Program-made: the position numbers and the translations under genes
Assembly (NCBI RefSeq): GCF_001927245.1
Contig: NZ_MJUX01000008.1
Span: 1 to 64,000 of the forward strand
DNA: 64,000 nucleotides
Reading direction: 5' to 3'
From: Acuticoccus yangtzensis
GTDB lineage: Bacteria; Pseudomonadota; Alphaproteobacteria; Rhizobiales; Amorphaceae
The notes under the pieces: generated by a model
Seen by the model: the letters and a program-made list of their open reading frames with translations, nothing else
Databases searched by the model: none
What the model was told of the DNA's origin: nothing
Shown here: in pieces, positions 1 to 64,000 of the stretch
How the letters are laid out: the number at the start of each line of letters is the position of its first letter
Position numbering within the stretch: the first letter of the stretch is position 1

Positions 1-395
1 TCCGGCCTCCCATCCGGTCTCATGGGGGCCTGCGTCCCTTCGATCCGTCCCCTCCCGCGGCCGGCGGTTGTCGCCGCCGGCCGCGGCCCCATCCTGACGG
101 CGGGGCCCGTCAACAGCAAAACACAAGCGGCCCTTGCGCTCCGCCGCGGCCTGGGGGCAGGGCACAGTCAGCGGCGGCCGGGTTCAGGGGACAGACACGC
201 CCTGTCCTTTGGTGAGCGCCCGAGCTTGCGGCGCCTCGTCCACGCGAAAACGGGCCGGATGGAGCACCACCCGGCCCGTCTCTCGCTTCGCCTCCGTCTC
301 TCGCTTCACCTCCGTCCCCGGCGAGGCCCCCGGCAGGACGACCGCGGCACGGTGCCGGCGGACGGCCGATGAAGCGGATCAGGTGGTGAAGCGGA
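1..395. other. Non-coding left edge of the window
   Basis: No convincing gene. The stretch holds a strong hairpin that fits a terminator for the minus-strand RTX gene (250-279), an 18 bp direct duplication (280-297 and 298-315, one mismatch) and a 17 bp duplication touching the RTX stop codon (367-400). Short reading frames here have no ribosome binding site or recognisable product. Confidence 0.6.
250..279 (-). terminator. Rho-independent terminator after the RTX gene
   Basis: Arms ACGGGCCGG (250-258) and CCGGCCCGT (271-279) pair perfectly over nine bases with a 12-base loop. Read on the minus strand the stem is followed by TTTT (complement of AAAA at 247-250), about 115 bases past the RTX stop codon. 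Seen directly; function inferred. Confidence 0.65.
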
Positions 396-408
396 TCAGG
401 CGATGAAG
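367..408. repeat. 17 bp tandem duplication over the RTX stop codon
   Basis: Two 17 bp units (367-383, 384-400) share the block GAAGCGGATCAGG, and a third partial unit (401-408) repeats the first eight bases. The RTX stop codon (396-398) lies inside the second unit, so the duplication involves the very end of the coding region. A longer 17 bp array sits over the stop codon of the gene ending at 31706. Confidence 0.6.
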
Positions 409-3008
409 AGCACGTCGTCCGCCCCGAAGTCGGTGGCGGTGGTGTTCAGCACCGTCAGGGTGTCGCCGCCGAAGAAGGTGAGCACCGTGTCGACGCCGAC
501 CTGGGTGAAGGCGGCATCCTGGAAGGCGGTGGCGTCGATCACGTCCTCGCCGAACTCGAAGTCGGTGATGATATCGTCGCCGCCGGTGAAGACGAAGACG
601 TCCTCGCCCGCGCCGCCGGTCATGATGTCGTCGCCTTCGCGGCTGTCGAGGATGTCGTTGCCGTCGCCGCCGTCCAGCACGTCGTCGCCCTGGCTGCCGA
701 CGATGGCGTCGTCCCCGGCCCCGCCGAAGGCCTGGAACAGAGTGCTCCCGGCCTGAAGGCCGCCGGCGTCGATGGTATCGTCGCCCTCCAGTCCGTTGAC
801 GACGAAGGTCTCGGTGGCTGTGGCGTCGACGGTGAAGTTGCCGAAGTTGACGCGCTCCAGGTTCACCTCGCCGCCGGCCCCGGTGATGACGAATTGATCG
901 CCCGCGGTCGTGGAGCCGTTGACGACGGCGGTGTCGTCGCCGGCGCCGCCGTCCATGACGTCGGACCCGTCACCGTTGTTCCAGACCATCGTGTCGTCGC
1001 CGTCACCGCCCTCCATGGTATCGTCGCCGCGGTCGCCGATCAGCGTGTCGTCGCCCGCCGAGCCGATGAGCAGGTCGTTGCCGTCGCCGCCGCGCTGCAC
1101 CACTTCGGCGAGGCCGGCACCGAGGCCGCTCGCGTCGATGGTGTCGTCGCCGCCGCCACCGTTCAGCTCCAGCCGCTCGGCGTCGCGGATGTCGAGCGAG
1201 AAGTTGCCGAAATTGGTGCGCTCGAACTGGATGGTGCCGAGGACGTCGCGCACCTCGAACACGTCGCCGGCATCGTCGGAGCCGTTGACCTCGACCGTGT
1301 CGAAGCCGTCGCCGCCTTCCATGCGGTCGGACCCGTCACCGTTGTTCCAGATCATCCGGTCGTCGCCGTCGCCGCCCTGCATGGTGTCGTCGCCGCGGTC
1401 GCCGACCAGGGTGTCGTCACCGGCCGAGCCGATCAGGAGGTCGTCCCCGTCGCCGCCGGACAGGATGATGTCGACGGTGTTGCCGGTGACGGCGCTGGCG
1501 TCGATCGTATCGTCACCGCCGAGGCCGTTCAGCTCCAGCCGCTCGGTCTCGCGGATGTCGATGGAGAATTGGCCGAAGTTGGTGCGCTCGAACAGGATGC
1601 CGCCGCCGTTGGTCGAGACCTCGAACAGGTCGCCCGCGTCGTCCGACCCGTTCACCTCGGCGGTGTCCTCGCCGGCGCCGCCGTTCATGGTGTCGGATCC
1701 GTCGCCGTTGTTCCAGATCATGCGGTCGTCACCGTCGCCGCCGCGCATCATGTCGTTGCCGCGGTCGCCGACGAGGGTGTCGTCGCCCTGGCTGCCCATC
1801 AGCTTGTCGTTGCCGTCGCCGCCGTTGAGGGTGAGCTTCGTGAGCCCGGCCGTCAGACCCGAGGCGTTGATCTTGTCGTTGCCGCCGAGGCCGTTCACCA
1901 CCAGCTCGTCGACGTAGAACATGTCGAGGTGGAACTGGCCGAGATTGGTGCGCGACAGGAGGACGTGGTCGCCATCGGCGGCGATGGTCACCATGTCGTT
2001 GCGGTCAGGATCGCCGTTGACGACGACCTGGTCGTAGCCGTGGCCGCCGTTGATCTTGTCCGAGCCGTCGCCGTTGTTCCAGATGATGAGGTCGTTGCCG
2101 TCGCCGGCGCGGATGTAGTCGTTGCCCTTGCCGCCTTCGATGCGGTCCGAGCCCTGGCTGCCGATCAGCTTGTCGTTGCCGTCGCCGCCGAACATCTGCA
2201 GGCGGATATCGCCCGCCTCCAGCGCCGAGGCGTCGATGATGTCGTTGCCGCCGAGACCGTCGACGATCAGCGTCTCGGTGTTGACGATGTCGATGGTGAA
2301 GGGCCCGGCATTGGTGCGCTCGAAGAAGACGCCGTTCGGGGCGGAGGAGACCTCGAACTTGTCGTTCTTGGCGTCGCCGCCTTCGACCACGGCGTTGTCG
2401 TCACCCTCGCCACCGTCCATGAGGTCGTTGCCGTCGCCGTCGTCCCATTCCATGACGTCGTTGCCGGCACCGCCTTCCATGGTGTCGTCGCCGAACTCGC
2501 CCGCCAGGGTGTCGTCGCCTTGCGAGCCGATGAGGCGATCGTCGCCGTCGCCGCCATCCATCGTCAGGGCGAAGCGCCCGGCGGCGACGTTGGAGGCGTC
2601 CAGCGTGTCGTTGCCGCCGAGGCCGTTGAAGGCGACCACTTCGACGTTGCGCATCGTCACGGTGTCGCGGCCGGCGTTGAGGAAGAGGCTGTTGCGGTTG
2701 GTGAAGAGTTCGGCGAATTGGTTGCCGGTGTCGGCGGTGTTCAGCTCCACCGTGTCGGTGCCGCCGCCGCCGTTGATGAGGTCGCTGCCGTCGCCGTCGT
2801 TCCAGATGGCGGTGTCGTTGCCGCCGCCGCCGTTGACGACGTCGTCGCCTCCCTCGCCGGCCATCGTGTCGTCGCCGTTGCCGCCCTGGATGGTGTCGTC
2901 GCCGTTGCGGGCGTTGACGATGTCGTCACCGCCGCGGGCCTTGATGATGTCGGCGGCGTTGGAGCCGGTGAGGTCGTCGTCCGCCTGGGTTCCGAAAATG
3001 CGTGCCAT
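396..3008 (-). CDS. RTX-type calcium-binding repeat protein (870 aa)
   Basis: Acidic protein built of glycine/aspartate nonapeptides of the GGxGxDxLx type, the RTX fold that binds calcium and is usually exported by type I secretion through an uncleaved C-terminal signal. It begins with repeats at once (about residue 8) and has no N-terminal signal peptide. The repeats come in six large units anchored by the motif WNNGDGSD or close variants; five consecutive anchors are exactly 366 bp apart, giving a 122-residue unit of RTX nonapeptides plus a less repetitive segment (ERTNFGxF, then NGLGGDDTIDAS). The tail is hydrophobic and ends DDVLFIA. AGGGAA precedes the ATG at suitable spacing. No ABC exporter, membrane-fusion protein or catalytic domain is nearby, so it could be a surface or adhesive protein rather than an enzyme or toxin. 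A terminator follows the stop. Confidence 0.9.
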   Translation of the reverse strand: MARIFGTQADDDLTGSNAADIIKARGGDDIVNARNGDDTIQGGNGDDTMAGEGGDDVVNGGGGNDTAIWNDGDGSDLINGGGGTDTVELNTADTGNQFAELFTNRNSLFLNAGRDTVTMRNVEVVAFNGLGGNDTLDASNVAAGRFALTMDGGDGDDRLIGSQGDDTLAGEFGDDTMEGGAGNDVMEWDDGDGNDLMDGGEGDDNAVVEGGDAKNDKFEVSSAPNGVFFERTNAGPFTIDIVNTETLIVDGLGGNDIIDASALEAGDIRLQMFGGDGNDKLIGSQGSDRIEGGKGNDYIRAGDGNDLIIWNNGDGSDKINGGHGYDQVVVNGDPDRNDMVTIAADGDHVLLSRTNLGQFHLDMFYVDELVVNGLGGNDKINASGLTAGLTKLTLNGGDGNDKLMGSQGDDTLVGDRGNDMMRGGDGDDRMIWNNGDGSDTMNGGAGEDTAEVNGSDDAGDLFEVSTNGGGILFERTNFGQFSIDIRETERLELNGLGGDDTIDASAVTGNTVDIILSGGDGDDLLIGSAGDDTLVGDRGDDTMQGGDGDDRMIWNNGDGSDRMEGGDGFDTVEVNGSDDAGDVFEVRDVLGTIQFERTNFGNFSLDIRDAERLELNGGGGDDTIDASGLGAGLAEVVQRGGDGNDLLIGSAGDDTLIGDRGDDTMEGGDGDDTMVWNNGDGSDVMDGGAGDDTAVVNGSTTAGDQFVITGAGGEVNLERVNFGNFTVDATATETFVVNGLEGDDTIDAGGLQAGSTLFQAFGGAGDDAIVGSQGDDVLDGGDGNDILDSREGDDIMTGGAGEDVFVFTGGDDIITDFEFGEDVIDATAFQDAAFTQVGVDTVLTFFGGDTLTVLNTTATDFGADDVLFIA
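961..2803 (-). repeat. Intragenic 366 bp tandem units of the RTX gene
   Basis: The codons for the WNNGDGSD anchor start (plus-strand coordinates) at 961, 1327, 1693, 2059, 2425 and 2782: spacings of 366, 366, 366, 366 and 357 bp. The four lower-coordinate (C-terminal) units are very alike at DNA level, the N-terminal ones more diverged, as expected if recent unit duplication happened toward the 3' half of the gene. Confidence 0.8.
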
Positions 3009-3135
3009 TGGTGTGTTCCCTGCTGTCCGGCGCCGCTCTGGCGCGTCGGTGGAGGGGAACTAAAGGTCGGCATGAGGGCACGCTGTGCTGGCCAGCACGG
3101 GCCCGGCCACATGCCGCCCGCCGCACGCATGGTTG

Positions 3136-3157
3136 AGGCACGGCCGGAGCCGTGCCT
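3136..3157 (-). terminator. Hairpin terminator between small-protein operon and RTX gene
   Basis: AGGCACGGC (3136-3144) pairs with GCCGTGCCT (3149-3157) around a four-base loop. It lies just past the stop codon of the 3188-3640 gene and upstream of the RTX start. No U-run, so it may stop transcription weakly or protect the upstream transcript. Confidence 0.45.
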
Positions 3158-3187
3158 TCTGGCATTGCCGAGAGCGGAGCCGCTGTT

Positions 3188-3640
3188 TCAGGCCGGCTGC
3201 TTGGCGACCCATTCCTCGTAGGCGTCGAGCCCAGCGGCGAGGTGATCGGGGAAGATCTCGATCTCGAACAATGTGGTGCTGGCGGGGCCGCTGGCGGCGG
3301 CCTTCGCCTCGCGCACCGCCGTTTCCAGCTCGGCGGGCTCATAGTCGCCGCGGCCGATATAGGTGAGCGCCAGGATTTCGGCCTGCTCGTCGACGTTGAG
3401 GGTGTCGATCATCGCCGCCGCCTCTTCGCGGGTGGCGTCCGGCAGGCGCTCGTCGGACAGCGCATCGCCGTCCGGCTCGGTGAAGCTGGTGGCGGCGTCG
3501 ATTTCGATCTCGCGCTCCGGCTCGTCAGCCTCGGCGTCGGGCACCTCGAAGAGGGCCGCGCGCGATTTCGCGACGATGAGGCGGATCATGTCGGCGTCGA
3601 CGTTGAGTTCACGGGCGCCGCTCGTTTCGCGCAGGCTCAT
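3188..3640 (-). CDS. DUF3775 family protein (150 aa)
   Basis: Small acidic cytoplasmic protein with the features of DUF3775: an N-terminal segment DADMIRLIVAKSRA, a central IDTLNVDEQAEILALTYIG helix and a C-terminal stretch IFPDHLAAGLDAYEEW. The function of the family is not known. The start was placed at MSLRETSG because its ATG overlaps the stop of the upstream gene in the four-base form ATGA (3637-3640), which indicates translational coupling; the longer open frame upstream is arginine-rich and looks like out-of-frame sequence. It forms a two-gene operon with the 96-residue protein at 3637-3927. Confidence 0.75.
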   Translation of the reverse strand: MSLRETSGARELNVDADMIRLIVAKSRAALFEVPDAEADEPEREIEIDAATSFTEPDGDALSDERLPDATREEAAAMIDTLNVDEQAEILALTYIGRGDYEPAELETAVREAKAAASGPASTTLFEIEIFPDHLAAGLDAYEEWVAKQPA

Positions 3641-3927
3641 TTTTCCGCCTCCGGTTGGGCGGCGCCGGGATGCACCCCCCCGCCTTTGTTCAGCTCGGCC
3701 TCGGCGCGAGCATCCTTGTCTTGCATTCTGGCACTTTCCACCGGGTCGGCGTCCGGCTCCAGCTTCACATCGGGCACGGCCTGGCGCTGGTTCTGGACGC
3801 GCTCCTGGTCTTCGCCCTGCAGGCTGTTCTTGCCCATGACATCGGACGCGAAGTCGGTTTGGCCCAGCGTCGTGGCGTCTTCGCTGGCGGGCCGGTCTCC
3901 GGTGAGGGTCCTGTCGGCCTTGTCCAT
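3637..3927 (-). CDS. Small hydrophilic protein of unknown function (96 aa)
   Basis: I do not recognise this protein. It is highly charged and polar, rich in Asp, Glu, Gln and Lys, with no membrane segment and no cysteine, and looks largely disordered, in the manner of small stress-associated proteins. A clear AAGGAG lies seven bases before the ATG. Its stop overlaps the start of the DUF3775 gene (ATGA), so the two are co-translated. Good ribosome binding site plus coupling make it a real gene; the function is open. Confidence 0.65.
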   Translation of the reverse strand: MDKADRTLTGDRPASEDATTLGQTDFASDVMGKNSLQGEDQERVQNQRQAVPDVKLEPDADPVESARMQDKDARAEAELNKGGGVHPGAAQPEAEK

Positions 3928-4113
3928 GGTTCAACTCCTTTGTCTTTCAGGGGGTGAACCGCGCCAAGCCTTGAAAGTTTCGCGTAGCAGAATTGCGGAG
4001 GCGGGGATTGTGACAATTGGAGCGATACGGTTCTGCCAGCGTTCATCTGGCGAGGCCCAAATGGAACGACCGAAACAGCGGGCCGCTTTGTGTCAGTAGG
4101 AGAGTTCGAGACG

Positions 4114-4293
4114 ATGGCCAGCCTGACCCCCACCACCGCATCCGCGCCCCGTTCCGCGGCCCAGCCTTCTTCTGTGGCGCAGCCGCCGCGTTCGCCCTGG
4201 GCCTTCGGCGGGCCGTCGTCCCACCAGCACCCGCAGCCCTCGGTCTCCTCGTCGGCCACGCTCGGCGATCTCGACAAGCTCGCCCGCCTCTGA
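4114..4293 (+). CDS. Small hypothetical protein (59 aa)
   Basis: Unrecognised Ala/Ser/Pro-rich peptide ending in SATLGDLDKLARL, with no transmembrane segment. The ATG at 4114 is preferred over an in-frame GTG at 4090 because AGGAGA (4098-4103) lies ten bases before it. It is divergent from the 3637-3927 gene with about 190 bp of shared upstream DNA, and a GC-rich hairpin (4313-4333) follows the stop. The ribosome binding site and trailing hairpin support expression; the low-complexity composition keeps confidence moderate. Confidence 0.45.
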   Translation: MASLTPTTASAPRSAAQPSSVAQPPRSPWAFGGPSSHQHPQPSVSSSATLGDLDKLARL

Positions 4294-4312
4294 GGGTTTC
4301 CGCGGCACCGTC

Positions 4313-4333
4313 GGGCGCCCCGGTGCGGCGCCC
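4313..4333 (+). terminator. GC-rich hairpin after the 59 aa ORF
   Basis: GGGCGCC (4313-4319) pairs with GGCGCCC (4327-4333), loop of seven bases, extendable by outer GTC/GAC pairs. It has no downstream T-run, so it is a weak terminator or a stability hairpin. Confidence 0.4.
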
Positions 4334-4570
4334 GTCCGACGCCGCCCCGCCGGACTGAGCCCATTATTTCCCTCACGGAGGGGGGTCGATGGGGCTTCCT
4401 CGCCTCGCCGCACTCCGAGCGCCCTACCCCGCGAAGGTGACGTAGGCCCGGCAGCGGCTCCGGTCCTCGCTCCCACGCTCAACGGCGGGCCGCTTCATTC
4501 CCAATGACCGACGTTTGAGATGCGGACAGCGTCCGTCGCACCTCGGGAGGATGGCCGAGAGCGATCGGGC

Positions 4571-4599
4571 TTGACGGACGCGCTCCCACCCCGTAACTG
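4571..4599 (+). promoter_or_regulatory. Candidate sigma-70 promoter upstream of ffh
   Basis: TTGACG (4571-4576) and TAACTG (4594-4599) are separated by 17 bases, about 150 bp before the ffh start. The -35 box is good, the -10 box weak. Transcripts from here would pass through the hairpin at 4644-4662 before reaching ffh. Confidence 0.35.
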
Positions 4600-4643
4600 A
4601 ACCGGACGCGGTCTGTGGCCGCGCCACCGCCCGACAGCGCGTT

Positions 4644-4662
4644 GCGCCCTCGGGCGCGTTTT
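4644..4662 (+). terminator. Terminator-like hairpin between promoter and ffh
   Basis: GCGCC (4644-4648) pairs with GGCGC (4653-4657) around CTCG and is followed by GTTTT. It lies downstream of the promoter-like pair and about 85 bases upstream of the ffh ATG. It could end a short RNA starting near 4606 or act as an attenuator of the ffh operon. Confidence 0.35.
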
Positions 4663-4745
4663 GCGTTGCTTGATGGGCTGGACGGGTGCAACCCTCCATC
4701 CTTCATCGCGGGATCATCCTGCGAACACGTCACCGGGAGCCGCCC

Positions 4746-6341
4746 ATGTTCGACAGCCTTTCCGATCGCCTTTCCGGCATCTTCGACAAGCTGACCGGCC
4801 GTGGCGCGCTGTCCGAAGCCGACGTCGACGCGGCGATGCGCGAAATTCGCCGCGCTCTTCTGGAGGCCGACGTCGCGCTGCCCGTGGTGCGCCAGTTCGT
4901 CGACGAGGTGCGCCAGGAAGCCGTCGGCGCCACGGTGGTGAAATCCGTCACGCCAGGCCAGATGGTCGTCAAGATCGTCCACGACGCGCTGATCCGCATG
5001 CTGGGCGAAACCGCCGAGCCGATCTCGCTCGCCGCCGCGGCCCCCGTCCCGATCATGATGGTCGGCCTTCAGGGCTCGGGTAAGACCACCACGTCGGCCA
5101 AGATCGGCCTGCGGCTGCAGAAGCGCGAGAAGAAGCGCGTCTTGATGGCCTCGCTCGACACGCAGCGCCCCGCCGCGCAGGAGCAGCTCCGCGTCCTCGG
5201 CGAAGAAAACGGCATCGAGACGCTGAAGATCGTGCCGGGCCAGAACCCGCGCCAGATCGCCGAACGCGCCATGACTGCCGCCCGCCTCGGCGGTTACGAC
5301 ATCGTCATCCTCGACACCGCCGGCCGCCTCTCCATCGACGAAGCCTTGATGACCGAGATCGCGGACATCAAGCGCGCCACCAACCCGCACGAAATCCTGC
5401 TGGTCGCCGACTCGCTGACCGGCCAGGACGCGGTCGCCACCGCGAAAGCATTCGACGAGCGGATGGACGTCACCGGCATCGTGCTGACCCGCGTCGACGG
5501 TGACGGGCGCGGCGGCGCGGCGCTCTCGATGCGCGCCACCACCGGCAAGCCGATCAAGCTCATCGGCACCGGCGAAAAGGCCGACGCGCTGGACGAGTTC
5601 CACCCGCGCCGCATCGCCGACCGCATTCTCGGCATGGGCGACATCGTCTCCCTGGTCGAGAAGGCGGCCGAGCATGTCGACGCGGAAAAAGCCGCGGCCA
5701 TGGCCAAGAAGATGGCCAAGGGCGGCTTCGACCTCAACGACCTGAAAGACCAGCTCGGCCAGATGGAGAAGATGGGCGGGCTCGGCGGGCTGATGGGCAT
5801 GATGCCCGGCATCGGCAAGATGAAGAAGGAAATGGCCGCCGCCGGCCTCGACGACCGGATCATCAAGCGCCAGGTCGCCATCATCAACTCGATGACCAAG
5901 GACGAGCGCAAGAAGCCCGACCTCCTGAAGGCGAGCCGCAAGAAGCGCATCGCGTCCGGCTCCGGCACCGATGTCGCCGACGTCAACAAGCTTCTGAAGA
6001 TGCACCGCCAGATGGCGGACATGATGAAGATGATGGGCAAGAAGAAGGGCGGCATGATGGGCGGCCTCGGCCAGATGCTCGGCATGGGCGGGGGCGGAAT
6101 CCCCGACATGCCGGAAGGGCTGAAGGGCATGAACCCCGCCGACCTCGAAAAGCTCGCCAAGCAGATGCCGGGCGGAATGCCGGGCGGAATGCCGGGCGCC
6201 GGTGGTGGCCTGCCGGGCCTCGGCGGTCCGGGCGGTGGTCTGCCCGGCCTCGGCGGCCCCGGCATGCCCGGCCTTCCGGGGCTTCCCGGCCTCGGCGGCG
6301 GTCACGGCCAGGGCAAACGGCAAAAGGGCAAACGCAAGTGA
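4746..6341 (+). CDS. ffh: Signal recognition particle GTPase Ffh (SRP54)
   Basis: Ffh binds 4.5S RNA and signal sequences of nascent membrane proteins and delivers ribosomes to FtsY. The 531-residue protein has the N domain (1-95), the GTPase domain with P-loop GLQGSGKT (107-114), DTAGR (190-194) and TRVDGDGRGG (248-257), and a methionine-rich M domain (about 300-480) with the SRP-RNA-binding GSGTDVADVNKLL region. The C-terminus is an unusually long Gly/Met/Pro tail of repeated GGMPGG and GLGGPG blocks ending in a basic KRQKGKRK. The start at MFDSLSDRLSG matches the family and has GGGAG upstream. First gene of the ffh-rpsP-rimM-trmD operon; its stop overlaps the next gene (GTGA). I did not find the SRP RNA gene in the window. 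Confidence 0.97.
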   Translation: MFDSLSDRLSGIFDKLTGRGALSEADVDAAMREIRRALLEADVALPVVRQFVDEVRQEAVGATVVKSVTPGQMVVKIVHDALIRMLGETAEPISLAAAAPVPIMMVGLQGSGKTTTSAKIGLRLQKREKKRVLMASLDTQRPAAQEQLRVLGEENGIETLKIVPGQNPRQIAERAMTAARLGGYDIVILDTAGRLSIDEALMTEIADIKRATNPHEILLVADSLTGQDAVATAKAFDERMDVTGIVLTRVDGDGRGGAALSMRATTGKPIKLIGTGEKADALDEFHPRRIADRILGMGDIVSLVEKAAEHVDAEKAAAMAKKMAKGGFDLNDLKDQLGQMEKMGGLGGLMGMMPGIGKMKKEMAAAGLDDRIIKRQVAIINSMTKDERKKPDLLKASRKKRIASGSGTDVADVNKLLKMHRQMADMMKMMGKKKGGMMGGLGQMLGMGGGGIPDMPEGLKGMNPADLEKLAKQMPGGMPGGMPGAGGGLPGLGGPGGGLPGLGGPGMPGLPGLPGLGGGHGQGKRQKGKRK

Positions 6342-7489
6342 CGGCGCACGCCCCGTTCCTCTCGGCCATGCCGGCCGGGCGCGGCGCCGTGGAAGCCGCG
6401 CTCGACGGGATCCAGATGCCGCGCGAAATCCGCACGGAACGGCTGATCCTGAGCCCGTTCGAGATGCACCACCTGAACGGGTTCGCCGAGTTCTGGGCCG
6501 ATCCGGACACCACCCGCTTCATCGGCGGCCCCACGGACCGCGCCGGCGCGCTGCTGCGTATGGCCCGCTTCTCCGGCCTGTGGCGCCTCTACGGCTTCGG
6601 CACCTACGCGCTCAGCGACGAGCACGGCCGCCTTCACGGCTATGCCGGCCTCTGGTTCCCGCACGATTGGGCCGAGCCGGAGATCGCCTACGGCCTGCTT
6701 CCGGCGGCCCGCGGCAAGGGGATCGCCCAGGAGGCGGTGCGCGCCATCCGCTCCATCGCCGAGGCGGTGGGCGTGCCCTCTCTCGTCTCCACCATCGCGC
6801 CCGACAACCACGGATCGCGCCGGGTGGCGGGCAGCGTCGGCGCGACGATCTCCCACCGCCACATGATCGACCTGCACGAGGTCGACATCTGGCGCTATCC
6901 GATGAACCCGGCCGAGCCGGAGCGTGAGCCGTTGATGCTCGACTCGCGGGTGATGCCGCTCACCATCACCACCGAGCGCCTGCGTCTGCGCCAATGGCAT
7001 CCGGCGGACTTCCCGCGTTATGCGGGCATGCTCGCCACCACGCGCCTCGCCGGGGTGAAGCGCCCGGCCGCCGCACTGTTCGAGGCGAGCCGCAGCTTCA
7101 TGGGCCTTGCCGGAACGTGGCACCTGCGCGGCTACGGCCTTTATGCCGTGGAGCATGACGGGCGCTTCATCGGCTCGGTCGGGCTCGGCCATCCGGGCGA
7201 CTGGCCGGGGCCGGAGATCGCCTACAGCCTGACCACCGACGCGCGGGGCCAGGGCTTCGCCACGGAGGCCGTCGCCGCCGTCCGCGCCGTCGCCGCCGAA
7301 CAGGGGCTGAACCGGCTGGTCAGCTTCATCGACCCGGCCAACGCCCGCTCGCGCGCTCTGGCGCGGCGCGTCGGCGCCACGGCCGACGGCACCATTTCGC
7401 TCGCCGGAACTCAGTTGGAGATCTGGCGGCACCAACCCGAGGGCGCCGCGGATCATGCGCGCATCCTCGAACTCGAACCCGCGCTTTGA
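6338..7489 (+). CDS. Tandem GNAT acetyltransferase (two RimJ-like domains)
   Basis: Protein of 383 residues carrying two complete GNAT N-acetyltransferase domains. Each opens with the RimJ/RimL-type phrase TERL (residues about 27-200, IRTERLILSPF; about 205-370, ITTERLRLRQW), and each has the acetyl-CoA loop: EIAYGLLPAARGKGIAQEAV in the first and EIAYSLTTDARGQGFATEAV in the second. The GTG start overlaps the ffh stop, so it is translationally coupled within the operon. The substrate is unknown; ribosomal proteins would fit RimJ similarity and context, but small molecules are equally possible. Single-domain GNAT proteins are the usual form, so this is a duplication-fusion. Confidence 0.85.
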   Translation: MTAHAPFLSAMPAGRGAVEAALDGIQMPREIRTERLILSPFEMHHLNGFAEFWADPDTTRFIGGPTDRAGALLRMARFSGLWRLYGFGTYALSDEHGRLHGYAGLWFPHDWAEPEIAYGLLPAARGKGIAQEAVRAIRSIAEAVGVPSLVSTIAPDNHGSRRVAGSVGATISHRHMIDLHEVDIWRYPMNPAEPEREPLMLDSRVMPLTITTERLRLRQWHPADFPRYAGMLATTRLAGVKRPAAALFEASRSFMGLAGTWHLRGYGLYAVEHDGRFIGSVGLGHPGDWPGPEIAYSLTTDARGQGFATEAVAAVRAVAAEQGLNRLVSFIDPANARSRALARRVGATADGTISLAGTQLEIWRHQPEGAADHARILELEPAL

Positions 7490-7521
7490 CGCAACGTTTG
7501 AATCAACCTCAGGAGACTTGA

Positions 7522-7887
7522 ATGCCCACGAAGATCCGGCTCGCCCGCGGCGGCTCCAAGAAGCGTCCCTACTACCGCATCGTCATCGCCGACGTGCGCG
7601 CCCCGCGTGACGGCCGCTTCATCGAGAAGGTCGGCACCTACAACCCGATGCTCGCCAAGGACAACCCGGAGCGCGTGACGCTCGTCCAGGAGCGCATCGA
7701 GCACTGGCTGAAGCAGGGCGCCCAGCCGACCGACCGCGTGCTGCGCTTCCTCGACCAGGCCGGCATCGCCACCCGTCCGTCGCGCAACAACCCGAACAAG
7801 GGCGAGCCCGGCAAGAAGGCCAAGGAGCGCGCCGAGGAGCGTGCCGCCAAGGCCGCCGAGGCTGCCGAAGCCCCCGCCGAGGCCTGA
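7522..7887 (+). CDS. rpsP: 30S ribosomal protein S16
   Basis: Primary rRNA-binding protein of the small subunit. The N-terminus [19 protein letters not shown] is the family signature, followed by [13 protein letters not shown] and the helix where [14 protein letters not shown] is seen. At 121 residues it has the alphaproteobacterial length, with a basic then Ala/Glu-rich C-terminal extension after about residue 85. A strong AGGAGA precedes the ATG. Lies between the acetyltransferase and rimM in the conserved order rpsP-rimM-trmD. Confidence 0.97.
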
Positions 7888-7903
7888 GCCGCGGACGGTC
7901 GTC

Positions 7904-8521
7904 ATGGGTGAACGCACGAACGAGGGTGCCGCAGAGGCGCCTATCCTCATGGCGACCATCGGCGCGCCGCACGGGATCCGCGGCGGGGTGAAGCTCAACG
8001 TCTTCGCCGAGGATCCGTTGGGGCTGCGCCGCTACAACCCGTTTCAGACGGAGGACGGGCGCACGCTCAAGCTCGCCTCCGTCAAGCGGATCGGCAAGGC
8101 GATCGTCGCCACCATCGACGGTGTGGCCGACCGCAATGCCGCAGAAACCCTGCGCGGCACCGACCTTTTCGTGCCCCGCGCCCGCCTCCCCCGGCCCGCC
8201 GAGGACGAGTTCTACTACGTCGACCTCATCGGCCTGGAGGCGCGCCTCGAGGATGGCACGCTGCTGGGCACCATCCGCGGCGTGTTCGATTTCGGCGCGG
8301 GCGACATGCTCGACGTCGCCGGCCCCAAGGCCGTGCTGATCCCCTTCACCGACGCCGTGGTCCCCACCGTCGACATCGCCGGCGGCGTCGTCACCGTTGT
8401 CGCGATCCCCGGCCTGCTGGACGACGAAGCTCCGCCGGAGGACGCCGACACCGGCGACGCGGGCGACACCAGCGGCGCGAGCGAGGACGAGGGCGGCGCG
8501 GACGAAGGCGAGCGCCCGTGA
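7904..8521 (+). CDS. rimM: 16S rRNA processing/ribosome maturation factor RimM
   Basis: RimM assists assembly of the 30S head and binds S19. The 205-residue protein has the N-terminal beta-barrel ([19 protein letters not shown], about 14-32) and the C-terminal PRC-type barrel ([17 protein letters not shown], about 101-117, then GAGDMLDV). The C-terminus is an acidic Asp/Glu/Gly tail of about 35 residues. The ATG at 7904 is 16 bases past the rpsP stop, with a weak ribosome binding site. Its stop overlaps the trmD start in the form GTGA. Confidence 0.95.
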
Positions 8522-9204
8522 GCTTCGCCGCCACCATCCTCACGCTCTATCCCGAAATGTTTCCCGGTCCGCTGGGCCACGCCCTCGCCGGCCGCGCGCT
8601 CGGCGACAAGTGGACGCTGACCGCCCGCAACATCCGCGACGCGGCCACCGACCGTCACCGCACCGTGGACGACACGCCCGCAGGCGGCGGCCCCGGCATG
8701 GTCATGCGCGCCGACATCCTCGCCCGCGCGATCGACGAGAGCGGCGGCACCGGCCCCCTCCTCCTCATGAGCCCGCGCGGCGTCCCGTTCAGCCAGGCCA
8801 TGGCGCGCGACATCGCCGCCGGGGACGGGGTCACCATCGTCTGCGGCCGCTTCGAGGGGGTGGACGAACGGGTGATCGAGCGGCGTGGCCTCACCGAAGT
8901 GTCGATCGGCGACTACATCCTGTCGGGCGGCGAGATCGGCGCGCTGGCGGTGCTGGACGCCGTCGTGCGCCTGCTGCCGGGCGTCATGGGCAACAGCGCC
9001 TCCGCCGACGAGGAGAGCTTTGCCGACGGCCTGCTCGAGCATCCCCAATATACCCGCCCGGCCGAATGGGAGGGGGCGGCGATCCCACCGGTCCTCACCT
9101 CCGGCGACCACGCCAAGGTGGCCGCCTGGCGCCGCGATGCGCGCCGCCGCCTCACCGCCCGGCGCCGGCCGGACCTCTTCGCGAAGTACCTGTCCGACGC
9201 CTGA
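8518..9204 (+). CDS. trmD: tRNA (guanine-37-N1) methyltransferase TrmD
   Basis: Methylates G37 next to the anticodon using S-adenosylmethionine, preventing +1 frameshifting. The SPOUT knot signature [19 protein letters not shown] (about 137-155) is present, along with the N-terminal [11 protein letters not shown] and the loop [14 protein letters not shown]. At 228 residues it is near the usual length. The GTG start overlaps the rimM stop, so it is coupled. In most relatives the next gene is rplS (L19); here the next gene is on the opposite strand 21 bp away. Confidence 0.96.
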
Positions 9205-9225
9205 CGCGGCCCGTCCCGCCCGCGC

Positions 9226-9654
9226 CTAGAGCGCGTCCTCCAGATGCTCGGCCAGCCGCTCGCGCACGCTGTCCGGCATCGCCGCCGAGGAGCGCGTCTT
9301 GGGGTCGAAGAACACCTCCACCAGATCGTAGGTCGCGTGCAGCTCACCGGTGTCTGCGTGCATCATGCGCAGGTGGAAGGTGGTGCTCTTGGTGCCGAGC
9401 CGCGTCACGATCCCGTCGATGACGATGAGATCACCCGCCACCAGCTCCTTGATGAACGACGTCGTCGCCTGCGCGGTGACGGTGTGGATGCCGTGCTCGG
9501 GCGTCATCGTCGAGTAAGGCAGGCCGAGGCGGGTCCACATGTGATAGGCCGCATCGTCGAAGAAGGGGGCGTAGTGGCGCACGTTCATGTGGCCGAAGTG
9601 GTCGTGATGCCAGGGGTGCACCACGCCGCGAAAGAGTTCCAGGCGGTCGGCCAT
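9226..9654 (-). CDS. Acyl-CoA thioesterase, hotdog fold (4HBT type)
   Basis: Thioesterase of 142 residues related to 4-hydroxybenzoyl-CoA thioesterase/YbgC, which hydrolyse acyl-CoA thioesters in the cytoplasm. The diagnostic segment HPWHHDHFGHMNVRHY lies at about 13-28, with Asp18 as the likely catalytic residue and the hotdog helix following. The start at MADRLELFRG is chosen because GGAG sits nine bases upstream; the long open frame beyond it is antisense to the formamidase-like gene region and arginine-rich. Convergent with trmD. Substrate unknown. Confidence 0.85.
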   Translation of the reverse strand: MADRLELFRGVVHPWHHDHFGHMNVRHYAPFFDDAAYHMWTRLGLPYSTMTPEHGIHTVTAQATTSFIKELVAGDLIVIDGIVTRLGTKSTTFHLRMMHADTGELHATYDLVEVFFDPKTRSSAAMPDSVRERLAEHLEDAL

Positions 9655-9719
9655 GCGGTCTCCGATAGCTTCTATTTTGCGTGAACCTAAAGCAGGTCTC
9701 GCGCCCGAGGAAACCCCGC

Positions 9720-10655
9720 TCAGGCCAGGACGACGCGCGGGAAGTAGAACGACACCACCCAGTTGGGCGCGTCGACGATCTCCGAAATCCTGAGGTCGCC
9801 GCAGGTGGAGGCGAGCATGTAGGCCTCCACGGGGGGAAGGCCGTGGCGGGCGGCGAGAAGCTCCACCATCTCGGCCACCGCCATGCGCGCCCCCTCCATC
9901 AGGTCCGGGCCGACGCCTGTCGTCACCTCGTAACCCGCGGCGTCCAGATGCCGGGTGACGGGCCCCGGCGTGGTGAAACGCGGCATCTTCAGGTTCGCGC
10001 CCTTCACGAGGTCCAACGTCAGCACCACGTCCATCGCGTTTTCGATGGCGGTGCCGCAGATCTCCCCGTCGCCCTGCGCGGCGTGGGTGTCGCCGACCGA
10101 GAAGAGCGCGCCCGCCACCTCCACCGGCAGGTAGAGCACGGAGCCTTCCGACAGGTCGCGGATGTCGAGGTTGCCGCCGACACGGCGCGGCGGAACGATC
10201 GAGTGCGGCCCCGGCTCCGCGGGGGCGAGGCCGATGGTACCGGTGAAGGGCTTCAAGGGCACCTTGGCCATGCCCCACAAAGCAGGCGTTCCGGGGGTAT
10301 AGGACCACATCTTCAGCGCGGGGTCGGGGAACTGGTCGGCGAGGAGGCCGAACCCTGGAATGTTCGCCGTCCAGCCGAGGCCGGACGGTGTGAAGCCGCC
10401 GAACGTCACCTTCACCGCGTCCCCCGGCTCGGCCCCGTCGATGGCGATCGGCCCTGTCACCGGGTTCGTCTTGGAGAAGTCGAGCGTCGCCACGTCCTCC
10501 GCGGTCGACCCTGCGTGGAAGTGCCCGCCGGCGGCGTCGTTGCACTGGAAGAGGAGGGTCGTTCCGGGGGCGATGGTCTGAACAGGCCGGAAGGCGTTGT
10601 CCCAACCGTAATGCATCTGATGGTTATGGATCGTGTAATGGGGGGCGTCGCACAT
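9720..10655 (-). CDS. Acetamidase/formamidase family amidohydrolase
   Basis: Member of the FmdA/AmdA family, zinc-type amidases releasing ammonia from short amides such as formamide or acetamide. The 311-residue sequence has the family opening HNHQMHYGWDNAF, the motif GGHFHAGSTAEDV, PGDAVKV and the site segment GDTHAAQGDGEICGTAIE, which carries the conserved DxHxxQGDGE pattern. The start at MCDAPHYTIHN was preferred (GGAG nine bases upstream); an in-frame ATG 51 bases further up (10706) is possible. It lies 65 bp upstream of the thioesterase on the same strand and is divergent from the acyltransferase gene. No amide transporter is adjacent, so the physiological substrate is uncertain. Confidence 0.88.
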   Translation of the reverse strand: MCDAPHYTIHNHQMHYGWDNAFRPVQTIAPGTTLLFQCNDAAGGHFHAGSTAEDVATLDFSKTNPVTGPIAIDGAEPGDAVKVTFGGFTPSGLGWTANIPGFGLLADQFPDPALKMWSYTPGTPALWGMAKVPLKPFTGTIGLAPAEPGPHSIVPPRRVGGNLDIRDLSEGSVLYLPVEVAGALFSVGDTHAAQGDGEICGTAIENAMDVVLTLDLVKGANLKMPRFTTPGPVTRHLDAAGYEVTTGVGPDLMEGARMAVAEMVELLAARHGLPPVEAYMLASTCGDLRISEIVDAPNWVVSFYFPRVVLA

Positions 10656-10940
10656 CGGTTCGCGCTCCGGGCTCGAGTTCGCACGCCCTGCGGCGCCGTG
10701 TGTCATGATGGGCCCCGTCGCCGCAGCGTCAACAGCGCGGCCGCCTGCGGGCGCGGCGTCCCGCGCGTCGAGACGTTAACCAACCCATCCATGGTTGATC
10801 TTGCGCGCGCGTCGCAACTCGTATTCACTCGCCCTTGAAAAGCCGCAATAGGAACGATTTCGCCCGCCGGGCCGCGGGTAGGCGGCGGCCGGGACGGGGT
10901 GCGTGCGTGCCCGCCGGGCATCCAACGGGGACGCCGCGCG

Positions 10941-12092
10941 ATGGGATTGAGAGAGCTTCGGCGCATCGGCCACTGGACCGGATCCGGCGCCGCCCTGCGC
11001 GCCGGGAAGATCGAGCCGATCGAGGCGCTGCGCTTCGTCGCCGCGCTGCTCGTCGCCTGCTACCACCTGCAGATCTCGACCAGCGCGACGACCGGCACCA
11101 GCAGCATCTTCTCGGTGTTCGACCATGGCGGCGGCGGGGTGGACATCTTCTTCGTCATCTCCGGCCTCGTCATCGGCATCTCGGCCTCGCGCGCGCCGGT
11201 GTTCGACGTGCGGACCTTCGCCATCCGCCGCTTCTGGCGCATCGTGCCGTTCTACTGGGGCGTTCTGGCGGCGACGATCGGGATCGAGCTTCTGAGCGCG
11301 CGCGTGGGCGTCGGCAAGCCGATGCTGGAGGCGGGCAACCCCTACTACATCCTCGCCTCCGCCCTGCTGCTGCCGATCCCCTACCAGATCATGCACATCG
11401 CCTGGACGTTGACGTTGGAGCTCGTCTTCTACGCCGTCTTCGCCGTCGCCTTCGCCCGGTCCGGCCTCAAGGGGGCGATGCTCGCCGTCCTCGCCTGGTA
11501 TCTCGTCTCGGTCGCCTACGTGTCGACGCCGCTGTCGCAGATCTCGGCGCTGTTCTATCTCGGCTACCCGGTGGTGGTGGAGTTCGGCTTCGGCCTCGCC
11601 CTCGCCTGGGTGTTCCTCAACCGCCGCCTGCCGTTCGGCCCGGTGGCGCTGGTGCTCGGCACGGCGGCGACCTTGGGCGCCATCTTCTCGCCAGAGCAGG
11701 CGGGGCTGTCCGCCCTTCTCCGCCTCGCCGACCTCGGACGCGAATTCCAGTTCGGCCTCCCCGCGGCACTGCTCGTCTACGGCGCGATGGCGACGCCGAT
11801 GCGGGTTCCGGGGCCGGTCATGCTGCTCGGCAAGGCGTCCTACATGCTCTACCTCGTCCATAGCATGGTCTATGGCCTCGCTCTCGCGGCGGCCAAGATC
11901 CTGCTGGGCGTCGACATCGGCGCCACCGACGCCGGGCGCCTCGCCCTCCTCACCGCCGCCGTGGTGGGGTCGGTCGTCCTGTGCGTCGTCGTCGAGCAGC
12001 CGGTCCTGCGCTGGTCGCGCCGCTTCTCGGCGCATCCGCCCTCGCCGCAGGCTGCCGCCGCGCCGGTTCGCCCGGCCATCCCGGCCGAGTAG
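10941..12092 (+). CDS. Acyltransferase 3 family membrane protein (OafA/YrhL type)
   Basis: Integral membrane O-acyltransferase of 383 residues. The N-terminus IEPIEALRFVAALLVACYHL carries the family Arg and the histidine of the first membrane helix, followed by GGGGVDIFFVISGLVIG and the RRFWRIVPFYW motif; about ten hydrophobic helices follow. Such proteins acetylate or acylate cell-surface glycans or lipids. The ATG at 10941 is near a GGGG ribosome-binding-like stretch; a longer in-frame start at 10899 is less likely. Not embedded in a polysaccharide locus, so the acceptor cannot be named. A Pro/Ala-rich tail ends the protein. Confidence 0.88.
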   Translation: MGLRELRRIGHWTGSGAALRAGKIEPIEALRFVAALLVACYHLQISTSATTGTSSIFSVFDHGGGGVDIFFVISGLVIGISASRAPVFDVRTFAIRRFWRIVPFYWGVLAATIGIELLSARVGVGKPMLEAGNPYYILASALLLPIPYQIMHIAWTLTLELVFYAVFAVAFARSGLKGAMLAVLAWYLVSVAYVSTPLSQISALFYLGYPVVVEFGFGLALAWVFLNRRLPFGPVALVLGTAATLGAIFSPEQAGLSALLRLADLGREFQFGLPAALLVYGAMATPMRVPGPVMLLGKASYMLYLVHSMVYGLALAAAKILLGVDIGATDAGRLALLTAAVVGSVVLCVVVEQPVLRWSRRFSAHPPSPQAAAAPVRPAIPAE

Positions 12093-12248
12093 CGCCCGCC
12101 CCTTCGGCCTCCTCCGCCCCCGCCGTTCCGCCGCCCGCCGCGTCCCCCACCCGTCCCGCACCCGGCTGCCGCCGCACATCGACCACGGCGGCGTGTTGTC
12201 GCCGCGCGCCCCTCCTGCTAAGCGGACGGCCTCACACGGAGAGGGAAG

Positions 12249-13823
12249 ATGGCGAAGGACAAGGCGAACCGCCCGAAGGCACGCCTGCCGCGCGGGTTCG
12301 CTGACCGGACGCCTGGCGAGATCCGCCGCGTGGCCCGCATGATGGAAACGATCCGCCAGGTGTACGAACGCTGGGGGTTCGAGCCGGTGGAGACACCGCT
12401 GATCGAGTTCGCGGACGCGCTGGGCAAGTTTTTGCCGGACGCGGATCGGCCGAACGAGGGCGTCTTCGCCTTCCAGGACGACGACGAGCAGTGGCTGTCG
12501 CTGCGTTACGACCTGACGGCACCGCTCGCCCGCATGGTGGCGGAAAACTTCCAGAACGTGCCGCGGCCCTACAAGAGTTACCGCGCCGGCTGGGTGTTCC
12601 GCAACGAGAAGCCCGGCCCCGGCCGCTTCCGCCAGTTCATGCAGTTCGATGCCGATATCGTCGGCGCCGCCTCCCCCTTGGCGGACGCCGAAATCTGCAT
12701 GATGGCGGCCGACACCATGGAGGCGCTGGGCTTCGCGCGAGGCGAGTACGTAATTCGCGTGAATTCGCGAAAAATTCTCGATGCTGTTTTGGATAAGGTG
12801 CTCGGCATCGAGGGCCCATCCGAGAAGCACCTTGGGGTCCTTCGTGCAATCGACAAACTCGATCGCCTCGGCCGAGATGGCGTGTATGAGTTACTGACCG
12901 ACGGTCGAAAAGATGAGAGCGGAGCGTTCACTGATGGCGTCGGTTTAACTGACCTTCAGGCACGGGCAGTTCAATCCCTTTTTGGCATCGAAGTTCGTGT
13001 CAGCGACAATTCTGAATCGTTCGAAGATGACCAACAAATAACCCTCGAAATGGAGGACGGATCCGCGCAAACCGGCAGCATATCCAATTCTGACATCCTC
13101 GCGCAGATGTTTAGAGTGGTCACGTTGACCGGAGCGGATCCCGATTGCCTCAGAGATTTGTTTAGTATCTCGGACCACTTGCAGGCGTCAGGCTATGGGA
13201 CGAGTCGGGTTCGGATCGACCCCTCCGTCGTGCGCGGGCTGGAATACTACACCGGCGCCGTGTTCGAGGCGGAACTCCGCTTCGAGGTGCAGGACGAGAA
13301 GGGGCGCCCGGTGCGCTTCGGCTCGGTCGGCGGCGGCGGACGGTATGACGGTCTCGTCGGCCGCTTCATCAGCCAGGACGTTCCGGCGACGGGCTTCTCG
13401 GTCGGCGTCTCCCGCCTCGCCGCGGCGCTCGCCGCGCGCGAGACGGCCTCTGCGGACGACCGCGGCCCCGTCATCGTCACCGTGATGGACCGCGATGCGG
13501 TGCCCGCCTACCAGGCCCTGACGGCCCAGCTCAGGCGGGCGCTCGGCGACGTGCCGGTCGAAATGTACATCGGCGACAGCGGCTTCAAGGCGCAGATGAA
13601 GTACGCCGACCGCCGCAACGCGCCGTGCGTCATCATCCAGGGCGCGGACGAGCGGGCGGCCGGCATCGTGCAGATCAAGGACCTCGCGGCGGGCAAGGAA
13701 GCGGCCGAAGCCATCGAGGACCGGGCCGAATGGGTCGCGGCCCGCCCCGCCCAGGTCGAGGTGGCCTATGACGGGGCCGACGTCTCCGCCATCGCCGCCA
13801 AGGTGCGCGAGATCCTGTCGTGA
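12249..13823 (+). CDS. hisS: Histidyl-tRNA synthetase, with atypical central segment
   Basis: Class II synthetase charging tRNA-His. The 524-residue protein has motif 2 with [19 protein letters not shown] (112-130), the histidine-specific segment [14 protein letters not shown] (327-340), [14 protein letters not shown] and a C-terminal anticodon-binding domain (about 425-524). The ATG follows GGAGAGGGAAG. Residues roughly 166-320, between motif 2 and the histidine motif, are encoded by DNA unlike its surroundings: hand counts give 48-53% G+C for lines 12961-13140 against 63-82% in flanking lines, with two TTA leucine codons and many A/T-ending codons. The reading frame is intact and length is plausible, so the enzyme should be functional. 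First gene of hisS-hisZ-hisG, coupled to hisZ by GTGA. Confidence 0.95.
12742..13212 (+). other. Lower-GC segment inside hisS (possible recombinant block)
   Basis: From about 12742 to 13212 codon use changes abruptly: A/T at third positions, two TTA codons (within codons for ELLT and GLTD), AAA, GAT and ATT codons. Boundaries are visible by eye on both sides as returns to GC-ending codons. The block covers the insertion region between motif 2 and the histidine motif. Best read as allelic replacement by homologous recombination with a more distant hisS; the boundaries are approximate. Confidence 0.6.
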
Positions 13824-14899
13824 GCGAAGCCGTCTGGTCCGTCCTCGAGGCGGCGAGCGAGATGGTCGTCTCCGTCCCGCTGCTGCAGCCCGCCGACATT
13901 TTCGTCGACCTCGCCGGTGAAGAGTTCCGCAAGCGCCTCTTCACCACAGACGACGGCGACAAGACGCTGTGTCTGCGGCCCGATTTTACCATCCCGGTCT
14001 GTTACGAGCATCTGGCCGCCCACCGCGACGCGCCGAAGACCTACGCCTATCAGGGCAAGATCTTCCGCAAGCGCCGCATGTCCGGCGACCCGGAATTCAC
14101 GCAGATGGGCACCGAGTGGATCGGCCACGGCGACGAGATGGGCACGGATGCCCGCCTCTTCGCGCTGGCCATGGAGTGCGCCAAGGCGGCGGGCCTCGCC
14201 GACACCACCGTGCGTGTCGGCGATGCGCACGTGTTCGACGCGCTGACCAAGGCGCTCGGCCTCTCGCCCGGCTGGCGCGCGCGGCTGAACGCGGCCTTCG
14301 GTGACGAGCTGCGCATGACCGGCGCGCTGTCGCGGCTCGGCAGCCCGTCCGCCTCGGGCGGGCTCGCGTCGCGGCTGGCGCCTGCGCTGGCGCGGGTCAA
14401 CGCCAAGGAGGCGCGGGCGATCGTCGACGCGGTCATCGGCCTTCCCGGCGCGCCGCCCCCCGGCGGGCGGACCGACGAGGACATCGCCCTGCGCCTCCTG
14501 GAGCAGGCCTCCACCGCCGACGCCTCCCACGCCGCCGACGTCATCGCCCGATTCCTGCCGCTGACGGCGCCCTTGTCCGGCGCCGCGGACCAGTTGCGCG
14601 CCTTCGCCGCCGCCGAGAAGCTCGACCTCGACTCCGTGATCGCCGACTTCCAGCGCCGCACCGATGCGCTCACCGCCATCGGCGTCGACACCGCGCGCCT
14701 CACCTTCGACGCCGCCTTCGGCCGCCGCATCGGCTACTATACCGGCTTCGTGTTCGAGATGATCGGCATCGACGGCGTCAACGAGGCCATCGCGGGCGGG
14801 CGCTACGACAAGCTCGTCGCCCTGCTCGACCCGTCCACATCGCTGCCCGGTATCGGCTTTTCCGTGTGGCTCGACCGTCTGCCGGAGGCTCGCGCGTGA
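13820..14899 (+). CDS. hisZ: ATP phosphoribosyltransferase regulatory subunit HisZ
   Basis: HisZ is a catalytically inactive histidyl-tRNA synthetase paralogue that partners HisG in the first step of histidine synthesis. The 359-residue sequence keeps the class II fold: [36 protein letters not shown] (motif 2 region), [20 protein letters not shown] and a C-terminal [10 protein letters not shown] plus [13 protein letters not shown]. It lacks the anticodon-binding domain, as expected. The GTG start overlaps the hisS stop (GTGA) and its own stop overlaps hisG, so the three are translationally coupled. Confidence 0.94.
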
Positions 14900-15864
14900 G
14901 CGAACTGATCCTCGCCGTCCCCTCCAAGGGCCGCTTGCAGGAGCAGGCGCTGGAATTTCTCACCCGCTCCGGCCTGAAGGTCAGCCGCGCGCGCGGCGGG
15001 CGGGACTACCGCGGCACCGTGTCCGGCATGCCGGAGGTGGAGATCGCCTTCCTCTCGGCGTCAGAGATCGCGCGGGAGCTGGCCAGCGGCAACGCCCATC
15101 TCGGCATCACCGGGCTCGACCTCGTGCACGAGACGGTGGACGACCCGGCCGAGCGGGACGAGAAGCTGCACCGCGTGACCCCGCTCGGCTTCGGCCCGGC
15201 GGACGTGGTGGTGGCGGTGCCCGAACGCTGGATCGACGTCGACACCATGGCCGACCTCGCGGACGCTGCCGAGATGCACCGTGCCCGCCACGGCCGCACC
15301 CTGCGCGTCGCCACCAAGTTCGTGAACGTCACGCGGCGCTTCTTCGCCGGGGCGGGGCTGGCGGATTACCGGATCGTCGAGAGTCTCGGCGCCACGGAGG
15401 GCGCACCCGCGGCGGGACAGGCCGACCTCATCGTCGACATCACCACCACCGGGTCCACCCTCGCGGCCAACCAGCTCAAGATCCTGTCGGACGGGGTGAT
15501 CCTGTCGAGCCAGGCCTTCTTCGTCGCCGCGCGCACCGCGAACTGGACCGACCTCACACGCAGCCTGGCCGCCACGGTGGTGGACCGCATCGCGGCCGAG
15601 ATGCGCGCCCAGTCGGTGCTGGAACTGCGCGCCGTGGTGCCGGACCCGGCGCGGGCGCTGGCGGAGACGGCCGAGCGGTTCGGCGCCGTCGCCCCGTTCG
15701 GCTTCGAGCCTGTGCCGCTGACGCTCCACGTGCCGCGGCGCCGCGCGTCGGAATGCGCGGCCTTCCTGCGGCTCGTCGGCGCGTCGTCAGTGGTTCTGGT
15801 GCAGGTGGCCGACGTCTATGGCGACAACCCGATGACCGACGCCCTCCTCGCCGCCACCGCCTGA
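14896..15864 (+). CDS. hisG: ATP phosphoribosyltransferase HisG, extended form
   Basis: Condenses ATP with PRPP, the committed step of histidine synthesis. The N-terminal [32 protein letters not shown] and the PRPP loop segment ADLIVDITTTGSTLAANQLK identify it. The GTG at 14896 overlaps hisZ and is preferred over an upstream in-frame ATG inside hisZ. At 322 residues it exceeds the short HisG form (about 200-230) that normally works with HisZ: after about residue 235 there is an extra region with an alternating hydrophobic pattern (LELRAVVPDP, PLTLHVPRRR, SSVVLVQVADVY) that may be a regulatory-like domain. Convergent with the phosphatase gene. Confidence 0.93.
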   Translation: MSELILAVPSKGRLQEQALEFLTRSGLKVSRARGGRDYRGTVSGMPEVEIAFLSASEIARELASGNAHLGITGLDLVHETVDDPAERDEKLHRVTPLGFGPADVVVAVPERWIDVDTMADLADAAEMHRARHGRTLRVATKFVNVTRRFFAGAGLADYRIVESLGATEGAPAAGQADLIVDITTTGSTLAANQLKILSDGVILSSQAFFVAARTANWTDLTRSLAATVVDRIAAEMRAQSVLELRAVVPDPARALAETAERFGAVAPFGFEPVPLTLHVPRRRASECAAFLRLVGASSVVLVQVADVYGDNPMTDALLAATA

Positions 15865-15891
15865 CGCGGCGCGGGCGCGGCGGCGCGCGGC

Positions 15892-16626
15892 CTACTCGCG
15901 CGCCATGAGGTTCAGCACCGCGTCGGCGAGGCCGTTGGCCTTCACGCGTGCCGGCAGCGCCTTCGGGTCGTAGACGTTCTCCACCCAGTCGGCAAAGGAA
16001 TGGCCCGCGGCCTCGCCCTCCTCCCAGGCGTCCATGAACACATCGAGGATGCCGGTTTTGGCCCGCGCGATGTGGCCGAACCGCAGGGAGAGTTGGCGCT
16101 TGGCCTCCGTGGCGCTCGCCCCCTCCACCAGGATCAGCCACAGCGCCGAGCCGAGGCCCGCCCGGTCCGCGCCGGACTTGCAGTGGAGGAGCACCGGCGT
16201 CTGCAGGCGCGGGAAGGTCTCCATCGCCTGCCGCAGCACCGCCTTGGGCGGCGCCGAGCGTGACTGCAGCACCACCCGCTCGAAGGCGATGCCGTGAGCG
16301 GCGCACGCCTCGCGCTCCAATGGGTCGCCGCCGAACCCGTCCGCCCGCAGCGAAACGATGGTCTTCACCCCGTCCCGCGCGATGGCGGCGATGTCACGCG
16401 GGCTCGGCTGCGACGAGCGCCACAGCTTGTCCGTCACCTGGTGGCGGTTGCGGTAGACGAGGCGCAGCACGCCGTGGTCGGCGAAGAGCAGGCTGTTCCA
16501 CGCCTCGCGCCGGTCGCGCCGGGTGGCGAGGGGGCGGCGCCAGCGCTCGGCGCGCGCACGGCGGCGGGCCTTGCGGGCGGGTGTGCGTCCCTTCGCCCGG
16601 TCCAGTATCGCCGCCAGATCAATCAC
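15892..16626 (-). CDS. Dual-specificity/tyrosine phosphatase-like protein
   Basis: Phosphatase with the cysteine signature HCKSGADRAG: Cys149 and Arg155 form the C-X5-R loop (counting from the GTG at 16626), preceded by a candidate general-acid region. It resembles the protein-tyrosine phosphatase families PF13350/PF22785 (DSP-like) of alphaproteobacteria. The N-terminal 40 residues are very basic (RKARRRARAERWRR), with no signal peptide, so it is probably cytoplasmic or membrane-peripheral. The start is uncertain: the 49 codons upstream look non-coding, and GTG at 16626 is the most plausible, with GAGG very close. Substrate may be phosphoprotein, phosphoinositide-like lipid or undecaprenyl compounds; not decidable here. 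Confidence 0.78.
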   Translation of the reverse strand: MIDLAAILDRAKGRTPARKARRRARAERWRRPLATRRDRREAWNSLLFADHGVLRLVYRNRHQVTDKLWRSSQPSPRDIAAIARDGVKTIVSLRADGFGGDPLEREACAAHGIAFERVVLQSRSAPPKAVLRQAMETFPRLQTPVLLHCKSGADRAGLGSALWLILVEGASATEAKRQLSLRFGHIARAKTGILDVFMDAWEEGEAAGHSFADWVENVYDPKALPARVKANGLADAVLNLMARE

Positions 16627-16817
16627 ACCTCGGCCTTTCTCGCGCGCCCCGCAGCGGGACACTTGTGCCGCGCCCTCATCGAACGCGGCGGGCGAACACC
16701 GATGATCGGAGCCGCCCGGAAAATCAACCCGCGCGGACAGATGGGGGCCGGCAAACCGCTTTACCACCCGCACCCGTCGCGCCGCGCGCGCCCTCGGTCG
16801 CCGCCTCAGTCGCCCCT

Positions 16818-18590
16818 TCAGTCACCGAGCGCGGCGCCGCCGGGACGGCGCGGATCGGTCGCGCCATAGAGGGTGCCGTCATAGCCGACCTGGATCGACT
16901 GCGCCGCGCCCATCGCGTCCTGGATGCGCACATCGTGGCCCTTCTCTTCCAGCAGGCGGATCGTGTCGAAGCTGATCCCCTCCTCGATGCGGATATAGTC
17001 CGGCTGCCACTGGTGGTGGATGCGCGGCGCATTGGTCGCCCCGGCGATGTTGCGCTCGTGCACGGTGGCGTTGAGGATCACCTGCAGCACCGTGGTGATG
17101 ATGCGGCTGCCGCCCGGCGATCCCGTCACCAGCGACACCTTGCCGTCCTTCAGGAGGATCGTCGGCGTCATCGACGACAGCGGGCGCTTCACCGGGCCGA
17201 CCGCGTTCGCCTCGCCGCCGACGAGACCGTAGGCGTTGGCCGCGCCCGGCTTGGCGGAAAAATCGTCCAGCTCGTTGTTGAGCAGGAACCCGCCCGCCGT
17301 GCCGAAGCCGACGCCGAAGGAGAAGTTCAGCGTCGTCGTCATCGACACAGCGTTGCCCGCCCCGTCGAGCACCGAGAAATGCGTCGTCTCGTTGCTCTCA
17401 TAAGGCAGCGTCCCGGGATCGGCGGCAATCTCGGACGAGGGCACCGCGCGGTCCATGTCGATCTTCGCCTCCAAGGTGGCGGCATAGTCCTTCGAGATCA
17501 GCGCCTTCACCGGCACGTCCACGAAGTCCGGGTCGCCGAGATAGACCGCGCGGTCGGCATAGGCATACTTCGCCGCCTCGGCCATCACGTGGATCATGTC
17601 GGCGCTGTTGAGGCCGTAGGTGCCGAAGGGCTGGTGCTCCAGCGTGTTCAACATCTGGATGAGATGCACACCGCCGGAGCTGGGCGGCGGCATGGAGACC
17701 ACCTCCCACTCCTTGAAGGTGCCGCGCACCGGCTCCCTCACCTTCGCCTCGTAGGCGGCGAGGTCCTCCAGCGTCATTCGCCCGCCGCGCTCCGTCACCG
17801 CGTCGACGATTCCTTGCGCGACCGGTCCCTCATAGAAGGCGGACGGCCCCTCGTCGGCGATGGCCTGAAGCGTTTGCGCCAGCGCGGGCAGGACCAGCGT
17901 GTCGCCTCCCTTGGGCGCCGCGCCTCCCGGATAATAGGCCGCCATGTTGGGGTCGGTCTGCAGCCGCACCGTGGTATCGGGGTGGGCGAGCGCCATTGCA
18001 GTGTCCGGCGTCACCTCGAACCCGTCACGCGCCAGGGCGACGGCCGGGGCGACGAGGTCGGCGAAGGTGAGCGTGCCGGAGCCGTAGCGCTCATGCGCCA
18101 GAGCGAGGCCCGCGACCGAGCCGGGAACGCCGACCGCCAGGCCGGAGCGGCGGGAGAGGTCCGCGTCCGCCTCGCCGTCGGGGCCGAGGAACATGTCGCG
18201 GTCCGCCGCCGCCGGGGCGGTCTCGCGCGAGTCTATCGCCACCGTCTCGCCGGTGTCGGCGCTGTGGACGATCATGAAGCCGCCGCCGCCGAGGTTGCCG
18301 GCCCGCGGCAGCGTCACCGCGAGGGCGAAGGCCGTGGCGACGGCGGCGTCCACCGCGTTGCCGCCGCGGCGCAAAATGTCACGCCCGACCGCGGCCGCTT
18401 GGCCCTCCTGGGCAACGACCATGTGCTTCTCGGCCGCGACGGGAATGAACCGCTGCCCGTCCACCGCGATCTGCGCACCGGCCGGCGCGGCGCCGATGCC
18501 GAGGAAGAGAGCGAGACTTAAGGCAACGGCTCGAGCACCGGCGGCGCGTGCGGGACCGGCCGTCGCGCTGCAAAAGTGCGTCCATTTCAT
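16818..18590 (-). CDS. ggt: Gamma-glutamyltranspeptidase
   Basis: Periplasmic N-terminal-nucleophile hydrolase that cleaves or transfers the gamma-glutamyl group of glutathione. The 590-residue precursor has a hydrophobic signal region (about 18-39, ending AGAQ). Autoproteolysis is expected before Thr402 in the segment ESNETTHFSV. Other family features are GGNAVDAAVAT, NLGGGGFM, PPPSSGGVHL and the late PLSSMTPTIL and GSPGGSRI motifs that bind the glutamyl group. Start at MKWTHFCSA chosen for AAGGTGG upstream. Divergent from the LOV kinase gene, sharing about 205 bp of upstream DNA. Confidence 0.95.
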   Translation of the reverse strand: MKWTHFCSATAGPARAAGARAVALSLALFLGIGAAPAGAQIAVDGQRFIPVAAEKHMVVAQEGQAAAVGRDILRRGGNAVDAAVATAFALAVTLPRAGNLGGGGFMIVHSADTGETVAIDSRETAPAAADRDMFLGPDGEADADLSRRSGLAVGVPGSVAGLALAHERYGSGTLTFADLVAPAVALARDGFEVTPDTAMALAHPDTTVRLQTDPNMAAYYPGGAAPKGGDTLVLPALAQTLQAIADEGPSAFYEGPVAQGIVDAVTERGGRMTLEDLAAYEAKVREPVRGTFKEWEVVSMPPPSSGGVHLIQMLNTLEHQPFGTYGLNSADMIHVMAEAAKYAYADRAVYLGDPDFVDVPVKALISKDYAATLEAKIDMDRAVPSSEIAADPGTLPYESNETTHFSVLDGAGNAVSMTTTLNFSFGVGFGTAGGFLLNNELDDFSAKPGAANAYGLVGGEANAVGPVKRPLSSMTPTILLKDGKVSLVTGSPGGSRIITTVLQVILNATVHERNIAGATNAPRIHHQWQPDYIRIEEGISFDTIRLLEEKGHDVRIQDAMGAAQSIQVGYDGTLYGATDPRRPGGAALGD

Positions 18591-18795
18591 CGGCCCACCT
18601 TTCACTTGGTTGAATGCGCCCAATATCGAATTTTTGTATCAGTTCAGCGCCACAATCTCTCGACCTGCCGCATGGATTGACGATCCGATTCACGGTTCTT
18701 ATGTCGCAACCATCGTCAGAGATGAACTATGATTGATCGTGCTGGCAGGCGCGCGGGTGCAAACCCATCGCATCCGCGGAAGAAAGGACTGAGCG

Positions 18796-19821
18796 ATGTC
18801 GGACGGCTTCAAGATGCACCAACTTGCATTGGAGCGAGTCCCTTTTGCCATCGTGATCACGAACCCGCACATCGAGGACAACCCGATCGTGTTCGTGAAT
18901 TCGGCGTTCACACGCCTGACCGGCTACTCGCCCGAGGTTTCGGTCGGCCGCAACTGCCGCTTCCTTCAGGGTAAGGACACCGATCCCGAATCCGTCGAGA
19001 AGATCCGCGCGGGGCTGAAAGAGAAGGGTGAGTTCGCGGTCGAGCTTCTCAACTACAAGGCCGATGGGACGCCCTTCCGCAACCGCCTCTTCGTGTCGCC
19101 GCTGCTCGATACCGAGGGCGAGCTGCAATATTTCATCGGCCTGCAACGCGCGTTGGGGGACGGGTCGAGCGACCAGGTCACCGGCGGCATCGACGAAGCG
19201 CTGCGAGAAATTCACCACCGGGTGAAGAACCACCTGTCCATGGTGGTGGGCATGATCCGGATGCAGGCGCGCTCGCAGAACCCGACGTCGCTCGACAATT
19301 ATACCGCCCTCGCCCGGCGCATCGAGACGCTGCAATTCCTCTATCACGAGATGACCGGCAGCATGCAGACCGGGGCCGACGACGACATCGCGCTCAGCGC
19401 CTACGTGTCGCGCATCGCATCGGCCATCGCCTATCTGGACGGGCGCGAGAGCCTGCAGCTCAACCTCGACCTCGGCCCCATGCGCGCCCCTGTCGATACC
19501 GCCGCGCGCGTCGGTCTCCTCGTCTCCGAATTGCTCACGAACGCCTACCAGCACGCCTTCGACGGACTCGCGGAGGGCTTGATCGAGGTGCATCTCCACG
19601 GCAGCGACGGGATGATCGACCTCGTGGTCGAGGACAACGGGCTCGGCCTTCCGGCCGACAGTGCCTGGCCGGACCGCGGCAATCTCGGCGGTAAGATCGT
19701 ACGGTCCCTTGTGACGGGGCTGAATGCGCGACTGTCGATCCGCGACACCGGGAGAGGGACGCGGATCGAAATCCGCATCCCCGCCGACGTCACGCTCCTG
19801 GACCAGGCCGAACCGGCGTAA
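18796..19821 (+). CDS. Blue-light LOV histidine kinase (HWE/HisKA_2 type)
   Basis: Photosensory kinase of 341 residues. The LOV domain (about 8-120) has the flavin-binding sequence GRNCRFLQG with Cys54, which forms the light-induced adduct with FMN, plus the conserved FVNSAFTRLTGYSPEE-like region and FIGLQ end strand. A linker leads to a dimerisation/phosphoacceptor helix with HRVKNHLSMV (His141) and an HWE/HisKA_2 ATPase domain with LLVSELLTNAYQHAF and VEDNGLGLP. Family members signal to PhyR-type general stress response regulators, but no partner is adjacent. AAAGGA lies about nine bases before the ATG. The upstream region shared with ggt is AT-rich, fitting a divergent promoter. Confidence 0.95.
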   Translation: MSDGFKMHQLALERVPFAIVITNPHIEDNPIVFVNSAFTRLTGYSPEVSVGRNCRFLQGKDTDPESVEKIRAGLKEKGEFAVELLNYKADGTPFRNRLFVSPLLDTEGELQYFIGLQRALGDGSSDQVTGGIDEALREIHHRVKNHLSMVVGMIRMQARSQNPTSLDNYTALARRIETLQFLYHEMTGSMQTGADDDIALSAYVSRIASAIAYLDGRESLQLNLDLGPMRAPVDTAARVGLLVSELLTNAYQHAFDGLAEGLIEVHLHGSDGMIDLVVEDNGLGLPADSAWPDRGNLGGKIVRSLVTGLNARLSIRDTGRGTRIEIRIPADVTLLDQAEPA

Positions 19822-19825
19822 CGAA

Positions 19826-19845
19826 CCGGCTCCTTTCGAAGCCGG
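19826..19845. terminator. Hairpin between convergent LOV kinase and channel genes
   Basis: CCGGCT (19826-19831) pairs with AGCCGG (19840-19845) with an eight-base loop, just past the LOV kinase stop. No T-run; a weak bidirectional terminator at most. Confidence 0.35.
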
Positions 19846-19898
19846 CCCGTACCACCTTACCCGTCACGCGGCGATGGCGCCGTCCTCGGCCGCTGGGC

Positions 19899-20843
19899 TC
19901 AGGCGCGGAAGCCGCGCGGGCGCTGCTCTTCGATGATGCGCCCCTCGTTGGAGCGGCGGGCCTGCGAAATCTCCTCCATCACCTGCACGTAGGCGAGCGA
20001 GGCGAAGAGCAGCGTACCGCCCAAAACGTTGCCGATGAAGGCGGGAAGGATCAGACCGAAGATCACCCAGCCGATCCCCGCCTCGCCTTCCAAGAGCAGC
20101 AGGAACCCCTCGCCCGCCCCGGCGATGACGTGGGTGAAATCGCCGAGCGCGATGAGGTAGGTCACAGTGAGGACGAGGAAGAACTCGCCGCCGCGCGCCG
20201 TCGGAATGCACCACACCAAGGCGGCGATCAGGAAGCCCGCGATCACACCGTAGCGCAGCGTCTCGAACGGCGTGTGCTCCGTGACCTTGCGGGCCACCTC
20301 CATGATGGAGGCAAGTTGCGGGTCGGTGATGATATCGCCCCACGACAATAGGATCGCGGCCGCCATCACGCCGACCATGTTGGCCGTGAAGACGATCAGC
20401 CACAGCCGCCCGCACCGCATGAAGGCCCGCTTCGTCGGGTTGGCGAGCAACGGCAGGACGGGCGTGATCGTGTTCTCGGTGAAGAGCTGCAAGCGACCCA
20501 TGATGACGATGAGGAAGCCGAAGGTGTAGCCGATGTCTCCGATCAGGACCGCCCCCTCGAACTCGGGCAGGTGCATCATGAAGAGCCCTTCGGCAATCAC
20601 CGACATCATCAGGATGAGGCCCGCCGCGACACCGGAGCCGGCCAGCGAGATCGCCGGGCGGTTGAGTTCGTCGAGGCCGCGCGAGGAGATCGATGCGTAG
20701 ACCACCTGCGCGCGCGGTCCGGCCCGTTTGATGGCCTCCCGTTCCTCACCGCGCGACAGGTTTTCGATGGCGGGTTCCTGGTCCTTGCCGCTGTCCGGTT
20801 CGCTGCGGGCGCGGCCGGCATCGGCCTTCTTGTGAATGTCCAT
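19899..20843 (-). CDS. Formate/nitrite transporter family channel (YfdC-like)
   Basis: Membrane protein of 314 residues with the FNT fold: six hydrophobic spans after a charged N-terminal extension of about 65 residues rich in Glu, Lys and Arg. Seen motifs are AGSGVAAGLILMMSVIAEG, GYTFGFLIVIMGRLQLFTENTI and GVIAGFLIAALVW; the loop FTENTITPV matches the family's GNFxG-like position in divergent YfdC members. FNT proteins conduct formate, nitrite or hydrosulfide; the YfdC branch has no assigned substrate. AAGGAA lies eight bases before the ATG. Convergent with the LOV kinase. Confidence 0.85.
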   Translation of the reverse strand: MDIHKKADAGRARSEPDSGKDQEPAIENLSRGEEREAIKRAGPRAQVVYASISSRGLDELNRPAISLAGSGVAAGLILMMSVIAEGLFMMHLPEFEGAVLIGDIGYTFGFLIVIMGRLQLFTENTITPVLPLLANPTKRAFMRCGRLWLIVFTANMVGVMAAAILLSWGDIITDPQLASIMEVARKVTEHTPFETLRYGVIAGFLIAALVWCIPTARGGEFFLVLTVTYLIALGDFTHVIAGAGEGFLLLLEGEAGIGWVIFGLILPAFIGNVLGGTLLFASLAYVQVMEEISQARRSNEGRIIEEQRPRGFRA

Positions 20844-21030
20844 TCATGGTTCCTTGGCGGCGCGAGTGCGTGGGATCACGCAGAGGGCGTCGTCGAAGGA
20901 AAATGGCTGGCGCGCCCCGCGGTTCCGGGAGCGGCATGCGGACCAGCGATGCGCCCATCCGGCCGGCCTGCACCCCCCGCACGCCTTGCCGGGGTGGGAA
21001 ACCGCCGGATTTGACCGCGGGTCCGCCCCG

Positions 21031-21804
21031 TCAGGCGCGCTCGCCCAGCGCGTTGGCGATGATCCTCACGACGAGCTCCGGCGCCTCGATGTGCGGCATA
21101 TGGCCCACTCCGGGGAGGATGTGCCGCGCCATCTCCGCGGGCGCCGCGATCGACTGGGCGACGGGCAGAACCTCGTCCTGCGTCCCCCAGATCAGCGTGA
21201 TGGGAAAGCCCGCCGCCGCAAGGTCGGCCAACGGCAGAACCCCCTGGCCCTCGCCCTTGGAGATCGTCGTGACGATGCGCTTCAGCATGTCCCTCACGCC
21301 GGGCTGATTGCGCTGCTCGGCCGTCTGCCGCGGCAGGGCGGGCGGCATGCGCGAGGCCGGCCCGAAGAAGCTCTTCAGCACGTCCGACGCCTCCGCCTCG
21401 GTGGAGATCGCGGCGTAGCGGCGCAGCAGCGCGGCGTTCATCTGCGGCCCGAACCCGCCCGGCGCCAAGAGAACCAGACGCTCGACGAGGTCCGGGCGGC
21501 GCATGGCGGCAAGGCTCGCCACCGCCCCGCCCAGCGAGTGGCCGGTGATCACCGCGCGGCCGATGCCCATCGCGTCGAGGCTGGCGAGCATCGCCTTGGC
21601 GCAGACCACCGCATTCGGCGTCTCGTCCCACTCCACCGCCGCGCCGTGGCCGGGAAGGTCGAAGGCGATCACCTCGCGCCGCGCCGACAGCGCACGTGCA
21701 AGGCTCCCCATGCTGAGCCGGTCCGCCCCGAAGCCGTGGATGAGGACGAGCGGCGGCCCTCCCGCTCCGTAGCGGCGGTGGGGCAAGGGGTTGGGGTTAG
21801 GCAT
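21031..21804 (-). CDS. Alpha/beta hydrolase
   Basis: Hydrolase of 257 residues with an intact catalytic triad: nucleophile Ser90 in GHSLGG, acid in WGTQDEVLP (about 205) and histidine in GVGHMPHIEAPE (about 235), with the oxyanion segment LIHGFGADR. It resembles the C-terminal hydrolase part of dihydrolipoamide acetyltransferase-like/acetoin proteins and bromoperoxidase-type esterases, but the substrate is not determinable. Start at MPNPNPLPHRR; the much longer open frame upstream runs antisense through the L,D-transpeptidase gene. Divergent from that gene with 75 bp between starts, which contain a CtrA-like box. Confidence 0.86.
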   Translation of the reverse strand: MPNPNPLPHRRYGAGGPPLVLIHGFGADRLSMGSLARALSARREVIAFDLPGHGAAVEWDETPNAVVCAKAMLASLDAMGIGRAVITGHSLGGAVASLAAMRRPDLVERLVLLAPGGFGPQMNAALLRRYAAISTEAEASDVLKSFFGPASRMPPALPRQTAEQRNQPGVRDMLKRIVTTISKGEGQGVLPLADLAAAGFPITLIWGTQDEVLPVAQSIAAPAEMARHILPGVGHMPHIEAPELVVRIIANALGERA

Positions 21805-21821
21805 CGCTTGGCTCCGGTTGG

Positions 21822-21838
21822 TTAACGCGTCGCTAACC
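21822..21838. promoter_or_regulatory. CtrA-like site between divergent hydrolase and L,D-transpeptidase
   Basis: TTAA (21822-21825), seven bases, then CTAACC (21833-21838). The known CtrA consensus in alphaproteobacteria is TTAA-N7-TTAA(C); this site departs at one position. It sits 42 bp before the transpeptidase start and 18 bp before the hydrolase start. Cell-cycle control of a wall enzyme is plausible but inferred from a single motif. Confidence 0.35.
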
Positions 21839-21879
21839 ATTTTTGGACACGGTTTCACCACCCCAAAGGGAGGCGCACC

Positions 21880-22608
21880 ATGAAAGACGTGACGGGCCGG
21901 ATCGGCCTTGCGCTGGCCGTTCTGGCGGCGACGGCTGTCCCGGCATTTGGCAACATGGTCGAGATCGTCGACCCCAATACGGGCGAAATCATTCGCTATC
22001 GCCCCTCCTTCGCCAAGGAGGCGGCCCCGGAGCGGCCCACCTACCGCTACTTCGACCCCAGCACCGGCGGTTATGGGACCTACCAGGCCTCCCGCGAGGA
22101 GATGGCCGAGCGGCACCGCATGAAATATGCGCGCGCCCATGTGCGCTTCGTCTCCGGCGAGCCTGCGGGAACCATCGTGGTGGATACGCTGTCGCGCTAC
22201 CTCTACCACCTCAACGCGGATGGGACGGCGACGCGCTACGGCATCGGCGTCGGCCGCGAAGGCTTCACGTGGACGGGCATCGAGACGGTGTCGCGCAAGC
22301 GTGAGTGGCCGGACTGGACGCCGCCCGCCGAGATGCTGGAGCGCCGGTCCGACATCCCGGAATACATGCCCGGCGGGCCGAACAATCCGCTGGGTGCGCG
22401 CGCACTTTACCTGGGGTCGACGCTCTACCGCATCCACGGGACCAACGAGGACGAGTCGATCGGCTACGCGGTGTCCTCCGGCTGTATCCGCATGCTGAAC
22501 GAGGACGTGGTGGACCTATATAACCGCACCGAGATCGGCACGCGGGTGATCGTGTTGGGTCCGCAGGCGGACAGGTCCGGGCTGCTGGCGGCCATCAGCG
22601 GGTTCTGA
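21880..22608 (+). CDS. L,D-transpeptidase (YkuD domain)
   Basis: Periplasmic enzyme that makes 3-3 peptidoglycan crosslinks or attaches proteins to peptidoglycan. The 242-residue precursor has a signal peptide (1-24, cleavage near AFG-N) and a YkuD domain (about 97-232) with His186 in YRIHGTNE and nucleophile Cys202 in SSGCIRMLNEDV. A short N-terminal region contains EIVDPNTGEIIRY, common to rhizobial family members. A strong AGGGAGG precedes the ATG. Divergent from the hydrolase gene. The first copy of the dispersed repeat element begins eight bases after its stop codon. Confidence 0.94.
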   Translation: MKDVTGRIGLALAVLAATAVPAFGNMVEIVDPNTGEIIRYRPSFAKEAAPERPTYRYFDPSTGGYGTYQASREEMAERHRMKYARAHVRFVSGEPAGTIVVDTLSRYLYHLNADGTATRYGIGVGREGFTWTGIETVSRKREWPDWTPPAEMLERRSDIPEYMPGGPNNPLGARALYLGSTLYRIHGTNEDESIGYAVSSGCIRMLNEDVVDLYNRTEIGTRVIVLGPQADRSGLLAAISGF

Positions 22609-22615
22609 GCGGGCG

Positions 22616-22820
22616 GCGGGTAGCAGGGGCCTCCGGCGGGCTCCACCTCACCAACGATCAGGGCCCGCCTGATCGCCGTAACCGCCATCGCCCCTGCACC
22701 GCATGGCAGACCCGGCGGCACCTCGCCAAGGACAAGCGGCTGAAGCCGGCCTTCGGCTCCTTGGCAAGGCACCACCGGGCCCGCCAAGGGATTGGTGCGA
22801 CGCCGGCTCCAGCGATCAGG
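22616..22820 (+). repeat. Dispersed structured element, copy 1
   Basis: A 205 bp intergenic element also present, inverted, at 60741-60954. Shared blocks in order: GCGGGTAG (22616-22623), CCTCCGGCGGGCTC, CGATCAGG-loop-CCTGATCG (22655-22662 with 22668-22675), a hairpin with arms GCCAAGGA (22725-22732) and TCCTTGGC (22758-22765) enclosing CGGC/GCCG (22737-22740, 22745-22748), GCACCAC, and the terminal GGCTCCAGCGATCAGG (ending 22820). This copy also has a second GCCAAGG (22783-22789) that could pair with the same TCCTTGGC arm, and GCACCA/TGGTGC (22769-22774, 22793-22798). It fills the gap between convergent genes. No open frame is shared, so it is not a coding remnant. Confidence 0.75.
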
Positions 22821-22861
22821 CTCCGACAGGCCGATACGCGGCGAATGCGTAACTGGACCGC

Positions 22862-23710
22862 TCAGCGATAGATCATGATCGGCACCAGACACGAGCGCAC
22901 CAGCGCCGTGGTGGCCGAGCCGATGAGAAGATGGCGCACGCGCGAATGGCCGTGGCTGCCCATCACCAGAAGGTCGGCCGCCCCGTCGTCGACCGCCGCG
23001 GCGATCACCGCCTCCGGCTCGCCGGGTTCGATGTCCGCGGTGGCGCTGAGGCCGGAGGCCAGCAGCGTGTCACGCGCCCGCTCCAGCCTTTCGCGGGCGG
23101 CGGGCGTGCCGTCGCCCACCGTCAGAAGGCGGACGGCGAGACCCTTGTAGAGCGGGTCGGCGGCGACGGCCTTCACCGCACGGCCGCTCGACGCGCTGCC
23201 GTCGAACGCGAGCACCACCTTCTCCACCGGACGGAAAGCGCGCGAGGCGACGAGAACGGGCGTCTCCGCCGCGCGCAGCACGCGCTCGATGTTGGAGCCG
23301 AGGTGCATGGTGGCGAAATCCGCCGCCTCGCCGCGCTTGCCGATCACGAGGAGGTCGAAGTCGCCCTGCACGGTGCCGACCTCGCCCAGAAGATCGCCGA
23401 TGCGCATGCGGGTGTTTGCACTCACCCCGGCGGCCGCCAGATGTTCCGCCGCCGCCTCCAGGATAGCGCGGCCGCGGCTCTGGGCGAGCTTGCCGCGCGC
23501 CTCGTCCATCGCCGCCAGTTCGGAAAGGAGGGTCGAGCGGGCGCCGAGCGACAGGCTGCCGGAAAGGTTCGCCGGGGTGCTTCCCGTCTCGCGCCGGCCG
23601 ATGACGTGCATCAGCTCCAGCGCGGCGCCGGTGCGGCCGGCGGCCCAGGCGGCGTGATCGCACACGCTCGCGGTGTAGATCGAACCGTCGATCAGCGCCA
23701 TGATGCGCAT
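22862..23710 (-). CDS. Tandem universal stress protein (two UspA domains)
   Basis: Cytoplasmic protein of 282 residues with two UspA domains. The second (about 150-282) has the complete ATP-binding signature G-2X-G-9X-GS in MGSHGHSRVRHLLIGS; the first has GKRG...HLGS with a ten-residue spacer. USPs bind nucleotides and modulate stress and energy responses. The start at MRIMALIDGS is supported by GGGAGGG five bases away; an upstream ATG 66 bases earlier lacks a good site. It follows the SulP transporter gene on the same strand by 91 bp, a pairing seen with SulP bicarbonate/sulfate transporters, so joint regulation is plausible. Confidence 0.92.
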   Translation of the reverse strand: MRIMALIDGSIYTASVCDHAAWAAGRTGAALELMHVIGRRETGSTPANLSGSLSLGARSTLLSELAAMDEARGKLAQSRGRAILEAAAEHLAAAGVSANTRMRIGDLLGEVGTVQGDFDLLVIGKRGEAADFATMHLGSNIERVLRAAETPVLVASRAFRPVEKVVLAFDGSASSGRAVKAVAADPLYKGLAVRLLTVGDGTPAARERLERARDTLLASGLSATADIEPGEPEAVIAAAVDDGAADLLVMGSHGHSRVRHLLIGSATTALVRSCLVPIMIYR

Positions 23711-23801
23711 GGTCCCTCCCGCGGGGTTCTTCTTGTCATTGGGCATAATGGTCGGCCCTCCGGGGCGTCTGTGCAAGCGGCACGGTCGTCGGGTGCCCGG
23801 C

Positions 23802-25286
23802 TCAGTGGCCCAGCATCTCGTCCATCGCGCCCGGCTTGTCGTGGATGGCGAGCTTGTCGACGATGGTGGTCGAGGCTTCGTTGAGGCCGATGATCTCGAC
23901 GTCCGTCCCCTCGCGGCGGAACTTCAGCACCACCATGTCGAGCGCCTGCACCGAGGAAATGTCCCAGATGTGCGCGCGGCTGACGTCGATCACCACACGC
24001 TCGCGCGCCTCGCGGAAATCGAACGCCTTCGAGAAACGCCCGGCCGAGGCGAAGAAGACCTGCCCCTCGATGACGTAGGTGCGCGTCTTGCCGTCGGGCG
24101 ACAGGGTGGAGGTGACGCGGAAGATCTGCGCGATCTTGTAGGCGAAGAAGAGCGCCGAGAGCAGCACGCCGACGAGGACGCCGAGCGCCAGATTGTGGGT
24201 CAGCACCACCACGAAGACCGTCGACAGCATGACGATGGAGGACGAGCGCGGGTGCGTCTTCAGCGTCTTGATGGACGACCAGGAGAAGGTGCCGATCGAC
24301 ACCATGATCATGATGGCGACCAGCGCCGGCATCGGGATCTGGCTGACGAGGTCGCCCAGGGCGACGCACAGGATGATGAGGAAGATGCCCGCGCAGAAGG
24401 TCGACAGGCGCCCGCGCCCGCCGGACTTCACGTTGATCATCGACTGGCCGATCATCGCGCAGCCCGCCATGCCGCCGATGAAGCCGGTGCAGAAGTTGGC
24501 GATGCCCTGGCCGACGCATTCCTGGTTCTTGTCGGAATCGGTGTCGGTCAGCTCGTCGACGATGGTGGCCGTCATCAGGCTTTCCAGGAGGCCCACCGCG
24601 GCGATGGCGACCGAGTAGGGCAGGATGATGAACAGCGTTTCCAGGGTAAGCGGGATCTGCGGGATCAGGAAGACGGGCAGCGTCGCCGGAAGCTCGCCCA
24701 TATCGCCGACGGTGCGCACGTCGAGCCCCAGCGCCATGGAGATGATGGTGAGGACGACGATGGCGACCAGCGGCGAGGGCACGGCGGTCGTCAGACGCGG
24801 GAAGAGATAGATGATGGCCAGCGCCGCGGCGACCATCGGATAGGTGAGCCACGGCACGCCGATGAGTTCGGGAAGCTGCGCCATGAAGATGAGGATGGCG
24901 AGCGCGTTGACGAAGCCCGTCAGCACGGAGCGCGAGACGAACTGCATGAGCTGGCCGAGCTTCAGCATCCCGGCGATCACCTGGATCACCCCGGCGAGGA
25001 TGGTGGCGGCGAAGAGGTATTGCAGGCCGTGGTCGGCGACCAGCGTCACCATCAAGACGGCGGTGGCGGCCGTGGCGGCGGAGATCATGCCGGGGCGCCC
25101 GCCGGTGATCGCGGTGATGACGGCGATCGAGAAGGAGGCGTAGAGGCCGACCTTCGGGTCGACCCCGGCGATGATGGAGAAGGCGATCGCTTCGGGGATC
25201 AGGGCCAGGGCGACGACGAGGCCGGAGAGCAGATCACGGCGGATATTGCCGAACCATTCGGCGCGGTAGGTGGCGATGGAAGGCAT
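23802..25286 (-). CDS. SulP family anion transporter with STAS domain
   Basis: Integral membrane protein of 494 residues. N-terminal [21 protein letters not shown] opens the sulfate transporter domain with 10-12 spans, and the region [19 protein letters not shown] is the SulP signature. The C-terminal STAS domain (about 400-490) contains [20 protein letters not shown]. SulP proteins carry sulfate, bicarbonate, C4-dicarboxylates or other anions; the BicA-like compact length and neighbouring universal stress protein hint at bicarbonate, but no residue-level proof is possible here. Upstream is a 263 bp gap to the pirin gene. Confidence 0.92.
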
Positions 25287-25549
25287 CGTCTCTCGCTCAG
25301 CGGCGCACGCACCGTGGCGCGAGGGGCCCCCGATGGCGCTGCGGTTTCAAGTGACCTGCGGCGAGCGCGCGGGAGCGCACCGGGGCCGCGGGCGGATCCA
25401 GGGCCTTTCTGGCTAGCTCCACCTCTGGGTGAGGGCAACCGGAACGGGCGGGAAGCGGCTATGCAGCGTGGGGCGACACGTCGCGGGTGTGGCCTGCGGG
25501 GCGCGCTGGCGAGGCGCCGCGCCGTGCGCCCTCACCACGCCGAGCGGCC

Positions 25550-26518
25550 TCAATCGGTCTCGAAGGCGCGGCCGCCGACGGCGCGGCGGGGCCGCCCGCC
25601 CGATGTCGGCAACGGGATGAACTCGGCCTCGTCGCCGGGGACGGTGTCGAAGCGGCCGGCCGCCCACTCCGCCTTCGCCGCTTCGATGCGCTCGCGCCGG
25701 GAGGAGACGAAGTTCCACCAGATGTAGCGCGGCCCCTCCATCGGCGCGCCTCCGAACAGCATGAAGCGGCTGTCGGCCTGGGCGGTTACGGTGATCGCAG
25801 CGCCCGTGCGCAGGATGAGCAGCGTCCCCTGCTCGCACCGTGCACCGTCGACGGCGAGTGCGCCGGTGAGGAGATAGAGGGCGCGCTCCTCCTGCGTGGC
25901 CTCGACCTCGAACCGCGCTCCGGCGGCAAGGGCGATGTCGGCGTAAAGCGTCTCGGACGCGGTCTTCAGCGGCGAGGTGACGCCGTGGATCGATCCGGCG
26001 ACGAGGCGCATGGTGAGGCCGCCGTCGCGCACCAGCGGCAGCTCGGCCTCGGCGTGATGGATGAAGGCCGGATCGCTCTCCTCCACCGCTTCGGGCAGCG
26101 CGACCCACGTTTGCAGGCCGAACAGCGTCTGGCCTTTCTTCTTGCGCTCGTCCCCGGTGCGCTCGGAATGGACGATACCTTTGCCTGCACGCATCCAATT
26201 CACGTCGCCGGGGCGGATCGTCATCTGCGTTCCGAGACTGTCGCGGTGGAGGATTTCGCCCTCCAACAGGTAGGTGACGGTGGCCAGATTGATGTGCGGG
26301 TGGGGCCGCACGTCGATCCCCTGGTCGGTGAGGAATTCTGCGGGTCCCATCTGGTCGAAGAAGATGAAGGGGCCGACCATCTGCCGCTCGACCGTCGGGA
26401 GGGCGCGGCGGACGGTCATCTCGCCGAGGTCGACGGCACGCGGGACGATGACGGTCTCGATCGCGGCGACGGACGCCGGGTCGCCGAGCACCGGATCGGG
26501 GCACGGGCTGAAGCTCAT
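25550..26518 (-). CDS. Pirin family cupin protein
   Basis: Bicupin of 322 residues. The N-terminal pirin domain has RPHPHINLATVTYLLEGE and HRDSLG, which supply the metal-binding histidines and glutamate of the family, and FFDQMGPAEF. The C-terminal pirin domain contains FMLFGGAPMEGPRYIWWNFVSS. Bacterial pirins can act as quercetin dioxygenase-like enzymes or as regulators of metabolic enzymes such as pyruvate dehydrogenase E1; the role here is unknown. Start at MSFSPCPD chosen for the near-perfect GAGGAGGT upstream; the upstream in-frame ATG has none. Downstream of the GGDEF gene on the same strand. Confidence 0.92.
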   Translation of the reverse strand: MSFSPCPDPVLGDPASVAAIETVIVPRAVDLGEMTVRRALPTVERQMVGPFIFFDQMGPAEFLTDQGIDVRPHPHINLATVTYLLEGEILHRDSLGTQMTIRPGDVNWMRAGKGIVHSERTGDERKKKGQTLFGLQTWVALPEAVEESDPAFIHHAEAELPLVRDGGLTMRLVAGSIHGVTSPLKTASETLYADIALAAGARFEVEATQEERALYLLTGALAVDGARCEQGTLLILRTGAAITVTAQADSRFMLFGGAPMEGPRYIWWNFVSSRRERIEAAKAEWAAGRFDTVPGDEAEFIPLPTSGGRPRRAVGGRAFETD

Positions 26519-26633
26519 CGTGTTCACCTCCTCACCGGGCGCGATGGGTGCGCCCTCGCTCAGCGAGACTATGCACACCTCGCCCGGCGAAGGCGAGCGC
26601 CCGGACCGGGTCGCGATCGTCGATCTTTGGCCG

Positions 26634-27836
26634 TCAGGCGAAGAGATCCGTTCTTTTGTTGAGCAGCCGAAAATCGCGCAGGCGCGCCTTGATGGCGCTG
26701 CTGGTGTCGCGCGACGAGAGGCGCGAGAGGATTTCGCCCGCTTCCTGCGAGGCGTCGATCTCGCCCGGCCGAGAGCGGATCGGGCGCACGCGCGGCAAGG
26801 CGAGGGCCTCTTCGGGAGGCGCCGAGCCGCGCTCCGCCGGGGTTCGCCCTGCGATGATGACGCAGTCGCGTCCCGCTTGCTTGGCCTGGTAGAGGGCGAC
26901 GTCGGCGCACTTCAGCGTCTCGGTGATGACGGCGCCGGGTGCGGCCGGATCGTCCCCCGCGGGCGGCAGTTGGGCGACACCGGCGCTGGCGGTGACACGC
27001 AGACCGGGCGCCTCGGCAAAGACGGCGGCGCCGAGGGCGTCACGGTAGCGGTCGATCGCGGTTGCGGCTTCGTCCACCGTGCGGCCGGGGAAGAGGAGGG
27101 CGAATTCCTCTCCGCCCAAGCGCCCGGCGTGGGCGGAGGGACCGAAGGTCTCGCCGAACAAGCGGGCCGCCGTCTTCAGCACGTCGTCTCCGGCGACGTG
27201 ACCGAAGGTGTCGTTGACGGATTTGAAGTGATCGAGGTCGAGGATGGCGAGGCTGACCGGGGCGCCGCTGTCCGTTTTGGTCTGCAACGAGGCGGCGAGG
27301 TCGATGAACGCGGTGCGGCTGAGGAGGCGGGTCAGTCCGTCCAGCATGGCCGTCATCTTCAGCTCGAGCTCGTTCTCCACGCAGCGGGCGAGCTCGCCCA
27401 GCAAGCGCAGCTCGGCGGTCGAGAAGTCGCGCGGCCTCACGTCCATGCCGCACAGCGTGCCGACCTGGTAGCCCTCCATCGTGACGAGCGGCACACCGAC
27501 ATAGGCGCGGATATGAGGCTCGCCGAGCACGTAGACATTGTTGGTGAAGGGCGGCTCCAACCGCGCGTCGTTCACCACGGTCGGCTCGCGCCGCTGGATG
27601 GTGGTGGTGCAGAAGGAATCGGCACGCCGGGTCGAGGCGACGTCCATGCCTTCGGGCGCCTTGAACCACTGGGTGTCCGCGTCGATCAGGCTGACGGCGG
27701 CCATCGGCAGGTCGAGAGCGGTGCGCACGACTTGGGTAATGTGACGGAAGTTCGTCTCTTCCTTGCTGTTGACGACGGCGAGCCGGGACAGGCAGGCGAG
27801 GCGTCCGGCCTCATCATTCAGCTTGCTGTCACGCAT
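26634..27836 (-). CDS. GAF-GGDEF diguanylate cyclase
   Basis: Cyclic-di-GMP synthase of 400 residues. An N-terminal GAF sensor domain (about 20-155) with TQWFKAPEGMDV and the GVPL core precedes a GGDEF domain (about 165-345) with the catalytic loop GGEEF (241-245), so it should be active. I see no RxxD inhibitory site before the GGEEF loop. The C-terminus adds about 55 residues, basic and Ser/Arg-rich. Soluble, no membrane span. The ATG at 27836 has AAAGGAG six bases upstream; an in-frame TTG two codons earlier is less likely. Pirin follows 115 bp downstream. Confidence 0.92.
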   Translation of the reverse strand: MRDSKLNDEAGRLACLSRLAVVNSKEETNFRHITQVVRTALDLPMAAVSLIDADTQWFKAPEGMDVASTRRADSFCTTTIQRREPTVVNDARLEPPFTNNVYVLGEPHIRAYVGVPLVTMEGYQVGTLCGMDVRPRDFSTAELRLLGELARCVENELELKMTAMLDGLTRLLSRTAFIDLAASLQTKTDSGAPVSLAILDLDHFKSVNDTFGHVAGDDVLKTAARLFGETFGPSAHAGRLGGEEFALLFPGRTVDEAATAIDRYRDALGAAVFAEAPGLRVTASAGVAQLPPAGDDPAAPGAVITETLKCADVALYQAKQAGRDCVIIAGRTPAERGSAPPEEALALPRVRPIRSRPGEIDASQEAGEILSRLSSRDTSSAIKARLRDFRLLNKRTDLFA

Positions 27837-28098
27837 GGGCAACTCCTTTGGCGGCCCGTCGCGCTGGGGGCCACCGCCTCTACTCGATCTTTATATATCA
27901 AAACTAAGGCCGCACGATGATCCTGAAGTTGTTTCAACCTGCCCAGCGGTGAGCGCATGGACGATGAGCGGTGGACGGTGCGCGCTGCCTTCCGCCCGAC
28001 AGACCCGCGGATCCCGGCGACGGAGCACCGGCACACGCTTTGTCCCAAAGTGAGGCTTGCGCGAACTCCGAACCAGGCGTATGTGCGGCGGCGGGACA

Positions 28099-28135
28099 CC
28101 CTTCCCCAACGAAGGGCGCCTATCTGAGAGGATAG
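28099..28135 (+). ncRNA. serC leader RNA motif (two adjacent hairpins)
   Basis: Just before serC are two hairpins: CCCTT/AAGGG (28099-28103, 28112-28116) and CTATC/GATAG (28120-28124, 28131-28135). The loop and 3' arm of the second contain the ribosome binding site GAGAGGA (28126-28132), six or seven bases before the ATG, so folding would hide it. This matches the layout of the serC motif described for alphaproteobacteria (paired hairpins at the serC start, ligand unproven). I recognise the architecture; I could not score it against the family model. Confidence 0.55.
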
Positions 28136-28141
28136 CTACAA

Positions 28142-29311
28142 ATGAGCACCGCTGCCATGCCCGCGCGCAAGCCGGGCAATCCCTGTTTCTCGTCCGGTCC
28201 CTGCGCCAAGCGCCCCGGTTGGACCGTCGACGCTCTGGCCGACGCCGCCCTCGGGCGCTCGCACCGCTCCAAGATCGGCAAAGCCAAGCTGGCCGACGTG
28301 ATCGACCGCACCCGCGCCCTCCTCGGCGTGCCGGCGGACTACCGCATCGGCATCGTCCCCGCGTCCGACACAGGCGCCGTGGAGATGGCGATGTGGTCGC
28401 TGCTCGGCGCCCGCCCGGTCACCATGCTCGCCTGGGAATCCTTCGGCGAAGGCTGGGTGACGGACGTCAACAAGCAGCTCAAGCTGGGTGCCACCGTCAT
28501 CACCGCCCCCTATGGCGAGCTGCCGGACCTGACGAAGGTCGACTTCGACACCGACGTCGTCTTCACCTGGAACGGCACCACCTCCGGCGTGCGCGTCCCG
28601 AACGGTGACGTGATCCCGGCGGACCGAGCCGGCCTCACCATCTGCGACGCCACCTCCGCCGCCTTCGCCCAGGCCCTCCCCTGGGACAAGCTCGACGTCG
28701 TCACCTTCTCCTGGCAGAAGGCGCTCGGCGGCGAGGCGGCACACGGCATCCTGATCCTGTCGCCCCGCGCGGTGGAGCGGCTGGAGAGCTACACCCCCGC
28801 CTGGCCGCTGCCGAAGCTCTTCCGCATGACCAAGGGCGGCAAGCTCAACGAAGGCATCTTCAAGGGCGAGACGATCAACACGCCCTCCATGCTCGCCGTG
28901 GAAGACGCGCTGGATGCGCTGAAGTGGGCCGGTTCGCTGCCGGAGACCCTGGCCGACCGCTCCGACCGCAACCTCGCCGCGCTGACGGCGTGGGTCGAGC
29001 GCACGCAGTGGGTGGACTTCCTCGCCGTCGACCCCGCCACCCGCTCCAACACCTCGGTGTGCCTGAAGATCGTCGACCCCGCGGTCGCCGGTGCGCCGGA
29101 GGCCGAGCAGGCCGCCTTCGCCAAGGCGCTTGCGGCCAAGCTGGAGAAAGAGGGCGTCGCGCTCGACATCGGCGCGTACCGCGATGCGCCTCCGGGTCTG
29201 CGCATCTGGGCCGGCGGCACGGTGGAGACGGCCGACCTCGAAGCGCTGACCGAATGGCTCGACTGGGCCTTCGCCGGCCTCGACAAGCCGGTCGCCGAGG
29301 CCGCCGAGTAA
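28142..29311 (+). CDS. serC: Phosphoserine aminotransferase
   Basis: PLP enzyme converting 3-phosphohydroxypyruvate and glutamate to phosphoserine. The 389-residue protein is the alphaproteobacterial form: [31 protein letters not shown], a long Thr/Asn segment [13 protein letters not shown] and the PLP lysine Lys193 in [10 protein letters not shown]-terminal [17 protein letters not shown] is also typical. ATG placement fits the overlapping hairpin-SD arrangement of the leader. The gene lies upstream of serA, joining two steps of serine synthesis; the 308 bp spacer suggests serA has its own signals. Confidence 0.95.
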
Positions 29312-29619
29312 GAGCCGCCGAATAAGCCGTCTCGCCTCGGCCTGCCGGATCATGGCCGGGTCAAGGGCGGCGCGCAGCGCCGGGCGAAGCCTTCACCCTT
29401 GATGCGGACAGGATCCGGCCACGCTGAGCATGGGGATTGAGGACAGACGGAGCGCGCAGCGCGCAGACTGACCTCAACCCCTGCCAGGTGGCGAACCGGA
29501 GAGGAGCGCGAGGAGGGGAACCCCTCCTCGCCCGCGCACCGCGCGCCCAGACATCATTTTCGGCGCACCGCGCCGTCCGAACCTTCACACCGCAGCGCAC
29601 CCGCGCGGGAGACATCGTC
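29312..29619. other. serC-serA intergenic spacer
   Basis: 308 bases without a gene. The content is the stem-loop chain described at 29354-29531, two copies of GCGCACCGCGC (29534-29544 and 29563-29573 approximately) and GGGAGAC before the serA ATG. Open frames crossing it are arginine-rich and lack start signals. Confidence 0.55.
29354..29531 (+). promoter_or_regulatory. Chain of stem-loops in the serC-serA spacer
   Basis: Three inverted-repeat structures in series. First: GGCCGG (29354-29359) with CCGGCC (29415-29420) outside TCAAGGG (29361-29367) with CCCTTGA (29396-29402), which encloses CGGCGC/GCGCCG (29368-29373, 29377-29382) and GGC/GCC (29383-29385, 29389-29391), a junction-like fold. 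Second: TTGAGG (29437-29442) with CCTCAA (29472-29477), extendable by GGGG/CCCC. Third: an 11 bp perfect palindrome GCGAGGAGGGG/CCCCTCCTCGC (29508-29518, 29521-29531). No coding sense in frame with serC. The spacer then shows GCGCACCGCGC twice and the serA ribosome binding site. Confidence 0.5.
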
Positions 29620-31251
29620 ATGCAGCAGACCGTCGCCAACACCGACACCGCCACCCCGGCCAAGACGAAGCCGGTCGTCCTCATCTCCGACGCCTTGTCG
29701 GACGCCGCCGTGCAGATCTTCAGGGATCGCGGCGTGGACGTGATCTTCGAGCCCGACCTCGGCAAGGACAAAGAGGCGCTGCTGAAGCGCGTCGCCACGG
29801 TGGACGGCCTCGCCATCCGCTCGGCCACCAAGGTCACCGACAAGGTCCTCGAGGCCGCCAAGAACCTGAAGGTCATCGGCCGCGCGGGCATCGGCGTCGA
29901 CAATGTCGACATCCCGGCCGCCAGCCGCGCCGGCGTCATCGTGATGAACACGCCCTTCGGCAACTCCATCACCACCGCCGAGCACGCGATCGCGATGATG
30001 TTCGCCGTCGCCCGCCAAATCCCCGCCGCCGACGCCTCCACCCAGGCCGGCAAGTGGGAGAAGAACCGCTTCATGGGCACCGAGCTGACGGGCAAGACGC
30101 TCGGCATCATCGGCTGCGGCAACATCGGCTCGATCGTGGCGGCCCGCGGCATCGGCCTTCGCATGCGGGTCATCGCCTTCGACCCGTTCCTGACCACCGA
30201 GCGGGCGGCCGAGATCGGCGTCGAGAAGGTGGAGCTCGACGAGCTTTTCGCGCGTGCCGACGTTCTGACGCTGCACACCCCGCTCACCGAGAAGACCAAG
30301 AACGTCGTGTCGCGCGAGCGCATCTTCGCCATGAAGAAGGGCGCGATCATCATCAACTGCGCCCGCGGCGGGCTGGTCGACGAGGCGGCGCTGCGCGAGG
30401 CGCTGGACGCCGGGCACCTCGCGGGAGCCGGTGTCGACGTCTTCTCCGAGGAGCCGGCGAAGGAGAACGTCCTCTTCGGCGCGCCCAACCTCGTGTGCAC
30501 GCCGCATCTCGGCGCCGCGACGTCGGAGGCGCAGGAGAACGTGGCGCTCCAGGTGGCCGAGCAGATGGCCGACTACCTGTTGCGCGGCGCGGTCTCCAAC
30601 GCGCTCAACATGCCGTCGATCACCGCCGAAGAGGCGCCGATCCTCACCCCCTTCGTGACGCTCGCCGAGCGGCTCGGCTCGTTCGCGGGCCAGCTCACCC
30701 AGTCGGGCATCAAGGGCGTGAAGATCGAGTATGAGGGCGAGGTCGCCGAGCTGAACCTGAAGGCGTTGACCGCCGCGGCGGTGACAGGGCTGATGCGCCC
30801 GTTGCTGCAGGACGTGAACATGGTGTCCGCGCCGACGATCGCGAAGGACCGCGGCATCACGGTGGAGGAGACCCGCCGGGCGCAGCAGGGCGCGTACGAG
30901 AACTATATCCGCCTCACCGTCACCACCGAGAACCAGACGCGTTCGGTGGCGGGCACGGTCTTCTCGGACGGCAAGCCGCGCATCATCCAGGTGAAGGGCA
31001 TCAACCTCGACGCCGACTTCGCGCCGCACATGATCTACGTGACGAACGAGGACAAGCCGGGCTTCATCGGCTCCATCGGTATGGCGCTGGGCGAGGCTGG
31101 CGTGAACATCGCCAACTTCACGCTGGGCCGCAAGGAGCAGGGCGGCGAGGCGATCTGCCTGATCGAGGTGGACGGCGCGCCGTCGGCGGAGGTGCTCGCC
31201 AAGGTGCAGGCGTTGCCGCTGGTGACGCAGGCCAAGGGCCTCAACTTCTGA
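29620..31251 (+). CDS. serA: D-3-phosphoglycerate dehydrogenase (long form)
   Basis: NAD-dependent first enzyme of serine synthesis. The 543-residue protein is the type with an allosteric substrate-binding domain and a C-terminal ACT domain. Seen: GRAGIGVDNVDIPAA, the nucleotide fold GCGNIGS, catalytic residues within CARGGLVDE, the EEP segment and TPHLGAATSEAQ (active-site His), and an ACT domain (about 470-543) with DKPGFIGSIGMALGEAGVNI. The first 17 residues (MQQTVANTDTATPAKTK) are an unstructured extension. ATG 29620 has GGGAG upstream; the open frame before it is the structured spacer. A rho-independent terminator follows at 31278. Confidence 0.96.
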   Translation: MQQTVANTDTATPAKTKPVVLISDALSDAAVQIFRDRGVDVIFEPDLGKDKEALLKRVATVDGLAIRSATKVTDKVLEAAKNLKVIGRAGIGVDNVDIPAASRAGVIVMNTPFGNSITTAEHAIAMMFAVARQIPAADASTQAGKWEKNRFMGTELTGKTLGIIGCGNIGSIVAARGIGLRMRVIAFDPFLTTERAAEIGVEKVELDELFARADVLTLHTPLTEKTKNVVSRERIFAMKKGAIIINCARGGLVDEAALREALDAGHLAGAGVDVFSEEPAKENVLFGAPNLVCTPHLGAATSEAQENVALQVAEQMADYLLRGAVSNALNMPSITAEEAPILTPFVTLAERLGSFAGQLTQSGIKGVKIEYEGEVAELNLKALTAAAVTGLMRPLLQDVNMVSAPTIAKDRGITVEETRRAQQGAYENYIRLTVTTENQTRSVAGTVFSDGKPRIIQVKGINLDADFAPHMIYVTNEDKPGFIGSIGMALGEAGVNIANFTLGRKEQGGEAICLIEVDGAPSAEVLAKVQALPLVTQAKGLNF

Positions 31252-31277
31252 CCATTACCGCTGCGGTGTGACGTGAA

Positions 31278-31303
31278 AGGGTCGGCATTGCCGGCCCTTT
31301 TTT
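31278..31303 (+). terminator. Rho-independent terminator of serA
   Basis: AGGGTCGGC (31278-31286) pairs with GCCGGCCCT (31290-31298), one T-G pair, three-base loop, followed by a run of six T. Starts 26 bases after the serA stop. Confidence 0.8.
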
Positions 31304-31358
31304 CATCCGCGGACCGCTGCATTGCAGCGCGAGCGGCGCGCCCCATATCTCGCGCATC

Positions 31359-31706
31359 ATGAACGATCACACCGCCATCACCCTGACGCCCGAGGACCGC
31401 GCCGCCATCGAGCGCTATTTGGACGAGAAGGGCCCCAGTCTGCCGGTCGCCTACCTGTTCTGGTTCTTCATCGGCATCCTGTCGGCGCACCGCTTCTATC
31501 TGAACCGCAAGGCGTCGGCGATCGTGCAGATCCTGCTGATCCTCGTCGTCGTCGGGATCGTGTGGTGGGTGATCGACGCCTTTTTGATCCCCGGCATGGT
31601 CGCCTCGGAGCGGGCGGCGCTGCGGCGCCATCTCACCGGCGCTGCGATCGAGGCGCGCGGGCGCGGCCGGGCCTTCGATCCCGCCCGCGCCGCCCGGAAC
31701 CGCTGA
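31359..31706 (+). CDS. TM2 domain-containing membrane protein
   Basis: Small protein of 115 residues with a TM2 domain: SLPVAYLFWFFIGILSAHRFYL (first span with the G-x-HRFYL turn) and KASAIVQILLILVVVGIVWWVIDAFLIPGM (second span). The TM2 signature of two short helices with a GxHRFY link is clear; function in bacteria is unknown. An N-terminal 25-residue soluble part and a basic C-terminal tail flank the domain. No strong ribosome binding site is seen before the ATG. The stop codon lies in the first unit of the 17 bp array. Convergent with the coiled-coil gene. Confidence 0.8.
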   Translation: MNDHTAITLTPEDRAAIERYLDEKGPSLPVAYLFWFFIGILSAHRFYLNRKASAIVQILLILVVVGIVWWVIDAFLIPGMVASERAALRRHLTGAAIEARGRGRAFDPARAARNR

Positions 31707-31795
31707 GCCCCCGGAAACGCTAAGGCCCCGGACCCGGTCAGGCCATGGACTTGGCGAGGCCCTGGACTCGGTAAGCCCCTGATCCCGCTGACCCC
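31694..31795. repeat. 17 bp degenerate tandem array over the TM2 stop codon
   Basis: Six consecutive 17 bp units start at 31694, 31711, 31728, 31745, 31762 and 31779, with a partial seventh. The common pattern is CCGGAnnCGgTnAGGCC; units 2-4 share GGAC, GG and AGGCC at fixed positions. The first unit contains the last codons and stop (TGA, 31704-31706) of the TM2 gene, so the array grew from the gene end into the convergent gap. Confidence 0.65.
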
Positions 31796-31815
31796 GGAGC
31801 CGGCAGGCATGAAAA

Positions 31816-31839
31816 AGGCGGCGGGTCGCCCCGCCGCCT
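31816..31839 (-). terminator. Terminator for the coiled-coil protein gene
   Basis: AGGCGGCGGG (31816-31825) pairs perfectly with CCCGCCGCCT (31830-31839). On the minus strand it is followed by TTTTT (complement of 31812-31816). It starts 28 bases past the stop of the 31867-33390 gene and may also act on plus-strand transcripts. Confidence 0.8.
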
Positions 31840-31866
31840 CGTTTCGTGCGCGGTGTCGCCGCCGCG

Positions 31867-33390
31867 TCAGCGACGGTCCAGCGTCTGCCCATTCAGTGCG
31901 GCGCACGACCCTTGATAGGTGGACAGCGTGAGCTTGCCCTCGGCCAGGTCGGCGCGGCAGGTCATGGGGAAGCTCGCCGCCGCCTCCCCTTCCACGCCGG
32001 ACAGACGCAGGCGCGCCCCGTCATAGGAGAAGGCGCCCTCGACGGTGAGCCCGTTCGTCACCGCGAGCTCGAAGCGCTCGCCGTCGAAGGTCGCGGCCAT
32101 CTGGTCGTTGGAGAAGGCGCCCGCCAGCTTGATGTCGTCGCCGCTCGCGTCGGCGGTCCCTGCCGCAGCCGTGTCGGTCTCCGCCTCGGTCTCGACCGCG
32201 GTCCGCTCCTGCGTGGCAGGCTCGGTGGTTTCGGGGGCGGTCTGCGCCGGCGCGGCTTCCGCCGGGGCGGGAGCGGCTTCGGTCGCGGCCTCTGCGGCCT
32301 CGCGGGCCGATTCCAGCTCGCTCGCCAGCGCGGCGATCTCTGCTTCCAGCTCGGCCTGGCGGCTGGCGGCGGCGTCGGCCGCCTCGCGCAGGCGCTGGTT
32401 CTCGGCGCCCAGCGCGTCGTTGTCGGCGGCCAGGCGGTCGTTCTCGCCCGCCAGGGTCTCCACCTCGGCGCTCAGCGCGTCACGGCGCTCGCTCAGGGTC
32501 GCGACTTCACCCTCCAGGCTCTGCTGGCGGGCCTGGGCGGCGGCCGCCTCTTCCTGCAGCGAGGCGTTCTGGGCGCGCAGATCCTCCACAGCGGCGTTGA
32601 GGCTGTCTCGCGTCTCGGTCAGCGCGGCGACGTCCTCGGTCAGGCGCGCCTGACGGCCTTCGGCGGCCTCCACTTCGGCCTGGGCCGCGCTCAGCGCCTC
32701 GCGGGTCGCCTCGACGTCGGCGCTCAGCGCCTCGTTCTGCTCGGTCAGTCCGGCGACGGCGGCTTCCAGGTCGCTGCGCGCCGCCGTCAGCTCTTCCACG
32801 TCGCCGCGGATCGTCTCCAGGCTGGCGCGCACGTCCTCGGCCTCCACCTGGCGGCTCGACAACAACTCCTCGGCCTCGGCCACACTGGCGGTCAGCGCGT
32901 CGTTGCGGGTGCGCAGCTCGCCGACATTGCCCTCCAGGTTGGTGCGGCTCTCCTCCAGCGCGGCCAGCTCCTCGCGGGTGGCCTCGGCGCGGGCGCGGGC
33001 GGCTTCGGCGGCCTCCGTGGCGGCGGCGAGCTCGTTGTTCACCGATTCGACGCGGGCCGCGGCCGCCTCCTGCTCCTCGGTCAGTTGGGCGATCTCGCCG
33101 GCGATGGCGTCACGCTCGGCCGCGGCTTCGGCGGCGGCCTGCTCGGCGGCCTGCTGTGCGGCCCGCGCCTCCTCGAGCCCGGCATTCACGTCTTCCAGCG
33201 ACCCGCTGGCCGTGGACAGGGCGTTGAACTGGTCGCGCAGGGCCGCCTCGGCGCCGGCCACCTGGTCGAGCTGGGTGCGCAACTCGGCCTGCCGCCGCGT
33301 CTTTTGCAAGTAGAAGGTCGACGCCGCGGCCACGGCGATGATTGCGATCACCGATACGACGATGAACAGCGGTTGGCGCAAGACGTTCAT
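31867..33390 (-). CDS. Membrane-anchored long coiled-coil protein
   Basis: Protein of 507 residues. A single N-terminal span (about 8-26, FIVVSVIAIIAVAAASTFYL) is followed by a very long Ala/Glu/Arg-rich coiled coil (about 30-365) with heptad-like repeats of AALTETRDSL and EEAAAAQARQ type, then a Glu/Thr/Ala-rich linker and a small C-terminal domain (about 420-507) with two cysteines (TCRADL and GSCAAL) that may form a disulfide if periplasmic. The topology suggests a periplasmic coil anchored in the inner membrane, perhaps an envelope scaffold. I do not recognise a specific family. ATG 33390 has GGAGAG upstream. Confidence 0.8.
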   Translation of the reverse strand: MNVLRQPLFIVVSVIAIIAVAAASTFYLQKTRRQAELRTQLDQVAGAEAALRDQFNALSTASGSLEDVNAGLEEARAAQQAAEQAAAEAAAERDAIAGEIAQLTEEQEAAAARVESVNNELAAATEAAEAARARAEATREELAALEESRTNLEGNVGELRTRNDALTASVAEAEELLSSRQVEAEDVRASLETIRGDVEELTAARSDLEAAVAGLTEQNEALSADVEATREALSAAQAEVEAAEGRQARLTEDVAALTETRDSLNAAVEDLRAQNASLQEEAAAAQARQQSLEGEVATLSERRDALSAEVETLAGENDRLAADNDALGAENQRLREAADAAASRQAELEAEIAALASELESAREAAEAATEAAPAPAEAAPAQTAPETTEPATQERTAVETEAETDTAAAGTADASGDDIKLAGAFSNDQMAATFDGERFELAVTNGLTVEGAFSYDGARLRLSGVEGEAAASFPMTCRADLAEGKLTLSTYQGSCAALNGQTLDRR

Positions 33391-33482
33391 GGTGCTCTCC
33401 GATGCGGGCGTGCGGCCCATTGAGGGGGAACCTAACGGATCGGCCCCCCGTGTCAGCCCGATTCTTCACAGCCGCGTGACAT

Positions 33483-34394
33483 TTAACCAGCCCCCCTCGC
33501 CGCGGCGGGCCTGCGGCCGAGCTGCGCCGCCGCGATTCCGGCGATGATGATGGACCATCCGACGACGTGGTAGAGCTCGATCCTCTCGCCCAGCACGACG
33601 ACGGCCATGAGCGAGGCGAACACCGGGATGAGATGAAAGAAGGGGCTCGCCCGGTTGGCGCCGATCTGCGCCACCGCCTTGTTGAAAAACAGGTACGCGA
33701 TCACCGCGGCGAAGACCGACACATAAAGCGTCGCGCCCACCACGCCGGGCGTCACGCGGATCGTCGCCCCGAGGCCGAGCTCCAACGCCGTCGCCGGCAT
33801 CAGCGGGACGAGGCCGATCGCCACGGTGCCGATGAGGAAGGACATCGGGTGCACCGCAGGGCGCTCGCGCAGGTAGATGGTGTAGAGCGCCCAGATGAGT
33901 TGCGACGCCATGATCCACAGGTCGCCCGCGTTGAAGTGAAAGCTGGCGAGCAGCGAGAGGTCGCCGCGCGTCATCACCACGAGCGCGCCGACGGACGCGA
34001 GGACGATGCCTCCCGCCTGCGGCAGGGTCAGTCGGTCGCGGTAGACGATATAGGCCGTGACGGCGATGGTGACGGGGAATGTCGAGGAGAGCAGCGTCGC
34101 GTTGATGACGGACGTGAAGGACAGTCCGACATAGACACAGATATTGTAGAAGCCGATCGACAGACAGCCGAGCACGATCATGATGCGCCAGCGCGCGCGC
34201 AGCTCCGGCCAGTCCTCGACGACGTGTCGCCAGCCTATGGCGAGGAGGACCGCGAAGGCGATCAGCCAGCGCAGGGCGGTGAAGGTGACTGGCGGAACGT
34301 CCCCCGCGACGTAGCGTCCCGCCACCCAGTTGCCGGACCAGAAGAGCATCGTGAGCGTCATCAGGACGTAGGGCTGGTTGGCGACGGGGCTCAT
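33483..34394 (-). CDS. DMT superfamily transporter (two EamA domains)
   Basis: Inner-membrane exporter-like protein of 303 residues with ten predicted spans in two EamA repeats. The opening MTLTMLFWSGNWVAGRYVAG, RWLIAFAVLL, SSTFPVTIAVTAYIVYRDRL, and in the second half SFLIGTVAIGLVPLM, RASPFFHLIPVFASLMAVVVLGE match the family's characteristic motifs. Substrate unknown (amino acids, metabolites or drugs). Start at MSPVANQPYVL preferred for AAGGGGTGG just upstream; the longer open frame begins within purA. Divergent from purA (223 bp between starts). Confidence 0.9.
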   Translation of the reverse strand: MSPVANQPYVLMTLTMLFWSGNWVAGRYVAGDVPPVTFTALRWLIAFAVLLAIGWRHVVEDWPELRARWRIMIVLGCLSIGFYNICVYVGLSFTSVINATLLSSTFPVTIAVTAYIVYRDRLTLPQAGGIVLASVGALVVMTRGDLSLLASFHFNAGDLWIMASQLIWALYTIYLRERPAVHPMSFLIGTVAIGLVPLMPATALELGLGATIRVTPGVVGATLYVSVFAAVIAYLFFNKAVAQIGANRASPFFHLIPVFASLMAVVVLGERIELYHVVGWSIIIAGIAAAQLGRRPAAARGAG

Positions 34395-34608
34395 CCACCC
34401 CTTGTTGACGTCCTGTTTCACTGTGCTGGCGGTCCTATACGATACGAACTTGTTTGGCCCACACGCGGGAAGTGGCGTGAAGCGTCTTGCCGACACGCTG
34501 CCTTCTGGGCCACAAGCCCTAGGCCGCGCGTTGTGTCGCCCCGTGTCTGTGGCACGGGGACAAGCGTATCGCCAGTGCGGCACCTCCAGCCATAGGCGAA
34601 GGGAATGA

Positions 34609-35907
<1,299 letters not shown>

Positions 35908-35943
35908 TTCCATGCCGATGGGCAGGAAGGGCACGTGGTCTCG

Positions 35944-37833
35944 ATGACCGACTTCTACTCTGTGCTGCAGCGAGCGGTTCAGTCGCTCCCGGATGGGAGC
36001 GGCCCGCAGCGGCGTCAGGTGTATGAGAAGGCGCGGAAGGCGCTCATCAAGCAGCTGCAAAGTTTCGATCCGCCGTTGTCCTCGGCGGATGTGACGGCGC
36101 AGCGGCTGGCGCTCGAAGACGCGATCCGCAAGATCGAGAACGAGATCGCGCGCCAGAACCGCACGCGCCGCGCCGTGCAGGGCGCTCTTCCGGCGGGGTC
36201 CTCCTCCGCCGCCGCGCGTCCGGGCGCCGAGCCGCGCGAGAGCGAGGCCGAGCGCGAGGCACGCCGCCGGGCCGAGGCCGAACGCGCTCGCCAGGAGCGC
36301 GAGCAGATGCTGCGCAGCGCCGTCTCCGAGGCGATGTTGTCGCCCGATGAGGACATGCATGCCCCGGCCGGGCGTCAGGCACCGGCCCAGCTTCCCGCCC
36401 CTGTCGATCTGACGCACGAGGCGATCGAGCCGGCGGAAGCCCACGTCGTCGGCGACGATTTCCTCGAGCAGGACTACGACGACACGGTGCCGATCGTGCC
36501 CGCGCGCCGCCGTGGCCGGGGTGCACCCCTGCCGCCTCCGGAAGACGAGCACATCGCCGAAGCCGAGTTCGAGGCGGTCGACGACGAGGGCGAGGTCTAC
36601 GAAGCCGTCCACGAGGACGACGCGGCGGACGCCGACCCGGTCGACCCGAAGGAAGAGAAGCGCCGCCGCCGCGAGGAAGAGCGGCAACTGAAGGCCGAGC
36701 GCCGGGCCGAACGATCGTCGAGCCGCGGCAAGGCCAAACGCCAGAAAGAGAAGAAGCCGAAGAAGGGCCGCGCCGCCGCCCCGACCGCCGACGATGGCGC
36801 GCCGCGCCGCTCGCTCGCCGGGCGCATTCTCCTGCCGCTGGTCGTGTTCTGCCTTCTGATCGGCGCGTCTTACGCTGTCTTCACCCAGCACGAGCGCCTG
36901 CTGGCCGTCATCCAGAACCTCAATACCGACACGCCGGCCCCCGGTCAGGAGCGCGCCCCTGTGCGGGCCGCCGAGACCCCGGTGGTCAACAAGAGCCAGG
37001 CGCGCCTTTCCGGCGACGACGAGCCGCGCGCCGTGGTGGCGGAGTCCTTCACCGTCGACCAGCCCGGCGACGGCGAAGACGGCTCGGGCGACGACATTAC
37101 CGACCCCGCCGCCGACGAAGGCGCCGCCCGCACGCCGGACGGTGCGCCGCAATTCGCGCCGGACTCCGCCCCCAACGCCGCCGCCGAGCAGGCCGAGGGC
37201 GTGGGTAACGGGCCGCCGGAGACCGACGTCGCAGCGGTGCAGGAGGCTGCGCCCGCCGTCGCCTCCACCGCCGCAGCGTCTGGCGACGCCGGTGAGCAGC
37301 AGGCCGTCCTCTACGAAGAAGCCGCCAGCGGGGGGCAGACGGGGTCCGCCGTCGCCGGAACGGTGAACTGGGAGATGGTGCGCCAGTCCTTCGGGGGCGG
37401 CGAAGAAGAGCCGGTGATCCGCGCGGCGGCCGTGATCGGCGAGCGCGGCGTCAGCCTCACGATGACGGTGCGCGAGAACAACGACGCGCAGCTTCCCGCC
37501 AGCCACCTGATCGAGCTGGAATTCGACGTGCCCGCCTCCTTCGAGGGCGGCGGTGTGCGCAACGTGCCCGGCATCATCATGAAGGCGCAGGAGCAGGCGC
37601 GGGGCGATGCGCTTCGCGGCCAGGCGGCGCGCGTGTCGTCGGGCCTCTTCTGGGTGGCGCTGAACAACGATTCCGCCGACCGGAGCTACAACCTGGACCT
37701 TCTCGCCAATCGCGATTGGATCGACATCCCGATCCTCTACGAGTCCGGCCGCCGCGCCATCCTGACCCTGCGCAAGGGTCAGCAGGGCCGCGACGCGGTG
37801 AGCGCCGCGCTCGAGGCCTGGTCGGACGGCTAG
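35944..37833 (+). CDS. Uncharacterised single-span membrane protein downstream of purA
   Basis: Protein of 629 residues with the opening MTDFYSVLQRAVQSLPDGSG, a phrase I associate with a conserved but unassigned rhizobial family. Parts: a helical N-terminal domain (1-75), an acidic Pro/Glu/Asp linker with many charged repeats (100-260, e.g. EDEHIAEAEFEAVDDEGE), a basic patch (KRQKEKKPKKGR), one transmembrane helix (about 290-312), a long Ala/Pro/Asp-rich presumably periplasmic segment and a folded C-terminal domain (about 460-629). ATG 35944 is chosen for agreement with this family opening; a GTG at 35935 has better spacing to AGGAAGG. Function unknown; position suggests a housekeeping envelope role. 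Confidence 0.8.
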   Translation: MTDFYSVLQRAVQSLPDGSGPQRRQVYEKARKALIKQLQSFDPPLSSADVTAQRLALEDAIRKIENEIARQNRTRRAVQGALPAGSSSAAARPGAEPRESEAEREARRRAEAERARQEREQMLRSAVSEAMLSPDEDMHAPAGRQAPAQLPAPVDLTHEAIEPAEAHVVGDDFLEQDYDDTVPIVPARRRGRGAPLPPPEDEHIAEAEFEAVDDEGEVYEAVHEDDAADADPVDPKEEKRRRREEERQLKAERRAERSSSRGKAKRQKEKKPKKGRAAAPTADDGAPRRSLAGRILLPLVVFCLLIGASYAVFTQHERLLAVIQNLNTDTPAPGQERAPVRAAETPVVNKSQARLSGDDEPRAVVAESFTVDQPGDGEDGSGDDITDPAADEGAARTPDGAPQFAPDSAPNAAAEQAEGVGNGPPETDVAAVQEAAPAVASTAAASGDAGEQQAVLYEEAASGGQTGSAVAGTVNWEMVRQSFGGGEEEPVIRAAAVIGERGVSLTMTVRENNDAQLPASHLIELEFDVPASFEGGGVRNVPGIIMKAQEQARGDALRGQAARVSSGLFWVALNNDSADRSYNLDLLANRDWIDIPILYESGRRAILTLRKGQQGRDAVSAALEAWSDG

Positions 37834-37980
37834 GCGAACACCCGGTGTGCCGCCGCGGCCGGCGGTTGCCGACCACCGCCGCCCGGCGCGCTTCGGCACA
37901 GCGGTCCCCTTCGGCGCAAAGGCCGCCTGCTGCGCCACACTCCTCCGTGGCGGCATCGCCCGCGATCCGGCGAAGGCTCC

Positions 37981-38856
37981 GTGTCTCTTCGGCGACCCCG
38001 AATGACCACGAATTGCTCTGAACCCGCCCGCAAGGCGCAGGATCGCCCGCTTCCCGCGGCATCGAGGACCGGCCGTGCCCCTCTAGGCGGGCCGCCGTCG
38101 TTTCTTGGCCGCGTTGCCCGTTGGGTCCTGCGCCCTGCCCTCACGGTCCTCGTCCTCGTCGGGCTGTGGTGGGGGCTCGTCCTCCTTCTCCAGCCGCCAC
38201 GCTACGTCTTTCCCGCCCCGCCCGACGTGTGGGACGCCTACGTCACGCGCTGGGACATGCTCTTGAGGAACGCCGCCATCACCGCGGCGGAGATCGTCAT
38301 CGGCCTTGCCGCCGGTCTGGGCGCCGGGGCGGCGACGGCGCTAGTGGTGGCCGCCACCCCCCTCACCCGCCGCCTCGTCCTGCCGGTTGTGGTGGCGACG
38401 CAGGCCCTTCCCGTCTTCGCCATCGCCCCGCTCCTCGTCGTCTGGCTCGGCTACGGCATGGCCTCCAAGGTGGCGATGGCCGGGCTCATCATCTACTTCC
38501 CCGTCGCCACCGCCTATGCCGAGGCGATGGGGCGGGTGGACCCGCGCCTCGTCGACCTGGCACGCATCGCAGGGGCCACGCGCTGGCAGGTGCTGTGGCT
38601 GATCCGCGCGCCGGGCGGACTGCCGGGCCTCGCCGCGGGCGCCAAGGTGGCGGCCACCGTCGCCCCCATCGGCGCCGTGGTGGGCGAGTGGGTCGGCGCC
38701 TCCGCCGGGCTCGGTTTCGTCATGGTCAACGCCAACGCCCGCTCGCAGACGGGCATGGTGTTCGCCGCCCTCGGCCTCCTCGCGGTGCTGGCCCTCGCCA
38801 CCCGCGCCGCCGCCGACGCGCTGATCGACCGCTTTCTCTGGCGGCCCGATCATTGA
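37981..38856 (+). CDS. ABC transporter permease (NitT/TauT/ThiX type)
   Basis: Inner-membrane permease of about 291 residues with six spans. The family EAA loop is seen in ARIAGATRWQVLWLIRAPGG; PAPPDVWDAYV and PVFAIAPLLVVWLGYGMASKV also match SsuC/TauC/ThiX permeases. GTG 37981 has GAAGG a few bases upstream; the ATG at 38002 is an alternative. The binding protein gene follows 66 bp later, but no ATPase gene is adjacent, so the ATP-binding subunit must be elsewhere or shared. Confidence 0.88.
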   Translation: MSLRRPRMTTNCSEPARKAQDRPLPAASRTGRAPLGGPPSFLGRVARWVLRPALTVLVLVGLWWGLVLLLQPPRYVFPAPPDVWDAYVTRWDMLLRNAAITAAEIVIGLAAGLGAGAATALVVAATPLTRRLVLPVVVATQALPVFAIAPLLVVWLGYGMASKVAMAGLIIYFPVATAYAEAMGRVDPRLVDLARIAGATRWQVLWLIRAPGGLPGLAAGAKVAATVAPIGAVVGEWVGASAGLGFVMVNANARSQTGMVFAALGLLAVLALATRAAADALIDRFLWRPDH

Positions 38857-38922
38857 CCCTCACCCTGTAGCGGCACGGCGCCAACCCCTTATAAAGACGG
38901 CAACGACCCGAGGAGACTCCCC

Positions 38923-39855
38923 ATGTTTCGATATGCGATCGCCGTCGCCCTGGCGCTCGGCGCCGGGCCAGCCGCCGCTCAGGACCACATCCGCGTCCTC
39001 GCAGACTGGTTCATCAACCCCGACCACGCCCCCATCATCCTGGCCGAGGCGCGCGGCGAGTTCGCCTCCCGCAACCTTGAGGTGGAGCTGATCGCCCCGG
39101 CCGATCCCGCCGCGCCGCCGCGCCTCGTCGCCGCCGGTGAGGGCGACATCGCGATCACCTATCAGCCGAGCCTCTATCAGCAGGCGGCCGAGGGGCTGCC
39201 GGTCACGCGCATCGGCACGCTGGTCGGCTCGCCGCTCAACTCGCTGGTGGCGCTGGAAGGTGGGCCGATCGCCAAGCTGGAAGACCTGAAGGGCAAGACG
39301 GTCGGCTACTCCGTCGGCGGGTTCGAGGACGCCCTCCTCGGCCGCATGCTCCACTCGGTCGGCCTCAGTCTCGACGATGTGAGCCTCGTCAACGTCAACT
39401 TCGCGCTCACCCCGGCGCTGTTGTCCGGCCGGGTGGACGCCGTCATCGGCGCCTTCCGCAACTTCGAGCTGACGCAGATCGCCATCGAGGGCAAGACCGG
39501 CACCGCCTTCTTTCCCGAAGAGCACGGCGTTCCGTCTTACGAAGAGCTGATCTTCATCGCCCACCGCGAGCGGGCGCAGGAGCCCGCCTTCGGCCGCTTC
39601 CTCGACGCGCTGGCGGCGGCGACCGAATGGGCCCAGGCGAACCCGGACGACGCCAAGGCGCTGTTCTTCGCGAACCAGCCGGACCTGGACGACCGCCTGA
39701 ACAACGCCGCCTTCAGCGACACGCTGCCGAAGTTCCACGCCCATCCGAAGGTGCTGGACCGCGAAGGCTACGCCGCATTCGCCGCGTTCATGACGACGGC
39801 GGGGCTGGTGAAGGACCTGCCCGCGCTGGACAGCTACACGACCGAGCTGCCGTGA
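38923..39855 (+). CDS. ABC substrate-binding protein, NMT1/ThiY-like
   Basis: Periplasmic binding protein of 310 residues with a short signal peptide (1-19, ending AAAQ). The sequence DWFINPDHAPIILAEARGEF aligns with the NMT1/THI5-like fold that binds hydroxymethylpyrimidine or its precursors (ThiY), and GYSVGGFEDALLG is the phosphate/anion-type loop. Together with the permease a thiamine-pyrimidine importer is likely, though sulfonate or other substrates cannot be excluded. A strong GAGGAGA precedes the ATG. A hairpin terminator follows at 39862. Confidence 0.87.
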   Translation: MFRYAIAVALALGAGPAAAQDHIRVLADWFINPDHAPIILAEARGEFASRNLEVELIAPADPAAPPRLVAAGEGDIAITYQPSLYQQAAEGLPVTRIGTLVGSPLNSLVALEGGPIAKLEDLKGKTVGYSVGGFEDALLGRMLHSVGLSLDDVSLVNVNFALTPALLSGRVDAVIGAFRNFELTQIAIEGKTGTAFFPEEHGVPSYEELIFIAHRERAQEPAFGRFLDALAAATEWAQANPDDAKALFFANQPDLDDRLNNAAFSDTLPKFHAHPKVLDREGYAAFAAFMTTAGLVKDLPALDSYTTELP

Positions 39856-39861
39856 CGGCGG

Positions 39862-39882
39862 GGGGCCGCGCCATGCGGCCCC
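39862..39882 (+). terminator. Hairpin terminator after binding-protein gene
   Basis: GGGGCCGC (39862-39869) pairs with GCGGCCCC (39875-39882) around GCCAT, seven bases after the stop codon. No T-run. Confidence 0.5.
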
Positions 39883-39939
39883 ATCGACTTACAATAATTC
39901 CAGAATAAAACGCTTATAATTCAAGCTGAACTGGGCAAT

Positions 39940-39968
39940 TTGACACACCGATACCTGACCTGTACTTC
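39940..39968 (+). promoter_or_regulatory. Candidate promoter of the iron-uptake operon
   Basis: TTGACA (39940-39945) and TACTTC (39963-39968) are 17 bases apart, upstream of the first imelysin gene. The preceding AT-rich stretch (39890-39935) holds a palindrome ATTC-CA-GAAT, a possible site for an iron regulator (Irr, Fur or RirA type). No match to a specific box could be proven by eye. Confidence 0.4.
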
Positions 39969-40049
39969 GGTTCACCCATGCACCCGAAGATGATATTGCC
40001 GGTTCTGCGGGACATCGACCGCCCGAACCCGCACAGGAAAGGACACCGG

Positions 40050-41330
40050 ATGACGAGATGGTTCGCCATTACCGGCGCCGCAACCGCCCTGGCCCTGACG
40101 GCCAGCGCCACGGCCCCCACCGCCAACGCCGCTGACGCCCCGGCCATCGAGGACGTGCTGGCCACCTATGCCGACATCGCCGAGGCCGGCTACGCGGACG
40201 CCCTCGCCACCGCCAAGGCGCTGGATGCCGCGATCGACACGCTGATCGCCTCGCCGACCGAGGCGAGCCTCCTCGCCGCGCGCGCCGCCTGGGTCGCCGC
40301 CCGCGTGCCTTATCAGCAGACCGAGGCCTTCCGCTTCGGCAACGCCATCGTCGACGATTGGGAAGGCCGCGTGAACGCCTGGCCGCTCGACGAAGGGCTG
40401 ATCGACTACGTGTCGACGAGCTACGGCACAGAGTCCGACGCCAACCGGCTCTACACCTCCAACGTCATCGCCAATGCCGAGATCATGGTGAACGGCGAGA
40501 CGGTGGACGCCTCCACCATCGACGCCGCGCTGCTGCAGGACACGCTGCAGGAGGCCGAGGGTGTCGAGGCGAATGTCGCCACCGGCTACCACGCCGTCGA
40601 ATTCCTGCTGTGGGGTCAGGACCTCAACGGCACGGACGCGGGCGCAGGCACCCGCCCCGCGACCGATTTCGACACCGCGAACTGCACCGGCGACAATTGC
40701 GACCGCCGCGCCGAGTATCTGAAGGCCGCGTCCACCCTCCTCATCGCCGACCTCGAAGAGATGGTCGCCGCGTGGGGTGAGGGCGGCGAGGCGCGCACCG
40801 GCCTGTCGGGCGAAGCCGGCATCTCCACCATCCTCACCGGCATGGGCTCGCTCTCCTATGGCGAGCTGGCGGGTGAGCGCATGAAGCTCGGCCTTCTGCT
40901 GCACGACCCGGAGGAAGAGCACGACTGCTTCTCCGACAACACGCACAACTCCCACTATTTCGACCAGATCGGCATCCGCAACGTCTACACCGGCCACTAT
41001 CGCCGGATCGACGGGTCCGTGGTCGACGGGCCGTCCGTGGCCGATCTCGTCGCCGCGGCCGACGAGGCGCTCGCCGCCGAGCTCGCCGACAAGCTGGACG
41101 CGACCGTGACCGCCATGGCGGTGATGAAGGCGCGCGCGGAGAGCATCGAGGCCTATGACCAGATGATCGGCGAAGGCAACGCGGAGGGCAACGCGGTGGT
41201 GCAGGCCGCGATCGACGGGCTCGTCGACCAGACCCGCTCGATCGAGCGTGCCGTGGCCGCGCTGAACCTCGGCGCGATCGAGATCGAAGGCTCCGACAGC
41301 CTCGACTCGCCGGACGCGGTGTTCCAGTAA
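40050..41330 (+). CDS. Imelysin-family periplasmic protein (iron-uptake associated)
   Basis: Precursor of 426 residues with a signal peptide (1-26, TAPTANA-A). The imelysin/EfeO-type fold is marked by the GxHxxE motif in TGYHAVEFLLWG (Gly179, His181, Glu184) and an internal repeat. Cysteines are present in ANCTGDNCDRR and EEHDCFSDN. Such proteins sit in iron-regulated operons and are thought to bind iron in the periplasm. AGGAAAGGA lies upstream of the ATG. First gene of the operon imelysin, di-haem peroxidase, second imelysin, DUF1513. Confidence 0.9.
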   Translation: MTRWFAITGAATALALTASATAPTANAADAPAIEDVLATYADIAEAGYADALATAKALDAAIDTLIASPTEASLLAARAAWVAARVPYQQTEAFRFGNAIVDDWEGRVNAWPLDEGLIDYVSTSYGTESDANRLYTSNVIANAEIMVNGETVDASTIDAALLQDTLQEAEGVEANVATGYHAVEFLLWGQDLNGTDAGAGTRPATDFDTANCTGDNCDRRAEYLKAASTLLIADLEEMVAAWGEGGEARTGLSGEAGISTILTGMGSLSYGELAGERMKLGLLLHDPEEEHDCFSDNTHNSHYFDQIGIRNVYTGHYRRIDGSVVDGPSVADLVAAADEALAAELADKLDATVTAMAVMKARAESIEAYDQMIGEGNAEGNAVVQAAIDGLVDQTRSIERAVAALNLGAIEIEGSDSLDSPDAVFQ

Positions 41331-41344
41331 GCCCCTGGTGGGTC

Positions 41345-41370
41345 GACGCTCCGGCCCACGCCGGAGCGTC
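41345..41370 (+). terminator. Intercistronic hairpin after the first imelysin gene
   Basis: GACGCTCCGG (41345-41354) pairs perfectly with CCGGAGCGTC (41361-41370) around six bases, 15 bases past the stop. No T-run; within an operon it probably protects or partly terminates the abundant first cistron. Confidence 0.55.
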
Positions 41371-41421
41371 ACCCATGCCCGTTTCGCCGTCGCGTCCCAC
41401 CTCCAACCCTGTACTTGCGTC

Positions 41422-42942
41422 ATGTTGAACCGCCTTGCCGTCCCCTTCGCCGTCGCAGCGGGCCTCGGCTTTGTCGGGGGTGCCGCCGTCCTGGCCGGAT
41501 CCGGCCGGGTCGACCTGACGCCGGATGACCGCGCCCGCGTGGCCGCCGTCACCGCCCCCGCCACGACCTTCACCGCCGCCGAGCGGTTCGAGACCATGTC
41601 CGGCGGTGCCGCCACCACGACCCGCACGCCCGACACCAACGCCTTCTCCCACGCCTCCGCCAACCTCGGCTTCGAGGGCGAAGAGACGTTCAAGCTCGGC
41701 AATGGCATCTTCAAGAAGGTGTGGGTGTCCTCCCCCTCCTCCACCCAGGCGTCGGACGGGCTGGGGCCGCTTTTCAACGCCAGATCCTGCCAGCGCTGCC
41801 ACCTGAAGGACGGGCGCGGCCGACCGCCGCTCGCCACCGGCGACCTTCCCGGCGGGCTGCTGCTGCGCCTCTCCGTGCCGCCCTCCACCAACGAGGACCA
41901 CGCCCGCCTCGCCGCCAAGGAAATCCTGCGCGTGCCCGAGCCGACCTATGGAGGGCAGCTCCAGACCTTCGCCGTCCCCGGCCTGCCGGGCGAAGGCGAC
42001 ATCACCGTGGACTGGGAGCGCCACGACGTGACGCTGCAGGGCGGCGAGACGGTTACGCTGTCGAAGCCCGTCTACGGCATCGCGAACCTCGGCTACGGTC
42101 CGCTCGATCCCGAAACGATGATCTCGCCGCGCCTCGCCAACCCGATGATCGGGCTCGGCCTGCTGGAGGCGATCCACCCCGCCGACATCCTCGCGCTGGC
42201 CGACCCTGACGATGCGGACGGGGACGGCATCTCCGGCCGCGCCTCGATGGTGCGCGACCCCGAGACGGGCGCGATGGTGCTGGGCCGCTTCGGCTGGAAG
42301 GCGACGGCCCCGTCGATCCGCGTGCAGAGCGCCGAGGCGTTCGGCGGTGACATCGGCATCTCCACGCCGCTGGTGACCGATGCGTTCGGCGAATGCTCCA
42401 TCGCCCAGCAGGCGTGCCGCGACATGCCGAGCGGCGTGCAGCCCCACCTCGGCGACGTGGAAGCGCCCGATCCGGTGCTGGAGCTCGTGACGTTCTATGC
42501 CAAGAACCTCGCCGTGCCGGCGCGGCGGGGTGTCGATGATCCGGCGGTGCTGGAGGGCAAGGCGCTGTTCTACGGCGCCGGCTGCGCGTCCTGCCACACG
42601 CCGAAATTCGTCACCCGGCGCGATGCCGACAATCCCGAGCACCGCTTTCAGCTCATCTGGCCCTATACGGACATGCTGCTGCACGACATGGGCGAGGGAC
42701 TGGCGGACGGCCGCCCTGTCGGCGATGCATCCGGCAGCGAGTGGCGCACGGCGCCTCTGTGGGGCATCGGCCTGACAGAGACGGTCAACGGCAACACCTT
42801 CTACCTTCACGACGGGCGCGCGCGAACGCTGCTGGAGGCGATCCTGTGGCATGGTGGCGAGGCCGAAGCCGCCCGCGATGCCGTCGCCGCCATGTCGCCG
42901 GACGAGCGCACCGCCCTCCTCACCTTCCTGGGGTCGCTATGA
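41422..42942 (+). CDS. Di-haem oxidoreductase/thiol oxidoreductase-like peroxidase (DUF1111)
   Basis: Periplasmic c-type cytochrome of 506 residues with two CxxCH haem sites: CQRCH (123-127) and CASCH (388-392), N-terminal signal peptide (1-26) and TYGGQLQTFAVPGLPGEGD. It matches the di-haem family found with imelysin genes (often annotated thiol oxidoreductase) and related to MauG/BCCP peroxidases in haem arrangement. In the operon it may oxidise iron or the partner protein during uptake; that is inference. ATG 41422 has a weak ribosome binding site. The stop overlaps the next start (ATGA, 42939-42942). Confidence 0.9.
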   Translation: MLNRLAVPFAVAAGLGFVGGAAVLAGSGRVDLTPDDRARVAAVTAPATTFTAAERFETMSGGAATTTRTPDTNAFSHASANLGFEGEETFKLGNGIFKKVWVSSPSSTQASDGLGPLFNARSCQRCHLKDGRGRPPLATGDLPGGLLLRLSVPPSTNEDHARLAAKEILRVPEPTYGGQLQTFAVPGLPGEGDITVDWERHDVTLQGGETVTLSKPVYGIANLGYGPLDPETMISPRLANPMIGLGLLEAIHPADILALADPDDADGDGISGRASMVRDPETGAMVLGRFGWKATAPSIRVQSAEAFGGDIGISTPLVTDAFGECSIAQQACRDMPSGVQPHLGDVEAPDPVLELVTFYAKNLAVPARRGVDDPAVLEGKALFYGAGCASCHTPKFVTRRDADNPEHRFQLIWPYTDMLLHDMGEGLADGRPVGDASGSEWRTAPLWGIGLTETVNGNTFYLHDGRARTLLEAILWHGGEAEAARDAVAAMSPDERTALLTFLGSL

Positions 42943-44021
42943 ACCGCCTGACCGCCATCCTTGCCGCCCTCCCGGCCCTCGCCGTTGTCTCGCTCGCCGC
43001 GCCGGCGTCGGCACAGGTCGCCTTCCGCCCGGCTGTCGAGCGGGCGGTGGACGGCGTCATCGTTCCGGGCTACGCCGCGCTGGCCGAAGCCGCGGGCGCC
43101 GAAGCAACGGCGATGAACGCCCTCTGCCGCGCCCCCTCCCCGCCCGAGGCGCTGACCCGCGCCCGCGCGGGCTTCGCCGACCTCGTCACCGCCTTCGGGC
43201 GCGTGGAGGTCTATCGCTTCGGCCCGGCGCGCGAGAACAACCGCTTCGAGCGCCTGTTCTTCTGGCCCGACCGGCGCGGCCGCGGGCTTGCCCAGGTGCA
43301 GGGGATCCTCGCTGAGGAGGACGAGACCGCCACCAACCTCGACACGCTGAGGGACAAGAGCGTCGCGGTGCAGGGCCTCCTCGCGCTCGACTTCATCCTG
43401 TCCGGCGACGGCAACGAGACGCTGATGGACGCTGGAAGCTTCCGCTGCCGCTACGGCGCCGCCGTCGCCGCCGCCATCGCGCTCCACGCCGACGAGATCC
43501 TGGCCGGCTGGCAGGAACCGGACGGGTTCGCCGCGGTGATGAAGGCGGCGGACGGCAACCTCTATCGCAGCCACGGCGAAGTGGTGCAGGAGCTTGTGAA
43601 GGCCGCCGCCGAGCAGCTCCAGATCACCGGAGATTTCAAGCTCGGCAACGTGGTCGGCGAAACGCCGGCCGATGCGCGGCCGCGTCTCGCCCCCTTCTGG
43701 CGCTCGGGCCTGGCGCTTCAGGCGATGGAAGCCAACATCGACGGTGTCGCCGCATTGGGCGAGGCGCTTTCCGCAGCGCTTCCCGCCGACGAGGCCGAGA
43801 TGGGCGGCGCCTTCGCGTTCGAGCTGCGCCAGGCCCGTGCCGCCCTCGCCTACGCCGCGGCGGACGGCCGGCCGCTTGCCGACCTCCTCGCCGACCCCGC
43901 CATGCACAAGCGCCTTGCCTATGCGGCAAGCCCCATCAGCGGTGCCTTCCGCGTGCTGGACGACCGCATGCCCGGCGCCATGGGATTGACGCTCGGCTTC
44001 AACTCCCTCGACGGAGACTGA
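42939..44021 (+). CDS. Second imelysin-family protein, divergent motif
   Basis: Precursor of 360 residues with signal peptide (1-24, PASA-Q). It has the all-helical two-repeat pattern of imelysins, but at the usual GxHxxE position it reads GLLALDFILSGDG, so the canonical His and Glu are absent. A second paralogue without the motif is common in these operons. Overlapping ATGA with the di-haem gene indicates coupling; DUF1513 follows after one base. Likely periplasmic, partner of the first imelysin in metal handling. Confidence 0.88.
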   Translation: MNRLTAILAALPALAVVSLAAPASAQVAFRPAVERAVDGVIVPGYAALAEAAGAEATAMNALCRAPSPPEALTRARAGFADLVTAFGRVEVYRFGPARENNRFERLFFWPDRRGRGLAQVQGILAEEDETATNLDTLRDKSVAVQGLLALDFILSGDGNETLMDAGSFRCRYGAAVAAAIALHADEILAGWQEPDGFAAVMKAADGNLYRSHGEVVQELVKAAAEQLQITGDFKLGNVVGETPADARPRLAPFWRSGLALQAMEANIDGVAALGEALSAALPADEAEMGGAFAFELRQARAALAYAAADGRPLADLLADPAMHKRLAYAASPISGAFRVLDDRMPGAMGLTLGFNSLDGD

Positions 44022-44022
44022 A

Positions 44023-45126
44023 ATGAAGACACGCCGCGATATCCTCGCCCTCATCGGCGCCGCAGGCCTGACCCCCGTCGCCGCCTTCGCCGCGCCGATG
44101 CTGGGCGATCCCGCTCTTGCCGATCCCGAGCGCGCCCCCGCCTTCGTCGCCGCCCGCCAGAACGCGGATGGGCGCCATGCCGCGGTTGTGCTGAACGCCG
44201 CCGGCGAGGACCTCTTCACCGAGGAGCTGGCCGGGCGCGGCCACGACGCCGCCATCGCCCCGGACGGACGGCTCGCGGTGATGTTCGCCCGCCGCCCCGG
44301 CACCTTCGCCGTTGTGCTGGACCTGCGTGCGGGCCGCCGCGCCGCGGCGTTCTCGGCGCCCGAGGGCCGGCACTTCTACGGCCACGGCTTCTTCACCCCG
44401 GACGGCCGCCTGCTCTACGCCACCGAGAACGACTATGACGGCGAGCGCGGCGTGATCGGCATCTACGACACCGCCACCTGGGGGCGCATCGGCGAAGTGG
44501 AGACCGGAGGGATCGGCCCGCACGAGGCGATTTTGATGGCGGACGGGCGCACCGTCGCCATCGCCAACGGCGGCATCCTCACCCATCCCGACTATCCACG
44601 CATGAAGCTCAACCTGGCCGACATGGCGCCCTCGCTGAGCTATCTCGACCTCGTCACCGGCGACATTCTGGAGACCGCCGCCCTCCCCGCCGCCTATCAC
44701 CAGCTCTCCATCCGCCATCTGACGGCGGCGGGCGACGGCTCCATCTGGTTCGGCGGCCAATATGAGGGCGCGGCGAGCGACGTGGTGCCCTTGATCGGCC
44801 GCCACCAGCCGGGCCGCGCGATCGAGATCATCGCCGCGCCCGACCACTATGCCGGGATGAACAACTATATCGGCTCGGTCGCGACGAGTGCGGACGGTGC
44901 GCTGATCGCAGCCTCCAGCCCGCGCGGAGGGCAGGTCATGGTGTTCGACGCCGCCACCCGCGCCCTCGTCGCTACCCGCCGCGCGCCGGACGTGTGCGGC
45001 CTTGCCCCCGCCGGGCGCGATTTCGTGGCGTCGGACGGGGCGGGCCATGTGTGGGACGCGAACGGCCACCGCGCCACGTCACCGGGCGCATGGGACAATC
45101 ACATCGCCGCGATCCGCAGCGTTTGA
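44023..45126 (+). CDS. DUF1513 beta-propeller-like periplasmic protein
   Basis: Precursor of 367 residues with a twin-arginine-like opening MKTRRDILALIGAAG and hydrophobic core, so Tat export is possible. The body has repeated WD/YVTN-like blades (RHFYGHGFFTPDGRLLYATE, SADGALIAASSPRGGQV) consistent with DUF1513, a family almost always next to imelysin and di-haem genes. Function not known; probably a scaffold or redox partner in iron uptake. ATG one base after the preceding stop. Last gene of the four-gene operon. Confidence 0.9.
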   Translation: MKTRRDILALIGAAGLTPVAAFAAPMLGDPALADPERAPAFVAARQNADGRHAAVVLNAAGEDLFTEELAGRGHDAAIAPDGRLAVMFARRPGTFAVVLDLRAGRRAAAFSAPEGRHFYGHGFFTPDGRLLYATENDYDGERGVIGIYDTATWGRIGEVETGGIGPHEAILMADGRTVAIANGGILTHPDYPRMKLNLADMAPSLSYLDLVTGDILETAALPAAYHQLSIRHLTAAGDGSIWFGGQYEGAASDVVPLIGRHQPGRAIEIIAAPDHYAGMNNYIGSVATSADGALIAASSPRGGQVMVFDAATRALVATRRAPDVCGLAPAGRDFVASDGAGHVWDANGHRATSPGAWDNHIAAIRSV

Positions 45127-45211
45127 GACCGCGGTCCGCCGAAGGGGTTGAACAGAGGGGAAGCGGCTGCGATCTAAAGTGCAAACAAACCTCCCGTTAA
45201 GGAGAGAGATC

Positions 45212-45844
45212 ATGGCACTGCAAATCGGCGACATCGCCCCCGACTTCGAGGCCGACACCACCGAGGGACGCCTCCGTTTCCACGATTATATCGACGGGTC
45301 GTGGGCGGTTCTGTTCTCGCACCCCAAGAACTATACGCCCGTTTGCACCACCGAACTCGGCGCCACCGCCAAGCTCGGCGACGAGTTCGCCAAGCGCGGT
45401 GTGAAGGTGATGGGCCTGTCGGTCGACGCCATCGACAATCACGACCGCTGGCTGAAGGACATCGAGGAGACGCAAGGGGCGGCGCTGAACTTCCCGCTCA
45501 TCGCCGACTTCGACCGCAAGGTGGCGACCCTTTACGGCATGATCCACCCGAACGCGTCCGATTCCATGACGGTCCGTTCCGTCTTCGTCATCGGCCCGGA
45601 CAAGAAGATCAAGCTGACGATGAACTATCCCGCCTCCACCGGGCGCAATTTCGACGAGATCCTGCGCGTCATCGACTCGCTTCAACTGACCGCCAAGCAC
45701 CAGGTGGCGACGCCGGTGAACTGGAAGCGCGGCGAGGACGTGATCATCGTCCCCGCGGTGACCAACGAAGAGGCGAAGACGAAATTCCCGGACGGGTGGA
45801 AGGAAGTCCGCCCCTATCTGCGCATCGTGCCGCAGCCGAAATAA
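45212..45844 (+). CDS. 1-Cys peroxiredoxin (Prx6 type)
   Basis: Thiol peroxidase of 210 residues reducing hydrogen peroxide and organic peroxides. Peroxidatic Cys45 is in PKNYTPVCTTELG, and the C-terminal Prx6 extension (PVNWKRGEDVIIVPAVTNEEA) is present; I see no resolving cysteine, as expected for 1-Cys enzymes. AAGGAGA precedes the ATG. It lies 85 bp after the iron operon on the same strand, fitting protection against iron-driven oxidation, and is convergent with the methyltransferase gene (16 bp). Confidence 0.93.
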   Translation: MALQIGDIAPDFEADTTEGRLRFHDYIDGSWAVLFSHPKNYTPVCTTELGATAKLGDEFAKRGVKVMGLSVDAIDNHDRWLKDIEETQGAALNFPLIADFDRKVATLYGMIHPNASDSMTVRSVFVIGPDKKIKLTMNYPASTGRNFDEILRVIDSLQLTAKHQVATPVNWKRGEDVIIVPAVTNEEAKTKFPDGWKEVRPYLRIVPQPK

Positions 45845-45860
45845 GGCTGCGGGCCGCGCC

Positions 45861-46805
45861 TCAGGTGAGGCGCATCACGATGAGACTTTCGCGGGCGCCA
45901 TCCTTCAGGGGTTGGCGCCCGATCCATGTCTGGGCCAGCTCCTGCGCCATGTCGGCCACCACGTAGGCGGAGGCCCAGACGAGCTCGGCGCGCCCCTGCA
46001 GCAGCGGGGCGATGGCGTTCTGCTCATTATAGGCGGTAAAGGGCCAGGTTGGCGGATAGGGCGCCGGCAGGAAGATGTCGTGGAAGGCCACCAGCACTCC
46101 CGCGGGCAGCCCCGGCAGGACGTGGTTGAGGATGTGGTCGACGTCCGTGCCCGGCATCATCACGTGGCTGGAGTCCACGAACAGGAGATCGCCCGCCGAG
46201 AGCGCCGCGAAGGGGGCCGGGTCCGCCTGCTGCACCATCGTCTTCAGAAGCGTGATGGGCAGGCCCTCGAGGTCGGCGCGCGGCTCGGGGTCGATGGCGG
46301 TGATCGCCGTTGTCAGCCCCTCGTCACGCACCGCGCGGGCGAGGAAGCGGGTGGAGTGGCCGGAACCGACCTCGACGATGCGGGCCGGTCGGCGGGTTCG
46401 CACCAAGGTGTATAGCGCCGCCGCGTCGAGCCGCGGGCACCAGATCTGACCGAAGCGCGGCTCCGGCGGGGCCCCGGTGATGGCGGCGAGGGCGCCGGAC
46501 TGCGCCTCGATCTCCGCGAGGAAATCGGTGAGCGCCGGGCGCGCCGCGGCGAAGACGGGGGCGAGCGCGGCGAAGGGGCGCGACGCGGCGGCGAGCGCCG
46601 TCGGAGCGCCGCGCATCGGGATGAAGTAGCCCTTGGGGGCGATCCCGAGCACCGTCTGCAGTCCGAACGACAAGGTGCGGCGCCAGGCGCGCGAGAACAG
46701 GGGCGCCGTGCCCGTCGACGGTGAAGGCTGGCCCGCTGACGGCGGGGTCGGCGACGAGCTGGACGGCGAAGACATGGGCGGCGAAGACATGGGCGGCGAA
46801 GACAT
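45861..46805 (-). CDS. Class I SAM-dependent methyltransferase with repeat-coded N-terminus
   Basis: Methyltransferase of 314 residues. Motif I is RIVEVGSGHSTRFLARA, followed by AITAIDPEPRADL and FVDSSHVMMPGTD, the pattern of the Methyltransf_24 group that often modifies sugars or other small molecules. The N-terminal 40 residues are a Ser/Pro-rich low-complexity region encoded partly by a 15 bp tandem repeat in which each unit supplies an in-frame ATG (MSSPP). The first ATG with GAGGAG at good spacing is 46805; the next two are 15 and 30 bases downstream. Convergent with the peroxiredoxin gene. Confidence 0.85.
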   Translation of the reverse strand: MSSPPMSSPPMSSPSSSSPTPPSAGQPSPSTGTAPLFSRAWRRTLSFGLQTVLGIAPKGYFIPMRGAPTALAAASRPFAALAPVFAAARPALTDFLAEIEAQSGALAAITGAPPEPRFGQIWCPRLDAAALYTLVRTRRPARIVEVGSGHSTRFLARAVRDEGLTTAITAIDPEPRADLEGLPITLLKTMVQQADPAPFAALSAGDLLFVDSSHVMMPGTDVDHILNHVLPGLPAGVLVAFHDIFLPAPYPPTWPFTAYNEQNAIAPLLQGRAELVWASAYVVADMAQELAQTWIGRQPLKDGARESLIVMRLT

Positions 46806-46815
46806 GGGCGGGCTC
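46756..46815. repeat. 15 bp tandem repeat at the methyltransferase start
   Basis: Four units (46756, 46771, 46786, 46801) of GACATGGGCGGCGAA; the first is degenerate and the last ends in the ribosome binding site region. On the minus strand each unit encodes SSPPM, so unit number sets the number of possible start codons and the length of the N-terminal tail. Confidence 0.75.
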
Positions 46816-47013
46816 CTCGCGGGGGATGTCGCCCATGTCGTCAGGGAGCGCAAGGCGTTGGCGGAGCGTGCTGCCCCGCCGAGCCGCGTCAGGGCACGCG
46901 CGGAGGACCGCGCCCGCGAAACTCTCGTCGCGGGTGACCGTCCGCGTGCGCCCAGCAGAGGCGAGCCCGATGAGGCCGGGATCGTGCTGGACCCCTGACC
47001 TCGCCCCGCGCCG

Positions 47014-47919
47014 TTACGCCGGAGCGGACAGCTCCGCCGGGGTGCGTTCCATGTCGCGGGCGGCCTTCACGACGGCCTTCTGCACCTTCTCGAAGGCGCG
47101 GACCTCGATCTGGCGGACACGCTCGCGCGAGACGCCGAACTCTTCGGACAGCGCCTCCAGCGTCATCGGCTCTTCGGCCAGGCGGCGCTGCTCGAAGATG
47201 CGTTTTTCGCGGTCGTTCAGCACACCCATCGCGTTCTTCAGGAGACCGCGGCGGTTGTCCATCTCCTCGTTCTCGGCCAGCACCTCTTCGGCGTTGACCG
47301 ATTCGTCCACCAGCCAGTCCTGCCACTCGCCCGAGTCCGCCTCCTGGCGGATCGGCGCGTTCAGCGAGGAATCGCCGGACAGACGGCGGTTCATCGAGAT
47401 GACGTCCGCCTCGGGCACGTTCAGCTTGGTGGCGATCTGCGTCACCTGATCGGGCCGAAGATCGCCGTCGTCGAGCGCCTGGATGGAGCTCTTCACCTTG
47501 CGCAGGTTGAAGAAGAGCCGCTTCTGGTTGGCGGTGGTGCCGAGCTTCACGAGGCTCCACGACCGAAGAATATATTCTTGAATGGCCGCTTTGATCCACC
47601 ACATGGCGTAGGTCGCGAGGCGGAAGCCCTTCTCCGGGTCGAACCGCTTCACCGCCTGCATCAGGCCCACGTTACCTTCCGAGATCACCTCGGAGATCGG
47701 CAGGCCATAGCCGCGGTAGCCCATCGCAATCTTGGCGACCAGGCGCAGATGGCTGGTGACGAGCTTGTGGGCCGCATCCGAATCGTCATGCTCAAGGTAA
47801 GCCTTGGCGAGCATGTATTCCTGCTGCGGCTCCAGCATCGGGAATTTGCGGATTTCGTCCAGATAGCGTGACAGTCCGGCTTCGCCGGATGCGATCGCAG
47901 GTAACGATTGGGCCATCAT
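47014..47919 (-). CDS. rpoH: RNA polymerase heat-shock sigma factor RpoH
   Basis: Sigma-32 family factor of 301 residues directing transcription of heat-shock genes. Region 2 contains VTSHLRLVAKIAMGYRGYG and ISEGNVGLMQAVKRFDPEKGFRLATYAMWWI; the RpoH box QKRLFFNLRK is present, and region 4 has EEFGVSRERVRQIEVRAFEKVQ. GGAAGG lies just before the tandem ATGATG, and either ATG may start. The leader holds a terminator-like hairpin and a heat-shock-type promoter motif. Convergent arrangement is absent downstream; the methyltransferase gene follows on the same strand. Confidence 0.96.
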   Translation of the reverse strand: MMAQSLPAIASGEAGLSRYLDEIRKFPMLEPQQEYMLAKAYLEHDDSDAAHKLVTSHLRLVAKIAMGYRGYGLPISEVISEGNVGLMQAVKRFDPEKGFRLATYAMWWIKAAIQEYILRSWSLVKLGTTANQKRLFFNLRKVKSSIQALDDGDLRPDQVTQIATKLNVPEADVISMNRRLSGDSSLNAPIRQEADSGEWQDWLVDESVNAEEVLAENEEMDNRRGLLKNAMGVLNDREKRIFEQRRLAEEPMTLEALSEEFGVSRERVRQIEVRAFEKVQKAVVKAARDMERTPAELSAPA

Positions 47920-47930
47920 GTCCCCCTTCC

Positions 47931-48020
47931 AAAAAAGCCACCCGCCCGTGCGGCGTGGCTCTCCGCGGTCCGAAGCACCGCGGGACCGCCTGATGTGGGT
48001 CGTCTCAGGTCGAATTCAAG
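47931..48020 (-). promoter_or_regulatory. rpoH leader: heat-shock-type promoter plus terminator-like hairpins
   Basis: On the minus strand: CTTGAA (complement of 48015-48020), 15 bases, then CCCACAT (complement of 47993-47999), which resembles the sigma-32 consensus CTTGAA and CCCCAT. Downstream come hairpin 1, CCGCGGT/ACCGCGG (47963-47969, 47977-47983), and hairpin 2, AGCCAC/GTGGCT (47936-47941, 47955-47960) with inner CCG/CGG pairs, followed by six T (47931-47936) only a few bases before the rpoH ribosome binding site. Hairpin 2 has the form of an intrinsic terminator inside the leader. Confidence 0.45.
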
Positions 48021-48388
48021 GTCTCGCACCGCGCGGATGCGTGCAAGTGACCATCCGTTCACGTGGCCGAGCGTCGATGCATTCGTCGCGGTCGGCCAGC
48101 GCGTTCTTCTTGCCACCCGATCGGGCTCTAGCCGGCGAACCTTGGGCCGACCTGCCCGACGGGCCCGGCTCAGCCCCCGCGCGCAGCACTCTTACGTGCA
48201 GCATCATCCCCGAGCCGCCACACCTTTCTATCTGCCGCGCTTAATGTCGTCTGTCTGAAATGAACGACGGCTGACCGCCCCTTTGCCCTTCGCCCCGGGC
48301 GCGCGATGCGTCTATCATGCGCCCCGGCGATGCGGGCGTCCGGCCAGCCTGCTGCCATCGACAGAAGAGGCCGACGGACGGAGGACGT
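47961..48388. other. Divergent gap between rpoH and FAD oxidoreductase genes
   Basis: About 430 bases with no convincing gene. Apart from the rpoH leader elements it holds short frames on both strands without start signals. No tRNA-like cloverleaf was found. Confidence 0.5.
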
Positions 48389-49783
48389 GTGGGCGAGGAG
48401 TTGATCGGCCGGCTGATCGAACGGCTCGGCGAAGGATCGGTGCGGACGGGAGCCGACATTCCGCCGAACAATTGCGTGGATGCCTCTCATCTGACGCCGG
48501 TGACACCGCGCGCGGTGGTCTTCCCGCGCACCACCGAAGAGGTGTCCGCGGTCCTCGCCTTGTGCCACGCGGCCGACCAGCCCGTCGTCACCCAAGGCGG
48601 CATGACGGGACTTGCCGCAGGCGCCCACCCCGGCGAGGGCGAGGTCGCCCTGTCGCTGGAGAAGATGCGCGGCGTGGAAGAAGTCGACCCCGTCGCAGGC
48701 ACCCTCACCGCCCTCGCCGGTACGCCGCTCGCCGAAGTGCAGGCCGCGGCCGAGGAGGCAGGCTTCCTGTGCGGCATCGACCTCGGCGCCCGCGGGACGG
48801 CGACCATCGGCGGCAACGTCGCCACCAATGCCGGCGGCAACCAGGTGGTGCGCTACGGGATGACCCGCCGCAACGTGCTCGGCCTCGAGGCGGTGCAGGC
48901 GGACGGCACCATCCTCACGTCCCTCAACAAGATGATGAAGAACAACACCGGCTACGACTGGACGCAGCTCTTCATCGGCTCGGAAGGCACGCTCGGCGTC
49001 GTCACGCGCGTGGTCATTGGCCTTCATCCCAAGCCCGCCGCGGTGGAGACCGCACTCCTCGCCGCGCCCGATGCGAACGCCGCCCTTGCCGTCCTCGCCC
49101 GGCTTCAAGCCCGCTTCGGCGGCGAGCTTCTGACGTTCGAGGCGATGTGGTCGGAGTTCATCGCCGTCGCGGTCACGCGCATCAAGCTGCCCGAACCGTT
49201 CGCCGAGAGGCACGACGTCACCCTTCTGGTGGAGCTCGGCACCACCGACAAGGAGCGCATGACGGACGTTCTAGGCGAACTCATGGAAGAGGGCCTCGTC
49301 GCCGACGCCTTCCTCGCCCAGTCGGGCCAGGATGCGGCGCGCATGTGGGCCTACCGCGAGAGCGTCTACGAATACGGCCAGTTCCAGGGCAACCAGATCA
49401 ACCTCGACATCAGCCTGCCGCGCGGCCAGATCGGCCAGGCGGTGGAGGATCTGCGCCAGCTCGGCGCCTCGGCCTGGCCGGCGGCGGTGCAGGTGATCTT
49501 CGGCCACGTCGCCGACAGCAACCTGCACGTGGTCATCGGCCCGCTGGACGGCGGTGCGGGTTACGTCACCCCCGCGGACAAGAAGACCGTGGACGCTGGA
49601 GTTTACGAGGTGGTGCGCCGGCACAAGGGGTCGGTGTCGGCCGAACACGGCATCGGCCGGCTGAAGCGGGCCTATCTCGGCTACAGCCGCAGCCCGGCGG
49701 AGCTTGCCCTGATGCGCACGTTGAAGACCGCGCTGGACCCGAAGGGCATTCTCAATCCCGGCCGAGTGCTGGAAGAGGCCTGA
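48389..49783 (+). CDS. FAD-linked oxidoreductase, D-2-hydroxyacid dehydrogenase type (GlcD/Dld-like)
   Basis: Flavoenzyme of 464 residues of the vanillyl-alcohol-oxidase fold, related to D-lactate, D-2-hydroxyglutarate and glycolate dehydrogenases. The FAD-binding half shows VVFPRTTEEVSAVLALC, QGGMTGLAAGAHP and GIDLGARGTATIGGNVATNAGG; the C-terminal half has FGHVADSNLHVVIG and AEHGIGRLKRAYLG, NPGRVL. Electron acceptor unknown (quinone or flavoprotein). Start GTG 48389 follows GGAGG; the preceding frame is less protein-like. Divergent from rpoH; convergent with the receiver gene. Confidence 0.92.
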   Translation: MGEELIGRLIERLGEGSVRTGADIPPNNCVDASHLTPVTPRAVVFPRTTEEVSAVLALCHAADQPVVTQGGMTGLAAGAHPGEGEVALSLEKMRGVEEVDPVAGTLTALAGTPLAEVQAAAEEAGFLCGIDLGARGTATIGGNVATNAGGNQVVRYGMTRRNVLGLEAVQADGTILTSLNKMMKNNTGYDWTQLFIGSEGTLGVVTRVVIGLHPKPAAVETALLAAPDANAALAVLARLQARFGGELLTFEAMWSEFIAVAVTRIKLPEPFAERHDVTLLVELGTTDKERMTDVLGELMEEGLVADAFLAQSGQDAARMWAYRESVYEYGQFQGNQINLDISLPRGQIGQAVEDLRQLGASAWPAAVQVIFGHVADSNLHVVIGPLDGGAGYVTPADKKTVDAGVYEVVRRHKGSVSAEHGIGRLKRAYLGYSRSPAELALMRTLKTALDPKGILNPGRVLEEA

Positions 49784-49847
49784 CGTCCTATCCGGCGCGC
49801 CTCACAAAAGGGGCGCGCCGCCGGAGCTCCGCCTCGGTCGCGCCGTG

Positions 49848-50222
49848 TCAGGCGACGAGGCGCGGCCCGACGGAGCGGGCGATCGCATTCAAGAGGTCCT
49901 GCGGCTCCCACGGCTTGGAAATGCGCCCGGCAGCAGGGAAGCGGCGGATCAGCTCGCTCCCCTGATAATTATAGCCGGACACGAAGACGAAGGGTGTTCC
50001 AGAGGCTTCGAGCCACTCGGCCACAGGTTCGCTGGTCGACCCGTCTCCCAGGTCGACATCGAGGATCGCAAGCGCCACACCGGCTTCGGACAGCGCGGCC
50101 AGCGCTTCGGCGGCCGTCGCATAGGGACCGTTAATGCGGTACCCCGCCTCTTGCAGAAAATCGGCAAGATCGAAGCTGATCATGGGCTCGTCCTCGAGGA
50201 TCATGATCTCGGTTTGCGTCAT
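49848..50222 (-). CDS. Stand-alone response regulator receiver domain
   Basis: CheY-like protein of 124 residues consisting only of a receiver domain. Phosphoacceptor Asp55 is in AILDVDLGDG, with acidic Glu10/Asp11 (ILEDEP) and Lys103 (ISKPWEP); the switch region has FVFVSGYNYQG. No output domain, so it acts by protein interaction. It resembles single-domain receivers associated with HWE-kinase/PhyR stress pathways. AAGGAG lies before the ATG. Possible partner is the LOV kinase, but this is guesswork. Convergent with the FAD oxidoreductase. Confidence 0.92.
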   Translation of the reverse strand: MTQTEIMILEDEPMISFDLADFLQEAGYRINGPYATAAEALAALSEAGVALAILDVDLGDGSTSEPVAEWLEASGTPFVFVSGYNYQGSELIRRFPAAGRISKPWEPQDLLNAIARSVGPRLVA

Positions 50223-50651
50223 ATGTGCCGGTTACTCCTTCACGATAGGTTGCAAGGGACCGCACAAATGCCCGCGGCACTCCAATTCGGGACACCGCCA
50301 TCCAGCGGCTGGGGCAGGAGCGGAGCATTTCCGGCCACTACCCACAGATACGAGGGGTCGCACCTCCGCCCTATCCATCCGGCAGCTTGCATGCGTGAAG
50401 CATGCTGCAGTCCTCGGAACTTATTCCTCCACCCACTCCAACGCAAGCCGAATTGATGGGCAGTGATGCGCCATAGGTTGGATCGATGACCCGATCCGCC
50501 GGCATCGTCGCCGCCGCACGGCCCTCCCTCGCACCATCCTTCGCCCCGATCACGGCGGATTTGAGGCTGCCCCACAGCCTCTCACCACGAAGCCTTTGCA
50601 CCGCCGGAAGCGATGATTATGGATGAAGGCAAAGACTTATGAGGGGCCGGC
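50223..50651. other. Gap between receiver and QuiC genes
   Basis: 429 bases without a convincing gene, between divergent starts. It contains a GCATGC inverted repeat (around 50387-50404) and AT-richer DNA near 50610-50640 before the QuiC start. Frames are short or out of phase with any ribosome binding site. Confidence 0.5.
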
Positions 50652-52553
50652 ATGAAGACCTCGATCGCCACCGTCTCCATCGCGGGTGAGCTGCCTGAAA
50701 AGCTCGCCGCGATCGCCAGCGCAGGCTTTTCCGGCATCGAAATCTTCGAGCAGGATTTCATCGCGTTCGACGGCACGCCCCGCGACGTGGGCGCAATGGT
50801 GCGCGACCACGGCCTCGACATCACCCTGTTCCAGCCCTTCCGCGACTTCGAGGGCCTTCCCGAACCGCTGCGCACCCGCGCCTTCGACCGCGCCGAGCGC
50901 AAGTTCGACCTGATGTGCGAACTCGGCGTCGACCTCATCCTGATCTGCTCCAGCCTGCACCCGGAGGCGATCGGCGGGATCGACCGTGCCGCCGCCGACC
51001 TCGCCGAACTCGGCGAACGGGCGGCCAAGCGGGGCCTTCGCATCGGCTACGAGGCGCTCGCATGGGGCCGCCATGTCAGCGACCACCGCGACGCATGGGA
51101 GATCGTGCGCCGCGCCGACCACCCGGCCGTCGGCCTCATCCTCGACAGCTTCCACACCTTGGCGCGCAAGATCGACCCGAACACTATCCGCTCAATCCCC
51201 GGCGACCGCATCGCCTTCGTCCAGCTCGCCGACGCGCCGAAGATCGACATGGACCTCTTCTACTGGTCGCGCCATTTCCGCGTGATGCCGGGGGAAGGCG
51301 ACCTCGCCGTCACCGATTTCATGCGCGCGGTGATGGCGACGGGCTATAGCGGGCCGCTCTCCCTCGAAATCTTCAACGACCAGTTCCGCGGCGGCAGCCC
51401 GCGCGCGATCGCCGTCGACGGGCACCGTTCCCTTCTCTACCTGATGGATCAGGTGCGCCGCGTCGAACCGGCCGTGGCCGAAGCCGTCCCGCCGATGCCG
51501 CCGCGGGTGCCGGTGGAGGGCGTGGAGTTCATCGAATTCGCCGCCGACGACAGCGAGGCCGCCGCCCTCGGCCAGATCCTCACGACGATGGGCTTCTCCA
51601 AAGTCGCGCGACACATCGCGCGCGATGTCACGCTCTGGCGCCAGGGCGGCATCAACATCGTCGTCAACACGGAGCTGGAGGGGTTCGCCCACGCCGCCTA
51701 CCTGACCCACGGCGTCTCGGTGTGCGACATCGGCCTGCGCGTAAAGGACGCGGCCGCGACCGTGGAGCGGGCGCGCGCTCTCGGCGCCACGTCGTTCAGC
51801 CAGCCGCGCTTCGAGGGTGAGCTCGACATTCCCGCCATTCGCGGCGTCGGGGGCGGCGTGATGCATTTCATCGACAATGAGAGCGAGCTGGCGCGTGTCT
51901 GGGAGATCGAATTTCAGCCGCTGGAGCATGGCGCGGCGCTTGGCAATTCGGGTGCCGGGCTGACCCGCGTCGACCACATCGCCCAGACGATGAATTACGA
52001 GGAAATGCTCACCTGGACGCTGTTCTACACCGCCATCTTCGACGTGACGAAGGCGCCGATGGTGGACGTCGTCGATCCCGGCGGCCTCGTCCGCAGCCAG
52101 GCCATCGAAAGCGCTGACGCAGGGCTTCGACTCACCTTGAACGGGGCTGAAACGCACCGCACCCTTGCCGGGCGCTTCATCGCCGAAAGCTTCGGCTCGT
52201 CGGTGCAGCACCTGGCGTTTGCCTGCAGCGACATCTTCGCCACCGCCGAGGCGCTGCTGTCGGGCGGCTTTCAGGTGCTGCCGATCTCGCCGAATTATTA
52301 TGACGACCTGGCCGCCCGTTTCGATCTGCCGGGCGACCTGCTCAGCCGCCTCAAGGCCGCGAACATCATGTTCGACGCGGACGGGCGCGGCCAGTTCTTC
52401 CAGTTCTACAGCCGCACCTATGGCGAGGGCATGTTCTTCGAGATCGTCCAGCGGCGGGGCGACTATCGCGGCTATGGCGCGCCCAACGCGCCGCACCGGA
52501 TCGCCGCGCAGAAACGCATGCTGCGCAACACCTCACACACCCGCTGGACCTGA
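50652..52553 (+). CDS. quiC: 3-dehydroshikimate dehydratase fused to an HPPD-like domain
   Basis: Fusion protein of 633 residues. The N-terminal half (about 1-275) is a sugar-phosphate-isomerase-type TIM barrel that dehydrates 3-dehydroshikimate to protocatechuate in quinate/shikimate catabolism; likely metal ligands lie in GYEALAWGRH, LILDSFHTLAR, VQLADAPKID and SLEIFNDQF. The C-terminal half (about 285-620) is a vicinal-oxygen-chelate/4-hydroxyphenylpyruvate-dioxygenase-like domain with VDHIAQTMN, VQHLAFACSD and MFFEIVQRRGD supplying a His, His, Glu set. The fusion is that of QuiC1 in pseudomonads. Start MKTSIATVSI with GAGGGGC upstream. No protocatechuate genes are adjacent. Confidence 0.9.
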   Translation: MKTSIATVSIAGELPEKLAAIASAGFSGIEIFEQDFIAFDGTPRDVGAMVRDHGLDITLFQPFRDFEGLPEPLRTRAFDRAERKFDLMCELGVDLILICSSLHPEAIGGIDRAAADLAELGERAAKRGLRIGYEALAWGRHVSDHRDAWEIVRRADHPAVGLILDSFHTLARKIDPNTIRSIPGDRIAFVQLADAPKIDMDLFYWSRHFRVMPGEGDLAVTDFMRAVMATGYSGPLSLEIFNDQFRGGSPRAIAVDGHRSLLYLMDQVRRVEPAVAEAVPPMPPRVPVEGVEFIEFAADDSEAAALGQILTTMGFSKVARHIARDVTLWRQGGINIVVNTELEGFAHAAYLTHGVSVCDIGLRVKDAAATVERARALGATSFSQPRFEGELDIPAIRGVGGGVMHFIDNESELARVWEIEFQPLEHGAALGNSGAGLTRVDHIAQTMNYEEMLTWTLFYTAIFDVTKAPMVDVVDPGGLVRSQAIESADAGLRLTLNGAETHRTLAGRFIAESFGSSVQHLAFACSDIFATAEALLSGGFQVLPISPNYYDDLAARFDLPGDLLSRLKAANIMFDADGRGQFFQFYSRTYGEGMFFEIVQRRGDYRGYGAPNAPHRIAAQKRMLRNTSHTRWT

Positions 52554-52609
52554 CGAGCCGGCCGCCCGCGTCACCCCTCCCGCGCGGCCATCGCGCGATC
52601 TTGTCCGCA

Positions 52610-53500
52610 CTATCCTGCGCGCGCGGCGGTCCGCGCGATGGCATCGGCGACCATCTCCTCCAGCGCCTCGAGGAGATCGTGACCCATGCCGTGGATCTCC
52701 AGAAGCTCGGCGCCGGGGATCGCCTCGGCCGTGGCACGCCCCCCTTCGGGCGGGATCAAAGGATCGTCCGCCCCGTGGATCGCCATCGCCGGAAGGGAGA
52801 GGCCAGCAAGGCGGGTGTCGCGCGGCCCGCTGCCGATGATTGCCGCATATTGCCGGGCGACACCGTCAGCCCGGAAGGCGCGGTCCAGGTCCGCCTCCAT
52901 GCGCGCGCGCAGCACCGCATCGGGCGTCGGAAATCCGGGACTGCCGAGAATGCGCGCATGCGCCACCGCGACGTCCAGGAAGGCGGCCCGCTCCGTCAAC
53001 GGGTCCGGGCGGCGCGCATTGAGGACAGCCTGCGCCGCCTCCGTTGGGCCGGGCAGCCCGTCCGCCCCCGTGGTCGACATGATGGAGACCAGCGACATCA
53101 CCCGCTCCGGATGCCGCACCGCCAGAAGCTGGCCGATCATCCCGCCCATGGAGGCGCCCGCCACATGTGCCTCATCGATGCCGAGCGCGGCGAGCACGCC
53201 CGCCGCATCGTCGGCCATCTCCTCCAGCCGGTAGGGAACCTCGGGGATCCGGCCCTCCCGCCGCGCCTCCACCAGCGGGCCGATCGGCGGGGGCGGCACG
53301 TCCGGCCCCCACGAAAGGCCGGCGTCGCGGTTGTCCATCCGCACCACGCGCAAGCCGCGCGCGGCGACGAGATCCACGAACCGCGGCGACCAGCGCGTCA
53401 ACTGCATGCCGAGGCCGGACAGGAGCAGCACGGGTGCACCATCGACCGGTCCGTCGACCTCCACGCAGAAGGCCCGCCCGTCCAGGTCAACTGTCGGCAT
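52610..53500 (-). CDS. Alpha/beta hydrolase
   Basis: Cytoplasmic hydrolase of 296 residues. The nucleophile elbow is GASMGG (about Ser120), with LLLSGLGMQLTRW near the oxyanion site, an acidic residue in GADDPLIPP and histidine in IHGMGHDLLEAL, giving a complete triad. It resembles RdmC-like methyl-ester or enol-lactone hydrolases; because it lies next to QuiC (convergent, 56 bp) a role in protocatechuate metabolism is imaginable but unsupported. Start at MPTVDLDGRAF. Divergent from none; upstream gene is glutamine-synthetase-like on the same strand. Confidence 0.88.
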   Translation of the reverse strand: MPTVDLDGRAFCVEVDGPVDGAPVLLLSGLGMQLTRWSPRFVDLVAARGLRVVRMDNRDAGLSWGPDVPPPPIGPLVEARREGRIPEVPYRLEEMADDAAGVLAALGIDEAHVAGASMGGMIGQLLAVRHPERVMSLVSIMSTTGADGLPGPTEAAQAVLNARRPDPLTERAAFLDVAVAHARILGSPGFPTPDAVLRARMEADLDRAFRADGVARQYAAIIGSGPRDTRLAGLSLPAMAIHGADDPLIPPEGGRATAEAIPGAELLEIHGMGHDLLEALEEMVADAIARTAARAG

Positions 53501-53615
53501 AGGTTCAAAACTCCGCGTCGTCTGAAGGCAATGAAGGCCGGGTTACACGATCACCGCGCCCACCGTTAACCCCCAGTCCGGCATTTGACCGTCCGGCGCC
53601 GCCCGCGCCGGTCCC

Positions 53616-54983
53616 TCAAGCGTGCTCGAAACCGCGCATCAGGTCCCAGTCGGTCACCGTGCGGTCGCTGACCTCGATCTCCCATCGCGCGGCGCGCACA
53701 TAATGGTCGATCACGTCGTCCCCCATCGCCGCGCGCAGCATGGCCGAGCCGTCCAGCGCGTCGGCAGCCTCGCGCAACGTGCGCGGCACCTCCTTGGCCG
53801 GCTCACCGCGATAGATGTCGCCATGCCGCGGCGCACCGGGGTCGATGCCCTTCTCGATGCCGTCCAGCCCGGCCGCGAGCTGCGCCGCCAGCGCCAGATG
53901 CGGGTTGAGGTCCGCCCCGCCGATGCGGCACTCCACCCGCACCCCCTTGGTGCCCGCCCCGCAGACGCGGAAGGCCGCGGTGCGGTTGTCGGTGGACCAG
54001 ACGGCCTTGGTGGGCGCGAACAGACCCTCGGTGAACCGCTTGTAGCTGTTCACATAAGGCGCCATGAACGCGGTGATCTCCGACGAATGGGCGATGAGCC
54101 CGCCGAGATAGGCCCGCATGGTGGCCGACATGCCGAACGCGCCCGCCGGGTCGTAGAACGCCGGCCCGCCCTCCCCCAGCAGCGACTGGTGCACGTGTGA
54201 CGAGGACCCCGCCTTGTCCGTCGCATATTTGGCGATGAAGGTGATCGCCCGTCCGTGGGCGTGGGCGATCTCCTTGCAGGCGTTCTTCACGATCGCATGG
54301 TTGTCCGCCGTCTCCAGCGCAGGGGCGTAGCGGATGTTGATCTCGCTCTGCCCCACCTCCGCCTCGCCCTTGGTGCATTCGATCGGGATGCCCGCGCCGT
54401 AGAGGCCGTTGCGGATCGCCCGCATCACGTCGTCCTCCTTCGTGGTCCCGAAGATCTGGTAGTCGATGTTGTACCGCGCGCGGGGGGTGAGAGTGGCGTA
54501 GCGCCCGTCACGCAAGGCGTCGTAACCGGCCTCGAAGAGAAAGAATTCGAGCTCGGTCGCCATCATCGGGTCGAAGCCCATGGCGCGGGCCCGCGCGATC
54601 TGCCGCTGCAGCATGGTCCGCGGCGCATGCGGCGCCGGCGCGCCCGTAGCGGGGTCGACGATGTCGCAGATGACGAGTGCCGTCGCCGGAAGCCATGGGA
54701 CGCGGCGCAGCGTCGCAAGGTCGGGCCGGTGGGCGTAGTCGCCATAGCCCTTGTCCCAGGACGAGAAGGCGTAGCCCGGCACCGTGTACATCTCGAGGTC
54801 TGTCGCGAGGAGGTAATCGCACCCGTGCGTTTCGCCCTCGGCGACATGCTCGACGAAGTGGGCGGCGTGGAAGCGCTTGCCCATCAGCCGCCCCTGCATG
54901 TCGATCACGCCGGTCAGAACCGTGTCGATGGTGCCCGCGGCCACCTCGGCCTTCAGAGTGTCGAGCGTCAGATTGGCGGGCAT
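53616..54983 (-). CDS. Glutamine synthetase family ligase (PuuA-like)
   Basis: ATP-dependent ligase of 455 residues. The catalytic core is seen in MMATELEFFLFE (metal-binding Glu), GEAEVGQSEINIRYAPALE, GSSSHVHQSL, NSYKRFTEGLFAPT and RVECRIGGADLNPHLALAA. The sequence is of the type that glutamylates amines (gamma-glutamylputrescine synthetase and relatives) rather than the GlnA type; substrate not provable. No adenylylation Tyr segment of GlnA is evident. Start MPANLTLDTLK. It is divergent from the second RTX-like gene with 258 bp between. Confidence 0.9.
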   Translation of the reverse strand: MPANLTLDTLKAEVAAGTIDTVLTGVIDMQGRLMGKRFHAAHFVEHVAEGETHGCDYLLATDLEMYTVPGYAFSSWDKGYGDYAHRPDLATLRRVPWLPATALVICDIVDPATGAPAPHAPRTMLQRQIARARAMGFDPMMATELEFFLFEAGYDALRDGRYATLTPRARYNIDYQIFGTTKEDDVMRAIRNGLYGAGIPIECTKGEAEVGQSEINIRYAPALETADNHAIVKNACKEIAHAHGRAITFIAKYATDKAGSSSHVHQSLLGEGGPAFYDPAGAFGMSATMRAYLGGLIAHSSEITAFMAPYVNSYKRFTEGLFAPTKAVWSTDNRTAAFRVCGAGTKGVRVECRIGGADLNPHLALAAQLAAGLDGIEKGIDPGAPRHGDIYRGEPAKEVPRTLREAADALDGSAMLRAAMGDDVIDHYVRAARWEIEVSDRTVTDWDLMRGFEHA

Positions 54984-55241
54984 TGTGTCGAGTCCAGGTC
55001 AGGCGGAAGCGCTAGCGCGGGAGGGGCCGGGCGGCCAGCGCTATCGTGCCGGGGCGGGCAGCGCATCTCAAGCGGACAATGATCGGCACGCCTCCGGCGT
55101 TAACCACGACCTCCGATTGCCGACCTTGAGTGCGGCTGCAATATAGCTTTAGGTTTTGCAACAGATAAGTTTTACAATTATTGTAGGAGCTACGCGCAAA
55201 GAAATTAATTATGTCACCCGCGCCCGTTCGTGAGGAAGCAT

Positions 55242-56399
55242 ATGAGAATTATCCGCAACAACAGGGTTTCAACCGTTAATTTTGGGATCGACGAGTTGTC
55301 GGTCATCACCAACCCCACCACCGTGAGTACGACAGACGACTCGCCGGCGGTCCGGGTGGTGGCAGGCAACCCGCTGGTGATGGTCAACGGCGAGGCGATT
55401 TCAGGCGACGGCAACGGCGTGGAATTGAACGGCGGTGATAGGCTGATCGTCACCGGAACCGTGCAGGGCGGGGAAGCCGGTGTCGCCGCGGGCCGCCACG
55501 CCAACACGGTCTTCAACACCCTCAACGGGACGATCATCGGCGACGAAGTCGGCGTCCGGTTCGACACCAGGCCCGGAGGCGACAACCTTCTTCTCAATGC
55601 CGGCAACATCGTCACCGGCACCGCAAACGGCGTCATCGACGGCGCCGAGGGCAGCAACCAGACCCTGAGGATCGTGAACTCGGGGACGATCGGCGGAACG
55701 ACCGCGCTCAACGCAGGCGACGATGTCTATGTCGGCCTCGCCCGCGGGACGGCGACGGTGGAGGGCGGCGCCGGCGCCGACCTTCTCGTCGGATCGCTGG
55801 CGGGCGACAGTCTCGCCGGGGGTGACGGGGCGGACCGCCTGTTCGGCCGCTTCGGCGCCGACGCCATTGCCGACGGCGAGACGGGGGACCAGAGCAACGA
55901 CCTCCTGAACGGCGGAAGCGGCAACGACACGCTGACCGCCGGAACCGGCATCGACACGTTGAACGGCGGGCTCGGCGACGACCTTCTGCTGGGCTCCTCA
56001 CCCGAGGCGCCGGGCATCGCGCTGGCCGATGGCGGTGCGGGTGCCGACACCTTCCACTTCACCGCCGGGATCAGCGAGCTTTATGGCCGCAGCGGCGCGG
56101 ACACGTTCACGCTCGGCAGCGGCATCCACCGGGTGGATACGGGCGGCGGGGCGGACACGGTGATCATCGAAGGGCCGGACGCGCTCACCGGCACCGCGGC
56201 CATCACTCTGACGGGCCTCAGCCGTTTCGACACGGTGGATATCAGCAATTACGCCGTGGCCAACCTCGCCGCGCTGCTGGCGCAGAACGGCACGCAGGCC
56301 GGGGGCGACTTCGTGCTCGACCTCACCGGCGACGGATCGGCGGTGCTGACCTTCGAGGACATGGACATCGGCGACGTGGCCGAAACATTGATCGCCTGA
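55242..56399 (+). CDS. Second RTX-like calcium-binding protein (385 aa)
   Basis: Protein of 385 residues with an N-terminal beta-helix-like part (about 30-170, short valine/glycine-rich turns) and RTX repeats (about 170-280) such as GGAGADLLVGS, GGDGADRLFG and GGSGNDTLTAG. The C-terminal part is hydrophobic with LTFEDMDIGDVAETLIA, an end similar in style to the 870 aa protein and suited to type I export. No signal peptide. GAGGAAG precedes the ATG; a GTG 12 bases earlier is possible. Upstream 200 bp are AT-rich for this genome (e.g. TTTACAATTATTG) and may be a promoter. No exporter genes are near. Confidence 0.85.
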   Translation: MRIIRNNRVSTVNFGIDELSVITNPTTVSTTDDSPAVRVVAGNPLVMVNGEAISGDGNGVELNGGDRLIVTGTVQGGEAGVAAGRHANTVFNTLNGTIIGDEVGVRFDTRPGGDNLLLNAGNIVTGTANGVIDGAEGSNQTLRIVNSGTIGGTTALNAGDDVYVGLARGTATVEGGAGADLLVGSLAGDSLAGGDGADRLFGRFGADAIADGETGDQSNDLLNGGSGNDTLTAGTGIDTLNGGLGDDLLLGSSPEAPGIALADGGAGADTFHFTAGISELYGRSGADTFTLGSGIHRVDTGGGADTVIIEGPDALTGTAAITLTGLSRFDTVDISNYAVANLAALLAQNGTQAGGDFVLDLTGDGSAVLTFEDMDIGDVAETLIA

Positions 56400-56618
56400 C
56401 CCGCGGCAGGGTCGCCCCGCCCGCCCGGCGCGGTAGACCTGAGCTGCGGGCCACATCCGCCGGCCGGAGCGTTTCGCATGACGCTGTGGCCGGTGCGGGT
56501 GCGGCATGGGCCGCGCCGCCGTGGACAGCGGGGACGGGCGCGGCAAAATGCTGCCGGAGGGGTGCCCACCGTTTCCAGAATGTTCTATGTAGAGTTTCAT
56601 GCGAATCGGATTGCTGTC

Positions 56619-58946
56619 ATGGTGAACACCGTCCGCCAGAGTGCGCCCCCCGTGTCGATCTCGGAGCGTGCGGCGCGGGCGTCGCGCCCTCAACCCACCT
56701 ACCTCGCCGCGCTCAATCCCGAGCAGCGCCGCGCGGTCGAGGCGATCGACGGTCCCGTTCTGGTGCTCGCCGGCGCCGGAACCGGGAAGACGCGCGTCCT
56801 CACCACGCGCATCGCCCACATTCTGGCGCTGGGCCGCGCGCGTCCGTCCGAAATCCTCGCAGTCACCTTCACCAACAAGGCCGCGCGGGAGATGAAGCAG
56901 CGCATCGCCGCGGTGATCGGCGGGCAGGCCGAGGGTATGCCCTGGCTCGGCACCTTCCACGCCATCGGCACCCGCATCCTGCGCCGCCATGCCGAACTCG
57001 TCGGCCTCAATCCGGACTTCACAATTCTCGACACGGACGATCAGATCCGCCTCGCCAAGCAGATCCTGTCGGCCGAGAACATCGACGAGAAGCGCTGGCC
57101 GCCGCGCCAGATGCTGAACATGATCGACGGGTGGAAGAACCGCGGCCTGACCCCGGCCGAGGTGCCGAAGGGCGAAGGCTCGTGGTTCGCGAACGGCAAG
57201 GGCGAAAAGCTCTACGGCCTCTATCAGGAGAGGCTGAAGTCGCTCAACGCGGCCGATTTCGGCGATCTGCTGCTCGAACCCATCCGCCTCTTCCGCGCCA
57301 ATCCGGACGTTCTGGAAAGCTATCAGGCCCGCTGGCGCTTCATGCTGGTGGACGAGTATCAGGACACCAACGTCGCGCAATATCTGTGGCTGCGGCTTCT
57401 GGCGCAGAACAACAAGAACCTGTGCGTGGTGGGCGACGACGATCAGTCGATCTACGGCTGGCGCGGCGCCGAGGTGGACAACATCCTGCGCTTCGAGACC
57501 GATTTTCCCGGTGCCGTGGTGGTGCGGCTGGAACGCAATTACCGCTCCACCAGCCACATCCTGGCCGCCGCCTCGCACCTCATCGCCCACAACGAGGGAC
57601 GGCTCGGCAAGACACTCTTCACCGATCTAGTCCACCCGGACGAGACGCCGATCACCGTCGCCTCCTCCTGGGATAGCGAGGAAGAGGCGCGCGCCATCAA
57701 CGGCGAGATCGAGAGCCTCCACAAAAAGGGCGTGTCGCTGGACGAGATCGCGATCCTGTCGCGCACCACGGCGCAGATGCGCGCCTTCGAGGACCGGTTC
57801 GTGACCGCCGGAACGCCCTACCGCGTCATCGGCGGGCCGAAATTCTACGAGCGCAAGGAGATCCGCGACGCGCTGGCCTTCTTCCGCTGCGTCGTCCAGC
57901 CGTCCTTCGACCTCGCCTTCGAGCGGATCGTCAACGTTCCGGCCCGCGGCGTCGGCCAGCAGAGCGTGCAGCGGATCATGACCACGGCGCGCGACCGCGA
58001 GGTTCCGCTGATGGTCGCCGTCGCCGACATGCTGACGACGGACGAGCTGAAGGGCAAGGCGCGCACGGGCCTCATGCAACTGATGGCCTCGTTCGCGCGC
58101 TGGCGCTCCCAGCTCGGCACGCTGCCTCACACGGAGCTTTGCGAGATCATCCTCGAGGAATCCGGCTACACCGACATGCTGAAGGCCGACCGTTCGGCCG
58201 ACGCGCCGGGGCGGCTCGAAAACCTCAAGGAGCTGATCCGCTCCATGGAGGATTTCGACGACCTCCCCGCCTTCCTCGAGCACGTCTCCCTGGTGACCGA
58301 CGCGCAGGGCGAGACCGAGGGCGAGGCCGTCACCTTGATGACCCTTCACGCCGCGAAAGGCCTGGAATTCGACGTCGTCTTCCTGCCCGGCTGGGAGGAA
58401 GGGCTCTTCCCGTCGATGCGGGCGATGGACGAGAGCGGCCAGGCGGGCTTGGAGGAAGAGCGGCGCCTCGCCTATGTCGGCATTACGCGGGCGCGCAAGG
58501 AGTGCTTCATCTGGTTCGCGCTCAACCGGCGCATCCACGGCATGTGGCAGGCCGGCTCACCGTCCCGCTTCATCGACGAGCTTCCGGCGGACAACGTCGC
58601 GGTGCGCGAGGAGGCCGGGTATGGCGGCATCGGCGGCTACGGCGCCTCGCGGTTCGACAAGGTGGAGACCTTCAACTCCACCTACCACACGCCCGGCTGG
58701 GAACGGGCGCAGCGCCGCCGCGAGGACGTGCCCCGCCGCGAGCGCCGCCTGCCGCTGACGATCGAGGGCGAACTCGTCGCCAAGTCGGTGTCGGACGGTC
58801 CGGCCGCCTACGCGGTGGGCGACAGGGTCTTCCACCAGAAGTTCGGCAACGGCGACGTCGCCTATGTCGAGGGCAACAAGCTGACCGTGAATTTCGACAA
58901 GGCGGGGCAGAAGCGGGTGATCGATTCCTTCGTGAGCCGCGCTTGA
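56619..58946 (+). CDS. uvrD: UvrD/PcrA-type DNA helicase
   Basis: Superfamily 1 helicase of 775 residues unwinding DNA 3' to 5' in repair and replication restart. Motif I AGAGTGKTR (51-59), motif II VDEYQDTN, motif III VGDDDQSIYGWRGAE, motif V TLHAAKGLEFDVVFL and motif VI EERRLAYVGITRARKE are all intact. The C-terminus has a KOW-like region (VGDRVFHQKFGNGDVAYVEG). Which ATG starts it is unsure: 56619 (MVNTVRQSAPP) is taken, 56580 is in frame and upstream frames look non-coding; neither has a strong ribosome binding site. A palindrome AGAATGTTCT lies just upstream. Confidence 0.94.
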   Translation: MVNTVRQSAPPVSISERAARASRPQPTYLAALNPEQRRAVEAIDGPVLVLAGAGTGKTRVLTTRIAHILALGRARPSEILAVTFTNKAAREMKQRIAAVIGGQAEGMPWLGTFHAIGTRILRRHAELVGLNPDFTILDTDDQIRLAKQILSAENIDEKRWPPRQMLNMIDGWKNRGLTPAEVPKGEGSWFANGKGEKLYGLYQERLKSLNAADFGDLLLEPIRLFRANPDVLESYQARWRFMLVDEYQDTNVAQYLWLRLLAQNNKNLCVVGDDDQSIYGWRGAEVDNILRFETDFPGAVVVRLERNYRSTSHILAAASHLIAHNEGRLGKTLFTDLVHPDETPITVASSWDSEEEARAINGEIESLHKKGVSLDEIAILSRTTAQMRAFEDRFVTAGTPYRVIGGPKFYERKEIRDALAFFRCVVQPSFDLAFERIVNVPARGVGQQSVQRIMTTARDREVPLMVAVADMLTTDELKGKARTGLMQLMASFARWRSQLGTLPHTELCEIILEESGYTDMLKADRSADAPGRLENLKELIRSMEDFDDLPAFLEHVSLVTDAQGETEGEAVTLMTLHAAKGLEFDVVFLPGWEEGLFPSMRAMDESGQAGLEEERRLAYVGITRARKECFIWFALNRRIHGMWQAGSPSRFIDELPADNVAVREEAGYGGIGGYGASRFDKVETFNSTYHTPGWERAQRRREDVPRRERRLPLTIEGELVAKSVSDGPAAYAVGDRVFHQKFGNGDVAYVEGNKLTVNFDKAGQKRVIDSFVSRA

Positions 58947-59108
58947 GGCGGGCGGCATCGTATGAACGCCGGAGAGAAGTCTTCCCCGGAGGCTGTGCGG
59001 CGATCCAAAGTGGCGCTACGAACGACGCATGACACGCGACGTGACCATTCCCTTCCCTGACGGCGAGGATCGCCCGGCCCTCCGGCACGACGACGCGGGC
59101 GCAGCGCG

Positions 59109-60452
59109 ATGACCGACAGCGTGACCGCGTCCGACGTCGCATCGCTGGCGAGCGGCCATGACGATCCGCTGATCTTCCAGCGCATCCTGTCCTCGATGCG
59201 CGACGGCGTCATCTCCATCGGGCTCGAGGGTGAGATCATCACCTTCAACGAGGCGGCCGGGCGCATTCTCGGCAAGGACCCGGCGGAGGTTCTGGGCCAG
59301 CCATTCGCCGAGGTTTTCCTGCTGGACGAAGCGTTCGACGCCTTCAACGAGGTCGTCTTCAAGGCGGTCTACGAGGCGGAGCTGACCCATTCGGTCGAGG
59401 TCATGCTGGAGCGGGACGGCGAGGTGCTGGACCTCATGGTGTCGTCCAGCCTTCTGACGCGCGAGGACGGGGGCGAGAAGCGGCGGCTCGGCGTCGTCGT
59501 GGTGGTGACCGACATCACCGAGGAGCGCAAGCGGCGCAAAATCAAGGCGCTGTTCGGCGCCTACGTGGACCCGCGCATCGTCGAGCGCATCCTGACGAGT
59601 TCGGAGGCCGAGCGGTCGCGGCGCGAGGACATGACGATCTCGTTCGTCGACATGCGCGACTTCACCGGCTGGTCGGAACGTCTGGCGCCGCGCCAGCTCG
59701 TCGACCTGCTCAACCGCTTCCTGGGCGCGGTGACGGAGCCGGTGGCGGCGTCCGGCGGGATCACCGACAAATATATCGGCGATTCGGCGATGGCGGTGTG
59801 GGGTGCGCCGTTCACCGACCCGGCAACGCAGGCGCGCGACGCGTGCAACGCTGCGCTCGGCCAGATCGCCGCGCTGGCCCCGCTGCGGGCGGCGCTGGCG
59901 ACGGACGGCATCCCCGGCGCCGAGCGGCTGGACGCGGTGGTGGGGATCGCCACGGGCGACGTGTTGTCGGGCGACATCGGCCCGCTGGCGAGCCGCAACT
60001 ACACCGTCATCGGCAATGCGGTGAACTTCGCGGCGCGTCTGCAGGAGGCGGCGAAGATGTACGGCCAGCCGATCCTCCTCACGGCGGAGACGGCGGCGCT
60101 GGCGGGCGAGGCGATGGTGACGCGCGAGATCGACCGCATCACGGTCCGCGGGAGCGACACGCCGGTGACGGTGCACGCCCTTCTCGGCCGCGCCGGCGAG
60201 GTGGATGCGCAGCGGATCGACTTCGCGGCGCGTTATCAGGACGCCATCGCCGCGCTCAGGCTGCGGGACTGGGACCGTGCCGAGGCGGGGCTCACCGCGC
60301 TCATCACCGAAGCGCCGGACGACATTCCGGTGCGGCTGATGCTGGCGCGTCTCACAGCGCTCGCAGCCGACCCTCCCGGCGAGGACTGGGACGGCGTGTG
60401 GCGCGGCGCCTCCCGCGCCTCCGCCGCCGGCCCCGCCAAGTCGATGCGCTGA
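59109..60452 (+). CDS. PAS-domain class III adenylate/guanylate cyclase
   Basis: Cyclic-nucleotide synthase of 447 residues. The N-terminal PAS domain (about 25-135, GEIITFNEAAGRILG and VVVTDITEERKR) precedes the cyclase domain (about 165-350). Metal-binding aspartates are Asp181 in FVDMRDFTGW and Asp225 in ITDKYIGDSAMAVWG; Lys221 is in the same segment; the transition-state region is YTVIGNAVNFAARLQ. All are consistent with activity, most likely producing cAMP. A C-terminal helical segment (about 365-430, TPR-like) follows. Soluble; the PAS ligand is unknown. Convergent with the SpoIIE gene. Confidence 0.92.
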   Translation: MTDSVTASDVASLASGHDDPLIFQRILSSMRDGVISIGLEGEIITFNEAAGRILGKDPAEVLGQPFAEVFLLDEAFDAFNEVVFKAVYEAELTHSVEVMLERDGEVLDLMVSSSLLTREDGGEKRRLGVVVVVTDITEERKRRKIKALFGAYVDPRIVERILTSSEAERSRREDMTISFVDMRDFTGWSERLAPRQLVDLLNRFLGAVTEPVAASGGITDKYIGDSAMAVWGAPFTDPATQARDACNAALGQIAALAPLRAALATDGIPGAERLDAVVGIATGDVLSGDIGPLASRNYTVIGNAVNFAARLQEAAKMYGQPILLTAETAALAGEAMVTREIDRITVRGSDTPVTVHALLGRAGEVDAQRIDFAARYQDAIAALRLRDWDRAEAGLTALITEAPDDIPVRLMLARLTALAADPPGEDWDGVWRGASRASAAGPAKSMR

Positions 60453-60946
60453 GGGGGGCGCGGCGCCCATCACGACGGCCCCTTGCCCGCCCCGCCCGCT
60501 CCGCTTCACGCTCGACCCGTCAACCACTCACGCCACTTGCCGCCAGCCCGTGCACCCTTGCGAGACACCCACGCCTGATTGCGAGGCGCCCGCGCCCGGC
60601 TGCAAAGCGCCTACGCCCCGCAGCGACAGGCCATGCGCCCCATCCGCGACCCGCACACGCCGCGTTACCACCCGCATACGCCCCATTGCGCCCCTCCCAC
60701 GCCCTGTTGCGAGGCGCTCACGCATCTCGGGCCCGCGCTGCCTGATCGCTGGAGCCGTCCGTCGCGCAAATTCTGGGGCCGGGCCGTGGTGCGCCGTCAA
60801 GGAGCCGGAGGCCCGCTTTAGCGGCTTGTCCTTGACGGGGCGCCGCGGCTCGGCCACGGGATGCAGCGTGACGGGCGGAACCGGCGATCAGGCCATCCCC
60901 CCTGATCGCTGGTGGGTCCCGAGCCCGCCGGAGGCTGCAGCGGTCC
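60453..60946. other. Convergent gap filled by repeats
   Basis: 494 bases between convergent genes contain no gene. About 210 bp are the 21 bp array (60528-60737) and the rest of the right half is copy 2 of the dispersed element (60741-60954). The left 75 bases show no feature. Confidence 0.6.
60528..60737. repeat. Degenerate 21-22 bp tandem array
   Basis: About ten units of 21-22 bp. Best preserved are CACGCCTGATTGCGAGGCGC (60570-60589) and CACGCCCTGTTGCGAGGCGC (60698-60717), differing at about three of 20 bases; other units share CACGCC or ACGCCCC at the start and GCGA or GCGC later, with a drift of two bases across the array. Both strands read as seven-residue repeats (e.g. PTPDCEA), but with stop codons and no ribosome binding site, so I do not call a gene. 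It ends three bases before copy 2 of the dispersed element. Confidence 0.6.
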
Positions 60947-60954
60947 CTACCCGC
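60741..60954 (-). repeat. Dispersed structured element, copy 2
   Basis: The 214 bp counterpart of 22616-22820, inverted. Its GCGGGTAG start (complement of 60947-60954) includes the stop codon TAG of the SpoIIE gene. Hairpin arms: CGATCAGG (60885-60892) with CCTGATCG (60901-60908), and GTCAAGGA (60796-60803) with TCCTTGAC (60829-60836) enclosing CCGC/GCGG (60813-60816, 60821-60824). The end GGCTCCAGCGATCAGG is shared in full. In both copies the element points away from the gene whose stop it abuts, so orientation relative to that gene is conserved. Confidence 0.75.
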
Positions 60955-63064
60955 GACCCGTGAACCGGAGCGTGACGCAGGTGAGGTCGTCGGCGCGTTC
61001 GGCCTCGCCCTCGAAGGCGATGACGGCGTCGCGCACCACGGCGTTGAGGTCCTGGTTGTGCCCGGCCCCGGCGGCGACGGCCTGGAGGCGCGCGTCGCCG
61101 AAGGCTTCCTCCGAGGCGTTGAAGGCCTCGGTCACGCCGTCGGTGAACATGAAGAGCCGCGTTCCGGGAGCGAGGCGGCAGGTCATCTCCTCGAACTCCA
61201 GCCCCTCGATGACGGCGAGGGCGGGGTCGCGCGCGGCGGGAAGCTCGGCCACGGTTCCGGGCTCGGGGCCGAGAAGCAGCGGCGGATTATGGCCCGCATT
61301 GGCGTAGCGCATCTCGGACGTTTCGAGGTCGATGATGCCGTGGAACAGCGTCACGAACATCATCTGGTCGTTCTCTGCGGCGAGGAAGTCGTTGACGTCG
61401 CGCAGGGTTTCGGCGGGCGCGGTCCCGGTGAGGGCCGTCGCCTTGATGAGCGTGCGGGTGATCGCCATGAAGAGCGCGGCGGCGACACCCTTGCCCGACA
61501 CGTCGGCGACGACGACTCCGAGGTGGCGCTCGTCGACCATGAAGAAGTCGAAGAAGTCGCCGCCGACCTCCTTGGCGGGCTCCATGAAGCCTTCGACGGT
61601 GAAGGCGGGGTGCGGCGGCAGAGGCTTGGGCAGGAAGGAGAGCTGCAATTCGCGCGCGATCTCCAGCTCCTGCTCCAGACCGGCGAGGCGGGCACGGGTG
61701 ATGATCGCGGCCTGAAGCTCGGCGATCAGCTCCGTCAGGCGCTGGTGCTGGGCGGAGATGCGGTGCGACATGCGCGACAGCACCTCGGTGAGCATCTGCA
61801 GCTCTTCGTTGGGGCGGGCGGCGGCCCCGGCGGCGGGGACGGGCTCCACCGCGGCGGGCGCGTCGGGGTCGGAGATGATGGCGCGCAGGTCCGCCTGGAT
61901 CGCTTGTTGGCCTTCGGGGTCGAGCGTCCCGGCGAGGCGTTCGAGCTGGCGTTTGATGACGCGCTCCTGGCGGCGGCGCTGGCGGGCGATGCGCTCCTCC
62001 TGCTCCACCAGGCGCAGCGCGTTGCCGCGGAACACCAGAAGCGCCTCGCCGATGCGGCGGATCTCGCCCGACCCGCCGATGGTGGGGAGTTCGTTGAGGT
62101 CGCCTTTGGACAGCGCGCTGAGGGTGCCGATCGCAGTCTCGAGCGGGGCGAAGGCGCGGCGCAGGAAGACGTAGAGCGCGCCGATGAGCACGAGACCGGC
62201 GACGGCGATGGCGGCGATACCGGTCTGCTCCAGGCCGCGGCTCGCCGACAGGCTCAGCGTCGCGTCCCGCAGGGTGACGAGCTGCCCGGCGGGCGGGCCG
62301 CCGAGGTCGGGCACGGGGACGCCCGCGGCGAAATAGAGCCGGTCACCGAGGGCGATGATCTCGGCATCGGCGGTGCGGTGCGGCAGAGCGGGGTCGGCGG
62401 CGTCGTAGAGGGCGGGGTCGGTGCCGGTCACCATGCGGCCGCGCAGGGAGACGAGGTAGCTCGGCTCGCCGAGGCGGGTGCTGAGGTCTTCCAGCACGGT
62501 CAAAGCATCGACCATCAGCGCGACGATGACGGGCGGGCCGCTGCCGCGCGCGGCGACGCTGCTGCCGACGACGACGTAGCGCGTGGACGTCTCCTGCCGC
62601 AGTCCGCCGGGTGCGCCGGCTTCGGCGGGATCGGTCCCGGCGGTGCCAGAGGCCACCGCGTCGCCCAGTTCCTGCATCGCGGCGAGTTCGGTCGGGCCGA
62701 AGATGGGGCGCGTGCGGAAGGTCGGCACGTTGGAGGCGAGGATGTCGCCGTCGATGGAGAGGAGCTGCACCGTTTCGCCGCCGGTGAGGAGGTCGGCGGA
62801 TTCGGCGACCACCTTCTCCATCGCGTCGGCGGCGGCGGAGGGGGCGCTGCTGACGCGCAAGGCGAAGAGGTCGGCCTGAGCGCTGAGATCCTCGGCACGG
62901 TCGGCGACGAGACTTTCCCAAAGCGATTGCTGCCCGGCGATGGCGATGTCGGCGAGCTGCGCCTCGGTCTGGCGGGTGCGCAGGGATCCGAGGGCGATGA
63001 GGGCGGCCACCATCAGCACCAGCGCCAAGGAGAGGAGAAGGGTGATGCGGTTGCGCAGGAGCAT
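60947..63064 (-). CDS. SpoIIE-type PP2C serine phosphatase with HAMP and membrane sensor
   Basis: Membrane-bound PPM phosphatase of 705 residues. N-terminal signal-anchor (about 8-28), a periplasmic sensor region (about 30-285), a second span (about 290-312), a HAMP-like region (about 312-365), an extended coiled-coil, then a SpoIIE-like phosphatase domain (about 515-705) with EVGGDFFDFF (metal site), VVVADVSGKGVAAALFM, GRNPPLLL-like AGHNPPLLL, and FMFTDGVTEAFN. Such proteins dephosphorylate anti-sigma antagonists in partner-switching or act in other signalling. ATG 63064 abuts the MFS gene stop in the form TGATG; a second ATG at 63076 is possible. Its stop lies inside copy 2 of the element. 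Confidence 0.9.
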   Translation of the reverse strand: MLLRNRITLLLSLALVLMVAALIALGSLRTRQTEAQLADIAIAGQQSLWESLVADRAEDLSAQADLFALRVSSAPSAAADAMEKVVAESADLLTGGETVQLLSIDGDILASNVPTFRTRPIFGPTELAAMQELGDAVASGTAGTDPAEAGAPGGLRQETSTRYVVVGSSVAARGSGPPVIVALMVDALTVLEDLSTRLGEPSYLVSLRGRMVTGTDPALYDAADPALPHRTADAEIIALGDRLYFAAGVPVPDLGGPPAGQLVTLRDATLSLSASRGLEQTGIAAIAVAGLVLIGALYVFLRRAFAPLETAIGTLSALSKGDLNELPTIGGSGEIRRIGEALLVFRGNALRLVEQEERIARQRRRQERVIKRQLERLAGTLDPEGQQAIQADLRAIISDPDAPAAVEPVPAAGAAARPNEELQMLTEVLSRMSHRISAQHQRLTELIAELQAAIITRARLAGLEQELEIARELQLSFLPKPLPPHPAFTVEGFMEPAKEVGGDFFDFFMVDERHLGVVVADVSGKGVAAALFMAITRTLIKATALTGTAPAETLRDVNDFLAAENDQMMFVTLFHGIIDLETSEMRYANAGHNPPLLLGPEPGTVAELPAARDPALAVIEGLEFEEMTCRLAPGTRLFMFTDGVTEAFNASEEAFGDARLQAVAAGAGHNQDLNAVVRDAVIAFEGEAERADDLTCVTLRFTGRG

Positions 63065-64000
63065 CAGCGGGCCCATCCCAGCGCGTGGGTGACGGCGGCC
63101 AGGACGGCGAGGCCCGCCAGCGCGGTTGCCGCGATGGCGGCGAGGGCGAGGCCCGCCCCCGGCTGAACCATGTCGGCCGCATGGAGGGCGCCCGCCGCCA
63201 CCCCGCCGACGCCGATGGCGATGGCCGAAGACGGCACGAAGGCGCGTGCGCCGAGCGCGAAGGCGACGATCCCGAACCCCAGCCCGGCGAGCACGCTGAC
63301 CGCCGGTTGCAGCACATCGACGCCGACTGCCGCGGCGGCGGGAACGAGCCCGGCCCCGGCGAGAACGGCGGCCGCGGCGACGAGGCCCCCGGCCGGCGCG
63401 GGCAGCCGCCAGCGCAGCAGCACCGGCACGAAGGAGGCCGCCCCGGCGAGGCCGAAGTTCAGCGCCATCTCGGCATAGCGTTCGCGCAGGACGGTGCCCG
63501 CCAGGGAGACATCGGCCCAGGCGAAGAGGGCGAGGCTGGCGGCAAGAAGGGCCAGAACGTCGGCAGGGGAGAGGCGCAGGGCGGGCGGCACCGGCCTGCG
63601 GCGCTGTGGCAAACGCGGCGCCCCCGCGGTGGACGCGACGGCGAGCAGCGCGGCCAGCACCCCCAGCGTGGCGAAGGCGGCCCGGCGCCCTTCCGCCTCG
63701 GCGAGCAGGCCGCCGATCATCGGCCCCGCGGCGGCGGCGCCGAGCAGCACGATGGCCCCGCGCCACGGCAGGCGCCGTCCGGCCCCCTCAGTCGCCAGCA
63801 CCGACCACACCGCGAACCAGCCGCAGAAGGCTGCGAAGGTGACGGTGGCGGTGAACACCCGGTAGTCGCGGATGACGTAGACGGCGGCGTAGGCGGCCGC
63901 GGCCATCAGCATGGCGGCGAAGGTCGCGGGCTTGGACCAGCGCCCCGCCAGGAGCGCGGCGAGGATCACGCCGAGGATCGCGCCAATCGTCTCGGCGGTG
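63064..64000 (-). CDS. MFS transporter, 5' end beyond the window
   Basis: Major facilitator-type membrane protein; the 3' 312 codons are inside the window and the reading frame runs off the right edge without a stop. About ten hydrophobic segments are visible, e.g. KPATFAAMLMAAAAYAAVYVI, TVTFAAFCGWFAVWSVL and GAIVLLGAAAAGPMIGG, and a central charged loop (RRRPVPPALRL). The MFS half-repeat loop pattern is present, but no diagnostic family motif allows a substrate call. Its stop (TGA, 63064-63066) overlaps the ATG of the SpoIIE gene by one base, so the two are probably cotranscribed. Confidence 0.8.
   Translation of the reverse strand, partial: TAETIGAILGVILAALLAGRWSKPATFAAMLMAAAAYAAVYVIRDYRVFTATVTFAAFCGWFAVWSVLATEGAGRRLPWRGAIVLLGAAAAGPMIGGLLAEAEGRRAAFATLGVLAALLAVASTAGAPRLPQRRRPVPPALRLSPADVLALLAASLALFAWADVSLAGTVLRERYAEMALNFGLAGAASFVPVLLRWRLPAPAGGLVAAAAVLAGAGLVPAAAAVGVDVLQPAVSVLAGLGFGIVAFALGARAFVPSSAIAIGVGGVAAGALHAADMVQPGAGLALAAIAATALAGLAVLAAVTHALGWAR

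Follow-up and report, generated by a model that had tools for sequence, protein, structure and literature searches.

A dispersed intergenic repeat at gene ends in Acuticoccus yangtzensis, folding on the strand antisense to the adjacent gene

The two window copies and their neighbouring genes

The window analysed here is the whole stretch of 64,000 nucleotides from contig NZ_MJUX01000008.1 of Acuticoccus yangtzensis, and it contains two copies of a repeat in opposite orientations, as was originally predicted. Copy 1 lies past the stop codon of an L,D-transpeptidase gene (YkuD; 21880..22608, + strand), whose stop faces the 3' end of the putative element RNA, and a convergent gene for a universal stress protein (22862..23776, − strand) lies on its other side. 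Copy 2 is placed past the stop codon of a SpoIIE phosphatase gene (60947..63766, − strand), which likewise faces the RNA 3' end and whose TAG lies within GCGGGTAG; on the other side runs a convergent PAS/nucleotide cyclase gene (59109..60452, + strand). These four window genes were compared with Pfam, and the gene context named in the original prediction was confirmed.

We describe the element on the strand that folds, which is the reverse of the strand of the original description, i.e. the − strand for copy 1 and the + strand for copy 2. The structured core, which in copy 1 extends from block C' to the GAGCCC tail, occupies 22638..22821 (−) in copy 1 and 60740..60926 (+) in copy 2; both copies match our covariance model R1 over its positions 1-182, with scores of 147.9 and 138.2 bits, respectively. 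Copy 1 begins with block C' (CCTGATCG; 22813..22820, −), the 5' arm of the foot helix. Block B' (CGATCAGG; 22668..22675, −) can pair either with C' or with its alternative partner, block A' (again CCTGATCG; 22655..22662, −). By sequence, the equivalent blocks of copy 2 are C' at 60741..60748, B' at 60885..60892 and A' at 60901..60908 (all +). A branched hairpin tip is located at 22727..22763 (−) in copy 1, where it reads CAAGG...CCTTG, and at 60798..60834 (+) in copy 2; its stem and small hairpins are conserved in the alignments A2 and A3 described below. The 3' end carries a conserved block, CCTCCGGCGGGCTC on the original strand, which was placed by 14-mer matches at 22630..22643 (−) and 60921..60934 (+). 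This 14-mer has 21 exact matches in the A. yangtzensis genome, 20 of them inside element copies, and the remaining one (L124) was read as coding sequence.

The two copies had been described as sharing six anchor blocks within about 205-214 bp. In an alignment of 22 copies (A1, which omits L024, L027 and L028 with a nested second repeat and the remnants L032 and L033) the columns of GCGGGTAG were unconserved, so it does not belong to the element and is probably shared by the two window copies through coincidence; the other anchors proved to be real. The length had been underestimated, since many copies run about 35 bp beyond GGCTCCAGCGATCAGG. Recent copies in the Acuticoccus genome G005 point to a length of roughly 255 bp; their ends, read on the folded strand, lie near CCCTCGCGCGGCGCC and GAGGCTCCGGC (nine copies aligned with their flanks), and we place the unit length at roughly 240-255 bp. 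Conserved sequence reaches past the inverted repeats on both sides. We also considered a nested origin, with an inner element inserted within an outer repeat, and rejected it, as no solo outer repeat with the exact 14-mer was found in the A. yangtzensis genome.

Copies in A. yangtzensis and other genomes

The genome of A. yangtzensis, a marine bacterium (5.04 Mb; 5,043,263 bases in 29 contigs), was searched by blastn with copy 1 as the query. Copy 2 was recovered with 76% identity and an E-value of 5.2e-29, and it was one of 27 further places matching at 75-93% identity, three of them partial; four additional matches were opposite-strand echoes of the palindrome. We then used R1, a model of 182 positions for which only Acuticoccus copies, 48 in number, were used. 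At E<=0.01 it gave 69 matches, which were merged into at least 41 copies and 28 opposite-strand echoes. The copy number is a lower bound from the best 150 of 11,041 first-look candidates scored by R1, and it excludes a partial tandem copy adjoining L016. Twenty-five of these copies belong to family I, the type of the window pair, and 16 to a diverged family II. It is clear that the repeat is not confined to the two window copies. Among the flanking regions that we viewed, the translations corresponded to different genes.

Several additional features of these copies were noticed. On the 1,392,722-base contig C12 of G000, all ten copies found by R1 lie within the first 0.73 Mb, and the last 0.67 Mb is without any. 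In three A. yangtzensis loci a second repeat of about 60-75 bp, with two small palindromes (AAGTCCGC..GCGGACTT and GAACTGCGC..GCGCAGTTC), abuts the element, adjoining block A in L027 and L028 and block C in L024. Five family II copies on contigs C1, C7 and C8 of A. yangtzensis (L166, L167, L171, L174 and L175) form a mutually similar subset in which GCGTCACAGG is conserved upstream and CCCGAGC is followed by a T-rich 3' end; in some of them this end resembles a terminator on the folded strand.

Within the genus, R1 matched six of the eight Acuticoccus genomes, and no match was obtained in G002 and G007. A blastn search over 40 relatives gave matches in four other Acuticoccus genomes (G001, G003, G005 and G006) and a single 35-bp match (E 7e-4) in G038, which belongs to another family. 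A further 40 genomes sampled from the order gave no match when stricter filters were applied and at most the best 65 candidates per genome were scored; class-wide, one of 240 genomes matched, A. yangtzensis itself, a result that says little with the best 11 candidates per genome. A pattern scan of the genome collection returned 21 stretches, found in Mameliella, Chachezhania and two metagenome-assembled genomes (MAGs), together with the loci L047, L051 and L060. The loci in the MAG Co_bin.305 are the same as those of G006, and the element of an uncultured Rhodobacteraceae MAG is that of G001. With echoes included, R1 gave 20 matches in Mameliella sp. CS4, 7 in M. alba, 7 in M. sediminis and 19 in Chachezhania antarctica, and one weak match of 51 bits (L060) in Parvularcula lutaonensis. 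We did not accept L047, from Spirochaetales, as a member because it was read as coding, nor L051, which matches only model positions 41-111. A relative was found on one Acuticoccus plasmid with a Mameliella query, the plasmid search with the A. yangtzensis query gave no match, and viral carriage was dismissed, there being no pattern match in viral contigs. Relatives of A. yangtzensis in Acuticoccus, Mameliella and Chachezhania thus carry copies, and the carriers span three orders, Hyphomicrobiales, Rhodobacterales and Parvularculales. This patchy occurrence suggests horizontal transfer.

The proposal that the repeat is a dispersed, mobile-looking element was borne out by the at least 41 copies, by recent similar copies in unrelated flanks and by differences in site occupancy. 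On contig C12 of G005 (109,544 bases) ten copies are 93-100% identical in their cores, and in nine of them, aligned with their flanks, the outside sequence is unrelated; judged from these alignments, the copies represent a recent spread. The density of copies on this contig of a 7.8-Mb genome is far above that seen elsewhere among the matches listed. When sites were aligned between genomes, an element present in Mameliella sp. CS4 was missing in M. alba, one present in G003 was missing in G000 and G005, and one present in G000 was missing in G003. A further M. alba site held only half an element, and at other aligned sites several copies were kept between Mameliella species. No clean empty site was seen among the aligned filled and unfilled sites, and at the unfilled M. 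alba site adjoining repeat sequence is still present, along with unrelated bases. Some absences may therefore be deletions, since the M. alba sites retain repeat sequence or half an element. Inspection by eye of the nine recent G005 copies and the aligned sites gave no target-site duplication, with the exact ends of the element being fuzzy.

We also looked for enzymes that could move the element. Y1_Tnp (PF01797) was found neither in A. yangtzensis nor in the eight Acuticoccus genomes, with the control positive in five of 14 genomes. RVT_1 (PF00078) was likewise absent from the eight Acuticoccus genomes, including G005 with its recent copies, with the control positive in three of 14. As far as PF01797 and PF00078 detect them, the mover is thus neither a Y1 transposase nor a reverse transcriptase.

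The folded strand and its three matching blocks

Each copy is predicted to fold into an imperfect hairpin of about 180 nt with a branched tip. The fold was examined in two alignments: A2, with 48 distinct Acuticoccus copies (omitting, in addition to the copies left out of A1, identical copies and L080), and A3, with 38 distinct Mameliella and Chachezhania copies and fitted to the model structure. Two-sided changes occurred at 28 of 61 pairs in A2, in 269 cells versus 90.6 in shuffled alignments, and 95.7% of the cells were paired versus 86.4% when shuffled and at most 47.9% when slid. The corresponding values for A3 were 49 of 61 pairs, 388 cells versus 130.7, and 91.4% paired versus 73.7% shuffled and at most 50.3% slid.

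The strand can be told from the kinds of pairs, because positions that form G-U pairs on one strand face each other as A and C, a mismatch, on the opposite one. On the folded strand, G-U exceeded A-C by 252 to 34 in A2 (67 predicted pairs) and by 119 to 20 in A3; a structure predicted for the original strand instead gave 54 G-U versus 186 A-C on it. Each of the 87 rows in A2 and A3 was more stable on the folded strand. Compared with 200 shuffles, the folded strand reached z-scores of −5.94 for copy 1 and −7.67 for copy 2. The original strand gave −3.34 for copy 2 and for copy 1 only −1.28, with 23 of 200 shuffles as good, so that folding of copy 1 on this strand did not stand out. From the G-U/A-C asymmetry, the row stabilities and the shuffle z-scores we conclude that selection saw the strand opposite to the original one, as RNA or possibly as single-stranded DNA, and that the fold is probably under selection.

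Part of the covariation may have another source. In six pairs of orthologous Mameliella sites (L058/L092, L052/L063, L097/L062, L086/L096, L090/L104 and L102/L112), 48 pair changes were double and kept the pair, 14 were single and kept it, and 50 pairs were broken in one partner. Because double changes outnumber single ones among the kept pairs and 50 pairs break, gene conversion between copies or template switching at the palindrome may create some of the compensatory changes; either process would leave the G-U asymmetry unexplained. Paired bases of the element diverge by 16-33% across the six site pairs, and in the three M. alba/CS4 pairs by 16-23% at aligned loci that are about 89-90% identical. 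By the counts of pair changes, the turnover of the element is fast and may include gene conversion.

Along the folded strand, C' forms the 5' foot, B' the 3' foot, and A' usually follows 3-9 nt further on. These are blocks of about 10 nt, A' being close to C' in sequence and B' complementary to both. Their letters vary among copies (CCTGATCG, CCTGACCG, CCTGTTCC and CCTGTTTTT; CCATCTCTG in Chachezhania), and the three-block match is held in most copies despite the change of letters; in M. sediminis and M. alba, several copies show only a poor match. Among 40 A. yangtzensis copies (L024 dropped), A' agreed with the C' of its own copy at 8.8 of 10 positions versus 6.78 when permuted (maximum 7.55 in 5000 permutations). 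The agreement was 8.96 versus 7.76 (maximum 8.58) in family I and 8.56 versus 6.94 (maximum 7.88) in family II. The block finder picked A' by its pairing with B', which inflates the likeness of A' to C', and the column test of B':A' in A2 is free of such a choice: 97.5% of the cells in this helix were paired versus 93.5% when shuffled (0 of 500 as high) and at most 64.6% when slid, and two-sided changes were present at four of ten pairs, with 5 of 500 shuffles as high.

The three-way match allows C':B' and B':A' as mutually exclusive alternative helices, and we infer an exchange between them. When the two 10-nt duplexes were compared in 107 copies (without L024, L060, L110 and one duplicate), C':B' was the stronger one in 98. 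Each window copy was predicted to fold with C':B' and without B':A'. Since C':B' is the stronger duplex in most copies, A':B' would need kinetic help or a protein partner.

The position of the copies relative to genes was determined from heuristic gene calls for 110 distinct copies, after removal of one duplicate (L043 = L094) from 111 rows. Relative to the folded strand, the neighbours were convergent in 63 copies, both antisense in 29, both sense in 10 and divergent in three, and in five one neighbour was uncalled. In 93 of the 110, the RNA 3' end points at the stop codon of a gene, which in 85 cases lies within 150 nt of the model end, so in these 93 the RNA is antisense to that gene. The excess of both-antisense over both-sense neighbours (29 versus 10) was significant (p=0.003), and it persisted without the ten copies of the recent G005 spread (26 versus 9, p=0.006). 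Of 25 A. yangtzensis copies, 15 had convergent neighbours (14 of 25 with cruder gene calls, which differed in detail), and a sense gene came next downstream in 14 of the 110. One suggestion had been that the repeat is a 3'-UTR RNA. Its position at gene 3' ends agrees with this; its strand does not, the folded strand being antisense to the gene in question.

A scan for a hairpin with a T-run near the RNA 3' end, made without a shuffle control, found the pattern in 9 of 16 family II copies; of the 25 copies in family I, 3 had it in the same uncontrolled scan, as did 32 of all 111 rows. On the original strand, a palindromic stretch precedes the element in seven copies of Mameliella sp. CS4 (L044, L050, L053, L055, L056, L061 and L062), and its hairpin and T-run could terminate the adjacent gene; again without a shuffle control, this pattern was seen on that strand in 9 of 10 CS4 rows and 21 of 111 rows overall. 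The palindromic, T-run stretch is also present without the element at L101 of M. alba.

Interpretation and comparison with known repeats

The element is dispersed in many copies, has spread recently in one relative and occurs patchily in three orders. Its strand-specific compensatory evolution accompanies the three-way match of C', B' and A'. We favour, with a probability of about 0.6, a short, non-autonomous mobile intergenic element that lies mostly downstream of stop codons and whose folded strand, antisense to the gene, is under selection for its fold. Such an element would settle mostly just past gene stop codons, where the strand antisense to that gene would fold into the long imperfect hairpin with the branched tip. 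The fold would act as RNA, with single-stranded DNA as the alternative, and some trans-acting protein would recognise it. Copies may survive best between convergent genes, either since they do least harm there or since they serve as a transcription boundary, and the competition of C':B' with B':A' may be a real switch during transcription or mobilisation. A bolder version, which we put forward tentatively, is that of a new class of mobile structured RNA. In this version a selfish, horizontally moving intergenic element would make an RNA that is a two-state switch. Each copy would carry a code of about 10 nt in triplicate, as C', as A' and, in complementary form, as B'; the three would stay matched inside a copy even as their letters are replaced from copy to copy and from genus to genus. 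Exchange of the two helices would be a step in mobilisation or transcript control, and no reverse transcriptase or Y1 transposase would take part.

One alternative is a classical MITE. It would be what internal deletion left of a DDE insertion sequence whose transposase would move it; C' and the B' arm would serve as its terminal inverted repeats, and the fold would be a by-product of these. The short palindromic unit with inverted repeats in many copies, its recent amplification and its patchy distribution all fit; however, conserved sequence extends beyond the inverted repeats, no target-site duplication was seen at the fuzzy ends, a by-product palindrome should lack the strand bias of G-U over A-C, and block A' would be without a role. 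We regard this origin as a minority possibility. It is rather improbable that the copies are instead domesticated RNAs, acting as transcription boundaries or terminator-like insulators between convergent genes and kept by selection at their sites rather than by mobility. The 63 convergent copies, those retained at aligned Mameliella sites and the T-run hairpins of 9 of 16 family II copies (in the scan without a shuffle control) speak for such a role. Against it, no neighbour transcribes the folded strand in the 29 copies with both neighbours antisense, the T-run pattern is limited to 3 of the 25 copies in family I and to 32 of the 111 rows overall, and some aligned sites are without the element.

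Spread by reverse transcription, as a group II intron fragment, a retron RNA or a SINE-like RNA, would fit the strand-specific RNA fold, and group IIC introns are known for their habit of using gene-end targets, which the element resembles. With no RVT_1 match in the eight Acuticoccus genomes and no Rfam match, we consider it very improbable. In Rfam, the window at the gathering threshold gave only serC and ffh, both elsewhere in the window, and a search of seven element loci at E<=1 gave three matches, all below their gathering scores, among them mir-1451 (E 0.75), which overlaps the element in L009. The two RNAs scoring above gathering are a serC leader (RF00517) at 28089-28140 and an ffh sRNA (RF01793) at 4621-4664. 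The REP-like origin contained in the original prediction, in the sense of a REP/BIME repeat moved by a Y1 (RAYT) transposase, agrees with an intergenic palindromic repeat near gene ends; it is contradicted by the lack of Y1_Tnp in A. yangtzensis and the eight Acuticoccus genomes and by a unit far longer than the 20-40 bp given for REPs in the part of the source consulted (PMC3733652), and we hold it to be the most improbable of all.

No publication in the literature searched, which covered few subscription papers, was recognised as describing the repeat. The arrangement of its blocks recalls riboswitch expression platforms, in which one stem strand is common to two exclusive helices. B' would be this common strand, with the outer C' and A' alike. 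Unlike a riboswitch, the element is not upstream of genes, a sense downstream gene being found in only 14 of the 110 copies.

For the small palindromic repeats already described, ERIC and YPAL among them, the relevance of the fold as RNA is usually open. The fold described here is supported by compensatory change in two bacterial groups, the G-U/A-C asymmetry reveals which strand is at work, and the three-way block leads to the concrete prediction, open to testing, of two helices that exclude each other. The cross-order distribution, with no Y1 transposase or reverse transcriptase detected, leaves the mover still to be found. The strand-asymmetry test can be applied to other families of palindromic repeats.

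The nearest kinds of repeat, by the parts of the published descriptions available to us, are YPAL/RU-2, ERIC and CIR. YPAL (RU-2) of Yersinia, of about 168 bp, is like our element a mobile repeat without TA termini, with internal inverted repeats and not A+T-rich; its targets span or adjoin dyad symmetry, and a comparison of empty with filled sites led to the inference that it moved recently (PMC2229807). Its insertions are flanked by target-site duplications of 3-26 bp, whereas none was seen for our element, the two being compared by description and not by sequence (PMC2229807). ERIC (IRU, RU-1) of enterobacteria, of 127 bp, shares the intergenic position and a predicted single long stem-loop, and its effect on the upstream transcript depends on its orientation (PMC2229807, PMC2267715); our element differs in that its hairpin is branched at the tip, a second helix excluding the first may form, and the working strand runs antisense to the neighbouring gene. 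CIRs, the CcrM-associated intergenic repeats, are also dispersed in intergenic regions of alphaproteobacteria with long inverted repeats, and consist of about 110 bp with a conserved GANTC and two arms joined by a linker (PMC2229807, PMC10969869). In contrast, our unit is about twice as long, has one main arm with a branched tip in a model of 182 positions, and contains any GANTC in only 24 of 110 copies, so membership in CIR was rejected on size and GANTC. We call the element a new family among the small palindromic intergenic repeats, set apart from these kinds by their descriptions. Judged from the sequences, its new feature relative to the descriptions compared would be the three-way block on the selected strand, which, like the strand-specific covariation, belongs to our element and does not appear in the part of the YPAL description consulted (PMC2229807).
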